Made by a program: the position numbers and the translations under genes
The notes under the pieces: generated by a model
What the model saw: only the letters and a program-made list of their open reading frames with translations
The model's database searches: none
What the model was told of the DNA's origin: nothing
Shown here: positions 1 through 39,169 of the stretch, piece after piece
Numbering within the stretch: the first letter of the stretch is position 1
Layout: each line of letters starts with the position of its first letter
From: Roseospira goensis
GTDB lineage: Bacteria; Pseudomonadota; Alphaproteobacteria; Rhodospirillales; Rhodospirillaceae
Length of the DNA stretch: 39,169 nt
Direction: 5' to 3'
NCBI RefSeq assembly: GCF_014197795.1
Contig: NZ_JACIGI010000033.1
Location: 1 to 39,169, forward strand

Positions 1-9
1 GTGCCGCGC

Positions 10-36
10 ATGCCATCCTCCCAAACCCGATGGCAT
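10..36. repeat. Perfect inverted repeat at left edge
   Basis: Arms ATGCCATC (10-17) and GATGGCAT (29-36) pair perfectly around an 11-nt loop. No T-run follows on either strand, so it is not a classical terminator. It lies downstream of the gene ending at 146 and may belong to an element mostly outside the window. Confidence 0.4.
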
Positions 37-60
37 AGCGAATCATCCCACAGCCCCAAA

Positions 61-86
61 CGGAAGCCTTTTTCCGCAGCCTGCTA
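61..86. mobile_element. Possible end of an IS element (tentative)
   Basis: Read on the minus strand, 86-61 runs CTAGCAGGCTGCGG followed by five A and GGCTTCC. This resembles terminal inverted repeats that I remember from IS1182/IS4-like elements. No transposase or partner repeat is in view, so the call rests on motif resemblance alone. Positions 1-145 hold no recognisable gene. Confidence 0.2.
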
Positions 87-145
87 GAGCCGATTCAGGT
101 TCGAAATCGGAACCGCAGATGCGGTCCGGTTTCGAGCGATCGGCG

Positions 146-490
146 CTAATGGTCCGTGCCGTGCAGGATGGCGTCGCGCAGGCCGGTCTCGTAGGCGAGG
201 CCCTCCGGCGTGACGCTGACCTGACCGCTCGGCGACGGCTGCGCCAGACCCTTGCGCATCAGCGCCATCCACACCCCGGTGTTGTCGAGACCGCTGGCGT
301 CGGCCTTCATCACCACATAGCGGCCGATGTGAAAATGATCCCCATGCGGATGCGGCAACCGGCCGATCTGCACCATCCCCGTCTCCGGATCGGTGGTGGC
401 GGTGGCCGGATCCTCGGCCAGGGCCTGCAACAGCGTCAGGGTCTTGAGCTGGAGCTTGTTCAGTTTCAGCGGGTTGGCCTTGGGCGGCAT
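146..490 (-). CDS. Conserved hypothetical protein, 114 aa
   Basis: Small soluble protein of unknown function. The ORF is open much further upstream, but that extension overlaps yggS, so I start at the ATG at 490. The N-terminus is basic and leucine-rich (residues 1-24). A histidine-rich stretch HPHGDHFHIGRYVV (47-60) could bind metal, although no known metal-site family is evident. The C-terminal half looks like a small winged or beta-rich fold (VSVTPEGLAYETGL, 91-104). It lies 38 bp downstream of yggS on the same strand and is probably cotranscribed. From memory, similar short proteins with a KLN-LQLKTL start occur in other Rhodospirillales. I do not assign a function. Confidence 0.75.
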   Translation of the reverse strand: MPPKANPLKLNKLQLKTLTLLQALAEDPATATTDPETGMVQIGRLPHPHGDHFHIGRYVVMKADASGLDNTGVWMALMRKGLAQPSPSGQVSVTPEGLAYETGLRDAILHGTDH

Positions 491-528
491 GGCGGCGCAT
501 CCGGATGGTGGGCGGGTGGCGGGACGGA

Positions 529-1254
529 TCAGGTGGTTGGCGGCGGCTTGGGGCGGGCGCCGAACACGGCGGTGCCGACGCGCACATGGGTGGCGCCCAG
601 ATGCACGGCGGTCTCGTAGTCGCCGCTCATCCCCATCGAGACCACGGGCAGCCCGGCGCGCGCGGCGATCCCGCGCAGCAGGGCGAAATGAGGGGCCGGC
701 TCCTCGTCCGCCGGCGGGATGCACATCACCCCGGTGACCGGCAAGCCCAGGGTGTCGCGGCAGTGGGCGATGAAGGCCTCGGCCTCGGCCGGGGGACTGC
801 CGGCCTTCTGCGGCTCCTCGCCGGTGTTGATCTGCACCAGACAGGCCGGCCGCCGTCCCTGGCGGTCCATCTCCTTCGCCAGCGCGGCGGCCAGCTTGGG
901 CCGGTCGACGCTCTCGATGACATCGAACAGGGCCACCGCCTCGGCCGCCTTGTTGGATTGCAGCGCCCCGACCAGATGCAGCTCCAGATCCGGATAGCGG
1001 GCGCGCAGCGCCGGCCACTTGGCCTGGGCCTCCTGCACCCGGTTCTCGCCGAACACCCGGTGCCCGGCGGCCAGGGCCGCCTCGGCCCGGTCGGCACCGT
1101 GGGTCTTGGCGACCGCCACCAGGGTGACGGCCTCGGGCGCGCGGCCGGCCTCGCGGGCGGCGGCGGCGATACGGTCCTTGACCGCGGCCAGATTGGCGGC
1201 GATGTCGGGCAGGGGCGCGGAGACGGCGGCGGGAGGCGTCATGGACAGCGGCAC
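529..1254 (-). CDS. yggS: YggS/PROSC-family PLP-binding protein
   Basis: Pyridoxal-phosphate homeostasis protein with a fold-type III TIM barrel and no known catalytic reaction; the family buffers PLP and affects amino-acid and keto-acid pools. The PLP-anchoring lysine is in LVAVAKTHG (K50). The family signatures FGENRVQEAQ (68-77) and HLVGALQSNK (93-102) are present, and the C-terminal phosphate-binding segment SMGMSGDYETAV is intact. At 241 aa it is normal or slightly long for the family. Two ATG codons, 1254 and 1242, are possible starts; the second would remove four residues. It is divergent from the ThiE-like gene with only about 30 bp between the starts. Confidence 0.93.
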   Translation of the reverse strand: MPLSMTPPAAVSAPLPDIAANLAAVKDRIAAAAREAGRAPEAVTLVAVAKTHGADRAEAALAAGHRVFGENRVQEAQAKWPALRARYPDLELHLVGALQSNKAAEAVALFDVIESVDRPKLAAALAKEMDRQGRRPACLVQINTGEEPQKAGSPPAEAEAFIAHCRDTLGLPVTGVMCIPPADEEPAPHFALLRGIAARAGLPVVSMGMSGDYETAVHLGATHVRVGTAVFGARPKPPPTT

Positions 1255-1284
1255 GGTGAGGGTGGGACGGCGGGATGACGAGCG

Positions 1285-1911
1285 ATGAGGGCGCCCAGCC
1301 TAGCAGACGCGGCCCACCGCCTGGAAGCGGCCCGCGACCGCCGGGGCCGCGCGCTGCCCCGGCTGTGGCTGGTGAGCGATCCGGTCCGGCTGCCCGACCC
1401 GGCGCCGCTGCTGGCCCGCCTGGGGCGGGGGGGTGGCCTGATCTGGCGCCCCTACGGGCTGGACCGATCCCCGGCCCGCGCCCAGGGGCGGCGGCTGCGG
1501 CACCTGACCCGGCGCGCCGGCGTGGTGTTTCTGGTCGCCGCGGACGCGCGGCTGGCGGCGGCGGTCGACGCCGACGGCCTGCACCTGCCCGAGGGGCTGG
1601 CCCGCCACGCCGTGGCGGCGCCGGCCCTGGCCTGGGCGCGGCGCGGCCGCCGGCTCAGCGTGGCCTGTCACGGCGCCCGGGCGCTGGCGCGGGCGCGGGC
1701 GCTGGGCGCCGACATGGCGGTGCTGTCGCCGGTGTTCGCCACCGCCAGCCATCCCGGCGCCGTCCCCCTGGGGCCGCTACGCTTCGCCGCGCTCAGCCGG
1801 CGCGCCGGTCTGCCGGTGGTGGCCCTGGGCGGCGTCACCGGTGCCCGCGCCCGCCGTCTGCCGCCCGGCACGGCGGCCGGGCTGGCGGCGGTGTCGGGGC
1901 TCGGGACCTAA
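1285..1911 (+). CDS. ThiE/TenI-like thiamine phosphate synthase domain protein
   Basis: A TIM-barrel protein of the thiamine monophosphate synthase/TenI superfamily, 208 aa. Matching segments are LWLVSDP (27-33), DADGLHLPEG (95-104), GADMAVLSPVFATASHPG (141-158, the phosphate-binding region) and PVVALGGV (177-184). Canonical ThiE couples the pyrimidine and thiazole phosphates to make thiamine phosphate. This copy diverges at the substrate segments: canonical ThiE usually has GPIF-T-TK where this has SPVFATASHPG. It may therefore be a paralogue or a TenI-like protein without synthase activity. No other thiamine gene is nearby. The ATG at 1285 is only 30 bp from the divergent yggS start. The protein is extremely Ala/Arg-rich, reflecting the high GC. 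Confidence 0.7.
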   Translation: MRAPSLADAAHRLEAARDRRGRALPRLWLVSDPVRLPDPAPLLARLGRGGGLIWRPYGLDRSPARAQGRRLRHLTRRAGVVFLVAADARLAAAVDADGLHLPEGLARHAVAAPALAWARRGRRLSVACHGARALARARALGADMAVLSPVFATASHPGAVPLGPLRFAALSRRAGLPVVALGGVTGARARRLPPGTAAGLAAVSGLGT

Positions 1912-1998
1912 CGCCAACCCTTTGGTCCCACGCCGGCGGGCGTCTATGATGCCGCCGAGCCGACCGATCCGCCGCCCGCCGCCAGCCCCGGGGAGACG

Positions 1999-4038
1999 AT
2001 GAGCAAGAGCCGCAAGACCGCCGCGCCGAAACGCCCTGCCGCCGGCACGCTGTCGCACCTCGTGCCGGGGGCTCAGCCGGCCGTTGGTGCGGGCCGGCCC
2101 GATCGTCCGGGCGGTGCCGATCCGCGCCGGCTGGCGGCCGAGGGTCACCGCCATCTGGCCCAGGGCGACCCGCGCGCCGCCGAGCCGCTGTTCCGTCAGG
2201 CGCTGGCGCGCGACGACCGCTGCGCGGCGGCGCTGGGCGGGCTGGGCATCGTTGCCGCCCGCGCCGGGCACCTGGAGGACGCCGCCCGGCTGTTCCACCG
2301 CGCCGCCGCCGTCGAACCCAGCGTGCCCGATCACGCCCTCAACGCCGCCAGCGCCCTGTGGCACCTGGGCCGCCGCGACGCGGCGCTGACCGTGCTGGCC
2401 GAGGTGGCACGAGCGGCGCCCCGTGTCGCCCGGGTCCGGGTGGCCCACGGCAAGGCCCTGGTCGAGACCGGCGCGCTCGCCGCCGCCGAGGCCGAGGCCC
2501 GGGCGGCGCTCGATTGCGCGCCGCACGACGGGGCCGCCCTGGCGCTGCTGGGGCGGGCGCTGCTGCGCGCCGGCCGGGCGGGCGAGGCCGTCGCGCCGCT
2601 GCGCGCCGCCGTGGCCGCCGCCCCGGCCGACACCGGAGCGGCCAACGACCTGGCGATGGCGCTGTCGGCGCTCGACCGCCGGGCGGAGGCCGTCACGGTG
2701 CTGCGCGCGGCGGTGAAAACCGCCCACACGCCAAGAGATAGAATATTCCTTGACCTCAATCTTGCCGGAACCCTGCTCGCCGATCAGCGCGCCGACGAGG
2801 CCGAGACGGTGCTGGACGACCTGCTGCGCCGGGCGCCCGATCACGTCGGCGTCCACCTCACCCTGGGCGACGCGCGCCAGCGCCAGGGCCGGTTCGAGGC
2901 CGCCCGCGCGGCCTATCACGCCGCCCTGGAGCGCGAGCCCGGCAACGTCCTGGCCCTGCGCGGGCTGGTGAAGTCGGGCCGCATCGCCGCCGGCGACCCG
3001 GTTCTTGACACGCTGCGCGCCGCCGCCCAGGCGGAGCGCGCGCCGCGCACCACCCGGATCGAGGCCCTGTTCGCGCTCGGCAAGGCCCTGGACGACGCCG
3101 GCGCCGACCCGGCCGAGACCTTCGCGGCCTTCACCGAGGCCAACGCCCTGCAACGCCAGGGCCGCCCGGACGACATCCCGGACCGCGCAACCCTGGTCGA
3201 CCGCTCGATCGCCGTCTTCACCCCGGCCCGGATCGCGGCCCTGGCCGGACTCGGGTCCGACAGCACGCGGCCGGTGTTCATCGTCGGCCTGCCGCGCTCC
3301 GGCACCTCCCTGATCGAACAGATGATCGCCAGCCATCCGGCGGTGGTCGGGGCCGGCGAGCTGGGCACGCTCCCGAGGGTGCAAGGCGACCTGCCCGCCC
3401 GCCTGGGCACCGCCGCCCCGTATCCGGACTGCCTGGCCGACCTCGACCCGCCGGCCGCGCGCGACCCCGTGGCGGCGGCGGCGGCGGACGTGCTGGCGGC
3501 GCTCGACGCGGCCGCCCACCGCGCCGGCACCTCCGACGCCCTCCGGATCAGCGACAAGCTGCCGGACAACGCCATGCGGCTGGGGTTGATCGCCCTGCTG
3601 TTTCCGCAGGCCCGGGTGATCGTCTGCCGGCGCGATCCGCTCGACACCGGGCTGTCGCTGTTCCAGCAGAACTTCTCCGACGGCATCCCCTACGCCAACG
3701 GCCTGGAGACCATCGGGCAGGCGATGATCCAGCACGACCGCCTGATGGCGCATTGGCGCGCCGTACTGCCGCTGGAGATGCTGACGGTGGACTACGAGAC
3801 CCTGGTCCACGACCTGGAGGGCGAGGGGCGGCGCCTGATCGGCTTCCTGGGGCTGCCCTGGGACGACGCCGTGCTGCGGTTCCACGAGACCGACCGGGCC
3901 GTCTACACCGCCAGCAAGTGGCAGGTGCGCCAGCCGGTGTTCACCGCCTCGGTCGGGCGCTGGCGCCGCTACGCCGACCAGCTGGCACCGCTGCGGGCGG
4001 TGCTGGAGCCGGCCGGGCTCCTCGATCGGCCGGTCTGA
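1999..4038 (+). CDS. TPR-repeat sulfotransferase family protein
   Basis: A 679-aa fusion of N-terminal tetratricopeptide repeats (about residues 45-330) and a C-terminal PAPS-dependent sulfotransferase domain (about 420-660). The 5'-phosphosulfate loop is PVFIVGLPRSGTSLIEQ, starting at residue 425. The 3'-phosphate-binding segment is RVIVCRRDPLDTGLSLF, near residue 540. It should transfer sulfate from PAPS to an unknown acceptor, with the TPRs presenting a protein or glycan partner. The first 40 residues are basic, Pro/Ala-rich and probably disordered. There is no signal peptide, so I expect a cytosolic protein. Codons 245-250 form an unusual low-GC, rare-codon patch (AGA, AGA, ATA). The ATG at 1999 follows a GGGGAGACG ribosome-binding site. 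The acceptor is unknown. Confidence 0.88.
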   Translation: MSKSRKTAAPKRPAAGTLSHLVPGAQPAVGAGRPDRPGGADPRRLAAEGHRHLAQGDPRAAEPLFRQALARDDRCAAALGGLGIVAARAGHLEDAARLFHRAAAVEPSVPDHALNAASALWHLGRRDAALTVLAEVARAAPRVARVRVAHGKALVETGALAAAEAEARAALDCAPHDGAALALLGRALLRAGRAGEAVAPLRAAVAAAPADTGAANDLAMALSALDRRAEAVTVLRAAVKTAHTPRDRIFLDLNLAGTLLADQRADEAETVLDDLLRRAPDHVGVHLTLGDARQRQGRFEAARAAYHAALEREPGNVLALRGLVKSGRIAAGDPVLDTLRAAAQAERAPRTTRIEALFALGKALDDAGADPAETFAAFTEANALQRQGRPDDIPDRATLVDRSIAVFTPARIAALAGLGSDSTRPVFIVGLPRSGTSLIEQMIASHPAVVGAGELGTLPRVQGDLPARLGTAAPYPDCLADLDPPAARDPVAAAAADVLAALDAAAHRAGTSDALRISDKLPDNAMRLGLIALLFPQARVIVCRRDPLDTGLSLFQQNFSDGIPYANGLETIGQAMIQHDRLMAHWRAVLPLEMLTVDYETLVHDLEGEGRRLIGFLGLPWDDAVLRFHETDRAVYTASKWQVRQPVFTASVGRWRRYADQLAPLRAVLEPAGLLDRPV

Positions 4039-4118
4039 GCCCGGATCCGCGGGGCCTTTTCCGCCGGCCGGTCGGTGCGTATGGTGCGGCCGGTTCCCGT
4101 TCCGAGAAAGGACCGCCC

Positions 4119-4604
4119 ATGGTCGCCGTCCTGTTCGTCTGCACCGGCAACATCTGCCGCTCGCCCACCGCCGAGGGCATTTTCCGGCACAAGGTGGCCG
4201 CCGCCGGGCTGGACGCCCGGATCGTCATCGATTCGGCCGGCACCACCGGATTCCACGTCGGCGAGCCGCCCGACCCGCGCGCCGCCCGCGCCGCCCAGCG
4301 CCGCGGCTACAGTCTCGACGGACAAATGGCGCGCCGGGTCAGCGCCGCCGACTTCGCCCGCTTCGACCTGCTGGTGGCGATGGACCAGGGACACCACAGC
4401 CGTCTGCGGGCGCTGGCGCCGGACGCCGCGGCCCAGGCCCGCGTGGTGATGATGAGCGACTTCGCCCGCCGACCCGGCGGGCCGCGCGACGTGCCCGATC
4501 CGTACTACGGCGGCGGCGACGGCTTCGAGCGCGTCCTGGACATGCTGGAAGACGCCGCCGACGGCCTGCTCGACCACCTGCGCCCGGGCCTGGAGCCGGC
4601 GTAG
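4119..4604 (+). CDS. Low-molecular-weight protein tyrosine phosphatase
   Basis: A 161-aa cytosolic phosphatase of the LMW-PTP/ArsC-like fold. The P-loop is CTGNICRS (C8 to R14, the CX5R motif), and the general-acid loop DPYYGG lies near the C-terminus. It hydrolyses phosphotyrosine or small aryl phosphates; the physiological substrate cannot be read from the sequence. I chose the ATG at 4119 over the longer ORF starting at 3753, because it has a good AGAAAGGA site 6 bp upstream and gives the usual family length. The stop (4604) abuts the stop of the convergent tlyA (4605), leaving no room for a terminator between them. No kinase or exopolysaccharide genes are adjacent. Confidence 0.93.
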   Translation: MVAVLFVCTGNICRSPTAEGIFRHKVAAAGLDARIVIDSAGTTGFHVGEPPDPRAARAAQRRGYSLDGQMARRVSAADFARFDLLVAMDQGHHSRLRALAPDAAAQARVVMMSDFARRPGGPRDVPDPYYGGGDGFERVLDMLEDAADGLLDHLRPGLEPA

Positions 4605-5390
4605 TCAGGGCGAGTCGGACATGGCCCGGCGCCCGCCGATCAGGAACTCGGCGTTGCCCTCCGGCCCGGTGATCGGGCTGTCGGTGAGGCCCAGCACCGT
4701 CCAGCCCGGCAGCCCCGCCAGCCAGGCCCGGATGGTCTCGCAGACCTCGGCGTGCAGCGCGGGGTCGCGCACCACGCCGCCCTTGCCGACCCGCTCGCGG
4801 CCGACCTCGAACTGCGGCTTGATCAGCGCGACAAGCGCCCCACCCGGCCGCACCCGCGCCAGCGCCGCCGGCAGCACGGTACGCAGGCCGATGAAGCTGG
4901 CGTCGCAGACGACCAGATCGACCGGCTCGGGGACGTGGTCGGCCGTCAGGTGGCGGGCGTTGGTGCGCTCCCGCACCACCACCCGGTCGTCGGTGCGCAG
5001 CCTGTGGGCGAGCTGGCCGTAGCCGACATCGACGGCATAGACCCGCGCCGCCCCCCGACTCAGCAGCACGTCGGTGAAGCCGCCGGTGGAGGCGCCGACG
5101 TCCAGGCACACCGCCCCCGCCGGATCGAGCCCGAAGTGATCGAGCCCCTGCACCAGCTTGAGGCCGCCGCGCGACACCCAGGGGTGATCCTGGCCCTTGA
5201 GGGTCAGGGGCAGATCCGCCGCCACGCGCTGGCCCGGCTTGTCGAGGCGGCGGGTGTCGGCATAGACCAGCCCGGCCATCACCAGCGCCTGGGCGCGCGC
5301 CCGGGTCTCCACCAGGCCCCGGTCTACCAGAAGCTGGTCGAGACGCGGCCGCTCTGCCGCCCGGCCGTGCCCGCCCGGCCGCGACGTCAC
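4605..5390 (-). CDS. tlyA: TlyA-type rRNA methyltransferase (S4 + FtsJ domains)
   Basis: A 261-aa protein with an N-terminal S4 RNA-binding domain (about 14-72; RLDQLLVDRGLVETRARAQ) and an FtsJ-like SAM methyltransferase domain (motif I LDVGASTGGFTDVLL, 96-110; later CDASFIGL and KPQFEVG). Family members 2'-O-methylate cytidines in 16S and/or 23S rRNA and are often annotated haemolysin A. I start at the GTG at 5390, whose last two bases form the first two of the dnaQ stop (GTGA overlap), which indicates translational coupling. The longer open frame upstream is a shadow of dnaQ. It is the last gene of the ppsR-to-tlyA operon. Confidence 0.9.
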   Translation of the reverse strand: MTSRPGGHGRAAERPRLDQLLVDRGLVETRARAQALVMAGLVYADTRRLDKPGQRVAADLPLTLKGQDHPWVSRGGLKLVQGLDHFGLDPAGAVCLDVGASTGGFTDVLLSRGAARVYAVDVGYGQLAHRLRTDDRVVVRERTNARHLTADHVPEPVDLVVCDASFIGLRTVLPAALARVRPGGALVALIKPQFEVGRERVGKGGVVRDPALHAEVCETIRAWLAGLPGWTVLGLTDSPITGPEGNAEFLIGGRRAMSDSP

Positions 5391-6085
5391 GCCTCGCCCC
5401 GGGTCCAGATCGGGTCCTTCAGGCGCGCCAGAAACGCCGCGTGCGCCTCCAACTCGGCCGCCGTCGCGGCATGCGGGCGCGGCGCGCGATCGGGCCGCGC
5501 GACCGGAACCGCCCCGGCGTCGTCCGCCGCCCCCGCGCCGCCGGCGTCGCCCACCAGCCGGAAGCCCGGTTCGCGCCCGCCGATGAGCTGGAGATAGACC
5601 TCGGCCAGCAGCTCGCTGTCCAGCAGGGCGCCATGCAAGGTGCGGTGGGCATTGTCGATGCCGAAGCGCCGGCACAGGGCGTCCAGGCTGGCCGGCGCGC
5701 CGGGATACTTGCGCCGGGCCATCCGCACCGTGTCCACGGCCCGCTCCATGGGTAGCGGGTCGCGCCCGATCCGCCCCAGTTCGGCGTTGAGGAATCCCAT
5801 GTCGAAGTCGGCGTTGTGAATCACCAGCGTGGCCTCGGCCACGAACGCCAGGAACTCGTCGGCGATGTCGTGGAAGCGCGGCTTGTCGGCCAGGAATTCG
5901 GCGCTGAGGCCGTGCACCCGGAAGGCCCCGTCCGGCATGTCCCGGTCGGGGTTGAGATAGACGTGATAGGTCCGCCCGGTCGGCATGTGGTTGAGCAGCT
6001 CCAGCGCGCCGATCTCGACGATGCGGTCGCCCTGGAGCGGGTTCATGCCGGTGGTCTCGGTGTCCAGCACCACCTCGCGGGTCAT
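5387..6085 (-). CDS. dnaQ: DNA polymerase III epsilon subunit (proofreading exonuclease)
   Basis: A 232-aa DnaQ-family 3'-5' exonuclease. Exo I is VVLDTETTG (D8, E10), Exo II is HNADFDMGF (D93) and Exo III-epsilon is HGALLDSELL (H151, D156), so the full DEDDh set is present. The fold covers residues 1-170. The C-terminal 60 residues are Ala/Asp-rich and fit the flexible tail by which epsilon binds the polymerase alpha subunit. It starts at the ATG at 6085, overlapping the coaE stop by ATGA, and overlaps the tlyA start by GTGA. The position in ppsR-maf-aroE-coaE-dnaQ beside the origin is a conserved alphaproteobacterial arrangement. Confidence 0.94.
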   Translation of the reverse strand: MTREVVLDTETTGMNPLQGDRIVEIGALELLNHMPTGRTYHVYLNPDRDMPDGAFRVHGLSAEFLADKPRFHDIADEFLAFVAEATLVIHNADFDMGFLNAELGRIGRDPLPMERAVDTVRMARRKYPGAPASLDALCRRFGIDNAHRTLHGALLDSELLAEVYLQLIGGREPGFRLVGDAGGAGAADDAGAVPVARPDRAPRPHAATAAELEAHAAFLARLKDPIWTRGEA

Positions 6086-6768
6086 GGCGCGGTCCTCTCG
6101 GTTCGCAGGTCGCGCACCAGCCGGCGCACCCGCCGATAGGCCGGTGCCATGCCGAGGCCGGTGTTGACGACGACATCGGCGCGGCGCCGCTTCTCCGGCT
6201 CGGGCATCTGGCGCGCCCGCACCTGGGTGAGCCGCTCCGGGGTCATGCCGGGGCGGCGCAGCACCCGTTGCGCCTGCAGGAAGCGCGGCGCGGTCACCAG
6301 CAGCACCCGGTCGCAGCGGCGCTCGCCGCCGGTCTCGAACAGCAGCGGCACGTCCAGCACCACCAGCCGTCGCCGCGCCAGGGCCTGGCGCATCAAAAAC
6401 CGGTGTTCGGCGGCGCGCACGCGCGGATGCAGGATCGCCTCCAGCCGCTTCAGGGCCGCAGTGTCGCCGAACACCCGCGCGCCCAGCGCGGCCCGGTCCA
6501 CGGCCCCGCCCCGCACCACCCCGGGGAAGGCGGCCGCCACCGCCGCCACCGCCGCCCCGCCGGGGCCGAGCAGCCGGTGCACCACCGCATCGGCGTCGTG
6601 GCACGGCACATTCAGGCGGCGCATCATGCGCACCGCGGTGCTCTTGCCCATGCCGATGGAGCCGGTCAGGCCCAGCACCGTGAGGCGCCGCCCGCCCAGC
6701 CGGGTGCCGCGCCGCGGCCGGCGCCGGTCGGTGGCCCGCGTGGCCTGCCCGCCCCGCGCGTCAGTCAT
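6082..6768 (-). CDS. coaE: Dephospho-CoA kinase
   Basis: Catalyses the last step of coenzyme A synthesis, ATP-dependent phosphorylation of dephospho-CoA. The P-loop is GLTGSIGMGKST (33-44), with CHDAD and the lid-region segment following as usual. The start is uncertain. The ATG at 6768 overlaps the aroE stop by 8 bp and gives 228 aa, with an odd Arg-rich N-terminal extension of about 30 residues. A GTG at 6678 would give 198 aa, closer to the family norm of about 200. An ATG at 6780 is also open. I use 6768 because of the coupling with aroE. The stop overlaps the dnaQ start (ATGA). Confidence 0.92.
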   Translation of the reverse strand: MTDARGGQATRATDRRRPRRGTRLGGRRLTVLGLTGSIGMGKSTAVRMMRRLNVPCHDADAVVHRLLGPGGAAVAAVAAAFPGVVRGGAVDRAALGARVFGDTAALKRLEAILHPRVRAAEHRFLMRQALARRRLVVLDVPLLFETGGERRCDRVLLVTAPRFLQAQRVLRRPGMTPERLTQVRARQMPEPEKRRRADVVVNTGLGMAPAYRRVRRLVRDLRTERTAP

Positions 6769-7678
6769 CGCCGCGGCCATCCAGGACCGCCCGGCGCAGG
6801 TCGTCGGTCACCGCCGGCTCGACCCCGAACCAGGCCGCGAAGCCGGGCCGGGCCTGGTGCAGCAGCATGCCCAGGCCGTCCACCACCCGGTGACCGCGCG
6901 CCCGCGCCGCCGCCAGCAGCGGCGTCTCCAGCGGGACGTAGACCAGATCGGTCACCACCGCCTCGGGCGCCAGGGCGGCGAGGTCGAGGTCCAGCGCCGG
7001 CTGGCCCTGCATGCCCAGGGTGGTGGTATTGGCCAGCAGGGCCGCCCCCTCCAGCGCCCGGGCCGCCTCGACCAGGGGCGCCACCGTGATCGGCCCCCCC
7101 AGGGCCGCGGCCAGGGCCTCGGCGCGCGCCGGCGTGCGATTGAGCAACCGGATCTCCGGCGCGCCGGCCTCCAGCAGCGCCGCGCACACCGCCCGCGCCG
7201 ACCCGCCCGCGCCCAGCACGACCGCCGGGCCGGCCTCGGCCCGCCAGTCCGGCACGCCGTGGCGCAGATTCTCCAGAAAGCCGAAGCCGTCGGTGGTGTC
7301 GCCGCGCAGGCCGCCGTCCTCGACCACCAGCGTATTGACGCTGCCGGCGCGGCGGGCACGCTCGGTCAGGCTGTCGCAGACGCGCAGCGCCAGTTCCTTG
7401 TGGGGTACGGTCACGTTGGCCCCCGCGAACCCCAGCGCGGGCAGCGCCCGCAGCGCCTGCTCGGCCGTCTCGGGGGCGACCGCCAGCGGCACGTAGAGGC
7501 CGTCGATGCCGTGTTCACGCAGCCAGTAGCCGTGCAGGCGCGGCGACCGCGAATGCGCCACCGGCCAGCCGATCACACCGGCGACCCGCGCCGCCCCGCT
7601 GGGCAGTGGCAGGCTGTCGGGACGCAGCAGCGGGGCGTTGTCGTTGGCTTCAGTCATGACGATGGCGGTCACCGGCAT
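6761..7678 (-). CDS. aroE: Shikimate dehydrogenase
   Basis: NADPH-dependent reduction of 3-dehydroshikimate to shikimate in the chorismate pathway. Substrate-binding SRSP (43-46), catalytic lysine in NVTVPHKE (K94) and aspartate in DTTDGFGF (D130) are present, as is the NADP-binding glycine loop VLGAGGSARA (154-163). It is 305 aa from the ATG at 7678; the ATG at 7657 (MTEAND) would shorten it by seven residues and look more typical. It lies 8 bp after maf and overlaps coaE, so it is in the middle of the operon. Confidence 0.95.
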   Translation of the reverse strand: MPVTAIVMTEANDNAPLLRPDSLPLPSGAARVAGVIGWPVAHSRSPRLHGYWLREHGIDGLYVPLAVAPETAEQALRALPALGFAGANVTVPHKELALRVCDSLTERARRAGSVNTLVVEDGGLRGDTTDGFGFLENLRHGVPDWRAEAGPAVVLGAGGSARAVCAALLEAGAPEIRLLNRTPARAEALAAALGGPITVAPLVEAARALEGAALLANTTTLGMQGQPALDLDLAALAPEAVVTDLVYVPLETPLLAAARARGHRVVDGLGMLLHQARPGFAAWFGVEPAVTDDLRRAVLDGRGDD

Positions 7679-7686
7679 TCGGTCAC

Positions 7687-8331
7687 TCAGGCGCGCACCA
7701 CACCGTGGGCGCGCAGCATCTCCAGCAAGGGCAGCAGCGGCAGACCCAGGATGGTGAAGACGTCGCCGGTGACGCGCGCGAACAGGTGCGCTCCCAGGCC
7801 CTCAAGCTGGTAGCCGCCCACGCTGTGCGACACCGCGTCGCCCATGGCGTCCAGGTAGCACGCCAGGAACGCGTCCGAAAAGGGCCGCATGGTCAGGCGG
7901 GCGGTGTCGGCGGCATGCCAGATCCGCGTGCCGTCGCGCACCAGCACGGCAACGCTGACCAGGCGGTGGGTGGTGCCGCGCAGGTGGCGCAACTGGGCCT
8001 CGGCGGCCGCCCGGTCGGCGGGTTTTTCCAGCCAGTCGCTCGGTCCCCTGTCCCCCGTCTCCAGAATCTGGTCCGCCCCCAGCACCAGCGCGCCGGGATG
8101 GCGGCGGGCGACCCGCATCGCCTTCAGCTCCGCCAGGGTCTCGGCGGCGCGGGCCGCGTCGGCCCCGTCCGCCCGCAGGGACTCGCGCACCGCCGCCTCG
8201 TCCACCGCCGGGGTCTCGATCGCGGCCAGCGGCACCCCGGCGGCCTCCAGCAGACTGCGGCGGGTGGCGCTGCCGGACGCCAGCACCAGCGGCGGGGCGT
8301 CGCCCGATCCGGCCAGGGGGACCGCCGTCAC
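7687..8331 (-). CDS. maf: Maf-family nucleotide pyrophosphatase
   Basis: Hydrolyses non-canonical or methylated nucleoside triphosphates to monophosphates (house-cleaning enzyme). The N-terminal LASGSATRRSLLE (18-30) and the catalytic-site aspartate in VLGADQIL (D87) match the family, as does SVGGYQLEGLGAHLF in the C-terminal part. At 214 aa the length is normal, though HGVVRA at the end is slightly extended. The start ATG (8331) overlaps the ppsR stop by ATGA, indicating coupling. The subtype (pyrimidine or m7GTP) cannot be decided by eye. Confidence 0.93.
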   Translation of the reverse strand: MTAVPLAGSGDAPPLVLASGSATRRSLLEAAGVPLAAIETPAVDEAAVRESLRADGADAARAAETLAELKAMRVARRHPGALVLGADQILETGDRGPSDWLEKPADRAAAEAQLRHLRGTTHRLVSVAVLVRDGTRIWHAADTARLTMRPFSDAFLACYLDAMGDAVSHSVGGYQLEGLGAHLFARVTGDVFTILGLPLLPLLEMLRAHGVVRA

Positions 8332-9155
8332 CAGAACACCCCCTTGTTGCGCTGGATGCGCTGGATGATGGCGGCCGCCACCTCCTCGATCGACTTGCGG
8401 GTGACGTCGATCACCGGCCAGCCGCGCCGCGCGAACAGCCGGCGCGCCCGGGCCACCTCGCCTCGCACCAGTTCCTCGTTGGCGTAGTCGCTGTCGACCG
8501 GCTCGTGCATCACCCGCAGGCGGTTGCGGCGCAGGTCGGACAGACTCTTGGGCTCACGCGTCAGGCCGATCACCAGCGGCTGGCCGCCCGTCAACTCCAG
8601 CACCGGATCCGGCACCGGAATGCCCGGCACCAGCGGGATGTTGACCGCCTTGTAGCCCTTGTTGGCCAGGTACATGCAGGTCGGCGTCTTGGACGTTCGC
8701 GACACCCCCAGGACGATCACATCCGCATCCTGCAACCCATCCAGGAGCTGCCCGTCGTCGTGCGCGAGGGTGTAGTGGATGGCGTCGATGCGCCGGAAAT
8801 AGGCGTCATCGAGGGTGTGCTGGCGCCCGGGATCGGTGCGGAACTCGGCCTGGAAGTAGTGCTTGAGGGTGTCCATGACCGGATCAAGCACCGAGACGCA
8901 GGGCACGCCCAGCTCGCGACAGGCGTCCTCCAGCACGGCCCGCACCTCTGGATCAACCAGGGTGAACAGCACAACCCCAGGATTGTTCTCGATGCCCTCC
9001 AGCAGGCGCCGGATCTGGCCCGGCGTGCGCACCAGCCACCACAGGTGCTGATGGACGCGCGGAATCGAATCGAACTGCACCAGACAGGCGCGCACGGCGC
9101 TGCTGACCGTCTCGCCGGTGGCGTCGGACACGAGGTGAAGATGATGCTCGGTCAC
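8328..9155 (-). CDS. ppsR: PEP synthase/PPDK regulatory kinase-pyrophosphorylase (DUF299)
   Basis: A bifunctional enzyme that inactivates PEP synthase or pyruvate phosphate dikinase by ADP-dependent phosphorylation and reactivates it by Pi-dependent removal. The P-loop GVSRTSKT (150-157) and the start EHHLHLVSDATGETV match the family. The true start is the GTG at 9155, giving 275 aa, behind AAAGGGTG; the open frame continues upstream only as non-coding sequence of the origin region. This is the gene called RP001 in older origin literature. The name clash with the photosynthesis repressor PpsR is accidental: this protein has no PAS or HTH domain. It heads the minus-strand operon leaving the origin. 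Confidence 0.93.
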   Translation of the reverse strand: MTEHHLHLVSDATGETVSSAVRACLVQFDSIPRVHQHLWWLVRTPGQIRRLLEGIENNPGVVLFTLVDPEVRAVLEDACRELGVPCVSVLDPVMDTLKHYFQAEFRTDPGRQHTLDDAYFRRIDAIHYTLAHDDGQLLDGLQDADVIVLGVSRTSKTPTCMYLANKGYKAVNIPLVPGIPVPDPVLELTGGQPLVIGLTREPKSLSDLRRNRLRVMHEPVDSDYANEELVRGEVARARRLFARRGWPVIDVTRKSIEEVAAAIIQRIQRNKGVFW

Positions 9156-9299
9156 GGCGGCACCCTTTAGGCGAAGGGGCGGGAGGGACCCGGTCGCGCC
9201 GCGGCGCGGCCCGGGCAACGGATGGAACGCCGGCATTGGGGCGGGCTCAAGGCACCGCGGCCCGTCGGCGCAACCGGCCGACGCCGAACCGACGGGGTT

Positions 9300-9710
9300 G
9301 GCTGGGGACATCCCTGTGCAGGGCGCACGGGACAGCGGGGATAACCGGGGTCGGATCACAGGCCCCCGCTTTTTACTCCCCTTCGGTGCCGCGGTCACCC
9401 CTTCGGATATCCCCATGGGGACGGGGTTATCCCCGCCATCCGGATCCCGGGGATCGGATCCGCACCGGCGTCAGTTATCCCCAGGATCCACAGGATCAGG
9501 GCGGAGGCCGGCGAGTCCGGCGGCCGGCGGGCACCGACTCGGAGTCCGGTCGCGGAGTCGTCCCGCGCGTCGTCCCCAGGGCCGGCGCGGTCGCCGCCGC
9601 GGCCGTGCCGGTTGCGGATGGCGCTGTGGACAGCCGGGGATCCCCGTCTCGCCCCCGCCCAACAACCCCTCCATCCCTTTTCTTTATAGTCCTGACTGTT
9701 TAGAAGGAGG
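9300..9710. other. oriC: Probable chromosomal replication origin (oriC)
   Basis: The gap between divergent ppsR and hemE (9156-9788) has no credible gene. It holds 9-mers close to the DnaA box TTATCCACA: 9336-9344 (minus), 9427-9435 (plus), and a tandem pair 9475-9483 and 9484-9492 (plus); weaker ones lie at 9407-9415 and 9625-9633 (minus). An AT-rich patch (9671-9707) in otherwise GC-rich DNA is a candidate unwinding element. Four GANTC and six GATC sites cluster in the middle. In Caulobacter and Rickettsia the origin is known to lie between hemE and the RP001-type gene, exactly this arrangement. Genes on both sides are transcribed away from it. No CtrA box (TTAA-N7-TTAA) is visible. Confidence 0.78.
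9513..9559. promoter_or_regulatory. Cluster of four GANTC (CcrM-type) sites
   Basis: GANTC occurs at 9513-9517, 9536-9540, 9542-9546 and 9555-9559, four sites in 47 bp, far denser than expected at this GC content. CcrM methylates GANTC in alphaproteobacteria and marks the replication state. The cluster lies inside the proposed origin, next to the tandem DnaA-like boxes. Confidence 0.55.
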
Positions 9711-9788
9711 GGCCCCGCGCCGGCGTGCCGTGCCGCCGGCGTCGGCCCGACCTGTCTGTCCCGCCTTGCTGCCATCCGGAGTCCGCCC

Positions 9789-10853
9789 GTGTCAGACCCC
9801 CGCGTTGCCTCGTCCGAAAAACCGTTCCTGCGTACCCTGGCGGGGGAGGCGGTGTGGCCGCCGCCCGTATGGCTGATGCGGCAGGCGGGCCGCTACCTGC
9901 CCGAGTATCGCGCGACGCGGGAGACGGCGGGCGGGTTCCTCGACCTTTGCTATACGCCGGACTTCGCCATCGAGGTGACGTTGCAGCCGTTGCGCCGCTA
10001 CCGGTTCGATGCCGCGATCCTGTTTTCCGACATCCTGGTGGTGCCGCATGCCCTGGGTCAGGACGTGGCCTTCAGGGCCGGTGAGGGGCCGGTGCTGGAT
10101 GCCCTGAAGGATGAGGCCGACCTGGCGAAGCTGGACGTCGGGCGCGTGCTCGATCACATGCGTCCGGTGCTGGAGACGGTCAGCGGCCTGGCCAAGGCGA
10201 TCCCGGAGACGACGGCCCTGATCGGCTTCGCCGGGGCGCCCTGGACGGTCGCCACCTACATGATCGAGGGGGGCGGCTCGAAGGACTTCGCCACCACCAA
10301 GACCTGGGCCTACGGCCGCCCCGACCTGTTCGGCCGCCTGATCGACACCCTGGTGCAGGCCACCGGCGACTACCTGATCGCCCAGATCGACGCCGGCGCC
10401 GAGGCGGTGCAGATCTTCGACACCTGGGCCGGGGCGCTGCCCGAGGCCGAGTTCATGCGCTGGGTGGTGGAGCCCATCGGCCGCCTGACCCGACGGATCC
10501 AGACCGAGCGCCCGGGCGTACCCGTCATCGGCTTTCCGCGCGGGGCCGGGGTGCTGTATCCCACCTTCGTGCGTGAGACCGGGGTGACCGGGGTGAGCCT
10601 GGACACCAGCGTGCCCTGCGCCTGGGCGGCCGAGGCCGTGCAGCCGCTGGCCGTGACCCAGGGCAACCTGGATCCCATCCATCTGGTGGCCGGCGGCCCG
10701 GCCTTGGACGCCGCCACCGATCACGTGCTGTCCACGCTGTGCGGCCGGCGCCCCCACATCTTCAACCTGGGGCACGGCATCGTCCCGCAGACGCCGCCGG
10801 ACTCCGTCGCCCGGATGATGGAGCGCATTCGCAACGCCCCGCGGCCCGCGTAA
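9789..10853 (+). CDS. hemE: Uroporphyrinogen decarboxylase
   Basis: Decarboxylates uroporphyrinogen III to coproporphyrinogen III in haem and bacteriochlorophyll synthesis. The signature [17 protein letters not shown] (25-41) and the catalytic aspartate in FSDILVV (D81) are present, along with GFAGAPWT and FNLGHGI near the C-terminus. At 354 aa it is full length. It starts with GTG at 9789 behind a GGAG site 7 bp upstream. It is first of a hemE-hemH-hemJ cluster reading away from the origin; in Caulobacter the hemE promoter lies within the origin, so expression may be tied to initiation here too (inference). Confidence 0.96.
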
Positions 10854-10920
10854 GCCTCACGCGGCCCGCGGCCGCGGCCGGTCCGGTGCGGCGGCGGGAT
10901 GGCGAGGGTCTGGAGATGTC

Positions 10921-12102
10921 ATGAGCCGACTGGCGGTCGTACTGTTCAACCTGGGTGGGCCGGACAGCCTGGACTCGGTCAAACCCTTCCTGTTCAACCT
11001 GTTCAACGACCCGGCGATCATCGGCGCACCGGCGCCGGTGCGCTGGGTGCTGGCCAAGCTGATCTCGTCGCGGCGGGCGCCGATCGCCCGCGCCATCTAC
11101 GAGCAGATCGGCGGCAAGTCGCCGCTGGTGCCGCAGACCGAGGCCCAGGCCACGGCGCTGACGGCCGCGCTGGAGGCACGCGGGGTGGCCGACGCGGTGG
11201 GCGTGTTCCTAGCGATGCGCTATTGGCATCCGATGACCCGCGCGGCGGTGGACCGGGTCAAGGCGTTCAAGCCGGACACCGTCATCCTGTTGCCGCTCTA
11301 CCCGCAGTACTCGGGCTCGACCAGCGGATCCTCGCTCACCACGTGGGTGCGGACGGCGGAGAAGCGGGGCCTGACCGCCGAGACCCACACCATCTGCTGT
11401 TACCCGACCCAGGCCGGCTTCGTCGCCGCCATGGCCCGGCTGACCCGCGAGGGGGTCGAGAAGGCGCGCGCCCACGGCCGGCCGCGGGTGCTGTTCTCGG
11501 CCCACGGGCTGCCCAAGATCAGCATCGAGAAGGGCGATCCCTACCAGAGTCAGGTGGAGATGACCGCCGCCGCCATCGTTGCGGCGATGGGGGTGCCGGA
11601 CCTCGACTGGGTGGTCTGCTACCAGAGCCGCGTGGGGCCGCTGGAGTGGATCGGCCCCGACACCGATTCCGAGATCGAACGCGCCGGCCACGACAAGGTG
11701 CCGGCGGTGGTGGTGCCGCTGGCCTTCGTCTCCGAACACTCGGAAACGCTGGTCGAACTGGATATCGAATACGGCGAGTTGGCGGAGGCGCGCGGCGTGC
11801 CCGCCTATGTGCGGGTGCCGACCGTGCAGGCCGACGCCGCCTTCATCGACGGCCTGGCCGATCTGGTGACCCGGGCGGTGCGCCCGGAGAGCGGCGACGG
11901 CTGCCTGATCGAGGCCGGACCGGCGAAGGGCCGCCTGTGCTCGCAGGTGGGCAGCCGGGTCTGCGACGCGAAATGGACGATGTGTCCGCACGTGCAATCA
12001 GAAGAAACGGATATAAGAAACAGAGATAGTAAGCGGGCAGATGAAGGGGCGCACCGGGAAAACGGGAAAACGGGAAAAGGAAACGGCGGATGGAATACCT
12101 GA
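10921..12102 (+). CDS. hemH: Ferrochelatase with an unusual C-terminal tail
   Basis: Inserts Fe2+ into protoporphyrin IX. The catalytic histidine is in LFSAHGLP (H195), and the acidic/His segment FVSEHSETL is present. Cysteines C340, C348 and C355 near the C-terminus plus C159/C160 inside could ligate a [2Fe-2S] cluster, as reported for Caulobacter ferrochelatase. After about residue 358 the protein continues with some 35 residues of lysine-, asparagine- and glycine-rich sequence encoded by AT-rich, rare-codon DNA with three tandem CGGGAAAA units, unlike the rest of the gene. This tail overlaps the hemJ start by 13 bp. Without it the protein would be of normal length. Confidence 0.94.
   Translation: MSRLAVVLFNLGGPDSLDSVKPFLFNLFNDPAIIGAPAPVRWVLAKLISSRRAPIARAIYEQIGGKSPLVPQTEAQATALTAALEARGVADAVGVFLAMRYWHPMTRAAVDRVKAFKPDTVILLPLYPQYSGSTSGSSLTTWVRTAEKRGLTAETHTICCYPTQAGFVAAMARLTREGVEKARAHGRPRVLFSAHGLPKISIEKGDPYQSQVEMTAAAIVAAMGVPDLDWVVCYQSRVGPLEWIGPDTDSEIERAGHDKVPAVVVPLAFVSEHSETLVELDIEYGELAEARGVPAYVRVPTVQADAAFIDGLADLVTRAVRPESGDGCLIEAGPAKGRLCSQVGSRVCDAKWTMCPHVQSEETDIRNRDSKRADEGAHRENGKTGKGNGGWNT
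12055..12078. repeat. Three tandem 8-bp units (CGGGAAAA)
   Basis: CGGGAAAA occurs at 12055-12062, 12063-12070 and 12071-12078, within the hemH 3' end and directly before the hemJ start, where it also supplies the purine-rich ribosome-binding region. A change of one unit would shift the hemH reading frame near its end. Confidence 0.85.
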
Positions 12103-12548
12103 ACTTCCTGCGGCTTCTTGGCCTGGATAGCTATTACGAGTGGGTGCACGTTGTGCACATTCTCAGCGTCATTACCTGGATGGCCGGGCTGTTCTACCTG
12201 CCCCGTCTGTACGTCTATCACGCCATGGAAGAGGCCGGTTCGGCGACGTCGGAGCGCTTCAAGGTCATGGAGCGGCGCCTGCTCAAGGGCATCATGAACC
12301 CGTCGCTGATCATCGTGGTGATCACGGGCCTGCTGCTGTGGGGCGACTGGCTCACCATGGGCTGGATGCACGTCAAGCTTCTGCTGGTCGTGGGCATGCT
12401 CGCCTGTCACGGCCTGTATGCCCGCTGGCGCAAGGACTTCGCCGCCGACCAGAACACCCACAGCCACACCTTCTACCGGGTGTGGAACGAGGTCCCCACG
12501 GTGCTGCTGCTGATCATCGTGCCGCTGGTGGTCATCAAGCCGTTCTGA
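12090..12548 (+). CDS. hemJ: Protoporphyrinogen IX oxidase HemJ
   Basis: A small inner-membrane protein (152 aa, UPF0093) that oxidises protoporphyrinogen IX to protoporphyrin IX in bacteria lacking HemG/HemY. About four membrane helices are visible: near 17-40, 68-88, 93-112 and 130-150. The [15 protein letters not shown] segment (20-34) with paired histidines and the KGIMNPSL motif are hallmarks; the histidine is thought to bind haem. The start at 12090 lies inside the hemH 3' end (13-bp overlap). The step it performs directly precedes ferrochelatase, so coupling makes metabolic sense. Confidence 0.93.
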
Positions 12549-12688
12549 GGACAGGCTTCGGGGGCGGTCCGCCGGCGCGGTCCGCCCCGCATCCTTCGGG
12601 TCCCGACTCTGGCATCGGCGCGCCATCTGGTGTAAGCGGGGAGAACCTCACCGCACACCGCGACCGACAGCAGGGATCCGAGACGACC

Positions 12689-13438
12689 ATGGCCGGTCAT
12701 TCCCAGTTCAAGAACATCATGTACCGCAAGGGCGGTCAGGACGCGAAGCGGGCCAAGCTGTTCACCAAGCTGGCGCGCGAGATCACCGTGTCCTGCAAGG
12801 TCGGCTCGCCCGACCCCGACGCCAACCCGCGCCTGCGGGCCGCCATCGCCGCCGCCAAGCAGGCGTCGATGCCCAAGGACAACATCGAGCGGGCGATGGC
12901 CCGCGCGACGGCGAGCAGCGACGGCGCCGACCTGGAGGAGTTGCGCTACGAGGGCTACGGCCCCGGCCAGGTGGCGGTGATCGTCGAGTGCCTGTCCGAC
13001 AACCGCAACCGCACGGCCGCCGAGGTCCGCGCCGCCTTCAACAAGCACGGCGGCACCATGGGCGAGACCAACTCGGTGGCGTTCAACTTCGAGCGCGTCG
13101 GGCTGATCCGCTACCCGGCCGAGGCGGGTGACGCCGACGCGATGCTGGAAGCCGCCATCGAGGCCGGCGCCGACGACGTGGTCAGCGACGACAGCGGCCA
13201 CGACATCTATTGCCAGCCGGACGACCTGAACGCGGTGCGCGAGGCCCTGACCGCCGCCCGGGGCGAGCCCGAGACGGCGCGCCTGGACTGGCGCCCCAAC
13301 AGCACCGTGCCGGTGGACGAGGCGACGGCGCAGACGCTGCTCAAGTTCCTCGACGTGCTGGACGACAATGACGATGTGCAGCGGGTGGCGGCGAACTACG
13401 AGATCGCCGACGACGTGTTGCAGAAGCTGAGTGCCTGA
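12689..13438 (+). CDS. yebC: YebC/PmpR-family protein
   Basis: A 249-aa protein of the YebC/TACO1 family, annotated as a transcriptional regulator and more recently linked to translation of difficult (proline-rich) sequences. It begins [15 protein letters not shown], where the W common in the family (MAGHSKWANIKHRK) is replaced by [20 protein letters not shown] and [10 protein letters not shown] follow as expected. The ATG at 12689 was chosen over the long open frame from 12140, which is a shadow of hemJ. It is immediately upstream of ruvCAB, a widely conserved order. Confidence 0.95.
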
Positions 13439-13569
13439 CCCGTCGCGTCCGCCTGCGCAGGCCGGCCCGACGGCGGTTCGCCGGCTGGCGATGGGGAGAC
13501 GGTCCGGTCCGTTTCGCGCCGCGACGCCGGCGGGGCCTGCAATGACGCCGCTCTCGTGAAGGAAACCGC

Positions 13570-14073
13570 ATGCGCATCCTGGGGCTGGATCCGGGTCTGC
13601 GGGTCACCGGCTGGGGCGTGCTGACGGCTGACGGCAACCGGCTGTCGCACGTGGCCGACGGCGTGGTGACCAGCGACGACGACGCCGATCTGGCGGTGCG
13701 GCTGGCCCAGCTCCATGACGGCGTGATGGCGATCATCGACCGTTACGAGCCGGCCGAGGCCGCGGTGGAAGAAACCTTCGTCAACCGCAACCCGTTGAGT
13801 ACCCTCAAGCTGGGCCAGGCGCGGGGCGTCGTGATGCTGGCGCCGGCCCGCTGCGGCCTGCCGGTGGCGGAGTACACGCCGAACGCGGTCAAGAAGGCGG
13901 TGGTCGGGCGCGGCCACGCCGAAAAGGGACAGATCGACCTGATGGTGCGCATGCTGCTGCCGGGCTGTACCCCGGACCGGCCGGATGCGGCGGACGCGCT
14001 GGCGGTGGCCATCTGCCATGCCCATCGGCGCGCCGGCCTTGCGGCCCTGGTGGCCGGGGCGGCGGCGCGATGA
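13570..14073 (+). CDS. ruvC: Holliday junction resolvase RuvC
   Basis: An endonuclease that cuts Holliday junctions symmetrically after RuvAB branch migration. The four acidic catalytic residues are in place: D7 (LGLDPGL), E67 (AAVEETFV), D139 and D142 ([11 protein letters not shown]). The [13 protein letters not shown] segment that contacts DNA is intact. At 167 aa it is full length. Its stop overlaps the ruvA start (ATGA, 14070-14073). The 131 bp upstream hold no gene. Confidence 0.96.
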
Positions 14074-14711
14074 TCGCCTTTCTGCGCGGTGTGGTGCACA
14101 GCGTGGCCGAGGACGCGGCGGTGCTGGACGTGCACGGGGTCGGCTACCTGGTGTTCTGCTCCGGCCGCACGCTGGCCGCGCTGCCGGCGCCGGGCGGGGC
14201 GGCCGACCTGGTGATCGAAACCCATGTGCGCGAGGATCACATCCACCTCTACGGCTTTACCGACGCCCTGGAGCGTGACGCCTTCCGCCTGCTCGGCACC
14301 GTGCAGGGGGTCGGGGCCCGGGTGGCGCTGGCGATCCTGACCGTGGTCCCGGCGGACCGGCTGGGGGGCGTGCTGGCGGCGCAGGACAAGACCGCCCTGA
14401 CCCGCGCCGCCGGGGTGGGGCCGAAGCTGGCCGGGCGGATCGTGTCGGAACTGAAGGACAAGGCGGCGGCCCTGGGCGCGCCGCCGGTGGCGCGGCCGCC
14501 GGGGGTTGCCGTGGACGGCGGTGCCGCTTCGCCGGCCGCTGGCGACGGCGGCGTGATCGAGGACGCCACCTCCGCGCTGGTCAATCTGGGCTACGGCCGC
14601 GCCGAGGCCTGGGCGGCGGCCACCGAGACCGCGGCCGGTCTGGGCGAGACCACCAGCGTCGAAACCGTGCTGGCTCAGGCGCTGCGGGCGCTGGGACAGC
14701 GGAGCGCATAG
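14070..14711 (+). CDS. ruvA: Holliday junction branch-migration protein RuvA
   Basis: Binds Holliday junctions as a tetramer and loads RuvB. The N-terminal OB fold (1-65, with [14 protein letters not shown]), the helix-hairpin-helix region ([11 protein letters not shown] and [17 protein letters not shown]) and the C-terminal RuvB-binding domain (about 160-210, [12 protein letters not shown]) are all present. The linker (about 138-158) is Ala/Gly/Pro-rich. At 213 aa it is normal length. It overlaps ruvC by 4 bp and ends 1 bp before ruvB. Confidence 0.96.
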
Positions 14712-14712
14712 G

Positions 14713-15846
14713 ATGGCCGCCACCGACCGCGACGATCCGTCCCGCGACCGCCTCGTCTCCGGCGCCGCCCAGGCCGAGGATGGCGGCGACGCGGCCCTGC
14801 GGCCGCGCACCTTCGATGCCTTCGTGGGTCAGCGCCTGGCCTGCGAGAACCTGCGCGTGTTCGTGCAGGCCGCGCGCGGCCGCGGCGACGCCATGGACCA
14901 TGTGCTGCTGCACGGCCCGCCCGGCCTGGGCAAGACCACCCTGGCCCAGATCATTGCCCGCGAACTGGGGGTCGGCTTCCGCGCCACCGCCGGGCCGATG
15001 ATCGCCAAGGCCGGCGACCTGGCCGCCATCCTGACCAACCTGGAGCGTGGCGACGTCCTGTTCATCGACGAAATCCACCGCCTCAATCCCGCCATAGAGG
15101 AGGTGTTGTATCCGGCGATGGAGGATTTCCAGCTCGATCTGATCATCGGGGAGGGGCCGGCGGCCCGTTCGGTGCGGATCGACCTGAAGCCCTTCACCCT
15201 GGTGGGTGCGACCACCCGGTCGGGCCTGCTGACCACGCCCCTGCGCGACCGCTTCGGCATTCCCGTGCGCCTGACCTTCTACGAGCCCGAGGACCTGGAG
15301 GCGATCGTGCGCCGGGGCGCGGAGATGCTGGGCCTGGCCCTGACCGCCGACGGCGCGGCCGAGATCGCGCGCCGCGCGCGCGGCACGCCGCGTGTCGCCG
15401 GACGCCTGCTGCGGCGGGTGCGGGACTTCGCCGCGGTGGCCGGCCGGGCCACGGTGGACCGCGTGGCGACGGATGCCGCGCTGCGCCGCCTGGAGGTGGA
15501 TGCGCGCGGCCTCGACGCCATGGACCGTCGCTACCTGGAGTGCCTGGTGCGGCACTACGGCGGCGGGCCGGTGGGGGTGGAGACCATCGCCGCCGCGCTG
15601 GCCGAGGCCCGCGACACGCTGGAAGAGGTGATCGAGCCGTTCCTGATCCAGCAGGGGCTGATCCAGCGCACGCCGCGTGGCCGCATGGTCAGCGAGAGCG
15701 GCTACCGCCATCTCGGGCTGACGCCGCCGCCACGTCCGGCCGCCACCCAGTACGACCTCCTGGGCGGCCAGGACGGAGACGACGAGACCGACCGCCGGCC
15801 CAAGACCCCGAACGGGGATGCCGAGGAGGAGGGACCAGACTCGTGA
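14713..15846 (+). CDS. ruvB: Holliday junction ATPase RuvB
   Basis: The AAA+ motor of branch migration. Walker A is GPPGLGKT (68-75), Walker B is VLFIDEIHR (D119, E120), the sensor is GATTRSG, and the C-terminal winged helix contains RTPRGRMVS. At 377 aa it is about 30 residues longer than many RuvBs because of an acidic low-complexity tail (after 345). A 4-bp GTGA overlap with ybgC indicates coupling to the Tol operon. Confidence 0.97.
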
Positions 15847-16334
15847 GTGCGACGCAGCCGTCCACGGACCCGGTGCCCGCCGGTGGCGTGTTCCGCAACG
15901 GTGTGCATGTGTTTCCGGTGCGGGTGTACTACGAGTGCACCGACGCCGGCGGCATCGTCTACCACGCCGACTACCTGCGCTTCGCCGAACGCGCCCGCAC
16001 CGAGATGATGCGCCGCTTCGGGCTCAGCCATCAGGACTTGATGGTCGAGGCCGGCGTGGGCTTCGCGGTCCAGCACTGCGAGGCCACGTTCCACCGCCCT
16101 GCCCTGCTGGACGACCTGCTGATGGTCGAGACCCGGATCCTGGAGCTGGGCGGCGCCAGCATGCGGGTGGCGCAGGACATCCGCCGCGACCAGCAGCCGC
16201 TGGTCTCGCTGCGCCTGCGGCTGGCGGTGATGAACGGCCACGCCCGGCCGGCGCGCATTCCCGAAGCCCTGCGGCGCGCCCTGCGCGCCCACCAGACCGT
16301 CGGCGCGCCCGACGATCCCCCGCCGCAGTCATGA
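15843..16334 (+). CDS. ybgC: YbgC-type acyl-CoA thioesterase of the Tol-Pal operon
   Basis: A hotdog-fold thioesterase, 163 aa from the GTG at 15843 that overlaps the ruvB stop. The active-site motif [16 protein letters not shown] contains the essential aspartate (D34, equivalent to E. coli D18). Other residues such as FAERARTEM fit the 4-hydroxybenzoyl-CoA thioesterase family. YbgC is conserved upstream of tolQ and may act on acyl-ACP or phospholipid metabolism at the inner membrane. The longer open frame upstream is a ruvB shadow. tolQ begins 10 bp after the stop. Confidence 0.92.
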
Positions 16335-16344
16335 CGGACACCCC

Positions 16345-17244
16345 ATGGACACAGTGATCTTCGACATCGCCGGGAGCCTTGGCGACTGGGCCGCCACGCT
16401 GGGCAGTGGTATGGCCGATCTGGTGCAGGCGGAACCGCCCCGGCCCGATGCCGCCCCGGTCGCTCCGGCCGGCCGCGAGACCCTGCCCGATGCCCCCGGC
16501 GGCGGCCTGCTGAGCCCGCCGCCCCTGGCCGGCGCGCCCGACGGGATCGCCGCCACCAAGCTGGACCCGATCAGCCTGTTCTGGCAGGCCGACATCATCG
16601 TCAAGGGGGTGATGCTGCTGCTGGTGTTTGCCTCGGTCTGGTCGTGGGGCATCATCTTCGACAAGGTGGTGCGTCTGCGCGCCCTGTTCCGGCGCGCCGA
16701 TGCCTTCGAGGACCGGTTCTGGTCCGGCGGCTCGCTCGACGACCTCTACGACCGCCTGGGGCCGAACCCGCGCGACCCCATGACCCTGCTGTTCACCGCC
16801 GCCATGCGGGAGTGGCGCCGCGCCACCGGGCGCGACGGGGCCGGCGGCCTGACCGCCAGCCTGCCGCAGCGGGTCGAGCGGGTGATGCAGATCACCATGA
16901 GCCGCGAGATGGAGGGGCTGGAACGCCGCCTGGGCTTTCTGGCCTCGACCGGCGCGGTGGCCCCCTTCGTCGGGCTGTTCGGCACCGTCTGGGGCATCAT
17001 GAACAGCTTCCACGCCATCGGTGCGTCGCGCGACACCAGCCTGGCCACGGTGGCGCCGGGCATCGCCGAGGCCCTGTTCGCGACCGCCATCGGGCTGGTC
17101 GCCGCCATCCCGGCGGTGGTGGCCTACAACAAGCTGTCCAACGAGATCGACCGCTACGCCCGCCGGCTGGAGACCTTCGCCGGCGAGTTCAGCGCCATCC
17201 TGTCGCGCCAGATCGAGGAGCGCGGCGGCGGCGCGGCGTCCTGA
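16345..17244 (+). CDS. tolQ: Tol-Pal system protein TolQ
   Basis: An inner-membrane proton-channel subunit (ExbB/MotA family) energising TolA for outer-membrane constriction at division. Three membrane helices are seen: about 84-105, 195-220 (TGAVAPFVGLFGTVWGIMNS) and 235-262 (AEALFATAIGLVAAIPAVVA). At 299 aa it is about 70 residues longer than E. coli TolQ because of a Pro/Ala-rich N-terminal region (25-75), probably periplasmic. The ATG at 16345 is well placed after ybgC. tolR follows after 58 bp. Confidence 0.94.
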   Translation: MDTVIFDIAGSLGDWAATLGSGMADLVQAEPPRPDAAPVAPAGRETLPDAPGGGLLSPPPLAGAPDGIAATKLDPISLFWQADIIVKGVMLLLVFASVWSWGIIFDKVVRLRALFRRADAFEDRFWSGGSLDDLYDRLGPNPRDPMTLLFTAAMREWRRATGRDGAGGLTASLPQRVERVMQITMSREMEGLERRLGFLASTGAVAPFVGLFGTVWGIMNSFHAIGASRDTSLATVAPGIAEALFATAIGLVAAIPAVVAYNKLSNEIDRYARRLETFAGEFSAILSRQIEERGGGAAS

Positions 17245-17302
17245 CCGTCCCGCCCCGCGTTCCGTCGTCCGACCCGCGACCCCGACACGAGGACCCGCGC
17301 CG

Positions 17303-17761
17303 ATGGGGGCCAGCCTGCAACCCCGCGGCTCCGGCGGTGGGCGCCGCCGCCGCCAGCCGATGAGCGACATCAACGTCACGCCCCTGGTGGACGTGATGCT
17401 GGTCCTGCTCGTCATCTTCATGGTCACGGCACCGCTGCTGGTGACCGGTGTCGACGTCGAACTGCCGCGCGCCGCCAGCCCCAGCCTGGACCAGGACAAC
17501 ACCGCCCTGACGGTGACGGTGCAGGCCGACGGCGCCCTGTTCCTGAACCAGACCGAAGTGCCGCTGGAGTCCCTGGCGGCGCGGGTCGACGCCATCACCG
17601 GCGCCAACCCCGAGGCCCGCGTCTATGTGCGCGGCGACGCCGGCGTGCCCTATGGCCGGGTGATGGCCGCCATGGGCGCGCTGTACGACGGCGGCTATCG
17701 CCGTGTCGCGCTCATCACGCAACCGCCGTCCACGGCCGGCGGGGCCGCGGCGGCGCAGTGA
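17303..17761 (+). CDS. tolR: Tol-Pal system protein TolR
   Basis: The partner of TolQ in the proton channel, 152 aa. A single N-terminal helix, NVTPLVDVMLVLLVIFMV (24-41), carries the proton-path aspartate D30 (E. coli D23). A periplasmic domain follows (about 50-140, with VYVRGDAGVPYGRVMAAM). The ATG at 17303 has a GAGGA site upstream; the longer frame from 17021 is a tolQ shadow. The basic stretch GGGRRRRQPMS precedes the helix on the cytoplasmic side. Confidence 0.94.
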   Translation: MGASLQPRGSGGGRRRRQPMSDINVTPLVDVMLVLLVIFMVTAPLLVTGVDVELPRAASPSLDQDNTALTVTVQADGALFLNQTEVPLESLAARVDAITGANPEARVYVRGDAGVPYGRVMAAMGALYDGGYRRVALITQPPSTAGGAAAAQ

Positions 17762-17791
17762 CCGGCGCGATGGCAACCGAGTGATGCGATC

Positions 17792-18745
17792 ATGACGCGC
17801 GGTGTTCTCGTCTCCGCCCTGATGCACGGCGCGATCGTGGTGATCGCGTGGCTGGGGCTGCCGCAGATCCTGCGGGAGCCGCCGGAGCGTCAGGCCATGC
17901 TGGTCGAGCTGGTGGAGATCGGCGAGGAAACCACGTCGATCACGCCGGTGCCGACACCGCCGCAGCCAGAGGCCGACCCGGACCCGGAGCCGGCGCCCCA
18001 ACCTCCCCCCGAGCCGGCGCCGCCGCCTCCCGCGCCCGAGCCGGAACCGGCTCCAGAACCGGTCCCGGAGCCGGAACCGGCGCCCGCGCCCGAGCCTGTC
18101 CCGGATCCCGTGCCCACGCCGGAGCCGGAGCCAGCACCCGAGCCGGAACCCGTGCCCGAACCCGACCCTGAACCGCAGCCGGAGCCCGAGGCGGTCACCG
18201 CCCCGGCGCCGCCCGTGCCGGTCGCCAAGCCGGTCGCCCCGCCGCGTCCGCCACAGCGCACACCGCCGGCGCAGACCGCCGCGACGCCGCCGGCCGCGCA
18301 GCCCGACGCGCCGGACACGGTGTTCGACTCGATGCTGCGCGACCTGACGGGTGAGGGGGGGGCTGCCAGCGAGCCGCGCGCCGAAACCGGGGCGGCCGCG
18401 CCGCGCTCCAACACCGGAGGCCGGCTGTCCGACCGCCTGACCATGACCCAGCTCGATGCCTACAAGATGCGCATCGCCGATCACGTCCGGTCCAACTGGC
18501 GCTTCAACGTGGGCGGCCGCGACGTGCTGCGCATGTCGGTCGAGATCCGGGTGCGGGTGCAGCCCGACGGCACCGTAGTGGGGGCGGAGGTGATCGGCGG
18601 CTCCGGATCCTACGGCGGCGACCCGTTCTTCACCGCGTTCGCGGATTCGGCCCGACGGGCGGTGCTGTTGTCCAGCCCGCTGCCGATTCCGCGCGAGTAC
18701 TACGACTACTTCAACGACTTCACGTTCGTGTTCACACCGCAGTAG
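17792..18745 (+). CDS. tolA: TolA-like energy transducer with Pro-Glu-rich linker
   Basis: A 317-aa periplasm-spanning protein linking TolQR to the outer membrane. The N-terminal anchor (about 6-28, [19 protein letters not shown]) retains the S-x3-H motif used with TolQ. The central region (about 50-160) is a Pro/Glu/Ala repeat rather than the long Ala/Lys helix of enterobacterial TolA, and resembles the TonB linker. The C-terminal domain (about 215-315) has a TolA/TonB-C fold, with [18 protein letters not shown] and [13 protein letters not shown]. TolA is chosen over TonB because of the operon context. tolB and pal, the usual next genes, are missing. Confidence 0.85.
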
Positions 18746-18829
18746 GCTGTGCCCATCCGCCGTCGCGCAGGCGACCGGTCCGGGTGGGACCAGGCATGAC
18801 GAATTGTTCATGGCCGGGAAAGGCCGCGG

Positions 18830-18896
18830 TTAGTGCGGGGTGGGTACGCTTGGAACCGTTGAGAGCGTCCCCTTCACGTTCTTCCAATCCTCCTTG
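18830..18896 (+). other. Intergenic segment with inverted repeats, possible structured RNA
   Basis: Within the gap between tolA and rsmD (18746-18976), TTGGAA (18850-18855) can pair with TTCCAA (18882-18887), and ACGCT with AGCGT across 18846-18869. It is followed at once by the terminator-like hairpin at 18897. This could be a small RNA or a leader. The evidence is only local base pairing. Confidence 0.25.
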
Positions 18897-18929
18897 CCGG
18901 CGGTGCGTTCCCCCCGCACCGCCGGTTTT
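18897..18929 (+). terminator. Rho-independent-type terminator
   Basis: An 11-bp perfect stem, CCGGCGGTGCG (18897-18907) with CGCACCGCCGG (18915-18925), a 7-nt loop and four T afterwards. It most likely ends tolA transcription, or a small RNA, before rsmD, which begins 47 bp later. The T-run is short. Confidence 0.55.
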
Positions 18930-18976
18930 CCGTCCGCCCCGCTTGTCCCGCGCCCGCGGCCGGATAGACTGACCCC

Positions 18977-19564
18977 ATGCGTATTACATCCGGAGACTTG
19001 CGCGGGCGCCGCCTGGAGGCGCCGCCCGGCCACGCCGTCCGCCCCACCTCGGAGCGCGCCCGCGCGGCGCTGTTCGATGTCCTGGTGCATCGGTTCCAGG
19101 GCGACGGCCGCTTCGCACTGGCCGGCGCGACCGTCCTGGACGCCTGCGCCGGCACCGGCGCGCTGGGATTCGAGGCCCTGTCGCGCGGCGCCGCCGAGGT
19201 CGTGTTCCTGGAGCGGGACGCGGCCCTGACGCGGGCGCTGACGCGGCGGGCGCGGGACTGGGGGGTGGCCGGCGCGGTGCACGTGCTGACCGGCGATGTC
19301 ACCCGGCCGCCGGCGCGGCCGGCCGACCGGGCGCCGCCCACCCTGGTGCTGCTCGATCCGCCCTATGGGGCCGGCCTGGCCGGCCCCGCCCTGGCGGCGC
19401 TGGACGCCGCCGGCTGGCTGGCGCCGGGCGCCCTGTGCGTGGTGGAGACGGCCCGTACAGAGCCGTTCGACGCGCCACCGGGGTTCGCGCCCTGCGACGA
19501 TCGCAGCCATGGCCGTGTCCGCCTGCGCATCCTGCGGCGGGCCGACGGCGGCCCAGACGGGTAG
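18977..19564 (+). CDS. rsmD: 16S rRNA (guanine-N2) methyltransferase RsmD
   Basis: Methylates G966 of 16S rRNA. MRITSGDLRGRRLEAP at the N-terminus, motif I LDACAGTGALGFEALSRG (54-71), LERD (78-81) and the catalytic DPPYGAGL (127-134) are typical. At 195 aa it is full length. The ATG at 18977 follows a terminator-like hairpin, so it probably has its own promoter. It is convergent with the channel gene, separated by the palindromic repeat at 19571-19634. In many alphaproteobacteria rsmD follows a pseudouridine synthase gene; that neighbour is not here. Confidence 0.94.
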   Translation: MRITSGDLRGRRLEAPPGHAVRPTSERARAALFDVLVHRFQGDGRFALAGATVLDACAGTGALGFEALSRGAAEVVFLERDAALTRALTRRARDWGVAGAVHVLTGDVTRPPARPADRAPPTLVLLDPPYGAGLAGPALAALDAAGWLAPGALCVVETARTEPFDAPPGFAPCDDRSHGRVRLRILRRADGGPDG

Positions 19565-19570
19565 CGTGTG

Positions 19571-19634
19571 CCCACGCGGACGCATGGGCGCGAGGCCCCA
19601 GGTTCTCCCGGGTCCACGCTCCGGCGTGGACCCG
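19571..19634. repeat. Dispersed double-palindrome repeat, copy A
   Basis: Two adjacent palindromes: CCCACGCG/CGCATGGG (19571-19588, one mismatch) and CGGGTCCACGC/GCGTGGACCCG around a TCCG loop (19609-19634, perfect 11-bp arms). The spacing and flanking words (GGGCGCGAG, GGTTCTC) match copy B at 25770-25834. It sits between the convergent rsmD and channel genes, a typical place for REP-like elements, and may also act as a bidirectional stop or mRNA protector. Confidence 0.75.
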
Positions 19635-19637
19635 GCC

Positions 19638-20462
19638 TCAGCCCTCGCCTTCGGTCTCGATCTTGAGGGTCTCGCCGCAGTGCTTGCAGTGCACCGCATC
19701 CACATCGTGCCGGCTCAGGCCGCAACTGTGGCACGTGTGGCGCACCTTGGGCGGGCGGAACACCGTCTGCAACAGGCGCAGGAACAGGGCCACCCCCACG
19801 ACCATGATGACCACCGACAGCAGTCGGCCGCCGGTGCCCGTCAGGGTGATGTCGCCGAAGCCGGTGGTGGTCAGCGTGGCGACCGCGAAGTACAGCGCAT
19901 CGACATAGCTGGCGATGGCCGGATTGACCTCGTGCTGGAGCACGAACACCAGCGCCGTGACCACGAACAGGAACGTGACCAGGTTGATGACGCTGATGAT
20001 GAGGTCTTCGTTGCGGCGGAAGAACGGGGTTTCCCGCCGCAGGTCGCGCAGCACCTGATAGGAATGCAACAGCCGCACCAGCCGCAGCACCCGCAGGAAC
20101 GCCAGATTGCCGGCCAGCAGCGGCGCCAGCAGCAGCGAGAACACCACCACCACGTCGGCCAGGGTGGTCAGCCGCAGCAGGTAGCGGCGGCGGTTGGGCG
20201 CGATCCACAGCCGCGCCGCCAGGTCGGCCAGCACCACCAGCCCGATCAGGATATCGGCCACGATGATCGGGGGCGTGGCCACCATCGGCAGCGTGGCGAC
20301 GATGAAGGCGATGGTGCAGAGATCGAAGACGATCAGACCGTAGCGAAAGCGGGTCGCCTGGCGCCCGTGCCCGGTGTAGAGCGTCGTCAGCCGCAGCTTG
20401 AGGGATAGGCGCGGCGGCGCGTCGCTCTCGGGTGTCCTGTCGGTGCCCGGACGGTCGGTCAT
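19638..20462 (-). CDS. Potassium-channel-like membrane protein with C-terminal zinc-ribbon motif
   Basis: A 274-aa inner-membrane protein of the voltage-gated-like ion-channel superfamily. Hydrophobic segments lie near 41-60, 66-85, 100-118, 153-176 and 210-232. An S4-like helix has R124, R127 and R130, and the pore loop has the filter TTTGFGD (198-204, a variant of TVGYGD). The C-terminal tail after 240 has C244-x2-C247 and C259-x2-C262, a four-cysteine zinc-ribbon pattern that is probably cytosolic. I infer a K+ or monovalent-cation channel gated or stabilised by metal or redox. The ATG at 20462 overlaps the stop of a 28-codon ORF (ATGA). The ATG of the longer frame lies in that region and is less likely. 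Confidence 0.8.
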   Translation of the reverse strand: MTDRPGTDRTPESDAPPRLSLKLRLTTLYTGHGRQATRFRYGLIVFDLCTIAFIVATLPMVATPPIIVADILIGLVVLADLAARLWIAPNRRRYLLRLTTLADVVVVFSLLLAPLLAGNLAFLRVLRLVRLLHSYQVLRDLRRETPFFRRNEDLIISVINLVTFLFVVTALVFVLQHEVNPAIASYVDALYFAVATLTTTGFGDITLTGTGGRLLSVVIMVVGVALFLRLLQTVFRPPKVRHTCHSCGLSRHDVDAVHCKHCGETLKIETEGEG

Positions 20463-20545
20463 GCCGGGTCGTCCCCGCCGGCCTCGTCGAGGGCGGCGCG
20501 CAGGGCCGGGTCGAGCTCCCGCGCCAGGCGGGCACGCAGGGTCAT
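20459..20545 (-). CDS. Candidate 28-aa small protein overlapping the channel gene
   Basis: A short ORF starting at the ATG at 20545, with a GGGAG site about 10 bp upstream, ending TGA in a 4-bp overlap with the channel start. The product begins MTLRARLARELDPALRAAL, an Arg/Leu-rich potential amphipathic helix with an acidic end. It could be a real small protein or a translated leader that couples translation to the channel, which itself lacks a clear ribosome-binding site. The function is unknown. Confidence 0.4.
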   Translation of the reverse strand: MTLRARLARELDPALRAALDEAGGDDPA

Positions 20546-20607
20546 GGACGGCTTCTCCCGCAACGGAGCGTCGAGACGGCGGCACAAGGGCACCGGCCCA
20601 TCCCGCT

Positions 20608-21309
20608 TTATGCGTCCCGGGACGGTCGCTGCGCAATGGTCAGGTGCACGGACCGGCCGCCCTCCTCCCAACGGACCGTCTCGCACATGGCGCGCATCAG
20701 GGCGATGCCGCGCCCGCGCGGGCGCGTCGCCGGTGGATCGGCCGGCGCCGGGTCGGCGTTGTCCGGACACGGCGGGATGAAGCCGGGACCGCGGTCGACC
20801 ACACAGGCGGTCCAGCCGTCCGGCTCCGGTGTGACGGTCACCAGAACCGGGCGGTCGCCGCGCTCCGGGTCGGCCAGGGCGGCGTCGACGGCGGCGCTGT
20901 GCGCCAGCCACCCGGCGGCGTCGCTGCGCAGGTGCGGCGGGACCCGCAGGCAGCCATGCAGCATTGCGTTGACCACGGCCTCGTGCACCGCCAGCCGTAG
21001 GCCGTCGCGGCGGGTTTCCAGCCCGGGCCAGTGCCGGAGGGCGGCGGTCACCACGGCCTGGGCGACGTCGAGGCGCCAGGCCGAGGCGGCGCTCAGCAGC
21101 AGGGCGAGGCCGCCGGCGGCAACCGCGGCCTCGGCGCGGACGGCCAGGTCGGGCGCGGCGGCGGCGGCCTCGGCGGCCACCAGGCCGTGACGCGGCGGCA
21201 GCAGAGCGCGGAGCAACAGCCCGTCGCCGGTGGTGTCGATGGTGGCTTCGTCCATACACGCAAGCGAGGCCGCGTCCGGCACGACGCGGTCCGTCTCCGT
21301 CTCCGTCAT
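20608..21309 (-). CDS. ATP-binding anti-sigma-factor-like protein (HATPase_c)
   Basis: A 233-aa protein with a C-terminal GHKL/HATPase_c_2 domain (about 80-228). The N box is LAVHEAVVNAMLHG (E110, N114), G1 is VVDRGPGF (171-178) and G2 is GRGIALMRAM (199-208). This is the RsbW/SpoIIAB-like type, which binds a sigma factor or phosphorylates an anti-sigma antagonist. The N-terminal about 75 residues are Ala-rich, without a recognised domain. There are no membrane helices. No sigma factor, STAS-domain antagonist or phosphatase gene is next to it, so its partner must be elsewhere. It lies 62 bp upstream of the 28-aa ORF and channel gene on the same strand. Confidence 0.8.
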   Translation of the reverse strand: MTETETDRVVPDAASLACMDEATIDTTGDGLLLRALLPPRHGLVAAEAAAAAPDLAVRAEAAVAAGGLALLLSAASAWRLDVAQAVVTAALRHWPGLETRRDGLRLAVHEAVVNAMLHGCLRVPPHLRSDAAGWLAHSAAVDAALADPERGDRPVLVTVTPEPDGWTACVVDRGPGFIPPCPDNADPAPADPPATRPRGRGIALMRAMCETVRWEEGGRSVHLTIAQRPSRDA

Positions 21310-21448
21310 CGCGGGCTCCGGGCCTGCCGGCGGGGACTGTCCGGCCTGCCCCCAGTGTGCACCCGAGGCGCCGTCGAAGCCCAGGGGAAAGGCATCGGGG
21401 CCGCGGGAGATGATCGGACGGGTCGATCAAAGGAGGACGAAATCCCTG

Positions 21449-21478
21449 TTGGACGGCCGATGATCCATGCCCTATTAA
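21449..21478 (+). promoter_or_regulatory. Predicted promoter for the metal exporter
   Basis: A -35-like TTGGAC (21449-21454) and a -10-like TATTAA (21473-21478) are separated by 18 bp. The start of transcription would fall near 21485, inside the Fur-type box. This AT-rich patch stands out in its surroundings. Confidence 0.5.
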
Positions 21479-21480
21479 TG

Positions 21481-21497
21481 TTGAGAATGATTCGCAA
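21481..21497. promoter_or_regulatory. Fur/Mur-family operator
   Basis: TTGAGAATGATTCGCAA is a 17-bp dyad with one mismatched pair (arms TTGAGAAT and ATTCGCAA around G). It follows the 7-1-7 Fur box pattern TGATAAT-N-ATTATCA. It overlaps the predicted transcription start 40 bp ahead of the exporter gene, a position suited to metal-dependent repression. Confidence 0.6.
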
Positions 21498-21536
21498 TAC
21501 GGCCCTGCCCGGCCGCCACCGACTCGGGAGCGCCCC

Positions 21537-22778
21537 ATGACGACGCTGATTGCGGCCACCACACGTACCCTCACCAGCGGCCTCCGCCCTGCCGGCGGCG
21601 GTCGCGCCGGACTGCCGCCCCTGACGGGACCGATCCGGCGGGCACTGGCGCTGCTGGCCCTGGCCGTGGCCGCCCTGGCGGTCCCCGACGGGCCGGCGCT
21701 GCTGCTGGGGGCGCTCAGCGAGGCCTATCTGGCGGTGGCGGTGTTCGTGGCCGGCACCCTGGTGCTGCTGGCGCTGGCGGAGCGCGGGCTGGGCACCGAC
21801 CTGGGCAGCCTGCTGCGCCGCCATGCCCGCTGGCAGGTCCCCATCGCCGCCCTTTTGGGGGCATTCCCGGGGTGCGGTGGCGCCATCGTGGCGCTGACCC
21901 AGTACACCCGTGGTCACCTCAGCCTGGGCGGCGTGGTGGCGACCCTGACCGCGACCATGGGCGATGCCATGTTCCTGCTGCTGGCGCAGGCGCCGGAGGT
22001 GGCGCTGCTCGTGCTGGGGATCAGCATGGTCGTCGGCGTGCTCTCCGGCTGGGCGGTGGACGCGATCCACGGTCCCGGCTTCCTGCGCCCGACGGCGCCC
22101 GCCGGAGTGAGCGGCGCCGCGTGCGGGGCGGCCTGCGACCGCACCGATCCAGAGGCGGCGCCCAGCCCCGTGGCGGCCCGCATCGAGCGGCTGTGGATCC
22201 TGCTGCTCGGCCCCGGCGTGGCGCTCGGCATCCTGCTGGCGTTCCAGGTCGATCCGGACGCCTGGCTGGCCCCGGTGCTCGGGGTGGCGCCGGTGCACTG
22301 GATCGGCGTGATCGGCGCGGCGGGTGCGCTGGTGCTGTGGGTGCTGCGCGGGCGCGGCATGGAGGCCGGCGCCGGCGGCGAGGAACCGGCGCGCGGCGGC
22401 GTGGACCTCGCGCCCATCGTGGCCACCACCAGCTTCGTCACCGCCTGGGTGGTGTTCGCCTTCGCCGCCTACGAGTTGGCGATGGCCGGGTTGGGCCTGG
22501 ACCTGGGGGCGCTGTTCCAGGCCGCCGCCCCGTGGGTGCCGCTGATCGCCGTCCTGGTCGGCCTGATCCCGGGCTGCGGCCCGCAGATCGTGGTCACCAC
22601 GCTGTATCTGTCGGGGATCGCGCCCTTGTCGGCACAGCTCGGCAACGCCATCGCCAACGACGGCGACGCCCTGTTCCCGGCCATCGCGGTGGCGCCCAAG
22701 GCGGCGGCGGTGGCGACGGTGTACAGCGCCCTCCCGGCCTTGATCGTGGGCTACGGCGCCTACGCGGTGTGGGGCTGA
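21537..22778 (+). CDS. ArsP_2/DUF2899-type putative heavy-metal (manganese) exporter
   Basis: A 413-aa polytopic inner-membrane protein with about ten hydrophobic segments, matching what I know of PF11449, often named putative manganese transporter. Two PGCG motifs (111-114 and 345-348) lie in two homologous halves: residues 107-154 and 341-388 share PGCG, IV-T-Y, GDA-F and a closing AP. A hydrophilic loop with two cysteines (about 183-212) separates the halves. A Fur-type operator and a promoter lie directly upstream, and a GGGAG ribosome-binding site is 5 bp before the ATG. Substrate assignment is tentative; the Fur-type box argues for Mn or Fe rather than arsenic. It converges on the BKACE gene 22 bp away. 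Confidence 0.78.
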   Translation: MTTLIAATTRTLTSGLRPAGGGRAGLPPLTGPIRRALALLALAVAALAVPDGPALLLGALSEAYLAVAVFVAGTLVLLALAERGLGTDLGSLLRRHARWQVPIAALLGAFPGCGGAIVALTQYTRGHLSLGGVVATLTATMGDAMFLLLAQAPEVALLVLGISMVVGVLSGWAVDAIHGPGFLRPTAPAGVSGAACGAACDRTDPEAAPSPVAARIERLWILLLGPGVALGILLAFQVDPDAWLAPVLGVAPVHWIGVIGAAGALVLWVLRGRGMEAGAGGEEPARGGVDLAPIVATTSFVTAWVVFAFAAYELAMAGLGLDLGALFQAAAPWVPLIAVLVGLIPGCGPQIVVTTLYLSGIAPLSAQLGNAIANDGDALFPAIAVAPKAAAVATVYSALPALIVGYGAYAVWG

Positions 22779-22800
22779 GCGGGCGGCCCCGGGTGGGGGG

Positions 22801-23730
22801 TCAGAATCCCACCCGGTCGCCGCCCTTTAGGCCCAGCAGGGCGCGCGCCTCGTCCGGGCCGGCGACGGGGCGGCCGAGGCCCTCCACCACCGCGCGGACG
22901 GCGCGCACCTGCTCGGCATTGCTTTCGGACAGCACGCCTTTCTCCCGGAACAGGTTGTCCTCCAGGCCGACGCGGACGTGCCCGCCCAGCGCCGCCGCCA
23001 CGGTGGCCAGCCGCATCTGGTGGCGCCCCGCCCCCAGCACCGAGAAGCGGTAGGCGTCGCCGAACAGCCGGTCCGCGGTGCGCGTCATCGTCACCAGGTT
23101 CTCCGGGTCGGCGCCGATGCCGCCCAGGATGCCGAGGCAGAATTGCAGGAACAGCGGCGGTTTCGCGATCCCCCGGTCGACGAAGTGGGCCAGGGTGTAG
23201 AGGTGGCCCAGGTCGTAACACTCGTACTCGAAGCGGGTGCCGTGGCCGTCGGCGAGGGTGCTGTGCAGGGCCTCGATATCCGCGAAGGTGTTCTTGAAGA
23301 CGAAGTCGCGGCTCGCCTCCAGGAACTCGGGTTCCCAGGCGTGGGTCCAGTCGGTCCAGCGGTCGAGCGCCTGGAACAGCCCGAAGTTCATCGTGCCCAT
23401 GTTGCACGATGCCATCTCCGGCGCGGTGCGCACCGCGGCCTCCATGCGCTGGGTGACCGTCATCGGCATGCCGCCGCCGGTGGAGACGTTGACCACCGCG
23501 CCCGTGGCCTGCTTGATGCGGGGCAGGAACCGCAGGAACAGAGCCGGGTCGGGCGACGGCCGGCCGGTCTCCGGGTCGCGCGCGTGCAGGTGCAGGATCG
23601 CGGCCCCGGCCTCCGCCGCCGCAATGGCCTGTTCCGCGATCTGGTCGGGCGTGATGGGCAGATGCGGGCTCATGGTCGGCGTGTGCACCGAGCCGGTGAC
23701 GGCGCAGGTGATGATGACGGGGGTGGGCAT
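22801..23730 (-). CDS. Beta-keto acid cleavage enzyme (BKACE, PF05853)
   Basis: A 309-aa TIM-barrel enzyme that condenses a beta-keto acid with acetyl-CoA, releasing acetoacetate and a new acyl-CoA. Zinc ligands appear as H47 and H49 (ILHLHARDP) and E257 (VRVGLEDNLF), and the STGGG glycine loop (83-87) is present. The founder, Kce, cleaves 3-keto-5-aminohexanoate in lysine fermentation. Here the N-terminal substrate segment reads TGSVHTPTMSPHLPITP and lacks the Kce-type glutamate for the substrate amino group, so the substrate is probably different. It lies 36 bp downstream of the class III aminotransferase on the same strand, and the two probably act in sequence. Confidence 0.9.
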   Translation of the reverse strand: MPTPVIITCAVTGSVHTPTMSPHLPITPDQIAEQAIAAAEAGAAILHLHARDPETGRPSPDPALFLRFLPRIKQATGAVVNVSTGGGMPMTVTQRMEAAVRTAPEMASCNMGTMNFGLFQALDRWTDWTHAWEPEFLEASRDFVFKNTFADIEALHSTLADGHGTRFEYECYDLGHLYTLAHFVDRGIAKPPLFLQFCLGILGGIGADPENLVTMTRTADRLFGDAYRFSVLGAGRHQMRLATVAAALGGHVRVGLEDNLFREKGVLSESNAEQVRAVRAVVEGLGRPVAGPDEARALLGLKGGDRVGF

Positions 23731-23766
23731 CAGGATGAGTTCCCTATCTCACAAGGATGGTCCGCA

Positions 23767-25182
23767 TCACGCCATCCCCAGCTCCCGGCTCAGGACCGTG
23801 AGGGCGTCCTCCAGCGGGTCCAGGATCTCGTCGATCTGGTCTTCGCCCAGGATCAGGGGCGGGCAGACCATGACGTGGTCGCCGACGTAGCCGCCCCGGG
23901 TGCGGCGCCAGTAGATGATGAGCCCCCGGTCGTAGGCGAGATCGACCAGCCGCGCCGCCGCCATGCGCTCCGGCGGCAGCGGGGCCAGGGTGTTGCGGTC
24001 GGCCACCAGTTCCATCGCCAGCAGCAGGCCCTTGCCGCGCACGTCACCGATGATCGGGAAGCGGTCCATCAGGCCCGCCAGCCGGTCCTTCAGCACCGCC
24101 CCCACCTTGGCGGCATGGCCGGGCAGGTCGCGGCGCACGGTCTCGCTCAGCACCGCCAGACCGGCGGCGCAGGCCAGCGGGTTGCCGGCGTAGGTGTAGC
24201 CGTGGATGAAGCCGCCGTGCTCCATCACCGCCTCGACCATCTGCCCGGGCGCGACCATGGCGCCCAGCGGCGCGTAGCCGGCGGCGAAGCCCTTGGACAG
24301 CGCGATCAGGTCCGGCACCAGGTCCCAGTGCTCGCCGGCCAGGAAGCGGCCGGTGCGGCCGGCGCCGGTCATCACCTCGTCGTGGATCAGCAGCACGCCG
24401 TAGGCGTCACAGATCTCGCGGATGCGGGGATAGTAGCTGTCGGGGGCCACCAGCGCCCCGGTGGAGGCGCCGCCGATCGGCTCCATGATGAAGGCCAGCA
24501 CGGTCTCCGGCCCCTGGCGCAGGATCTCGGCCTCCAGCATGTCGGCATAGCGGCGGCCGCGTTCGTCCATGCTGAGGGTGTCGCGGTCCAGGTAGCAGGT
24601 GGGCGCCGGGATCTTCGGCATCTCGTGCATCATCGGCGCGAACGGCGCTGTCATGGTGGTGTAGCCGGTTAACGCCAGGGCTCCCAGGGTCGCGCCGTGG
24701 TAGCTGGGGTAGCGTGAAATGACCTTGAACCGGCCCGCCTCGCCGGTGGCGACGGCGTACTGGCGCGCCAGCTTGAGGCAGCTCTCCACCGCCTCCGAGC
24801 CGCCGGAGACGAAGAACACCCGGTCCAGGCCGGGCGGGCTCAGTTTGGCGACCAGGCGGGCCAGCTCCTCGGCCGGGGCATTCTCGAAGTGCAGGCGGTA
24901 GCCGAAGGTGGACTTGTCCATCTGTGCGCGCATGGCGGCCAGCACCACCGGGTCGGAATGGCCAATGTTGCTGACCATGGCGCCGGAGGAGCCGTCCAGG
25001 TAGCGCTTGCCGGTGGTGTCCCAGATGTGCACGCCCTGGGCCCGGTCGAGCAGCGGGCGGCGCTGGCGCGACTGGTAGAACAGGTGCGAGGGCGCCGGGC
25101 CGGCGTCCATGTCGGGCACCGCCGGGGCGTAGTCGGCCGGGGCCTCCGGGACGGCGGTGGGGGTGATCGAAACCGGATCCAT
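23767..25182 (-). CDS. Class III (omega-type) PLP aminotransferase 1
   Basis: A 471-aa fold-type I aminotransferase. The PLP lysine is K297 in LSKGFAAGYAPLGA. Other class III marks are FFVSGGSEAVESCLKLAR, YPSYHGATLG, the Asp motif LLIHDEVMTGAGRTG and GYTYAGNPLACAA. It probably transfers an amino group from an amine or omega/beta-amino acid to pyruvate or a keto acid. The ATG at 25182 is chosen; the open frame upstream runs into repeats. Neighbours suggest it feeds the BKACE enzyme: a beta-amino acid would give the beta-keto acid that BKACE cleaves. The substrate is not readable from the sequence. Confidence 0.9.
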   Translation of the reverse strand: MDPVSITPTAVPEAPADYAPAVPDMDAGPAPSHLFYQSRQRRPLLDRAQGVHIWDTTGKRYLDGSSGAMVSNIGHSDPVVLAAMRAQMDKSTFGYRLHFENAPAEELARLVAKLSPPGLDRVFFVSGGSEAVESCLKLARQYAVATGEAGRFKVISRYPSYHGATLGALALTGYTTMTAPFAPMMHEMPKIPAPTCYLDRDTLSMDERGRRYADMLEAEILRQGPETVLAFIMEPIGGASTGALVAPDSYYPRIREICDAYGVLLIHDEVMTGAGRTGRFLAGEHWDLVPDLIALSKGFAAGYAPLGAMVAPGQMVEAVMEHGGFIHGYTYAGNPLACAAGLAVLSETVRRDLPGHAAKVGAVLKDRLAGLMDRFPIIGDVRGKGLLLAMELVADRNTLAPLPPERMAAARLVDLAYDRGLIIYWRRTRGGYVGDHVMVCPPLILGEDQIDEILDPLEDALTVLSRELGMA

Positions 25183-25236
25183 GGTGTCACCTGTGGTTAG
25201 CGGCGGGCGGCTTGCAGGAGCGGGCCTGACGCGCGG

Positions 25237-25675
25237 CCTTGGTGCCTTGGTGTCCTGGTGGTCTGTCTCCACTGCCGTCGCCGAAAAGAACCACCAAGGC
25301 ACGAAGGCACCAAGGCGTTGCACGATCCCGTCTCTGCATCACGCGCCTCGACCTTCAGCACAACATGAAAAACAAAGTCGACCACGCCGAGGTCCGCGCC
25401 GACGGGTGCGGCCGGGTCATGCCCCCTTGGTGCCTTGGAGTCTTGGTGGTCATTTCCTGCGCCCGTCGATGAAAAGAACCACCAAGGCACGAAGGCACCA
25501 AGGCGTTGCACGATCCCGACTCTGCATCACGCGCCTCGACCTTCAGCACAACATGAAAAACAAAGTCGACCACGCCGAGGTCCGCGCCGACGGGCGCGGC
25601 CGGGTGCTGCCCCCTTGGTGCCTTGGTGTCTTGGTGGTCATCTCCTGCCCCGTTGCTGGAAAGAACCACCGAGGC
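25237..25675. repeat. 188-bp tandem repeat array (about 2.3 copies)
   Basis: CCTTGGTGCCTTGG begins at 25237, 25425 and 25613, so the period is exactly 188 bp. The first two units are nearly identical; the third stops at about 25675. Each unit starts with an imperfect hairpin of about 26 bp (CCTTGGTGCC... facing ...GGCACCAAGG, loop about 26 nt), followed by about 110 bp of unique sequence that is also duplicated. The array fills most of the gap between aminotransferase 1 and potA; I see no gene in 25183-25882. Confidence 0.9.
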
Positions 25676-25728
25676 GGCGGCGCCACCCGTACCCCCGGAC
25701 GCGGCGGGGCCGGTCAGCCATCCTTTCT

Positions 25729-25873
25729 CGGTCCGACGCTCCCGCGTAGGACCCTGCGCCCCTGGTCGGGCGCCCACGCGGGAGCGTGGGCGCGAGATGG
25801 GGTTCTCTCGGTCCCACGCTCCCGCGTGGGACCGCGTGACACCTCGGCGCCGCCTCGCGAGCGTGGGCGCGAG
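25729..25873. repeat. Dispersed double-palindrome repeat, copy B (tandem, partly degraded)
   Basis: Palindromes at 25770-25793 (10-bp arms) and 25809-25834 (perfect 11-bp arms CGGTCCCACGC/GCGTGGGACCG, loop TCCC) match the arrangement of copy A at 19571-19634. A degraded palindrome at 25729-25754 lies 80 bp before the second one, and a half unit (GAGCGTGGGCGCGAGA) ends at about 25873, suggesting an 80-bp tandem duplication. It ends just before the potA stop. Confidence 0.75.
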
Positions 25874-25882
25874 ACCGCCGGG

Positions 25883-27007
25883 TCAGCCATCCGCATCGCC
25901 GTCCAGCAGCACGCAGTCCTCGCCGCGCACCCGCACCTGCACCGCCGCACCCTCCGGGAACGGTGTGCGGTCGATGGGGTTGATGGCCTGGAGGTCGACG
26001 CCGGCGCCCGGATCGCCGGCGTCGCCGGTGGTGGTCAGGAAGTAGCGCGCACTCTGCCCCAGGTAGTCCACGGTGCGCACCCGGGCATCCATGATGCTGT
26101 GGCCCGGGGCCGGGTCGTGGCGCTCCGCCAGCAGCAGCCGCTCGGCCCGCATCACCAGGCGCACCCGCTCGCCCTCGGGGCGGCCGGCGCGGTCGCGGGT
26201 GTGGCACAGGATGGTGGCGCCGGCGTCGGTGATCACCTTGACGAAGCCGCCGTCCTCGCCCGCCACCCGCCCGGCCAGGATGTTGGAATGGCCCAGGAAG
26301 TCGGCGACGAAGGCGCTGGCCGGTTCGTTGTAGACCTGTTCGGGTGGCCCCATCTGCTCCACCCAGCCCTGGTTCATGACCACCACCGAATCCGACATCG
26401 CCAGCGCCTCGGACTGGTCGTGGGTGACGAACACGGTGGCGATGCCGAGTTCGCGCTGGATGCGCTTCAGCTCCACCCGCATTTCTTCGCGCAGGTTGGC
26501 GTCCAGCGCGGACAGGGGCTCGTCCAGCAGCAGCACGTCGGGCTGGATGACGATGGCGCGGGCCAGCGCGATGCGCTGCTGCTGGCCGCCGGAGAGCTGG
26601 ATCGGGCGGCGGTCCTCGACGTGCGGCAACTGCACCAGGGTGAGGGCGTCGCGCACGCGCCGGGTGACCTCGTCGCGTTTCACGTCCCGGTACTTGAGGC
26701 CGAAGGCGACGTTGTCGAACACGCTCTTGTGCGGGAACAGGGCGTAGTTCTGGAACACCAGGCCCAGGTTGCGCTTGTGGATCGGCACGGCGGTGACCGA
26801 CCGACCCTTGATGCGGATGTCACCCGCGGTGGGGTCCAGAAGGCCGGCGATCATGCGCAGGGTGGTGGTCTTGCCGCAGCCGGAGGGGCCGAGCAGGGTG
26901 ACGAACGATCCTTCGGGCACGGTCAGGTCGGTCGGGCGCACCGCGACAAACTCGCCGAAGCGCTTTTCGACGCCGTCCAGGTCGACCGCGGGGGGGGAGG
27001 TGCTCAT
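25883..27007 (-). CDS. Polyamine-type ABC transporter ATP-binding protein (PotA-like)
   Basis: A 374-aa cytoplasmic ATPase of an importer. Walker A is GPSGCGKTT (40-48), the Q-loop FQNYALFP, the signature LSGGQQQR (138-145), Walker B LLLDEP (159-164) and the switch histidine FVTHDQ. A C-terminal TOBE region (about 280-370) is typical of the Pot/Fbp/Ugp group. It is the last transporter gene, 144 bp after the binding-protein gene, with a strong hairpin in that gap. The substrate class (polyamine, related amine or amino acid) is inferred from the family resemblance of all four subunits. Confidence 0.9.
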   Translation of the reverse strand: MSTSPPAVDLDGVEKRFGEFVAVRPTDLTVPEGSFVTLLGPSGCGKTTTLRMIAGLLDPTAGDIRIKGRSVTAVPIHKRNLGLVFQNYALFPHKSVFDNVAFGLKYRDVKRDEVTRRVRDALTLVQLPHVEDRRPIQLSGGQQQRIALARAIVIQPDVLLLDEPLSALDANLREEMRVELKRIQRELGIATVFVTHDQSEALAMSDSVVVMNQGWVEQMGPPEQVYNEPASAFVADFLGHSNILAGRVAGEDGGFVKVITDAGATILCHTRDRAGRPEGERVRLVMRAERLLLAERHDPAPGHSIMDARVRTVDYLGQSARYFLTTTGDAGDPGAGVDLQAINPIDRTPFPEGAAVQVRVRGEDCVLLDGDADG

Positions 27008-27064
27008 GGGCGGCGGGTCCGTGTTGACATCAGTTACCGTCGGGCGGGAGTTGCACTGCCGCCC

Positions 27065-27125
27065 GGAACCGTTTTCCGCAGCCGACCGTTGAACGGTTCC
27101 GGACGGGGGTGCAACCCCCGTCCGG
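27065..27125. repeat. Hairpin between the binding-protein and ATPase genes
   Basis: A perfect 12-bp stem, CCGGACGGGGGT (27099-27110) with ACCCCCGTCCGG (27114-27125), loop GCA. Next to it GGAACCGTT (27065-27073) can pair with AACGGTTCC (27092-27100), and the latter is also part of ACCGTTGAACGGT (27085-27097), so alternative folds compete. There is no T-run. It may protect upstream mRNA and lower potA relative to the binding protein. Confidence 0.6.
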
Positions 27126-27151
27126 CATGTTCAGGATGGCGGGCGGCGGCC

Positions 27152-28306
27152 TCAATACCCCTTCTGCACGCGCCCGAAGGTCTTGGACCACTCGCCCTCG
27201 TGGCTGTTCCAGTAGTCCGGGTCGAAGAAGTTCAGCGACTCCAGCGTGCCGGTCGGGTCGAAGGCCGGCAGGGCGCGGACCTTGTCCGTCAGCTCGACCT
27301 TGGTCGGGTCCAGCGCCGGCGGGTAGTTCTGGCCCTCGGCGACGGCAATGGCCACCTCCGGCTCCAGCATGAAGTTGAGCAGTTCCTCGCAGGCGGCCAT
27401 CGGGCTGCCCTTGATGACGAACAGGCATTCCTGCCACGCGAGGCCCCCGGGCGGGTCCAGGTAGCCGATGTCGTGGCCCTGCTCCTGCAACGCCTTGACG
27501 CGGCCGGACCAGGCCTCGGTGACGTAGATTTCTTCCTCGGCCAGCAGGCTCATCAGCTCGGCGCCGGAGTTCCAGTACTTCAGCAGAAGGTCGCGGTGCT
27601 CGCGGAGCTTGTCCCAGACCGCGTCCATGTCCTCGATGCCGTTCGGGTCCTGGCCGGTCTGCAGGGCGGCGTACCAGATCCGGGTCTTCCACTCGCCCCA
27701 GCCGCCGATCTTGCCCTTGAAGTCCGGGTTGACCAGCAGGTTGGCCCCTTGCGCCCGGGCCTCGTCGTCGCTGACGTGCTTGCGGTTGTAGGCGATGCCG
27801 GTGGTGCCGTAATCGTACGGCGCGGCCGAGAGCGCCCCGCCGGTGATCGGGCGGAAGGCGTCCATCAGCGCGGTGATCACCAGCTTCAGGTTGGGGATGT
27901 TGTCCTCGTTCAGGGTCGTGGACAGGCCCAGGTTGTGGTAGCGCGCGTAGTCGAACACGCCCGACAGATGGGCGATGTTGAACTCGCCCGGCTGGCTGGC
28001 CTTGACCCGGGCCAGGTACTCGTCGGCGCCGCCGAAGGTGCCGTCGACGACCGCGATCCCGGTCTTGGCGGTGTAGGGCTCGAAGGCGTACTCGCGGAAG
28101 GCTTCCGAGACCACGCCGCCCCAGCCGTCGAAGCGGACCTGGTCGGGGGTGGCGGCGCGGGCTTGGCGCGCCAGCATCGTCATGGGGCCGCCGACCAGCC
28201 CGGCGGCCAGGCCGGCGGCGCCGATCAGGCCGAGGAAGCCGCGGCGGTCGATGTCGCCGTTGCGATAGCGCTCCAGCAGGCGCTCGTAACGCTTGGTGTC
28301 GTCCAT
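27152..28306 (-). CDS. Periplasmic binding protein of polyamine-type ABC transporter (PotD/PotF-like), Tat signal
   Basis: A 384-aa extracellular solute-binding protein. The N-terminus has a twin-arginine signal, DRRGFLGLIGAAGLAAG (20-36), then a hydrophobic stretch and ARQARA, with likely cleavage near residue 51. The mature part has the PotD/spermidine-putrescine-binding type, with YDYGTTGIAYNR, and tryptophan/aspartate segments (TEAWSG, YLDPPGG) where the ligand binds in the family. Tat export of such a protein is less usual than Sec export. I use the ATG at 28306 with a GGGAG site upstream; the longer frame begins in the intergenic hairpin. Hairpins flank the gene on both sides. Confidence 0.88.
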   Translation of the reverse strand: MDDTKRYERLLERYRNGDIDRRGFLGLIGAAGLAAGLVGGPMTMLARQARAATPDQVRFDGWGGVVSEAFREYAFEPYTAKTGIAVVDGTFGGADEYLARVKASQPGEFNIAHLSGVFDYARYHNLGLSTTLNEDNIPNLKLVITALMDAFRPITGGALSAAPYDYGTTGIAYNRKHVSDDEARAQGANLLVNPDFKGKIGGWGEWKTRIWYAALQTGQDPNGIEDMDAVWDKLREHRDLLLKYWNSGAELMSLLAEEEIYVTEAWSGRVKALQEQGHDIGYLDPPGGLAWQECLFVIKGSPMAACEELLNFMLEPEVAIAVAEGQNYPPALDPTKVELTDKVRALPAFDPTGTLESLNFFDPDYWNSHEGEWSKTFGRVQKGY

Positions 28307-28359
28307 GGTGCTGTCGTCTCCCTGTGGATCGTCGGTTCGTGGTTCTTGTGTGTCTGCAA

Positions 28360-28388
28360 GGACGTCGGGCCGGCCGGCCCTTGCGTCC
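28360..28388. repeat. Hairpin between permease C and binding-protein genes
   Basis: The palindrome GGGCCGGCCGGCCC (28367-28380) is enclosed by GGACG (28360-28364) and CGTCC (28384-28388), giving a two-part stem. It lies in the 104-bp gap of the transporter operon and could set relative mRNA stability. Confidence 0.55.
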
Positions 28389-28410
28389 ATGCCCGGGCGC
28401 CCGGCCCTCC

Positions 28411-29205
28411 CTAACGGCCCGACATGCGCGCCGCCAGCCGCCGCGCCAGCGCCGCCCCCAGCAGCGGCAGGGCGACAGTGAACACCACCATCACCGTGCC
28501 CAGGGCGTTGATCTCCGGGCTGATCGAATTGCGCAGCATGGCGAAGATCTGGGTCGGCACGGTCTCCACCCCGCCGGGCTTCCAGAACAGCGTCCCGGTG
28601 ATGTCGTCGAACGAGATGGTGAACGAGAACAGCATGCCGGCCAGCACCGCCGGCAGCATCAGCGGCAGGGTGACCTCGCGGAAGGTCTGAAAGGCGTTGG
28701 CCCCCAGGCTGAGCGCGGCCTCCTCGTACTCGCGCCGGATACCCACCAGCCGGGCCTGGACCACCAGCACGACGAACGGCAGCGTGAAGATCACATGCCC
28801 CATCAGCAGCAGGAAGAAGCTGCGCGGCACGTCGAGGGCCTGGAGGAACAGCAGCAGCGCCACCGCCAGCACCACCTCCGGCACCAGGATCGGCGCGATC
28901 AGCGCGGTGGAGATCAGGCGCTTGCCCGGGAAGTCGTAGCGCACCATGGCCAGTGCCGCGAGCACGCCCATGGTGGTGGAAATCACGCTGGTCAGCAGCC
29001 CCAGCACCAGCGAGGTCTGGAACGCGCGCACGATGGCGTCGTTTTCGATCAGGGCCACGAACCAGCGCAGCGACAGCCCCTCCAGCGGGAAGCTGCCGAA
29101 CTGGTTGGCGTTGAACGACAGCAGCATGACCACCGCCACCGGCGCGAACATGAACAGGTAGACCAGCACGGTGCCGAGGCGGATGGCGGTCCAGGCCAGG
29201 CTCAT
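28411..29205 (-). CDS. ABC transporter permease (PotC-like)
   Basis: A 264-aa inner-membrane permease with about six helices. The EAA loop that contacts the ATPase is EEAALSLGANAFQTFREVTL, about two thirds along. It starts at the ATG at 29205; the further open frame belongs to the 3' end of the potB-like gene. SFNANQFGSFPLEGLSLRWF near the N-terminus is the usual PotC/YdcV-type periplasmic loop. It is 26 bp downstream of the PotB-like gene. Confidence 0.9.
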   Translation of the reverse strand: MSLAWTAIRLGTVLVYLFMFAPVAVVMLLSFNANQFGSFPLEGLSLRWFVALIENDAIVRAFQTSLVLGLLTSVISTTMGVLAALAMVRYDFPGKRLISTALIAPILVPEVVLAVALLLFLQALDVPRSFFLLLMGHVIFTLPFVVLVVQARLVGIRREYEEAALSLGANAFQTFREVTLPLMLPAVLAGMLFSFTISFDDITGTLFWKPGGVETVPTQIFAMLRNSISPEINALGTVMVVFTVALPLLGAALARRLAARMSGR

Positions 29206-29231
29206 GACGTGTCTCCCCTCTCCCGGCGGCG

Positions 29232-30113
29232 CTAGCGGAAGCTCTTGGCGATCTGGTCGATGCCGAGGAAGCGGCTGTAGACCATCACCAGCGCCCCCAG
29301 CAGCGCCAGCAGCAGCAGCGACAGCGCCGAGCCCAGCGGCCAGTTGAGCTGGGTGACGATGGCCTCGAACACCAGATTGGCGAACATGGCGTTGGTCGGC
29401 CCGCCCAGCACCATCGGCGTGATGTAGGTTCCGGCCCCCAGCACGAAGCACAGCAGCGACCCGGCCGCCAGCCCCGGCACCGACAGCGGCAGCGTGACCT
29501 CGCGGAACGCCTGCCAGCCGGTGCAGCCGAGCGACCGCGCGGCGTCGGTCAGGCTGCGGTCGATGCCGTCCAGGCTGACGTAGATGTTCAGGATCATGAA
29601 CGGCAGCAGGAAATGCACCAGGCCCAGGATCACCGTGGCCTCGTTGTAGAGCATCTGGATCGGCTCATCGACCAGCCCGGCCCACAGCAGCGCGCTGTTC
29701 ACCGCGCCCGACACCCCCAGGATGTTGATCCAGGACATGGTGCGGATGATGTAGCTGACCCAGAACGGCAGCATCAGCAGCAGCAGCAGCAGCGCTTTGT
29801 GGCGGGTCGGCGTATAGGCGATGAAGTAGGCGGGGATGTAGCCCACCAGGGCACAAATCACCGTGGAGATCGCGGCGATGCGCAGGGTCTGGAGCAGGAT
29901 ATCGCGATAGAAGCGGTCGGTCAGGACCTCTTCCCAATTGTCCAGGAAGAAGCCGACCTGTTCCGCCCCCGTGGCGGTGCGCAGCCAGAACGAATAAACC
30001 ACGATGAACAGCGTCGGGATGACCAAGAGCAGGGTCACCGACGCCAGCGCGGGCGACAGCAGCAGCCAGGGCCGCCGGTCGAACCCGGCCGCCGGGGAAG
30101 CGGATGCGGCCAT
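29232..30113 (-). CDS. ABC transporter permease (PotB-like)
   Basis: A 293-aa inner-membrane permease, first gene of the transporter operon. About six helices are visible, with the EAA loop LTDAARSLGCTGWQAFREVT near residue 210 and PFWVSYIIRTMSWINILG in the second conserved segment. It pairs with the PotC-like protein. It is divergent from the LysR gene with a 234-bp gap; the LysR-side dyad lies at the far end, close to the regulator. Confidence 0.9.
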   Translation of the reverse strand: MAASASPAAGFDRRPWLLLSPALASVTLLLVIPTLFIVVYSFWLRTATGAEQVGFFLDNWEEVLTDRFYRDILLQTLRIAAISTVICALVGYIPAYFIAYTPTRHKALLLLLLMLPFWVSYIIRTMSWINILGVSGAVNSALLWAGLVDEPIQMLYNEATVILGLVHFLLPFMILNIYVSLDGIDRSLTDAARSLGCTGWQAFREVTLPLSVPGLAAGSLLCFVLGAGTYITPMVLGGPTNAMFANLVFEAIVTQLNWPLGSALSLLLLALLGALVMVYSRFLGIDQIAKSFR

Positions 30114-30297
30114 GGGGGCGCCTCCCGTCGCCGTGATGCCGTGAACTTTCCCCGTGTCCGCCCGCAGTGTGGCGTCGTGCCCGCCTCCGGCGGAGCCGGG
30201 TGTGACGCGCCGCGGTGCGCGGCGACGGGGGACGCGACCTCACGCGCCTTGAACCCGTCTTTCGGGCTATGACGCCTGTGAGATGGACATAGCGCAA

Positions 30298-30334
30298 ATA
30301 GATACGGACAATGCAATGGATAGTCCAGGTCTAT
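30298..30334. promoter_or_regulatory. Long dyad operator before the LysR gene
   Basis: ATAGA-N3-GGAC (30298-30309), a 13-bp spacer, then GTCC-N3-TCTAT (30323-30334). All nine specified positions of each arm match the other arm's complement. It ends 13 bp before the LysR start codon, so bound protein would block its own transcript; LysR proteins typically bind such interrupted dyads. It may also govern the divergent transporter operon. Confidence 0.55.
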
Positions 30335-30347
30335 AGGGGGTGGGCCG

Positions 30348-31532
30348 ATGATGACCGGCGAGGAGCCCGTCGGCTCGGGGCGCGACGGGACGGTGGTGGA
30401 CGCGAGCCCGGAGGCCGGCGGCCCGGCCCAGCCCCAACCCCAACCCCAATCCCAATCCCAGTTCCAGCCCCAAGCCCAGGGGGCCGCCGAGGCGTCGCCG
30501 CTGGCGCGCCGGGAGTTCGACTGGAACCTGCTGCACACCTTCATGGTGATCGTCGAGGAAGGCTCCATCACCCGGGCCGCCAACCGCCTGCTGCTGCGCC
30601 AGCCCAGCGTCAGCAACGCCCTCAAGCGGCTGGAGGACCGCCTGGGGCAGCGCCTCATCGACCGCGCCCCGGGCCGCTTCGAGCTGACCGACCAGGGCAC
30701 CGTGCTGTACCGCGAGTGCCAGGACATCTGCGGCGCCATCGGGCGGCTGGGTCATCTGATGATCGACGGCGAAGCCGACCTGGACGGCCACATCCGGCTG
30801 GTGCTGGCCAGCCACGTGGTGTTCCCGCCGCTGGACTCCGTGCTGGCGCGGTTCCACGCCCAGCACCCGCTGGTGACGCTGGACATCGAGGTGGCGCGCT
30901 CCAGCGTGGTCGCCCAGACGGTGCTGTCGCGCCAGGCCAGCGCCGGCATCGGGCTGGTGGGCCAGCCCCATCCGCAGCTCGACTATCGGCTGCTGTTCCG
31001 GGAGCATTTCGGCTTCTTCTGCGGCCCGGCGCACCGCCTGTTCGGCCGCCGCGACCTGACGGTGGACGACCTGCGGGCCGAGACCTTCGTCTCGTTCGGC
31101 ACCGACAGCCCCAACGATGCCCTGCGGGCCATCGCCGTGCTGCGGGCGCACCATCGCCTCGACGGCCGCACCGTCGGCACCGCCGCCAACCTGGAGGAGG
31201 TGCGGCGCATGATCGTGGCCGGGCTCGGCATCGGCCCGCTGCCCATCCACGCCGTGGCCCGCGATGTGCGCGACGGCCTGCTGTGGCGGCTGCCGCCCTA
31301 CGATCCCGTGCCGGATACCGCGGTCGGCGACCCCGGCGGAGAGGCGCAGGCCCGGCCGCCGGCGGTGGACATCTTCCTGGTCACCAACCCGCGCACCAAC
31401 CTGTCGCGCGCCGAGCGGCTGTTCCTGGACCTGCTGACGGCGGAGCTGCACCGCGCCCCGGGCGGGGTGTTCGTCTACCCGGAGAGCCTGGCGGCTGCCG
31501 GCGAGTCCGGGGCGCTGGCGCGGCCGGCGTGA
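30348..31532 (+). CDS. LysR-family transcriptional regulator
   Basis: A 394-aa regulator, about 90 residues longer than usual. The first 56 residues are an acidic, Pro/Gln-rich extension with a repeated CAR-NCC hexamer encoding PQPQPQSQSQ. The winged helix-turn-helix follows (58-118; SITRAANRLLLRQPSVSNAL), then a periplasmic-binding-like effector domain (about 145-385). Because the ORF begins ATGATG, the ATG at 30351 is an alternative start, but the true start could also be downstream near EFDWN (residue 57). The position opposite the transporter operon suggests it controls uptake and catabolism of the transported amine. Confidence 0.88.
   Translation: MMTGEEPVGSGRDGTVVDASPEAGGPAQPQPQPQSQSQFQPQAQGAAEASPLARREFDWNLLHTFMVIVEEGSITRAANRLLLRQPSVSNALKRLEDRLGQRLIDRAPGRFELTDQGTVLYRECQDICGAIGRLGHLMIDGEADLDGHIRLVLASHVVFPPLDSVLARFHAQHPLVTLDIEVARSSVVAQTVLSRQASAGIGLVGQPHPQLDYRLLFREHFGFFCGPAHRLFGRRDLTVDDLRAETFVSFGTDSPNDALRAIAVLRAHHRLDGRTVGTAANLEEVRRMIVAGLGIGPLPIHAVARDVRDGLLWRLPPYDPVPDTAVGDPGGEAQARPPAVDIFLVTNPRTNLSRAERLFLDLLTAELHRAPGGVFVYPESLAAAGESGALARPA
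30429..30479 (+). repeat. Hexamer repeat in the LysR N-terminal extension
   Basis: About eight CAR-NCC hexamers in a row (CAGCCC, CAACCC, CAATCC and so on) encode alternating Gln and Pro/Ser. Gain or loss of units keeps the frame and only changes linker length. Confidence 0.8.
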
Positions 31533-31572
31533 TCCCGGGGATTTGATCTCGGGGGTTTGATCTCGGGGGTTT
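31531..31572. repeat. Three tandem 14-bp units between lysR and xerC
   Basis: GATCCCGGGGATTT (31531-31544) is followed by two identical GATCTCGGGGGTTT units (31545-31558 and 31559-31572). The array begins with the last base or two of the lysR stop region. No function is evident. Confidence 0.8.
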
Positions 31573-31628
31573 GCGGACCGTGGTCCGATGGCGCACCATG
31601 ACGGCGCCATTCGGTGCGGAGCCGGTTC

Positions 31629-32642
31629 ATGAACGTGTCACAGACCCCCTCGAACGCCGACGGGGTGGAGGCTCCCGACGCGCCCGCGACGCCGGAAGCC
31701 CCCGTCGCCGGGGACGCCGCCGTGCGCGCGGCGGTGGCGCGCTGGCGCGCCTGGTTGTGGGGCGAGCGCCGCGCCAGTGCCCACACCCTGGACGCCTACG
31801 GCCGTGATCTGGCCGGGTTCCTCGCCTTTCTGGGCGAGCACCTGGGCGGCCCGCCGACCCTGGCCGATCTCGCCACCCTGCCGGCCGCCGATGTGCGCGC
31901 CTGGTTGGCCTGGCGCGGCGCGGGCGGGGTCTCGCGCACCACCCAGGCGCGCAGCCTGTCCACCCTGCGCGGCTTCTACCGCTGGCTCGACCGCGAGGGC
32001 CTGGCCCACAATCCCGCCATCGCCCAGGTGCGCGGCCCGCGCCCGCGCCCCGGGGTGCCGCGCGCCCTGGACGAGGACGCCGCGCGCGAGGCGCTGGCCG
32101 CCGCGCCGACGCTCCAGGATCAGGGCTGGGTGGCGAAGCGGGACGCGGCCCTGTTGACGCTGCTGTACGGCGCCGGCCTGCGCCTGGGCGAGGCGCTGGC
32201 GCTGACCCGGCGCGACGCGCCGTCGGGCGCTACCCTGGTGGTCACCGGCAAGGGCCGCAAGCAGCGCCTGGTTCCGGTGTTGCCGGTGGTGGCGGCGGCG
32301 GTGGCGGACTACCTGGCCGCCTGCCCGTTCGCGCTGGGGCCGGACGACCCGCTGTTCGTCGGGGTGCGCGGCGGCCCCCTCAACCCCGGCGTGGTGCAAC
32401 GCCAGGTGCGGCGGCTGCGCGCCCTGCTGGGGCTGCCGGAGGACGCCACCCCGCACGCCCTGCGGCACAGCTTCGCCACCCATCTGCTGGCGCGCGGCGG
32501 CGACCTGCGCACCATTCAGGAGCTGCTGGGCCACGCCTCGCTGTCCACCACCCAGCGCTACACGGCGGTGGACGGCGGCCGTCTGCACCGGCTGTACCAG
32601 GCCGCCCATCCCCGGGCGCGGGCGCGGGTGGAGGAGGGCTGA
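31629..32642 (+). CDS. xerC: Tyrosine recombinase XerC
   Basis: Resolves chromosome dimers at dif together with XerD. The N-terminal SAM-like DNA-binding domain (about 32-135) is followed by the catalytic domain with R185 (GLRLGEAL), K208 (TGKGRKQRL), H276 and R279 (HALRHSFATHL), H302 (LGHASLSTTQRY) and nucleophile Y311, a complete set. At 337 aa from the ATG at 31629 it has an unusual acidic Ala/Pro-rich N-terminal extension (1-30). A GTG at 31614 is an alternative start. Length and lack of phage neighbours favour host XerC over an integrase. Confidence 0.9.
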   Translation: MNVSQTPSNADGVEAPDAPATPEAPVAGDAAVRAAVARWRAWLWGERRASAHTLDAYGRDLAGFLAFLGEHLGGPPTLADLATLPAADVRAWLAWRGAGGVSRTTQARSLSTLRGFYRWLDREGLAHNPAIAQVRGPRPRPGVPRALDEDAAREALAAAPTLQDQGWVAKRDAALLTLLYGAGLRLGEALALTRRDAPSGATLVVTGKGRKQRLVPVLPVVAAAVADYLAACPFALGPDDPLFVGVRGGPLNPGVVQRQVRRLRALLGLPEDATPHALRHSFATHLLARGGDLRTIQELLGHASLSTTQRYTAVDGGRLHRLYQAAHPRARARVEEG

Positions 32643-32721
32643 CGCCTGATGCGGGGGCGTGCGGGCGCGTGTAGGCTGGCCCCGTGCCCCCCGCCCCTGT
32701 CCCTGCATCCGAGGTGGATCC

Positions 32722-33747
32722 ATGCGCGTCTTTCTCTCGCCGGCCCAGCGCGCCCACGCCGGTGACAGTTTCCTGGTCAACGGCACCCTGCGCCCGATCC
32801 CGGAACAGCCGACCCGGATCGACCACCTTCTGCGGGCGGTCTCGAACCTTGGCCTGACCCCGGAGGCACCGCCCGACTCCGGCGACGCGCCGCTGGCCCG
32901 GGTGCACACCGCCGAGTACCTGCACTTCCTGCGCACCATCTGGACCCGCTGGCAGCGCCTGCCCGGCGCCAGCGCGGCGGTGCGGCCGAACGTGTTCCCG
33001 GACCGCCGCGACGGCGCCTACCCGCGCGCCGCCGTGGGGCAGGCCGGCTACCACCTGGGGGACTACGCCTGCCCGGTGCTGCGCGAGACCTGGACCACGG
33101 TGCGCGCCAGCGCCCATGGCGCCGTGGCCGCGGCCCGCGCGGTGCACGACGGCGAGCGTGTCGCCTATGCCCTGTGCCGGCCGCCCGGACACCACGCCGG
33201 CCCCGACCTGGCCGGCGGCTTCTGCTATCTGAACAACAGCGCCATCGCCGCCGCCGACCTGACCGCCGCCGGCCGCCGGGTGGCGGTGCTGGACGTCGAC
33301 CTGCACCACGGCAATGGCACCCAGGCCATCTTCTACGACCGCGCCGACGTGCTGACGGTCTCGGTCCACGCCGACCCGGCCGACTTCTACCCCTTCTTCT
33401 GGGGCCATGCCGCCGAGCGCGGGCGCGGCCCCGGGCTGGGCTTCAACCTCAACCTTCCGCTGCCGCTGGGCACCGGCGATGCCGCGTGGCTGGAGACGGT
33501 GGAGACGGCCCTGGCCCGCATCGACGCCTTCGCGCCCGACGTGCTGGTGGTGGCGCTCGGGCTCGACGCCTCGGCCGAGGATCCCTTTGGCGGACTGGCG
33601 ATCACCCCGGACGGGTTCGCGCGCGTGGGGGCGCTGCTGGGGGCGTTCGGCCGACCGCTGGTGCTGGTGCAGGAGGGCGGCTACGTCTCGCCGGTGCTGG
33701 CGGAGAACCTGGAGCAGGTGGTGGGCGGTGTTCTGGGGGCCCGGTAG
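32722..33747 (+). CDS. Acetylpolyamine amidohydrolase-like protein (HDAC family)
   Basis: A 341-aa zinc-dependent deacetylase. The histidine pair H157/H158 (RPPGHHAG), zinc ligands D193 and H195 (DVDLHHGNGT) and D282 (LGLDASAEDP), and the tyrosine in EGGYVSPV are all in place. Length and residue spacing are very close to Mycoplana acetylpolyamine amidohydrolase (341 aa, from memory), including the insert around FPDRRDG-YPRAAVGQAGY. It would release acetate from acetylated putrescine or spermidine in the cytosol. The ATG at 32722 follows GAGGTGG. A polyamine-type importer 2.4 kb away supports the role. A protein deacetylase is the alternative. Confidence 0.85.
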   Translation: MRVFLSPAQRAHAGDSFLVNGTLRPIPEQPTRIDHLLRAVSNLGLTPEAPPDSGDAPLARVHTAEYLHFLRTIWTRWQRLPGASAAVRPNVFPDRRDGAYPRAAVGQAGYHLGDYACPVLRETWTTVRASAHGAVAAARAVHDGERVAYALCRPPGHHAGPDLAGGFCYLNNSAIAAADLTAAGRRVAVLDVDLHHGNGTQAIFYDRADVLTVSVHADPADFYPFFWGHAAERGRGPGLGFNLNLPLPLGTGDAAWLETVETALARIDAFAPDVLVVALGLDASAEDPFGGLAITPDGFARVGALLGAFGRPLVLVQEGGYVSPVLAENLEQVVGGVLGAR

Positions 33748-33800
33748 GGGCGGTGGGCGGAACAATCGGCCGGACCGATCAAACGGCACAATACCATCAA

Positions 33801-33827
33801 TTGGACTGGGGTCATTTGCTCTATTAG
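33801..33827 (+). promoter_or_regulatory. Possible promoter of the peroxiredoxin gene
   Basis: TTGGAC (33801-33806) and TATTAG (33822-33827) in an AT-rich patch, with a short 15-bp spacer, 67 bp before the ATG. No clear OxyR-type site is visible. Confidence 0.3.
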
Positions 33828-33893
33828 GGTCCTCTCATACACGCCGCGTCGGCCACACACCGCCGGCACCCACCCGGAGAGGAGAGCCCGCCC

Positions 33894-34574
33894 ATGACTG
33901 CCACCGCGACCGCCGTTGCCCCCACCGCCTCCACCGCCCCCACGACCATGGGGCTGCCGCGCCTGAACGAGCCGGCCCCGGACTTCGTCGCCGAGACCAC
34001 GCACGGCCCGAAGAGCTTGGCCGACTACCGCGGCCGCTGGCTGGTGCTGTTCTCGCACCCGGCCGACTTCACCCCGGTGTGCACGACCGAGTTCATGGCC
34101 TTCGCCCGTGCCGCCGACGATTTCGACGCGCTGAACTGCGACCTTCTGGGCCTGTCGATCGACTCCACCTTCTCGCACCTGGCCTGGATCCGGAACATCC
34201 AGGAGAAGTTCGGTGTCGCCATCCCGTTCCCGATCATCGCCGATCTGTCGATGCAGGTGGCGCGGGCCTACGGCATGATCCAGCCGGGCGCCTCCGACAC
34301 CTCGGCGGTGCGCGCGACCTTCCTGATCGACCCCCAGGGCACCCTGCGCGCCATGATCTACTATCCCATGAGCAACGGCCGTTCGGTGCCGGAGGTCCTG
34401 CGTCTGCTCAAGGGGCTTCAGGTCAGCGATGCCCACGGCGTGGCCACGCCGGAGGGCTGGCAGCCGGGCGCCAAGGTCATCGTGCCGCCGCCGAAGACCG
34501 CTGCCGAGGCGGCGGCGCGGGCTGACGCTGGCTACGCGTATACCGACTGGTACTTCTGCGAGCGCACGCTGTAG
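33894..34574 (+). CDS. Peroxiredoxin (Prx6/1-Cys-like)
   Basis: A 226-aa thiol peroxidase reducing hydrogen or organic peroxides. The peroxidatic site is HPADFTPVCTTEF (T60, C63), and the active-site arginine is in AVRATFLIDP. The large C-terminal extension and length are those of the Prx6 group. A cysteine near the end (C222 in WYFCERTL) could act as a resolving or redox partner. The first 18 residues are a Thr/Ala repeat, so the real start might be M19 (MGLPRLNEPAPDF), though the ATG at 33894 has GGAGAGGAG-like purines ahead of it. It stands alone, in its own transcript. Confidence 0.92.
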   Translation: MTATATAVAPTASTAPTTMGLPRLNEPAPDFVAETTHGPKSLADYRGRWLVLFSHPADFTPVCTTEFMAFARAADDFDALNCDLLGLSIDSTFSHLAWIRNIQEKFGVAIPFPIIADLSMQVARAYGMIQPGASDTSAVRATFLIDPQGTLRAMIYYPMSNGRSVPEVLRLLKGLQVSDAHGVATPEGWQPGAKVIVPPPKTAAEAAARADAGYAYTDWYFCERTL

Positions 34575-34617
34575 CACCGGCACCGGCCGCGCGTGGCGCC
34601 GGCGGGGCACCTGCGCG

Positions 34618-35898
34618 TCATCCGCCGCGCGCCGTGCGGGGCCGCCCGCGCGCCAGCGCCAGGGCCGGGATGCCGAGCAGCCCGATCCCCCCGACCAGGG
34701 CGAAGGCCACGCCCCAGGCGGCCGCCGAGTCGCGGCCGCCGGCCAGGTCGAGCGTGAGGCCGAACAGCAGCGGCCCCAGGAAGGCGGCGCCGAACCCGAG
34801 CAGGGAGTGTACCGCCAGGGTGGCGCCGCGCCGGCCGGCCGGGGCGGTTTCGACCGCGCCGGTGGTTAGGGCGGCCGAATCGAGCTGGATCAGGCCGGCG
34901 TACAGGATCGCCAGCCCGGCCAGCACCGGGTAGGGCAGGCCGGCGCACCAGCCGAAGCCGAGGGCCATCAGGGCCGAGGCGGCCATGAACACCTGCGTGG
35001 TGGCGGCCCGCCCGCGTCGCGTCGCCACCCGGGCGCCGCCGATGCTGGCCGCCATGGCGACCAGCGCGCCCCAGGTCGCCACCGATCCCGGTGCCAGCAG
35101 CCCGGTCCCGCCGGCGTCGGCCGGGCCGGTCGCGCCCGCCGCCAGACCGAAGCCGAGGAAGGCGACGATCCAGGCGCGGAAGGCGAACAGCTCCCACATG
35201 TGGGCCACGTAGCCCAGCACGTAGCCCATGGTCGCCCGGCTGGCGAACACCGGCCGGAAGTCCAGGAGGGCGCCGCGCGCGCCGTCGGCGGGCGGCTCCG
35301 GGCGGTGCCGCGGCAGCCACACCAGCAGCGCGGTGGCGGCGACGGCGGCCAGCCCCGCCACGGCGAAGGCGGTCCGCCAGCCGGCCAGGTCCGCCACCAG
35401 GGCCGGGATCAGATAGGACACGGCGCTGCCCAGGCTGAACGAGGCGGTATACAGCGGCACCGCGCCCGGGCGGCGCGCCGGTGGCAGGCGGTCGACCAGG
35501 ACCCGCAGGCCGGGCATGTAGGTGCCGGCCAGCCCGACCCCGGCCAGGGCGCGCAGCAGCAGCGCGCTCCAGAACCCATCGGCGGCGACGGCGAAGGCCA
35601 GGTTGGCGCCGCCGGCCAGCAGGGCACCGCCGACGAACACCCGGCGGGCGTCCACCCGGTCGGTCAGCGCCACCAGCACCGGCGCCGCCACGGCGTAGCC
35701 GGCGAACACGATGCCGCCGATCCAGCCGGCCTCTGTGCTGCTCAGGTCCCACGCCGCCATGAAGGCCGGCAGCAGGGCCGCGAAGGCGAACACCCCGATC
35801 ATGGTCAGCACCTCGGCGGCGCACAGGGCGGCGATCAGCAGCGTCGGCGGCGGAGAGGGCGGGGCCTGCGGCGGAGGTCGGAGCGGGGCGGCGGTCAC
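34618..35898 (-). CDS. Major facilitator superfamily transporter
   Basis: A 426-aa inner-membrane protein with about twelve hydrophobic segments in two halves, split by a loop near 200-215. LTDRVDARRVFVGGALLA (78-95) is the conserved MFS motif A-like loop, and a Pro-rich start (1-18) lies before the first helix. The substrate is unknown. It may be the distal gene of a unit with hemA, but a strong hairpin lies between them, so I do not infer a haem role. Confidence 0.85.
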   Translation of the reverse strand: MTAAPLRPPPQAPPSPPPTLLIAALCAAEVLTMIGVFAFAALLPAFMAAWDLSSTEAGWIGGIVFAGYAVAAPVLVALTDRVDARRVFVGGALLAGGANLAFAVAADGFWSALLLRALAGVGLAGTYMPGLRVLVDRLPPARRPGAVPLYTASFSLGSAVSYLIPALVADLAGWRTAFAVAGLAAVAATALLVWLPRHRPEPPADGARGALLDFRPVFASRATMGYVLGYVAHMWELFAFRAWIVAFLGFGLAAGATGPADAGGTGLLAPGSVATWGALVAMAASIGGARVATRRGRAATTQVFMAASALMALGFGWCAGLPYPVLAGLAILYAGLIQLDSAALTTGAVETAPAGRRGATLAVHSLLGFGAAFLGPLLFGLTLDLAGGRDSAAAWGVAFALVGGIGLLGIPALALARGRPRTARGG

Positions 35899-35940
35899 GG
35901 CGGCGGGTCTCGGGGACGACGGGTGGGGTCGAACGCACGA

Positions 35941-35967
35941 CCCCCGCGCCGGCGGCCGGCGCGGGGG
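35941..35967 (-). terminator. Strong hairpin after hemA, possible terminator
   Basis: A perfect 12-bp stem, CCCCCGCGCCGG (35941-35952) with CCGGCGCGGGGG (35956-35967), loop CGG. It is 46 bp past the hemA stop on the minus strand. There is no T-run, so it may protect or attenuate rather than terminate. Confidence 0.45.
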
Positions 35968-36012
35968 CTGGGTGGGGTCGGTCCGCGCTGCGGCGCGCGG
36001 GGTGGGGCGGTA

Positions 36013-37227
36013 TCAGGCCGCCTGCTGGTTGATGCCGAGGCTGCTCCAGACATCCAGCAGCGACGCCACCAGATGGTCCATCAGGGCGTCGTCGTGCAGC
36101 GGCGTCGGCGTGATGCGCAGACGCTCGGTGCCGCGCGGCACGGTCGGGTAGTTGATCGGCTGGACGTAGATGTTGTGCCGCGTCAGCAGCAGGTCGGAGG
36201 CCTGCTTGCACAGCGCGGCGTCGCCCACCAGCACCGGCACGATGTGGCTGACCGAGTCCATGACCGGCAGGTTCAGCTCGCGCAGCCGGCGCTTCAGGGT
36301 CGCCGCCCGCTCCTGATGGCGCACGCGCAGTTCGTTGTGGGCGCGCAGGTGCTGGATGCTGGCGCGGGCGCCGGCGGCGATGCCCGGCGGCAGCGAGGTG
36401 GTGAAGATGAAGCCGGCGCCGAAGCTGCGCACGAAGTCGACCAGATCGGCGTCGCCGGCGATATAGCCGCCGATACAGCCGATGGCCTTGCCCATGGTGG
36501 CCTGGATGATGTCGATGCGGTCGACGACGCCGTCGCGCTCGGCCACGCCCGAGCCCTGCTCGCCGTACATGCCGACGGCATGCACCTCGTCCAGGAAGGT
36601 CAACGCACCATGCTTCTCCGCCACATCGCAGATGTCGGCGATGGGGGCGATGTCGCCGTCCATGGAGTAGACCGACTCGAAGGCCACCAGCTTGGGCTGG
36701 GCGCGCGGATACTCGGACAGCAGGCGGTCGAGGTCCTTCGGATCATTGTGCTTGAAGATCTTCTTGGGGGCGCGGGAATGGCGCACGCCCTCGATCATGC
36801 TGTTGTGGTTGAGGGCATCGGAGAAGATCACGAGGTCGGGGATCTGCTGGCCCAGCGTCATCAGCGTGGTCAGGTTGGCCACGTAGCCGCTGGTGAAGAT
36901 CAGGGCCGCTTCCTTGTCGTGCCAGGACGCCAGCTCGTCCTCCAGCAGCACGTGATGGTGCGTGGTGCCGGAGATGTTGCGCGTGCCGCCGGCGCCCGAC
37001 CCGCAGGCCTGCACCGTGTCCGCGATGGCGCCGGTGACCACGGGATGCATGCCCATGCCCATGTAGTCGTTCGAGCACCAGATGGTGACGTCGTACGTCT
37101 TGCCGTCGCGATGGTTGATGGCTTTCGGGAACCGGTCGGTTCGGCGCTCCAGGTCGCAGAACACGCGATACCGCCCCTCGTCGCGCAGATCACGCAAACG
37201 GTCCGCGAAATAGCTCTTGTACTCCAT
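36013..37227 (-). CDS. hemA: 5-Aminolevulinate synthase
   Basis: Condenses glycine and succinyl-CoA to 5-aminolevulinate (C4 pathway), the first committed step of tetrapyrrole synthesis in alphaproteobacteria. At 404 aa it begins MEYKSYFADRLRDLRDEGRYRVF. The PLP lysine is K247 in QATMGKAIGCIGGY, the aspartate is in TFLDEVHAVG (D213), and the glycine loop GSGAGGTRNISG (76-87) is intact. It feeds the haem genes near the origin. The 219 bp upstream (37228-37446) hold no gene; I recognise no known regulator site there. Confidence 0.97.
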   Translation of the reverse strand: MEYKSYFADRLRDLRDEGRYRVFCDLERRTDRFPKAINHRDGKTYDVTIWCSNDYMGMGMHPVVTGAIADTVQACGSGAGGTRNISGTTHHHVLLEDELASWHDKEAALIFTSGYVANLTTLMTLGQQIPDLVIFSDALNHNSMIEGVRHSRAPKKIFKHNDPKDLDRLLSEYPRAQPKLVAFESVYSMDGDIAPIADICDVAEKHGALTFLDEVHAVGMYGEQGSGVAERDGVVDRIDIIQATMGKAIGCIGGYIAGDADLVDFVRSFGAGFIFTTSLPPGIAAGARASIQHLRAHNELRVRHQERAATLKRRLRELNLPVMDSVSHIVPVLVGDAALCKQASDLLLTRHNIYVQPINYPTVPRGTERLRITPTPLHDDALMDHLVASLLDVWSSLGINQQAA

Positions 37228-37446
37228 CGGTCACGTCCTCTCGGTCAGACGATGCCCCGATCCACGTTGCCACCATGTCCTGGATCCTGGCCCTTCTCCG
37301 CGAAGGTAGCGCGGCCCTGATGGTCCTGGCAACGGCAGGCGGGGGAACATGGGAATTGGGCGTGATGGGCCGGCCGCCGCCATCGGTCCGATCCCCCGCG
37401 GAGCGCCGGTTGCCCCGCACCGGACCACGGCACGCGCCGGCGCGGC

Positions 37447-38844
37447 CTAGGCCGTCACCAGCGCCTCGGCCCGGCACCAGGCCAGGGTGTCGTCCAGGGC
37501 GCGGGCGACTCTGTCGACCATGGTGTCGATCTCCTCTTCGGTGATGATGAGCGGCGGCGAGAACGCCACCGTGTCCCCTATGACGCGGGTGATGACGCCG
37601 TGGGCGTGCAGGTGGCGGGTCATCGCCGCCCCCACCCCCTGGGCGGGATCGAACGGCTGGCGGCTGGCCTTGTCCCGGCTCAGTTCGACGCCCCCGATCA
37701 GGCCCACCCCGCGCACCTCGCCGACCAGCGGGTGATCGGCCAGGTCGCGCAGCCGCGCCTGGAGGCGCGGGCCGACCGCGGCGGCGTGTCCGAACAGGTC
37801 CCGTTCCCGGTAAATGGCGAGGGTCTCCAACGCAACGGCGCAGGCCACCGGGTGGCCGCCGTAGGTGTAGCCGTGCCCCAGGATGCCGATGCGGCCGGCA
37901 TTGTCGCGGATCACCTCATAGACGCTTTCTGTCATCATCAAGGCGGCGAGGGGCAGGTAGCCGGACGAGAGCTGCTTGGCGCAGGCGATCATGTCGGGCT
38001 TCAGGTCGAAGGTCTGGCAGCCCCAGGGGTTGCCGGTGCGCCCGAAGCCGCAGATCACCTCGTCGGCCACGAAAAGAATGTCGTGACGCTTCAGCACCGC
38101 CTGGATCTTCTCGAAATAGGTCGGTGGCGGCACGATGACGCCGCCGGCGCCCATCACCGGCTCGGCGAAGAAGGCGGCGATGGTGTCCGGCCCCTCGGCC
38201 TGGATCAGCGCCTCCAGCTCCTCGGCGCAGCGGCTGGCGAAGGCGTCCGGGCTCTCGCCCTCGGCGGCGCCATGGTAGTGGTGCGGGCAGGTGGTGTGCA
38301 GGATGCCCGCCAGCGGCAGGTCGAAGTCGCGGTGGTTGTTGGGCAGCCCGGTCAGGCTGGCGCTGGCCACAGTGACGCCGTGATAGGCCTTCAGGCGGCT
38401 GATGATCTTCTTCTTCTCGGGCCGGCCCAGGGCATTGTTGTAGAAGCGGATGAACTTGATCGCGGTGTCGTTGGCCTCGGAGCCCGAGTTGCAGAAGAAC
38501 ACCTTCGACATTGGCACCGGGGCCATCGCCAGCAGCGCCTCGGCCAGGTCGATGCCCGGCACGTGGGCCTTGTGGCCGAAGGGATGGTAGAACGACAGCC
38601 GGCGCATCTGCTCGTAGGCGACGCGGGCCAGCCGTTCCTCCGCCGAGAACCCGAGCGCCGTGCACCACAGCCCGGCCAGCCCTTCGATGTAACGGTCGCC
38701 GCGCTCGTCCTCGACCCAGACGCCGTCACCCCGGGTGACGACCATGGGTCCGCTCTGCTCGTGCAGCACCGGATTGGTGTAAGGATGCAGTTGGCTGCGC
38801 ACGTCGCGGGCGGCGGCGGAGTTGGGACGCGGGACCTGAGTCAT
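37447..38844 (-). CDS. Class III (omega-type) PLP aminotransferase 2
   Basis: A 465-aa aminotransferase. The PLP lysine is K290 in CAKQLSSGYLPLAA. Marks include GLAGLWCTALGFS, FFCNSGSEANDTAIKFIR, FVADEVICGFGRTG and GHGYTYGGHPVACA. By recall it resembles putrescine/omega-amino acid:pyruvate transaminases (SpuC and related enzymes) more closely than aminotransferase 1 does. The ATG at 38844 is chosen because the longer frame runs into intergenic DNA. It would suit polyamine or omega-amino-acid breakdown with pyruvate as acceptor. A dyad at 39005-39026 lies about 160 bp upstream. Confidence 0.92.
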   Translation of the reverse strand: MTQVPRPNSAAARDVRSQLHPYTNPVLHEQSGPMVVTRGDGVWVEDERGDRYIEGLAGLWCTALGFSAEERLARVAYEQMRRLSFYHPFGHKAHVPGIDLAEALLAMAPVPMSKVFFCNSGSEANDTAIKFIRFYNNALGRPEKKKIISRLKAYHGVTVASASLTGLPNNHRDFDLPLAGILHTTCPHHYHGAAEGESPDAFASRCAEELEALIQAEGPDTIAAFFAEPVMGAGGVIVPPPTYFEKIQAVLKRHDILFVADEVICGFGRTGNPWGCQTFDLKPDMIACAKQLSSGYLPLAALMMTESVYEVIRDNAGRIGILGHGYTYGGHPVACAVALETLAIYRERDLFGHAAAVGPRLQARLRDLADHPLVGEVRGVGLIGGVELSRDKASRQPFDPAQGVGAAMTRHLHAHGVITRVIGDTVAFSPPLIITEEEIDTMVDRVARALDDTLAWCRAEALVTA

Positions 38845-39004
38845 CGCGCGGCGGTCTCCAGGTCGGACCGCAGGGACGGGCGCGAACGGGTCGGCGGGGC
38901 CGAACCCGGCGGCCTGCGGCCCCACGGGGTTGCCGGGATCACAGCGGTCCGGAACGGGCGGCGACCGGGCCGTCTGCCTGTCCACCTCACGGCGGCCGGC
39001 CGTG

Positions 39005-39026
39005 TGAGTCAAGGGAAATTGACACA
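39005..39026. promoter_or_regulatory. Dyad upstream of aminotransferase 2
   Basis: TGAGTCAA (39005-39012) and TTGACACA (39019-39026) form a 22-bp dyad with a 6-bp spacer and one mismatched pair. It is about 160 bp upstream of the aminotransferase start and 55 bp from the transposase tail, so it may be an operator or part of the IS end. Confidence 0.35.
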
Positions 39027-39080
39027 AGGCACCGGCAATGTCACGGACACGTTGCAGTTACCCGGCAAAAAAATGGTTCA

Positions 39081-39169
39081 TCACGGAATTCCGGGGTAAG
39101 CGGCGCGGATCTTGAGAAAGAAGTAGGCGTCATCCCGGAAACCGTAGGCCATCCGCTTGATGACCTTGA
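39081..39169 (-). mobile_element. C-terminal tail of a transposase (partial, ISL3-like)
   Basis: The minus strand reads 28 residues ending at a TGA (39081-39083): KVIKRMAYGFRDDAYFFLKI then RAAYPGIP. The IKR-A-GFR pattern resembles ISL3-family transposase C-termini and other DDE transposases of that kind. The rest of the gene lies outside the window. The downstream end of the element should lie between about 39000 and 39080. Confidence 0.65.

Follow-up and report, generated by a model that had tools for sequence, protein, structure and literature searches.

The gap between ppsR and hemE is very probably a chromosomal replication origin of the alphaproteobacterial Cori type, in which about ten mostly weak DnaA boxes would serve opening at an AT-rich stretch. 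This reading rests on the clustering of the boxes, their conservation in register, the gene context, parS-like sites nearby and a switch of GC skew at the gap in three of four relatives, and the same evidence supports the earlier sequence-only reading, which had proposed an origin between these two genes. The window, by which we mean the whole stretch of 39,169 nucleotides analysed, is the entire contig C33 of a 4.18-Mb genome in 81 contigs, and the result places the origin in a genome available only in that form.

The gap comprises 633 bp between ppsR (minus strand) and hemE (plus strand), both transcribed outward:

8328..9155, minus strand: ppsR, kinase/pyrophosphorylase (PF03618, Pfam E 1e-88); left flank, transcribed away from the origin
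9156..9788, no strand: very probable oriC, intergenic replication origin (box cluster, conservation, GC skew in relatives)
9789..10853, plus strand: hemE, uroporphyrinogen decarboxylase (PF01208, Pfam E 2e-116); right flank, transcribed away from the origin

Beyond ppsR the minus strand carries Maf, aroE, coaE and a dnaQ-like exonuclease, and beyond hemE the plus strand carries ferrochelatase, yebC, ruvC-ruvA-ruvB and a tolQ-like gene. The extent of the gap, its two flanking genes and the operons leading away from it had thus been read correctly from the letters, as the Pfam matches and strands show. Several ORFs of 119-221 aa overlap the gap; despite these we take it to be non-coding, because the genus alignment has many irregular gaps there. 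Rfam, searched with 8900-10000, gave one microRNA match at E 0.03 whose 23.8 bits fall below the gathering score of 80; we dismiss it as chance.

When compared with the classical box TTATCCACA, the gap holds no perfect 9-mer, one with at most one mismatch (at 9475) and six with at most two; the corresponding numbers for the whole window are none, one and 30. The hexamer TTATCC occurs three times in the window, always inside the gap (9336 on the minus strand, 9427 and 9475 on the plus strand). At these same positions stand three copies of TTATCCCC, compared to a mean of 0.01 and a highest count of 1 in 300 dinucleotide shuffles. TCCCCA is present in five copies (mean 0.55 and highest 3 in 300 such shuffles), and across the seven gaps of the genus it occurs 37 times versus 5.5 in shuffles. 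Genome-wide there are 27 occurrences of TTATCC[AC]C, 12 of them TTATCCCC and 15 TTATCCAC; three of the 12 copies of TTATCCCC fall in the gap, within 147 bp (0.0018 expected in 633 bp), and the genome has no other such triplet. Placing 27 sites randomly in the genome gave a triplet within 147 bp in 0 of 20,000 trials. These are odds that flatter TTATCCCC in that the pattern was picked after the window was seen; the conservation tests lean less on that choice. The cluster is genuine and far beyond chance. That several 9-mers of the gap resemble DnaA boxes, as had been noticed beforehand, is borne out by the shuffles, the genome-wide clustering and the conservation described below.

To follow the gap in relatives, we searched 61 genomes for hemE, of which 49 matched and 12 did not; 30 loci were fetched, our own included, leaving 19 matched ones unfetched. 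One locus (L031), which had no ppsR match in the 1.5 kb fetched, was excluded from all gap counts, and a set of named loci (64 gaps) was counted without L123, which is the same contig as L004. The divergent ppsR-hemE gap is kept in 28 of the 29 relatives fetched and in 65 of 80 named loci (the other 15 having no divergent ppsR match), and its length across relatives is 289-674 bp. Motif-free 8-mer enrichment recovered TGTCCCCA in 7/7 and TTATCCCC in 6/7 genus gaps; among the 22 other relatives it recovered TTATCCCC in 17, CCTGTGGA and TATCCACA in 16 each and TTATCCAC in 15 (shuffles 0.1-0.9 in both sets).

In the genus alignment, leaving the window itself out, we then gave each 9-mer position a score for the closeness of the six other species to TTATCC[AC]CA. 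The result is a ranking and not a probability, as the aligner may favour pairing like with like. The sites of the array are as follows, the first five being the top five of 1,248 positions and the next four following directly:

9336..9344, minus strand: DnaA box TTATCCCCG; rank 1 of 1,248, best conserved of the array, visible in the family alignment too
9570..9578, plus strand: W-type box TCGTCCCCA, with TTATCCACA at the same place in the congener G004; rank 2
9303..9311, minus strand: W-type box ATGTCCCCA, TTGTCCCCA in two congeners; rank 3 of 1,248, in register
9475..9483, plus strand: DnaA box TTATCCCCA, first of a 9-bp tandem pair; rank 4, the pair being seen in the family alignment
9407..9415, plus strand: W-type box ATATCCCCA; rank 5
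9416..9424, minus strand: W-type box CCGTCCCCA, back to back with 9407; rank 6
9448..9456, minus strand: box-like CGATCCCCG; rank 7
9315..9323, minus strand: degenerate box adjoining a conserved CCCTGTG block; rank 8, from the alignment
9484..9492, plus strand: DnaA box-like GGATCCACA, second of the tandem pair; rank 9
9625..9633, minus strand: DnaA box-like CTGTCCACA (TGTGGACAG on the plus strand); rank 12, a TGTGGA block in the family alignment
9427..9435, plus strand: copy of TTATCCCCG in the window only; rank 566 of 1,248, not conserved in the genus
9638..9646, plus strand: GGATCCCCG, first box of a module beside the AT-rich patch; judged by eye from alignments and sequence

The array thus exceeds the boxes named beforehand, adding 9570, 9303 and 9407. 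Most boxes are in register within the genus, so that conserved 9-mers do accompany the same gene order in related genomes, with 9427 as the exception. Two arrangements had been singled out: the tandem pair at 9475-9492 is present and conserved, while the inverted pair at 9336/9427 exists as sequence and loses one member, 9427, to lack of conservation in the genus. On the AT-rich side, the alignment position 9636-9644 ranks 965, the box-like 9-mer sitting two bases further at 9638-9646. The second box of this module reads TTATCCACA in several relatives and is unrecognisable in the window (TCTCGCCCC, 9647-9655).

The gap's second match in its own genome (C16, 45 bp, 80%, E 6e-4) we attribute to GC-rich chance, since the matched stretch has no TTATCC, TCCACA or TCCCCA, though it overlaps the 9570 box in the query. 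Among the best-conserved blocks of the genus alignment is CGGTCACCCC (window 9392-9401), which is weakly DnaA-box-like and possibly a site for another protein.

An AT-rich patch had been pointed out at 9671-9707, and it is real: its best 40-mer, at 9669 with 40% GC, ranks 14 of 39,129 in the window, and it falls in a block conserved in the genus. Lower-GC spots exist in the window at 11993 and 21460. We assign to this block the probable unwinding region:

9660..9709, no strand: probable unwinding region with CAACAAC, a T-rich run and TGTTTAGAAGG; genus-conserved block, low-GC 40-mer

The family alignment gives the surrounding architecture. Its left part has a reverse pair, TGTGGA ... GGGGATAA; its centre has the 9-bp tandem pair TTATCCCCA-nnATCCACAGG (window 9475-9492) and then the reverse TGTGGA site (9625). 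Several relatives continue on the AT side with nnATCCCCG-TTATCCACAGG, AAC/CAC triplets and a T-rich run, after which the genus has TGTTTAGAAGG or TGGGTAGAAG before hemE. Tandem DnaA-box pairs, AAC/CAC triplets and the T-rich run, in that order, are parts of the hemE origin common to many of the Rhodospirillales seen. The heptamer CTCTAAG occurs in 27 of 65 named gaps, and in 23 of these 27 it stands 39-51 bp before hemE.

Other Rhodospirillales (28 relatives with the gap, and Magnetospirillum sulfuroxidans, L125, among the named loci) share with the window the gap itself and a mixed array of TTATCCCC and TTATCCACA, in many with a tandem pair ahead of the AT-rich stretch. They differ in their perfect boxes: TTATCCACA is found in the origin gap of 14 of the 22 relatives outside the genus versus one of the seven genus species (one-sided Fisher p 0.03, species not being independent), whereas the window has none and has lost its second box on the AT side. 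The Caulobacter crescentus Cori, the hemE-RP001 origin, has the same gene context as the window. Like Cori, the window's gap has no perfect TTATCCACA and has five W-type boxes with TCCCCA; unlike Cori, the window has no TGATCCACA G-box, and three boxes of the gap are full TTATCCCC 8-mers. A further difference lies in CtrA sites (TTAA-N7-TTAA), which number zero in the gap and zero in the 29 gaps compared; our genome has them in two places, neither of them here.

A DnaA box pair followed by DnaA-trios is published as the basal unwinding system, or BUS (PMC8287927). We searched for it as a DnaA box (at most two mismatches) with three or more NAN trios no further than 16 bp away on the unwinding side. 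It matched anywhere in the gap in 25 of 29 gaps versus a mean of 4.9 in 20 shuffle rounds, and in several relatives TTATCCACAGG is followed by a spacer, AAC/CAC triplets and the T-rich run. In the window, by contrast, just two NAN triplets (AAC AAC) follow the decayed box. The scan of its gap gave no match to the pattern on the AT-rich side and a single one at 9475, away from the AT-rich patch; on average, about one shuffled gap in six yields such a match.

By analogy with Caulobacter and other bacteria, DnaA would bind about ten boxes, most of them weak (TTATCCCC, RTCCCCA and degenerate TCCACA sites), and would assemble cooperatively towards the hemE side. It may then open the AT-rich stretch at 9660-9709, where the helicase would be loaded; the binding, the cooperativity, the loading and the exact point of opening are all modelled on those organisms.

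If the gap is an origin, then GC skew should change sign across it. As our genome is in 81 contigs, skew was read in the window only and polarity was taken from relatives. In the window the skew is -0.030 to the left of the gap and +0.016 to its right. The cumulative curve reaches its minimum at 8742, some 400 bp from the edge of the gap, and in a 40.8-kb stretch of G052 the minimum lies 3.6 kb outside; both local readings are confounded by divergent transcription, gene orientation flipping at the gap. We sampled 20 stretches of 20 kb in each of four relatives, on one contig (G036, G052) or two (G032, G060). In G052, G032 and G060, 9/9 stretches left of the gap are skew-negative and 10/11 right of it positive. 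The two stretches nearest the gap read -0.070/+0.099 in G052, -0.013/+0.021 in G032 and -0.009/+0.030 in G060, the nearest left stretch in the latter two ending about 4 kb short of the gap. The sign switches at the gap in three of the four relatives sampled. The exception, G036, has no switch on its one contig (9/10 stretches negative on the left, 8/10 negative on the right), which counts against an origin; rearrangement is our guess for the disagreement.

Sites resembling parS lie within 16 kb of the gap in G052, G032 and G060; the three of G036 lie about 172 kb, about 178 kb and 1.4 Mb from it, and those of our own genome are on another contig, C15. Two species from a single related genus have a parS-like GTTTCACGTGAAAC within the gap (G018:C12:197164-197177 and G035:C4:281437-281450).

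The origin might instead be at dnaA, as in many other bacteria, with the ppsR-hemE gap a relic. Three relatives' contigs begin near dnaA, a common but conventional zero, and in G060 the skew is weakly negative (-0.009) in one stretch some 109 kb beyond dnaA. However, dnaA lies about 411, 200 and 118 kb beyond the gap in G052, G032 and G060, and the skew is already positive on the way there, in 5/5, 4/4 and 3/3 stretches respectively, and mostly positive after it. Nor does TTATCC[AC]C occur near dnaA on our own contig C5, where the dnaA domains are at 11.4-12.4 kb and the sites at 68.9 and 176.9 kb. We find this placement scarcely credible.

Perfect copies of TTATCCACA do exist elsewhere in the genus. 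Each genome has 5-10, for a sum of 50 over seven genomes versus 64 for the reversed control (8 versus 10 in our own). As the box is no commoner than its reversed control, it is recurrence at the same genes, and not number, that speaks for function. We looked at 48 of the 50, leaving out our own copies on C56 and C59, and 21 of the 50 recur at three loci:

G000:C11:125989-126330 (L035/L036), and L250, L253, L258, L261, L263, L267: perfect TTATCCACA at the nrdJ-like locus
G000:C36:22791 (L041), and L233, L234, L235, L244, L260: perfect TTATCCACA at the uvrC locus
G000:C26:4144-4164 (L038), and L242, L246, L251, L262: boxes at the second reductase

All seven genomes have the box some 180-245 bp ahead of the aligned N-terminus of a ribonucleotide reductase of the nrdJ-like kind (PF02867/PF00317); our own genome and G005 carry another copy within the 5' coding part. 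The box precedes uvrC in six of seven, not being found for G002, and a second, class II B12-dependent reductase (PF08471 in L262) in five of seven. At this last locus our genome has an inverted pair, TTATCCACA-GGA-TGTGGATAA, about 217 bp from the gene start, and the four congeners have single boxes. In E. coli, nrdAB and uvrB are known to be under DnaA control, and control of reductase genes has been proposed in Caulobacter (PMC8203912). The recurrence at the reductase and uvrC loci, a comparative pattern, makes it very likely that DnaA of this genus still reads the classical box, the origin being left with weak sites.

These boxes also bear on the idea that those of the gap let DnaA control the promoters of both hemE and ppsR, or titrate DnaA, and do not form an origin. 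Any gap between two divergent gene starts is a promoter region, and perfect boxes elsewhere in the genus do sit upstream of genes (nrdJ, uvrC). Nevertheless, a promoter alone would not be expected to show the skew switch in three of four relatives, the neighbouring parS and a gap conserved at 289-674 bp, and we judge this account highly improbable. Promoter use of the gap in addition to its role as origin is likely.

The contrast between the absence of perfect boxes from the origin in six of seven species and their retention at the reductase and uvrC genes is mildly new. A tentative and quite possibly mistaken extension is that the origin of this genus shed its strong boxes and runs on weak W-type ones, perfect TTATCCACA being kept at the reductases and uvrC. 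DnaA might then set the genes for dNTP supply and repair first, the origin firing only at a high DnaA level, with the order of affinities built into the genome. If the genus truly runs on weak boxes, it would be a natural test of how DnaA affinity orders cell-cycle events.

The G-boxes and W-boxes of Caulobacter were reportedly first described by Taylor et al. in 2011. In Cori, G-boxes TGATCCACA stand alongside W-boxes TCCCCA, the latter a very weak DnaA site acting with stronger boxes (PMC4285127, PMC4468827). Within TTATCCCC stands TCCCC, which an A after it completes to the W-box; the gap's unusual boxes would, by this comparison, be of that already described weak type. The element occurs in 16 of the 64 named gaps, of which many carry Rhizobiales titles, with 21 copies versus 1.1 in shuffles.

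This bears on the suggestion that high genomic GC selected for TTATCCCC as a new DnaA box specific to the lineage and read by a changed DnaA. It is true that TTATCCCC or TTGTCCCC is found in the window and its high-GC congeners, that only one genus gap in seven has TTATCCACA, and that our DnaA has a single K-for-R difference in the helix-turn-helix region. However, TTATCCCC is common in relatives outside the genus and contains the Caulobacter W-box core, so the box is not particular to the lineage. Adaptation to high GC is not borne out either: outside the genus, TTATCCCC is present in 6/9 gaps below 50% GC and 11/13 at or above it (Fisher p 0.6). The recurrence of perfect TTATCCACA at the same genes elsewhere in the genus also speaks against a new box. 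We consider the suggestion very unlikely; judged by its distribution, TTATCCCC is a real, enriched element, neither lineage-specific nor tied to high GC. Collectively, the gap is an ordinary, well-supported Cori-type origin, for which the sequence-only reading had the right location and the wrong explanation of the box variant. In the open-access literature searched we found nothing on TTATCCCCA with DnaA, nor on oriC or DnaA boxes in Rhodospirillales.

A changed DnaA we reject as an explanation, as the key DNA-reading segments are ordinary: in domain IV, RPRQ and GGRDHTTV are identical to E. coli 1J1V. The one difference in the helix-turn-helix region is a K (TQKSLPEIG) against R in the 29 other DnaA sequences compared, at a position that varies: E. 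coli has H there and the next PDB match has S. In our own dnaA (L232, C5), the frame upstream of the conserved N-terminus holds short repeats of the DVGQDGGQDVGQD type.
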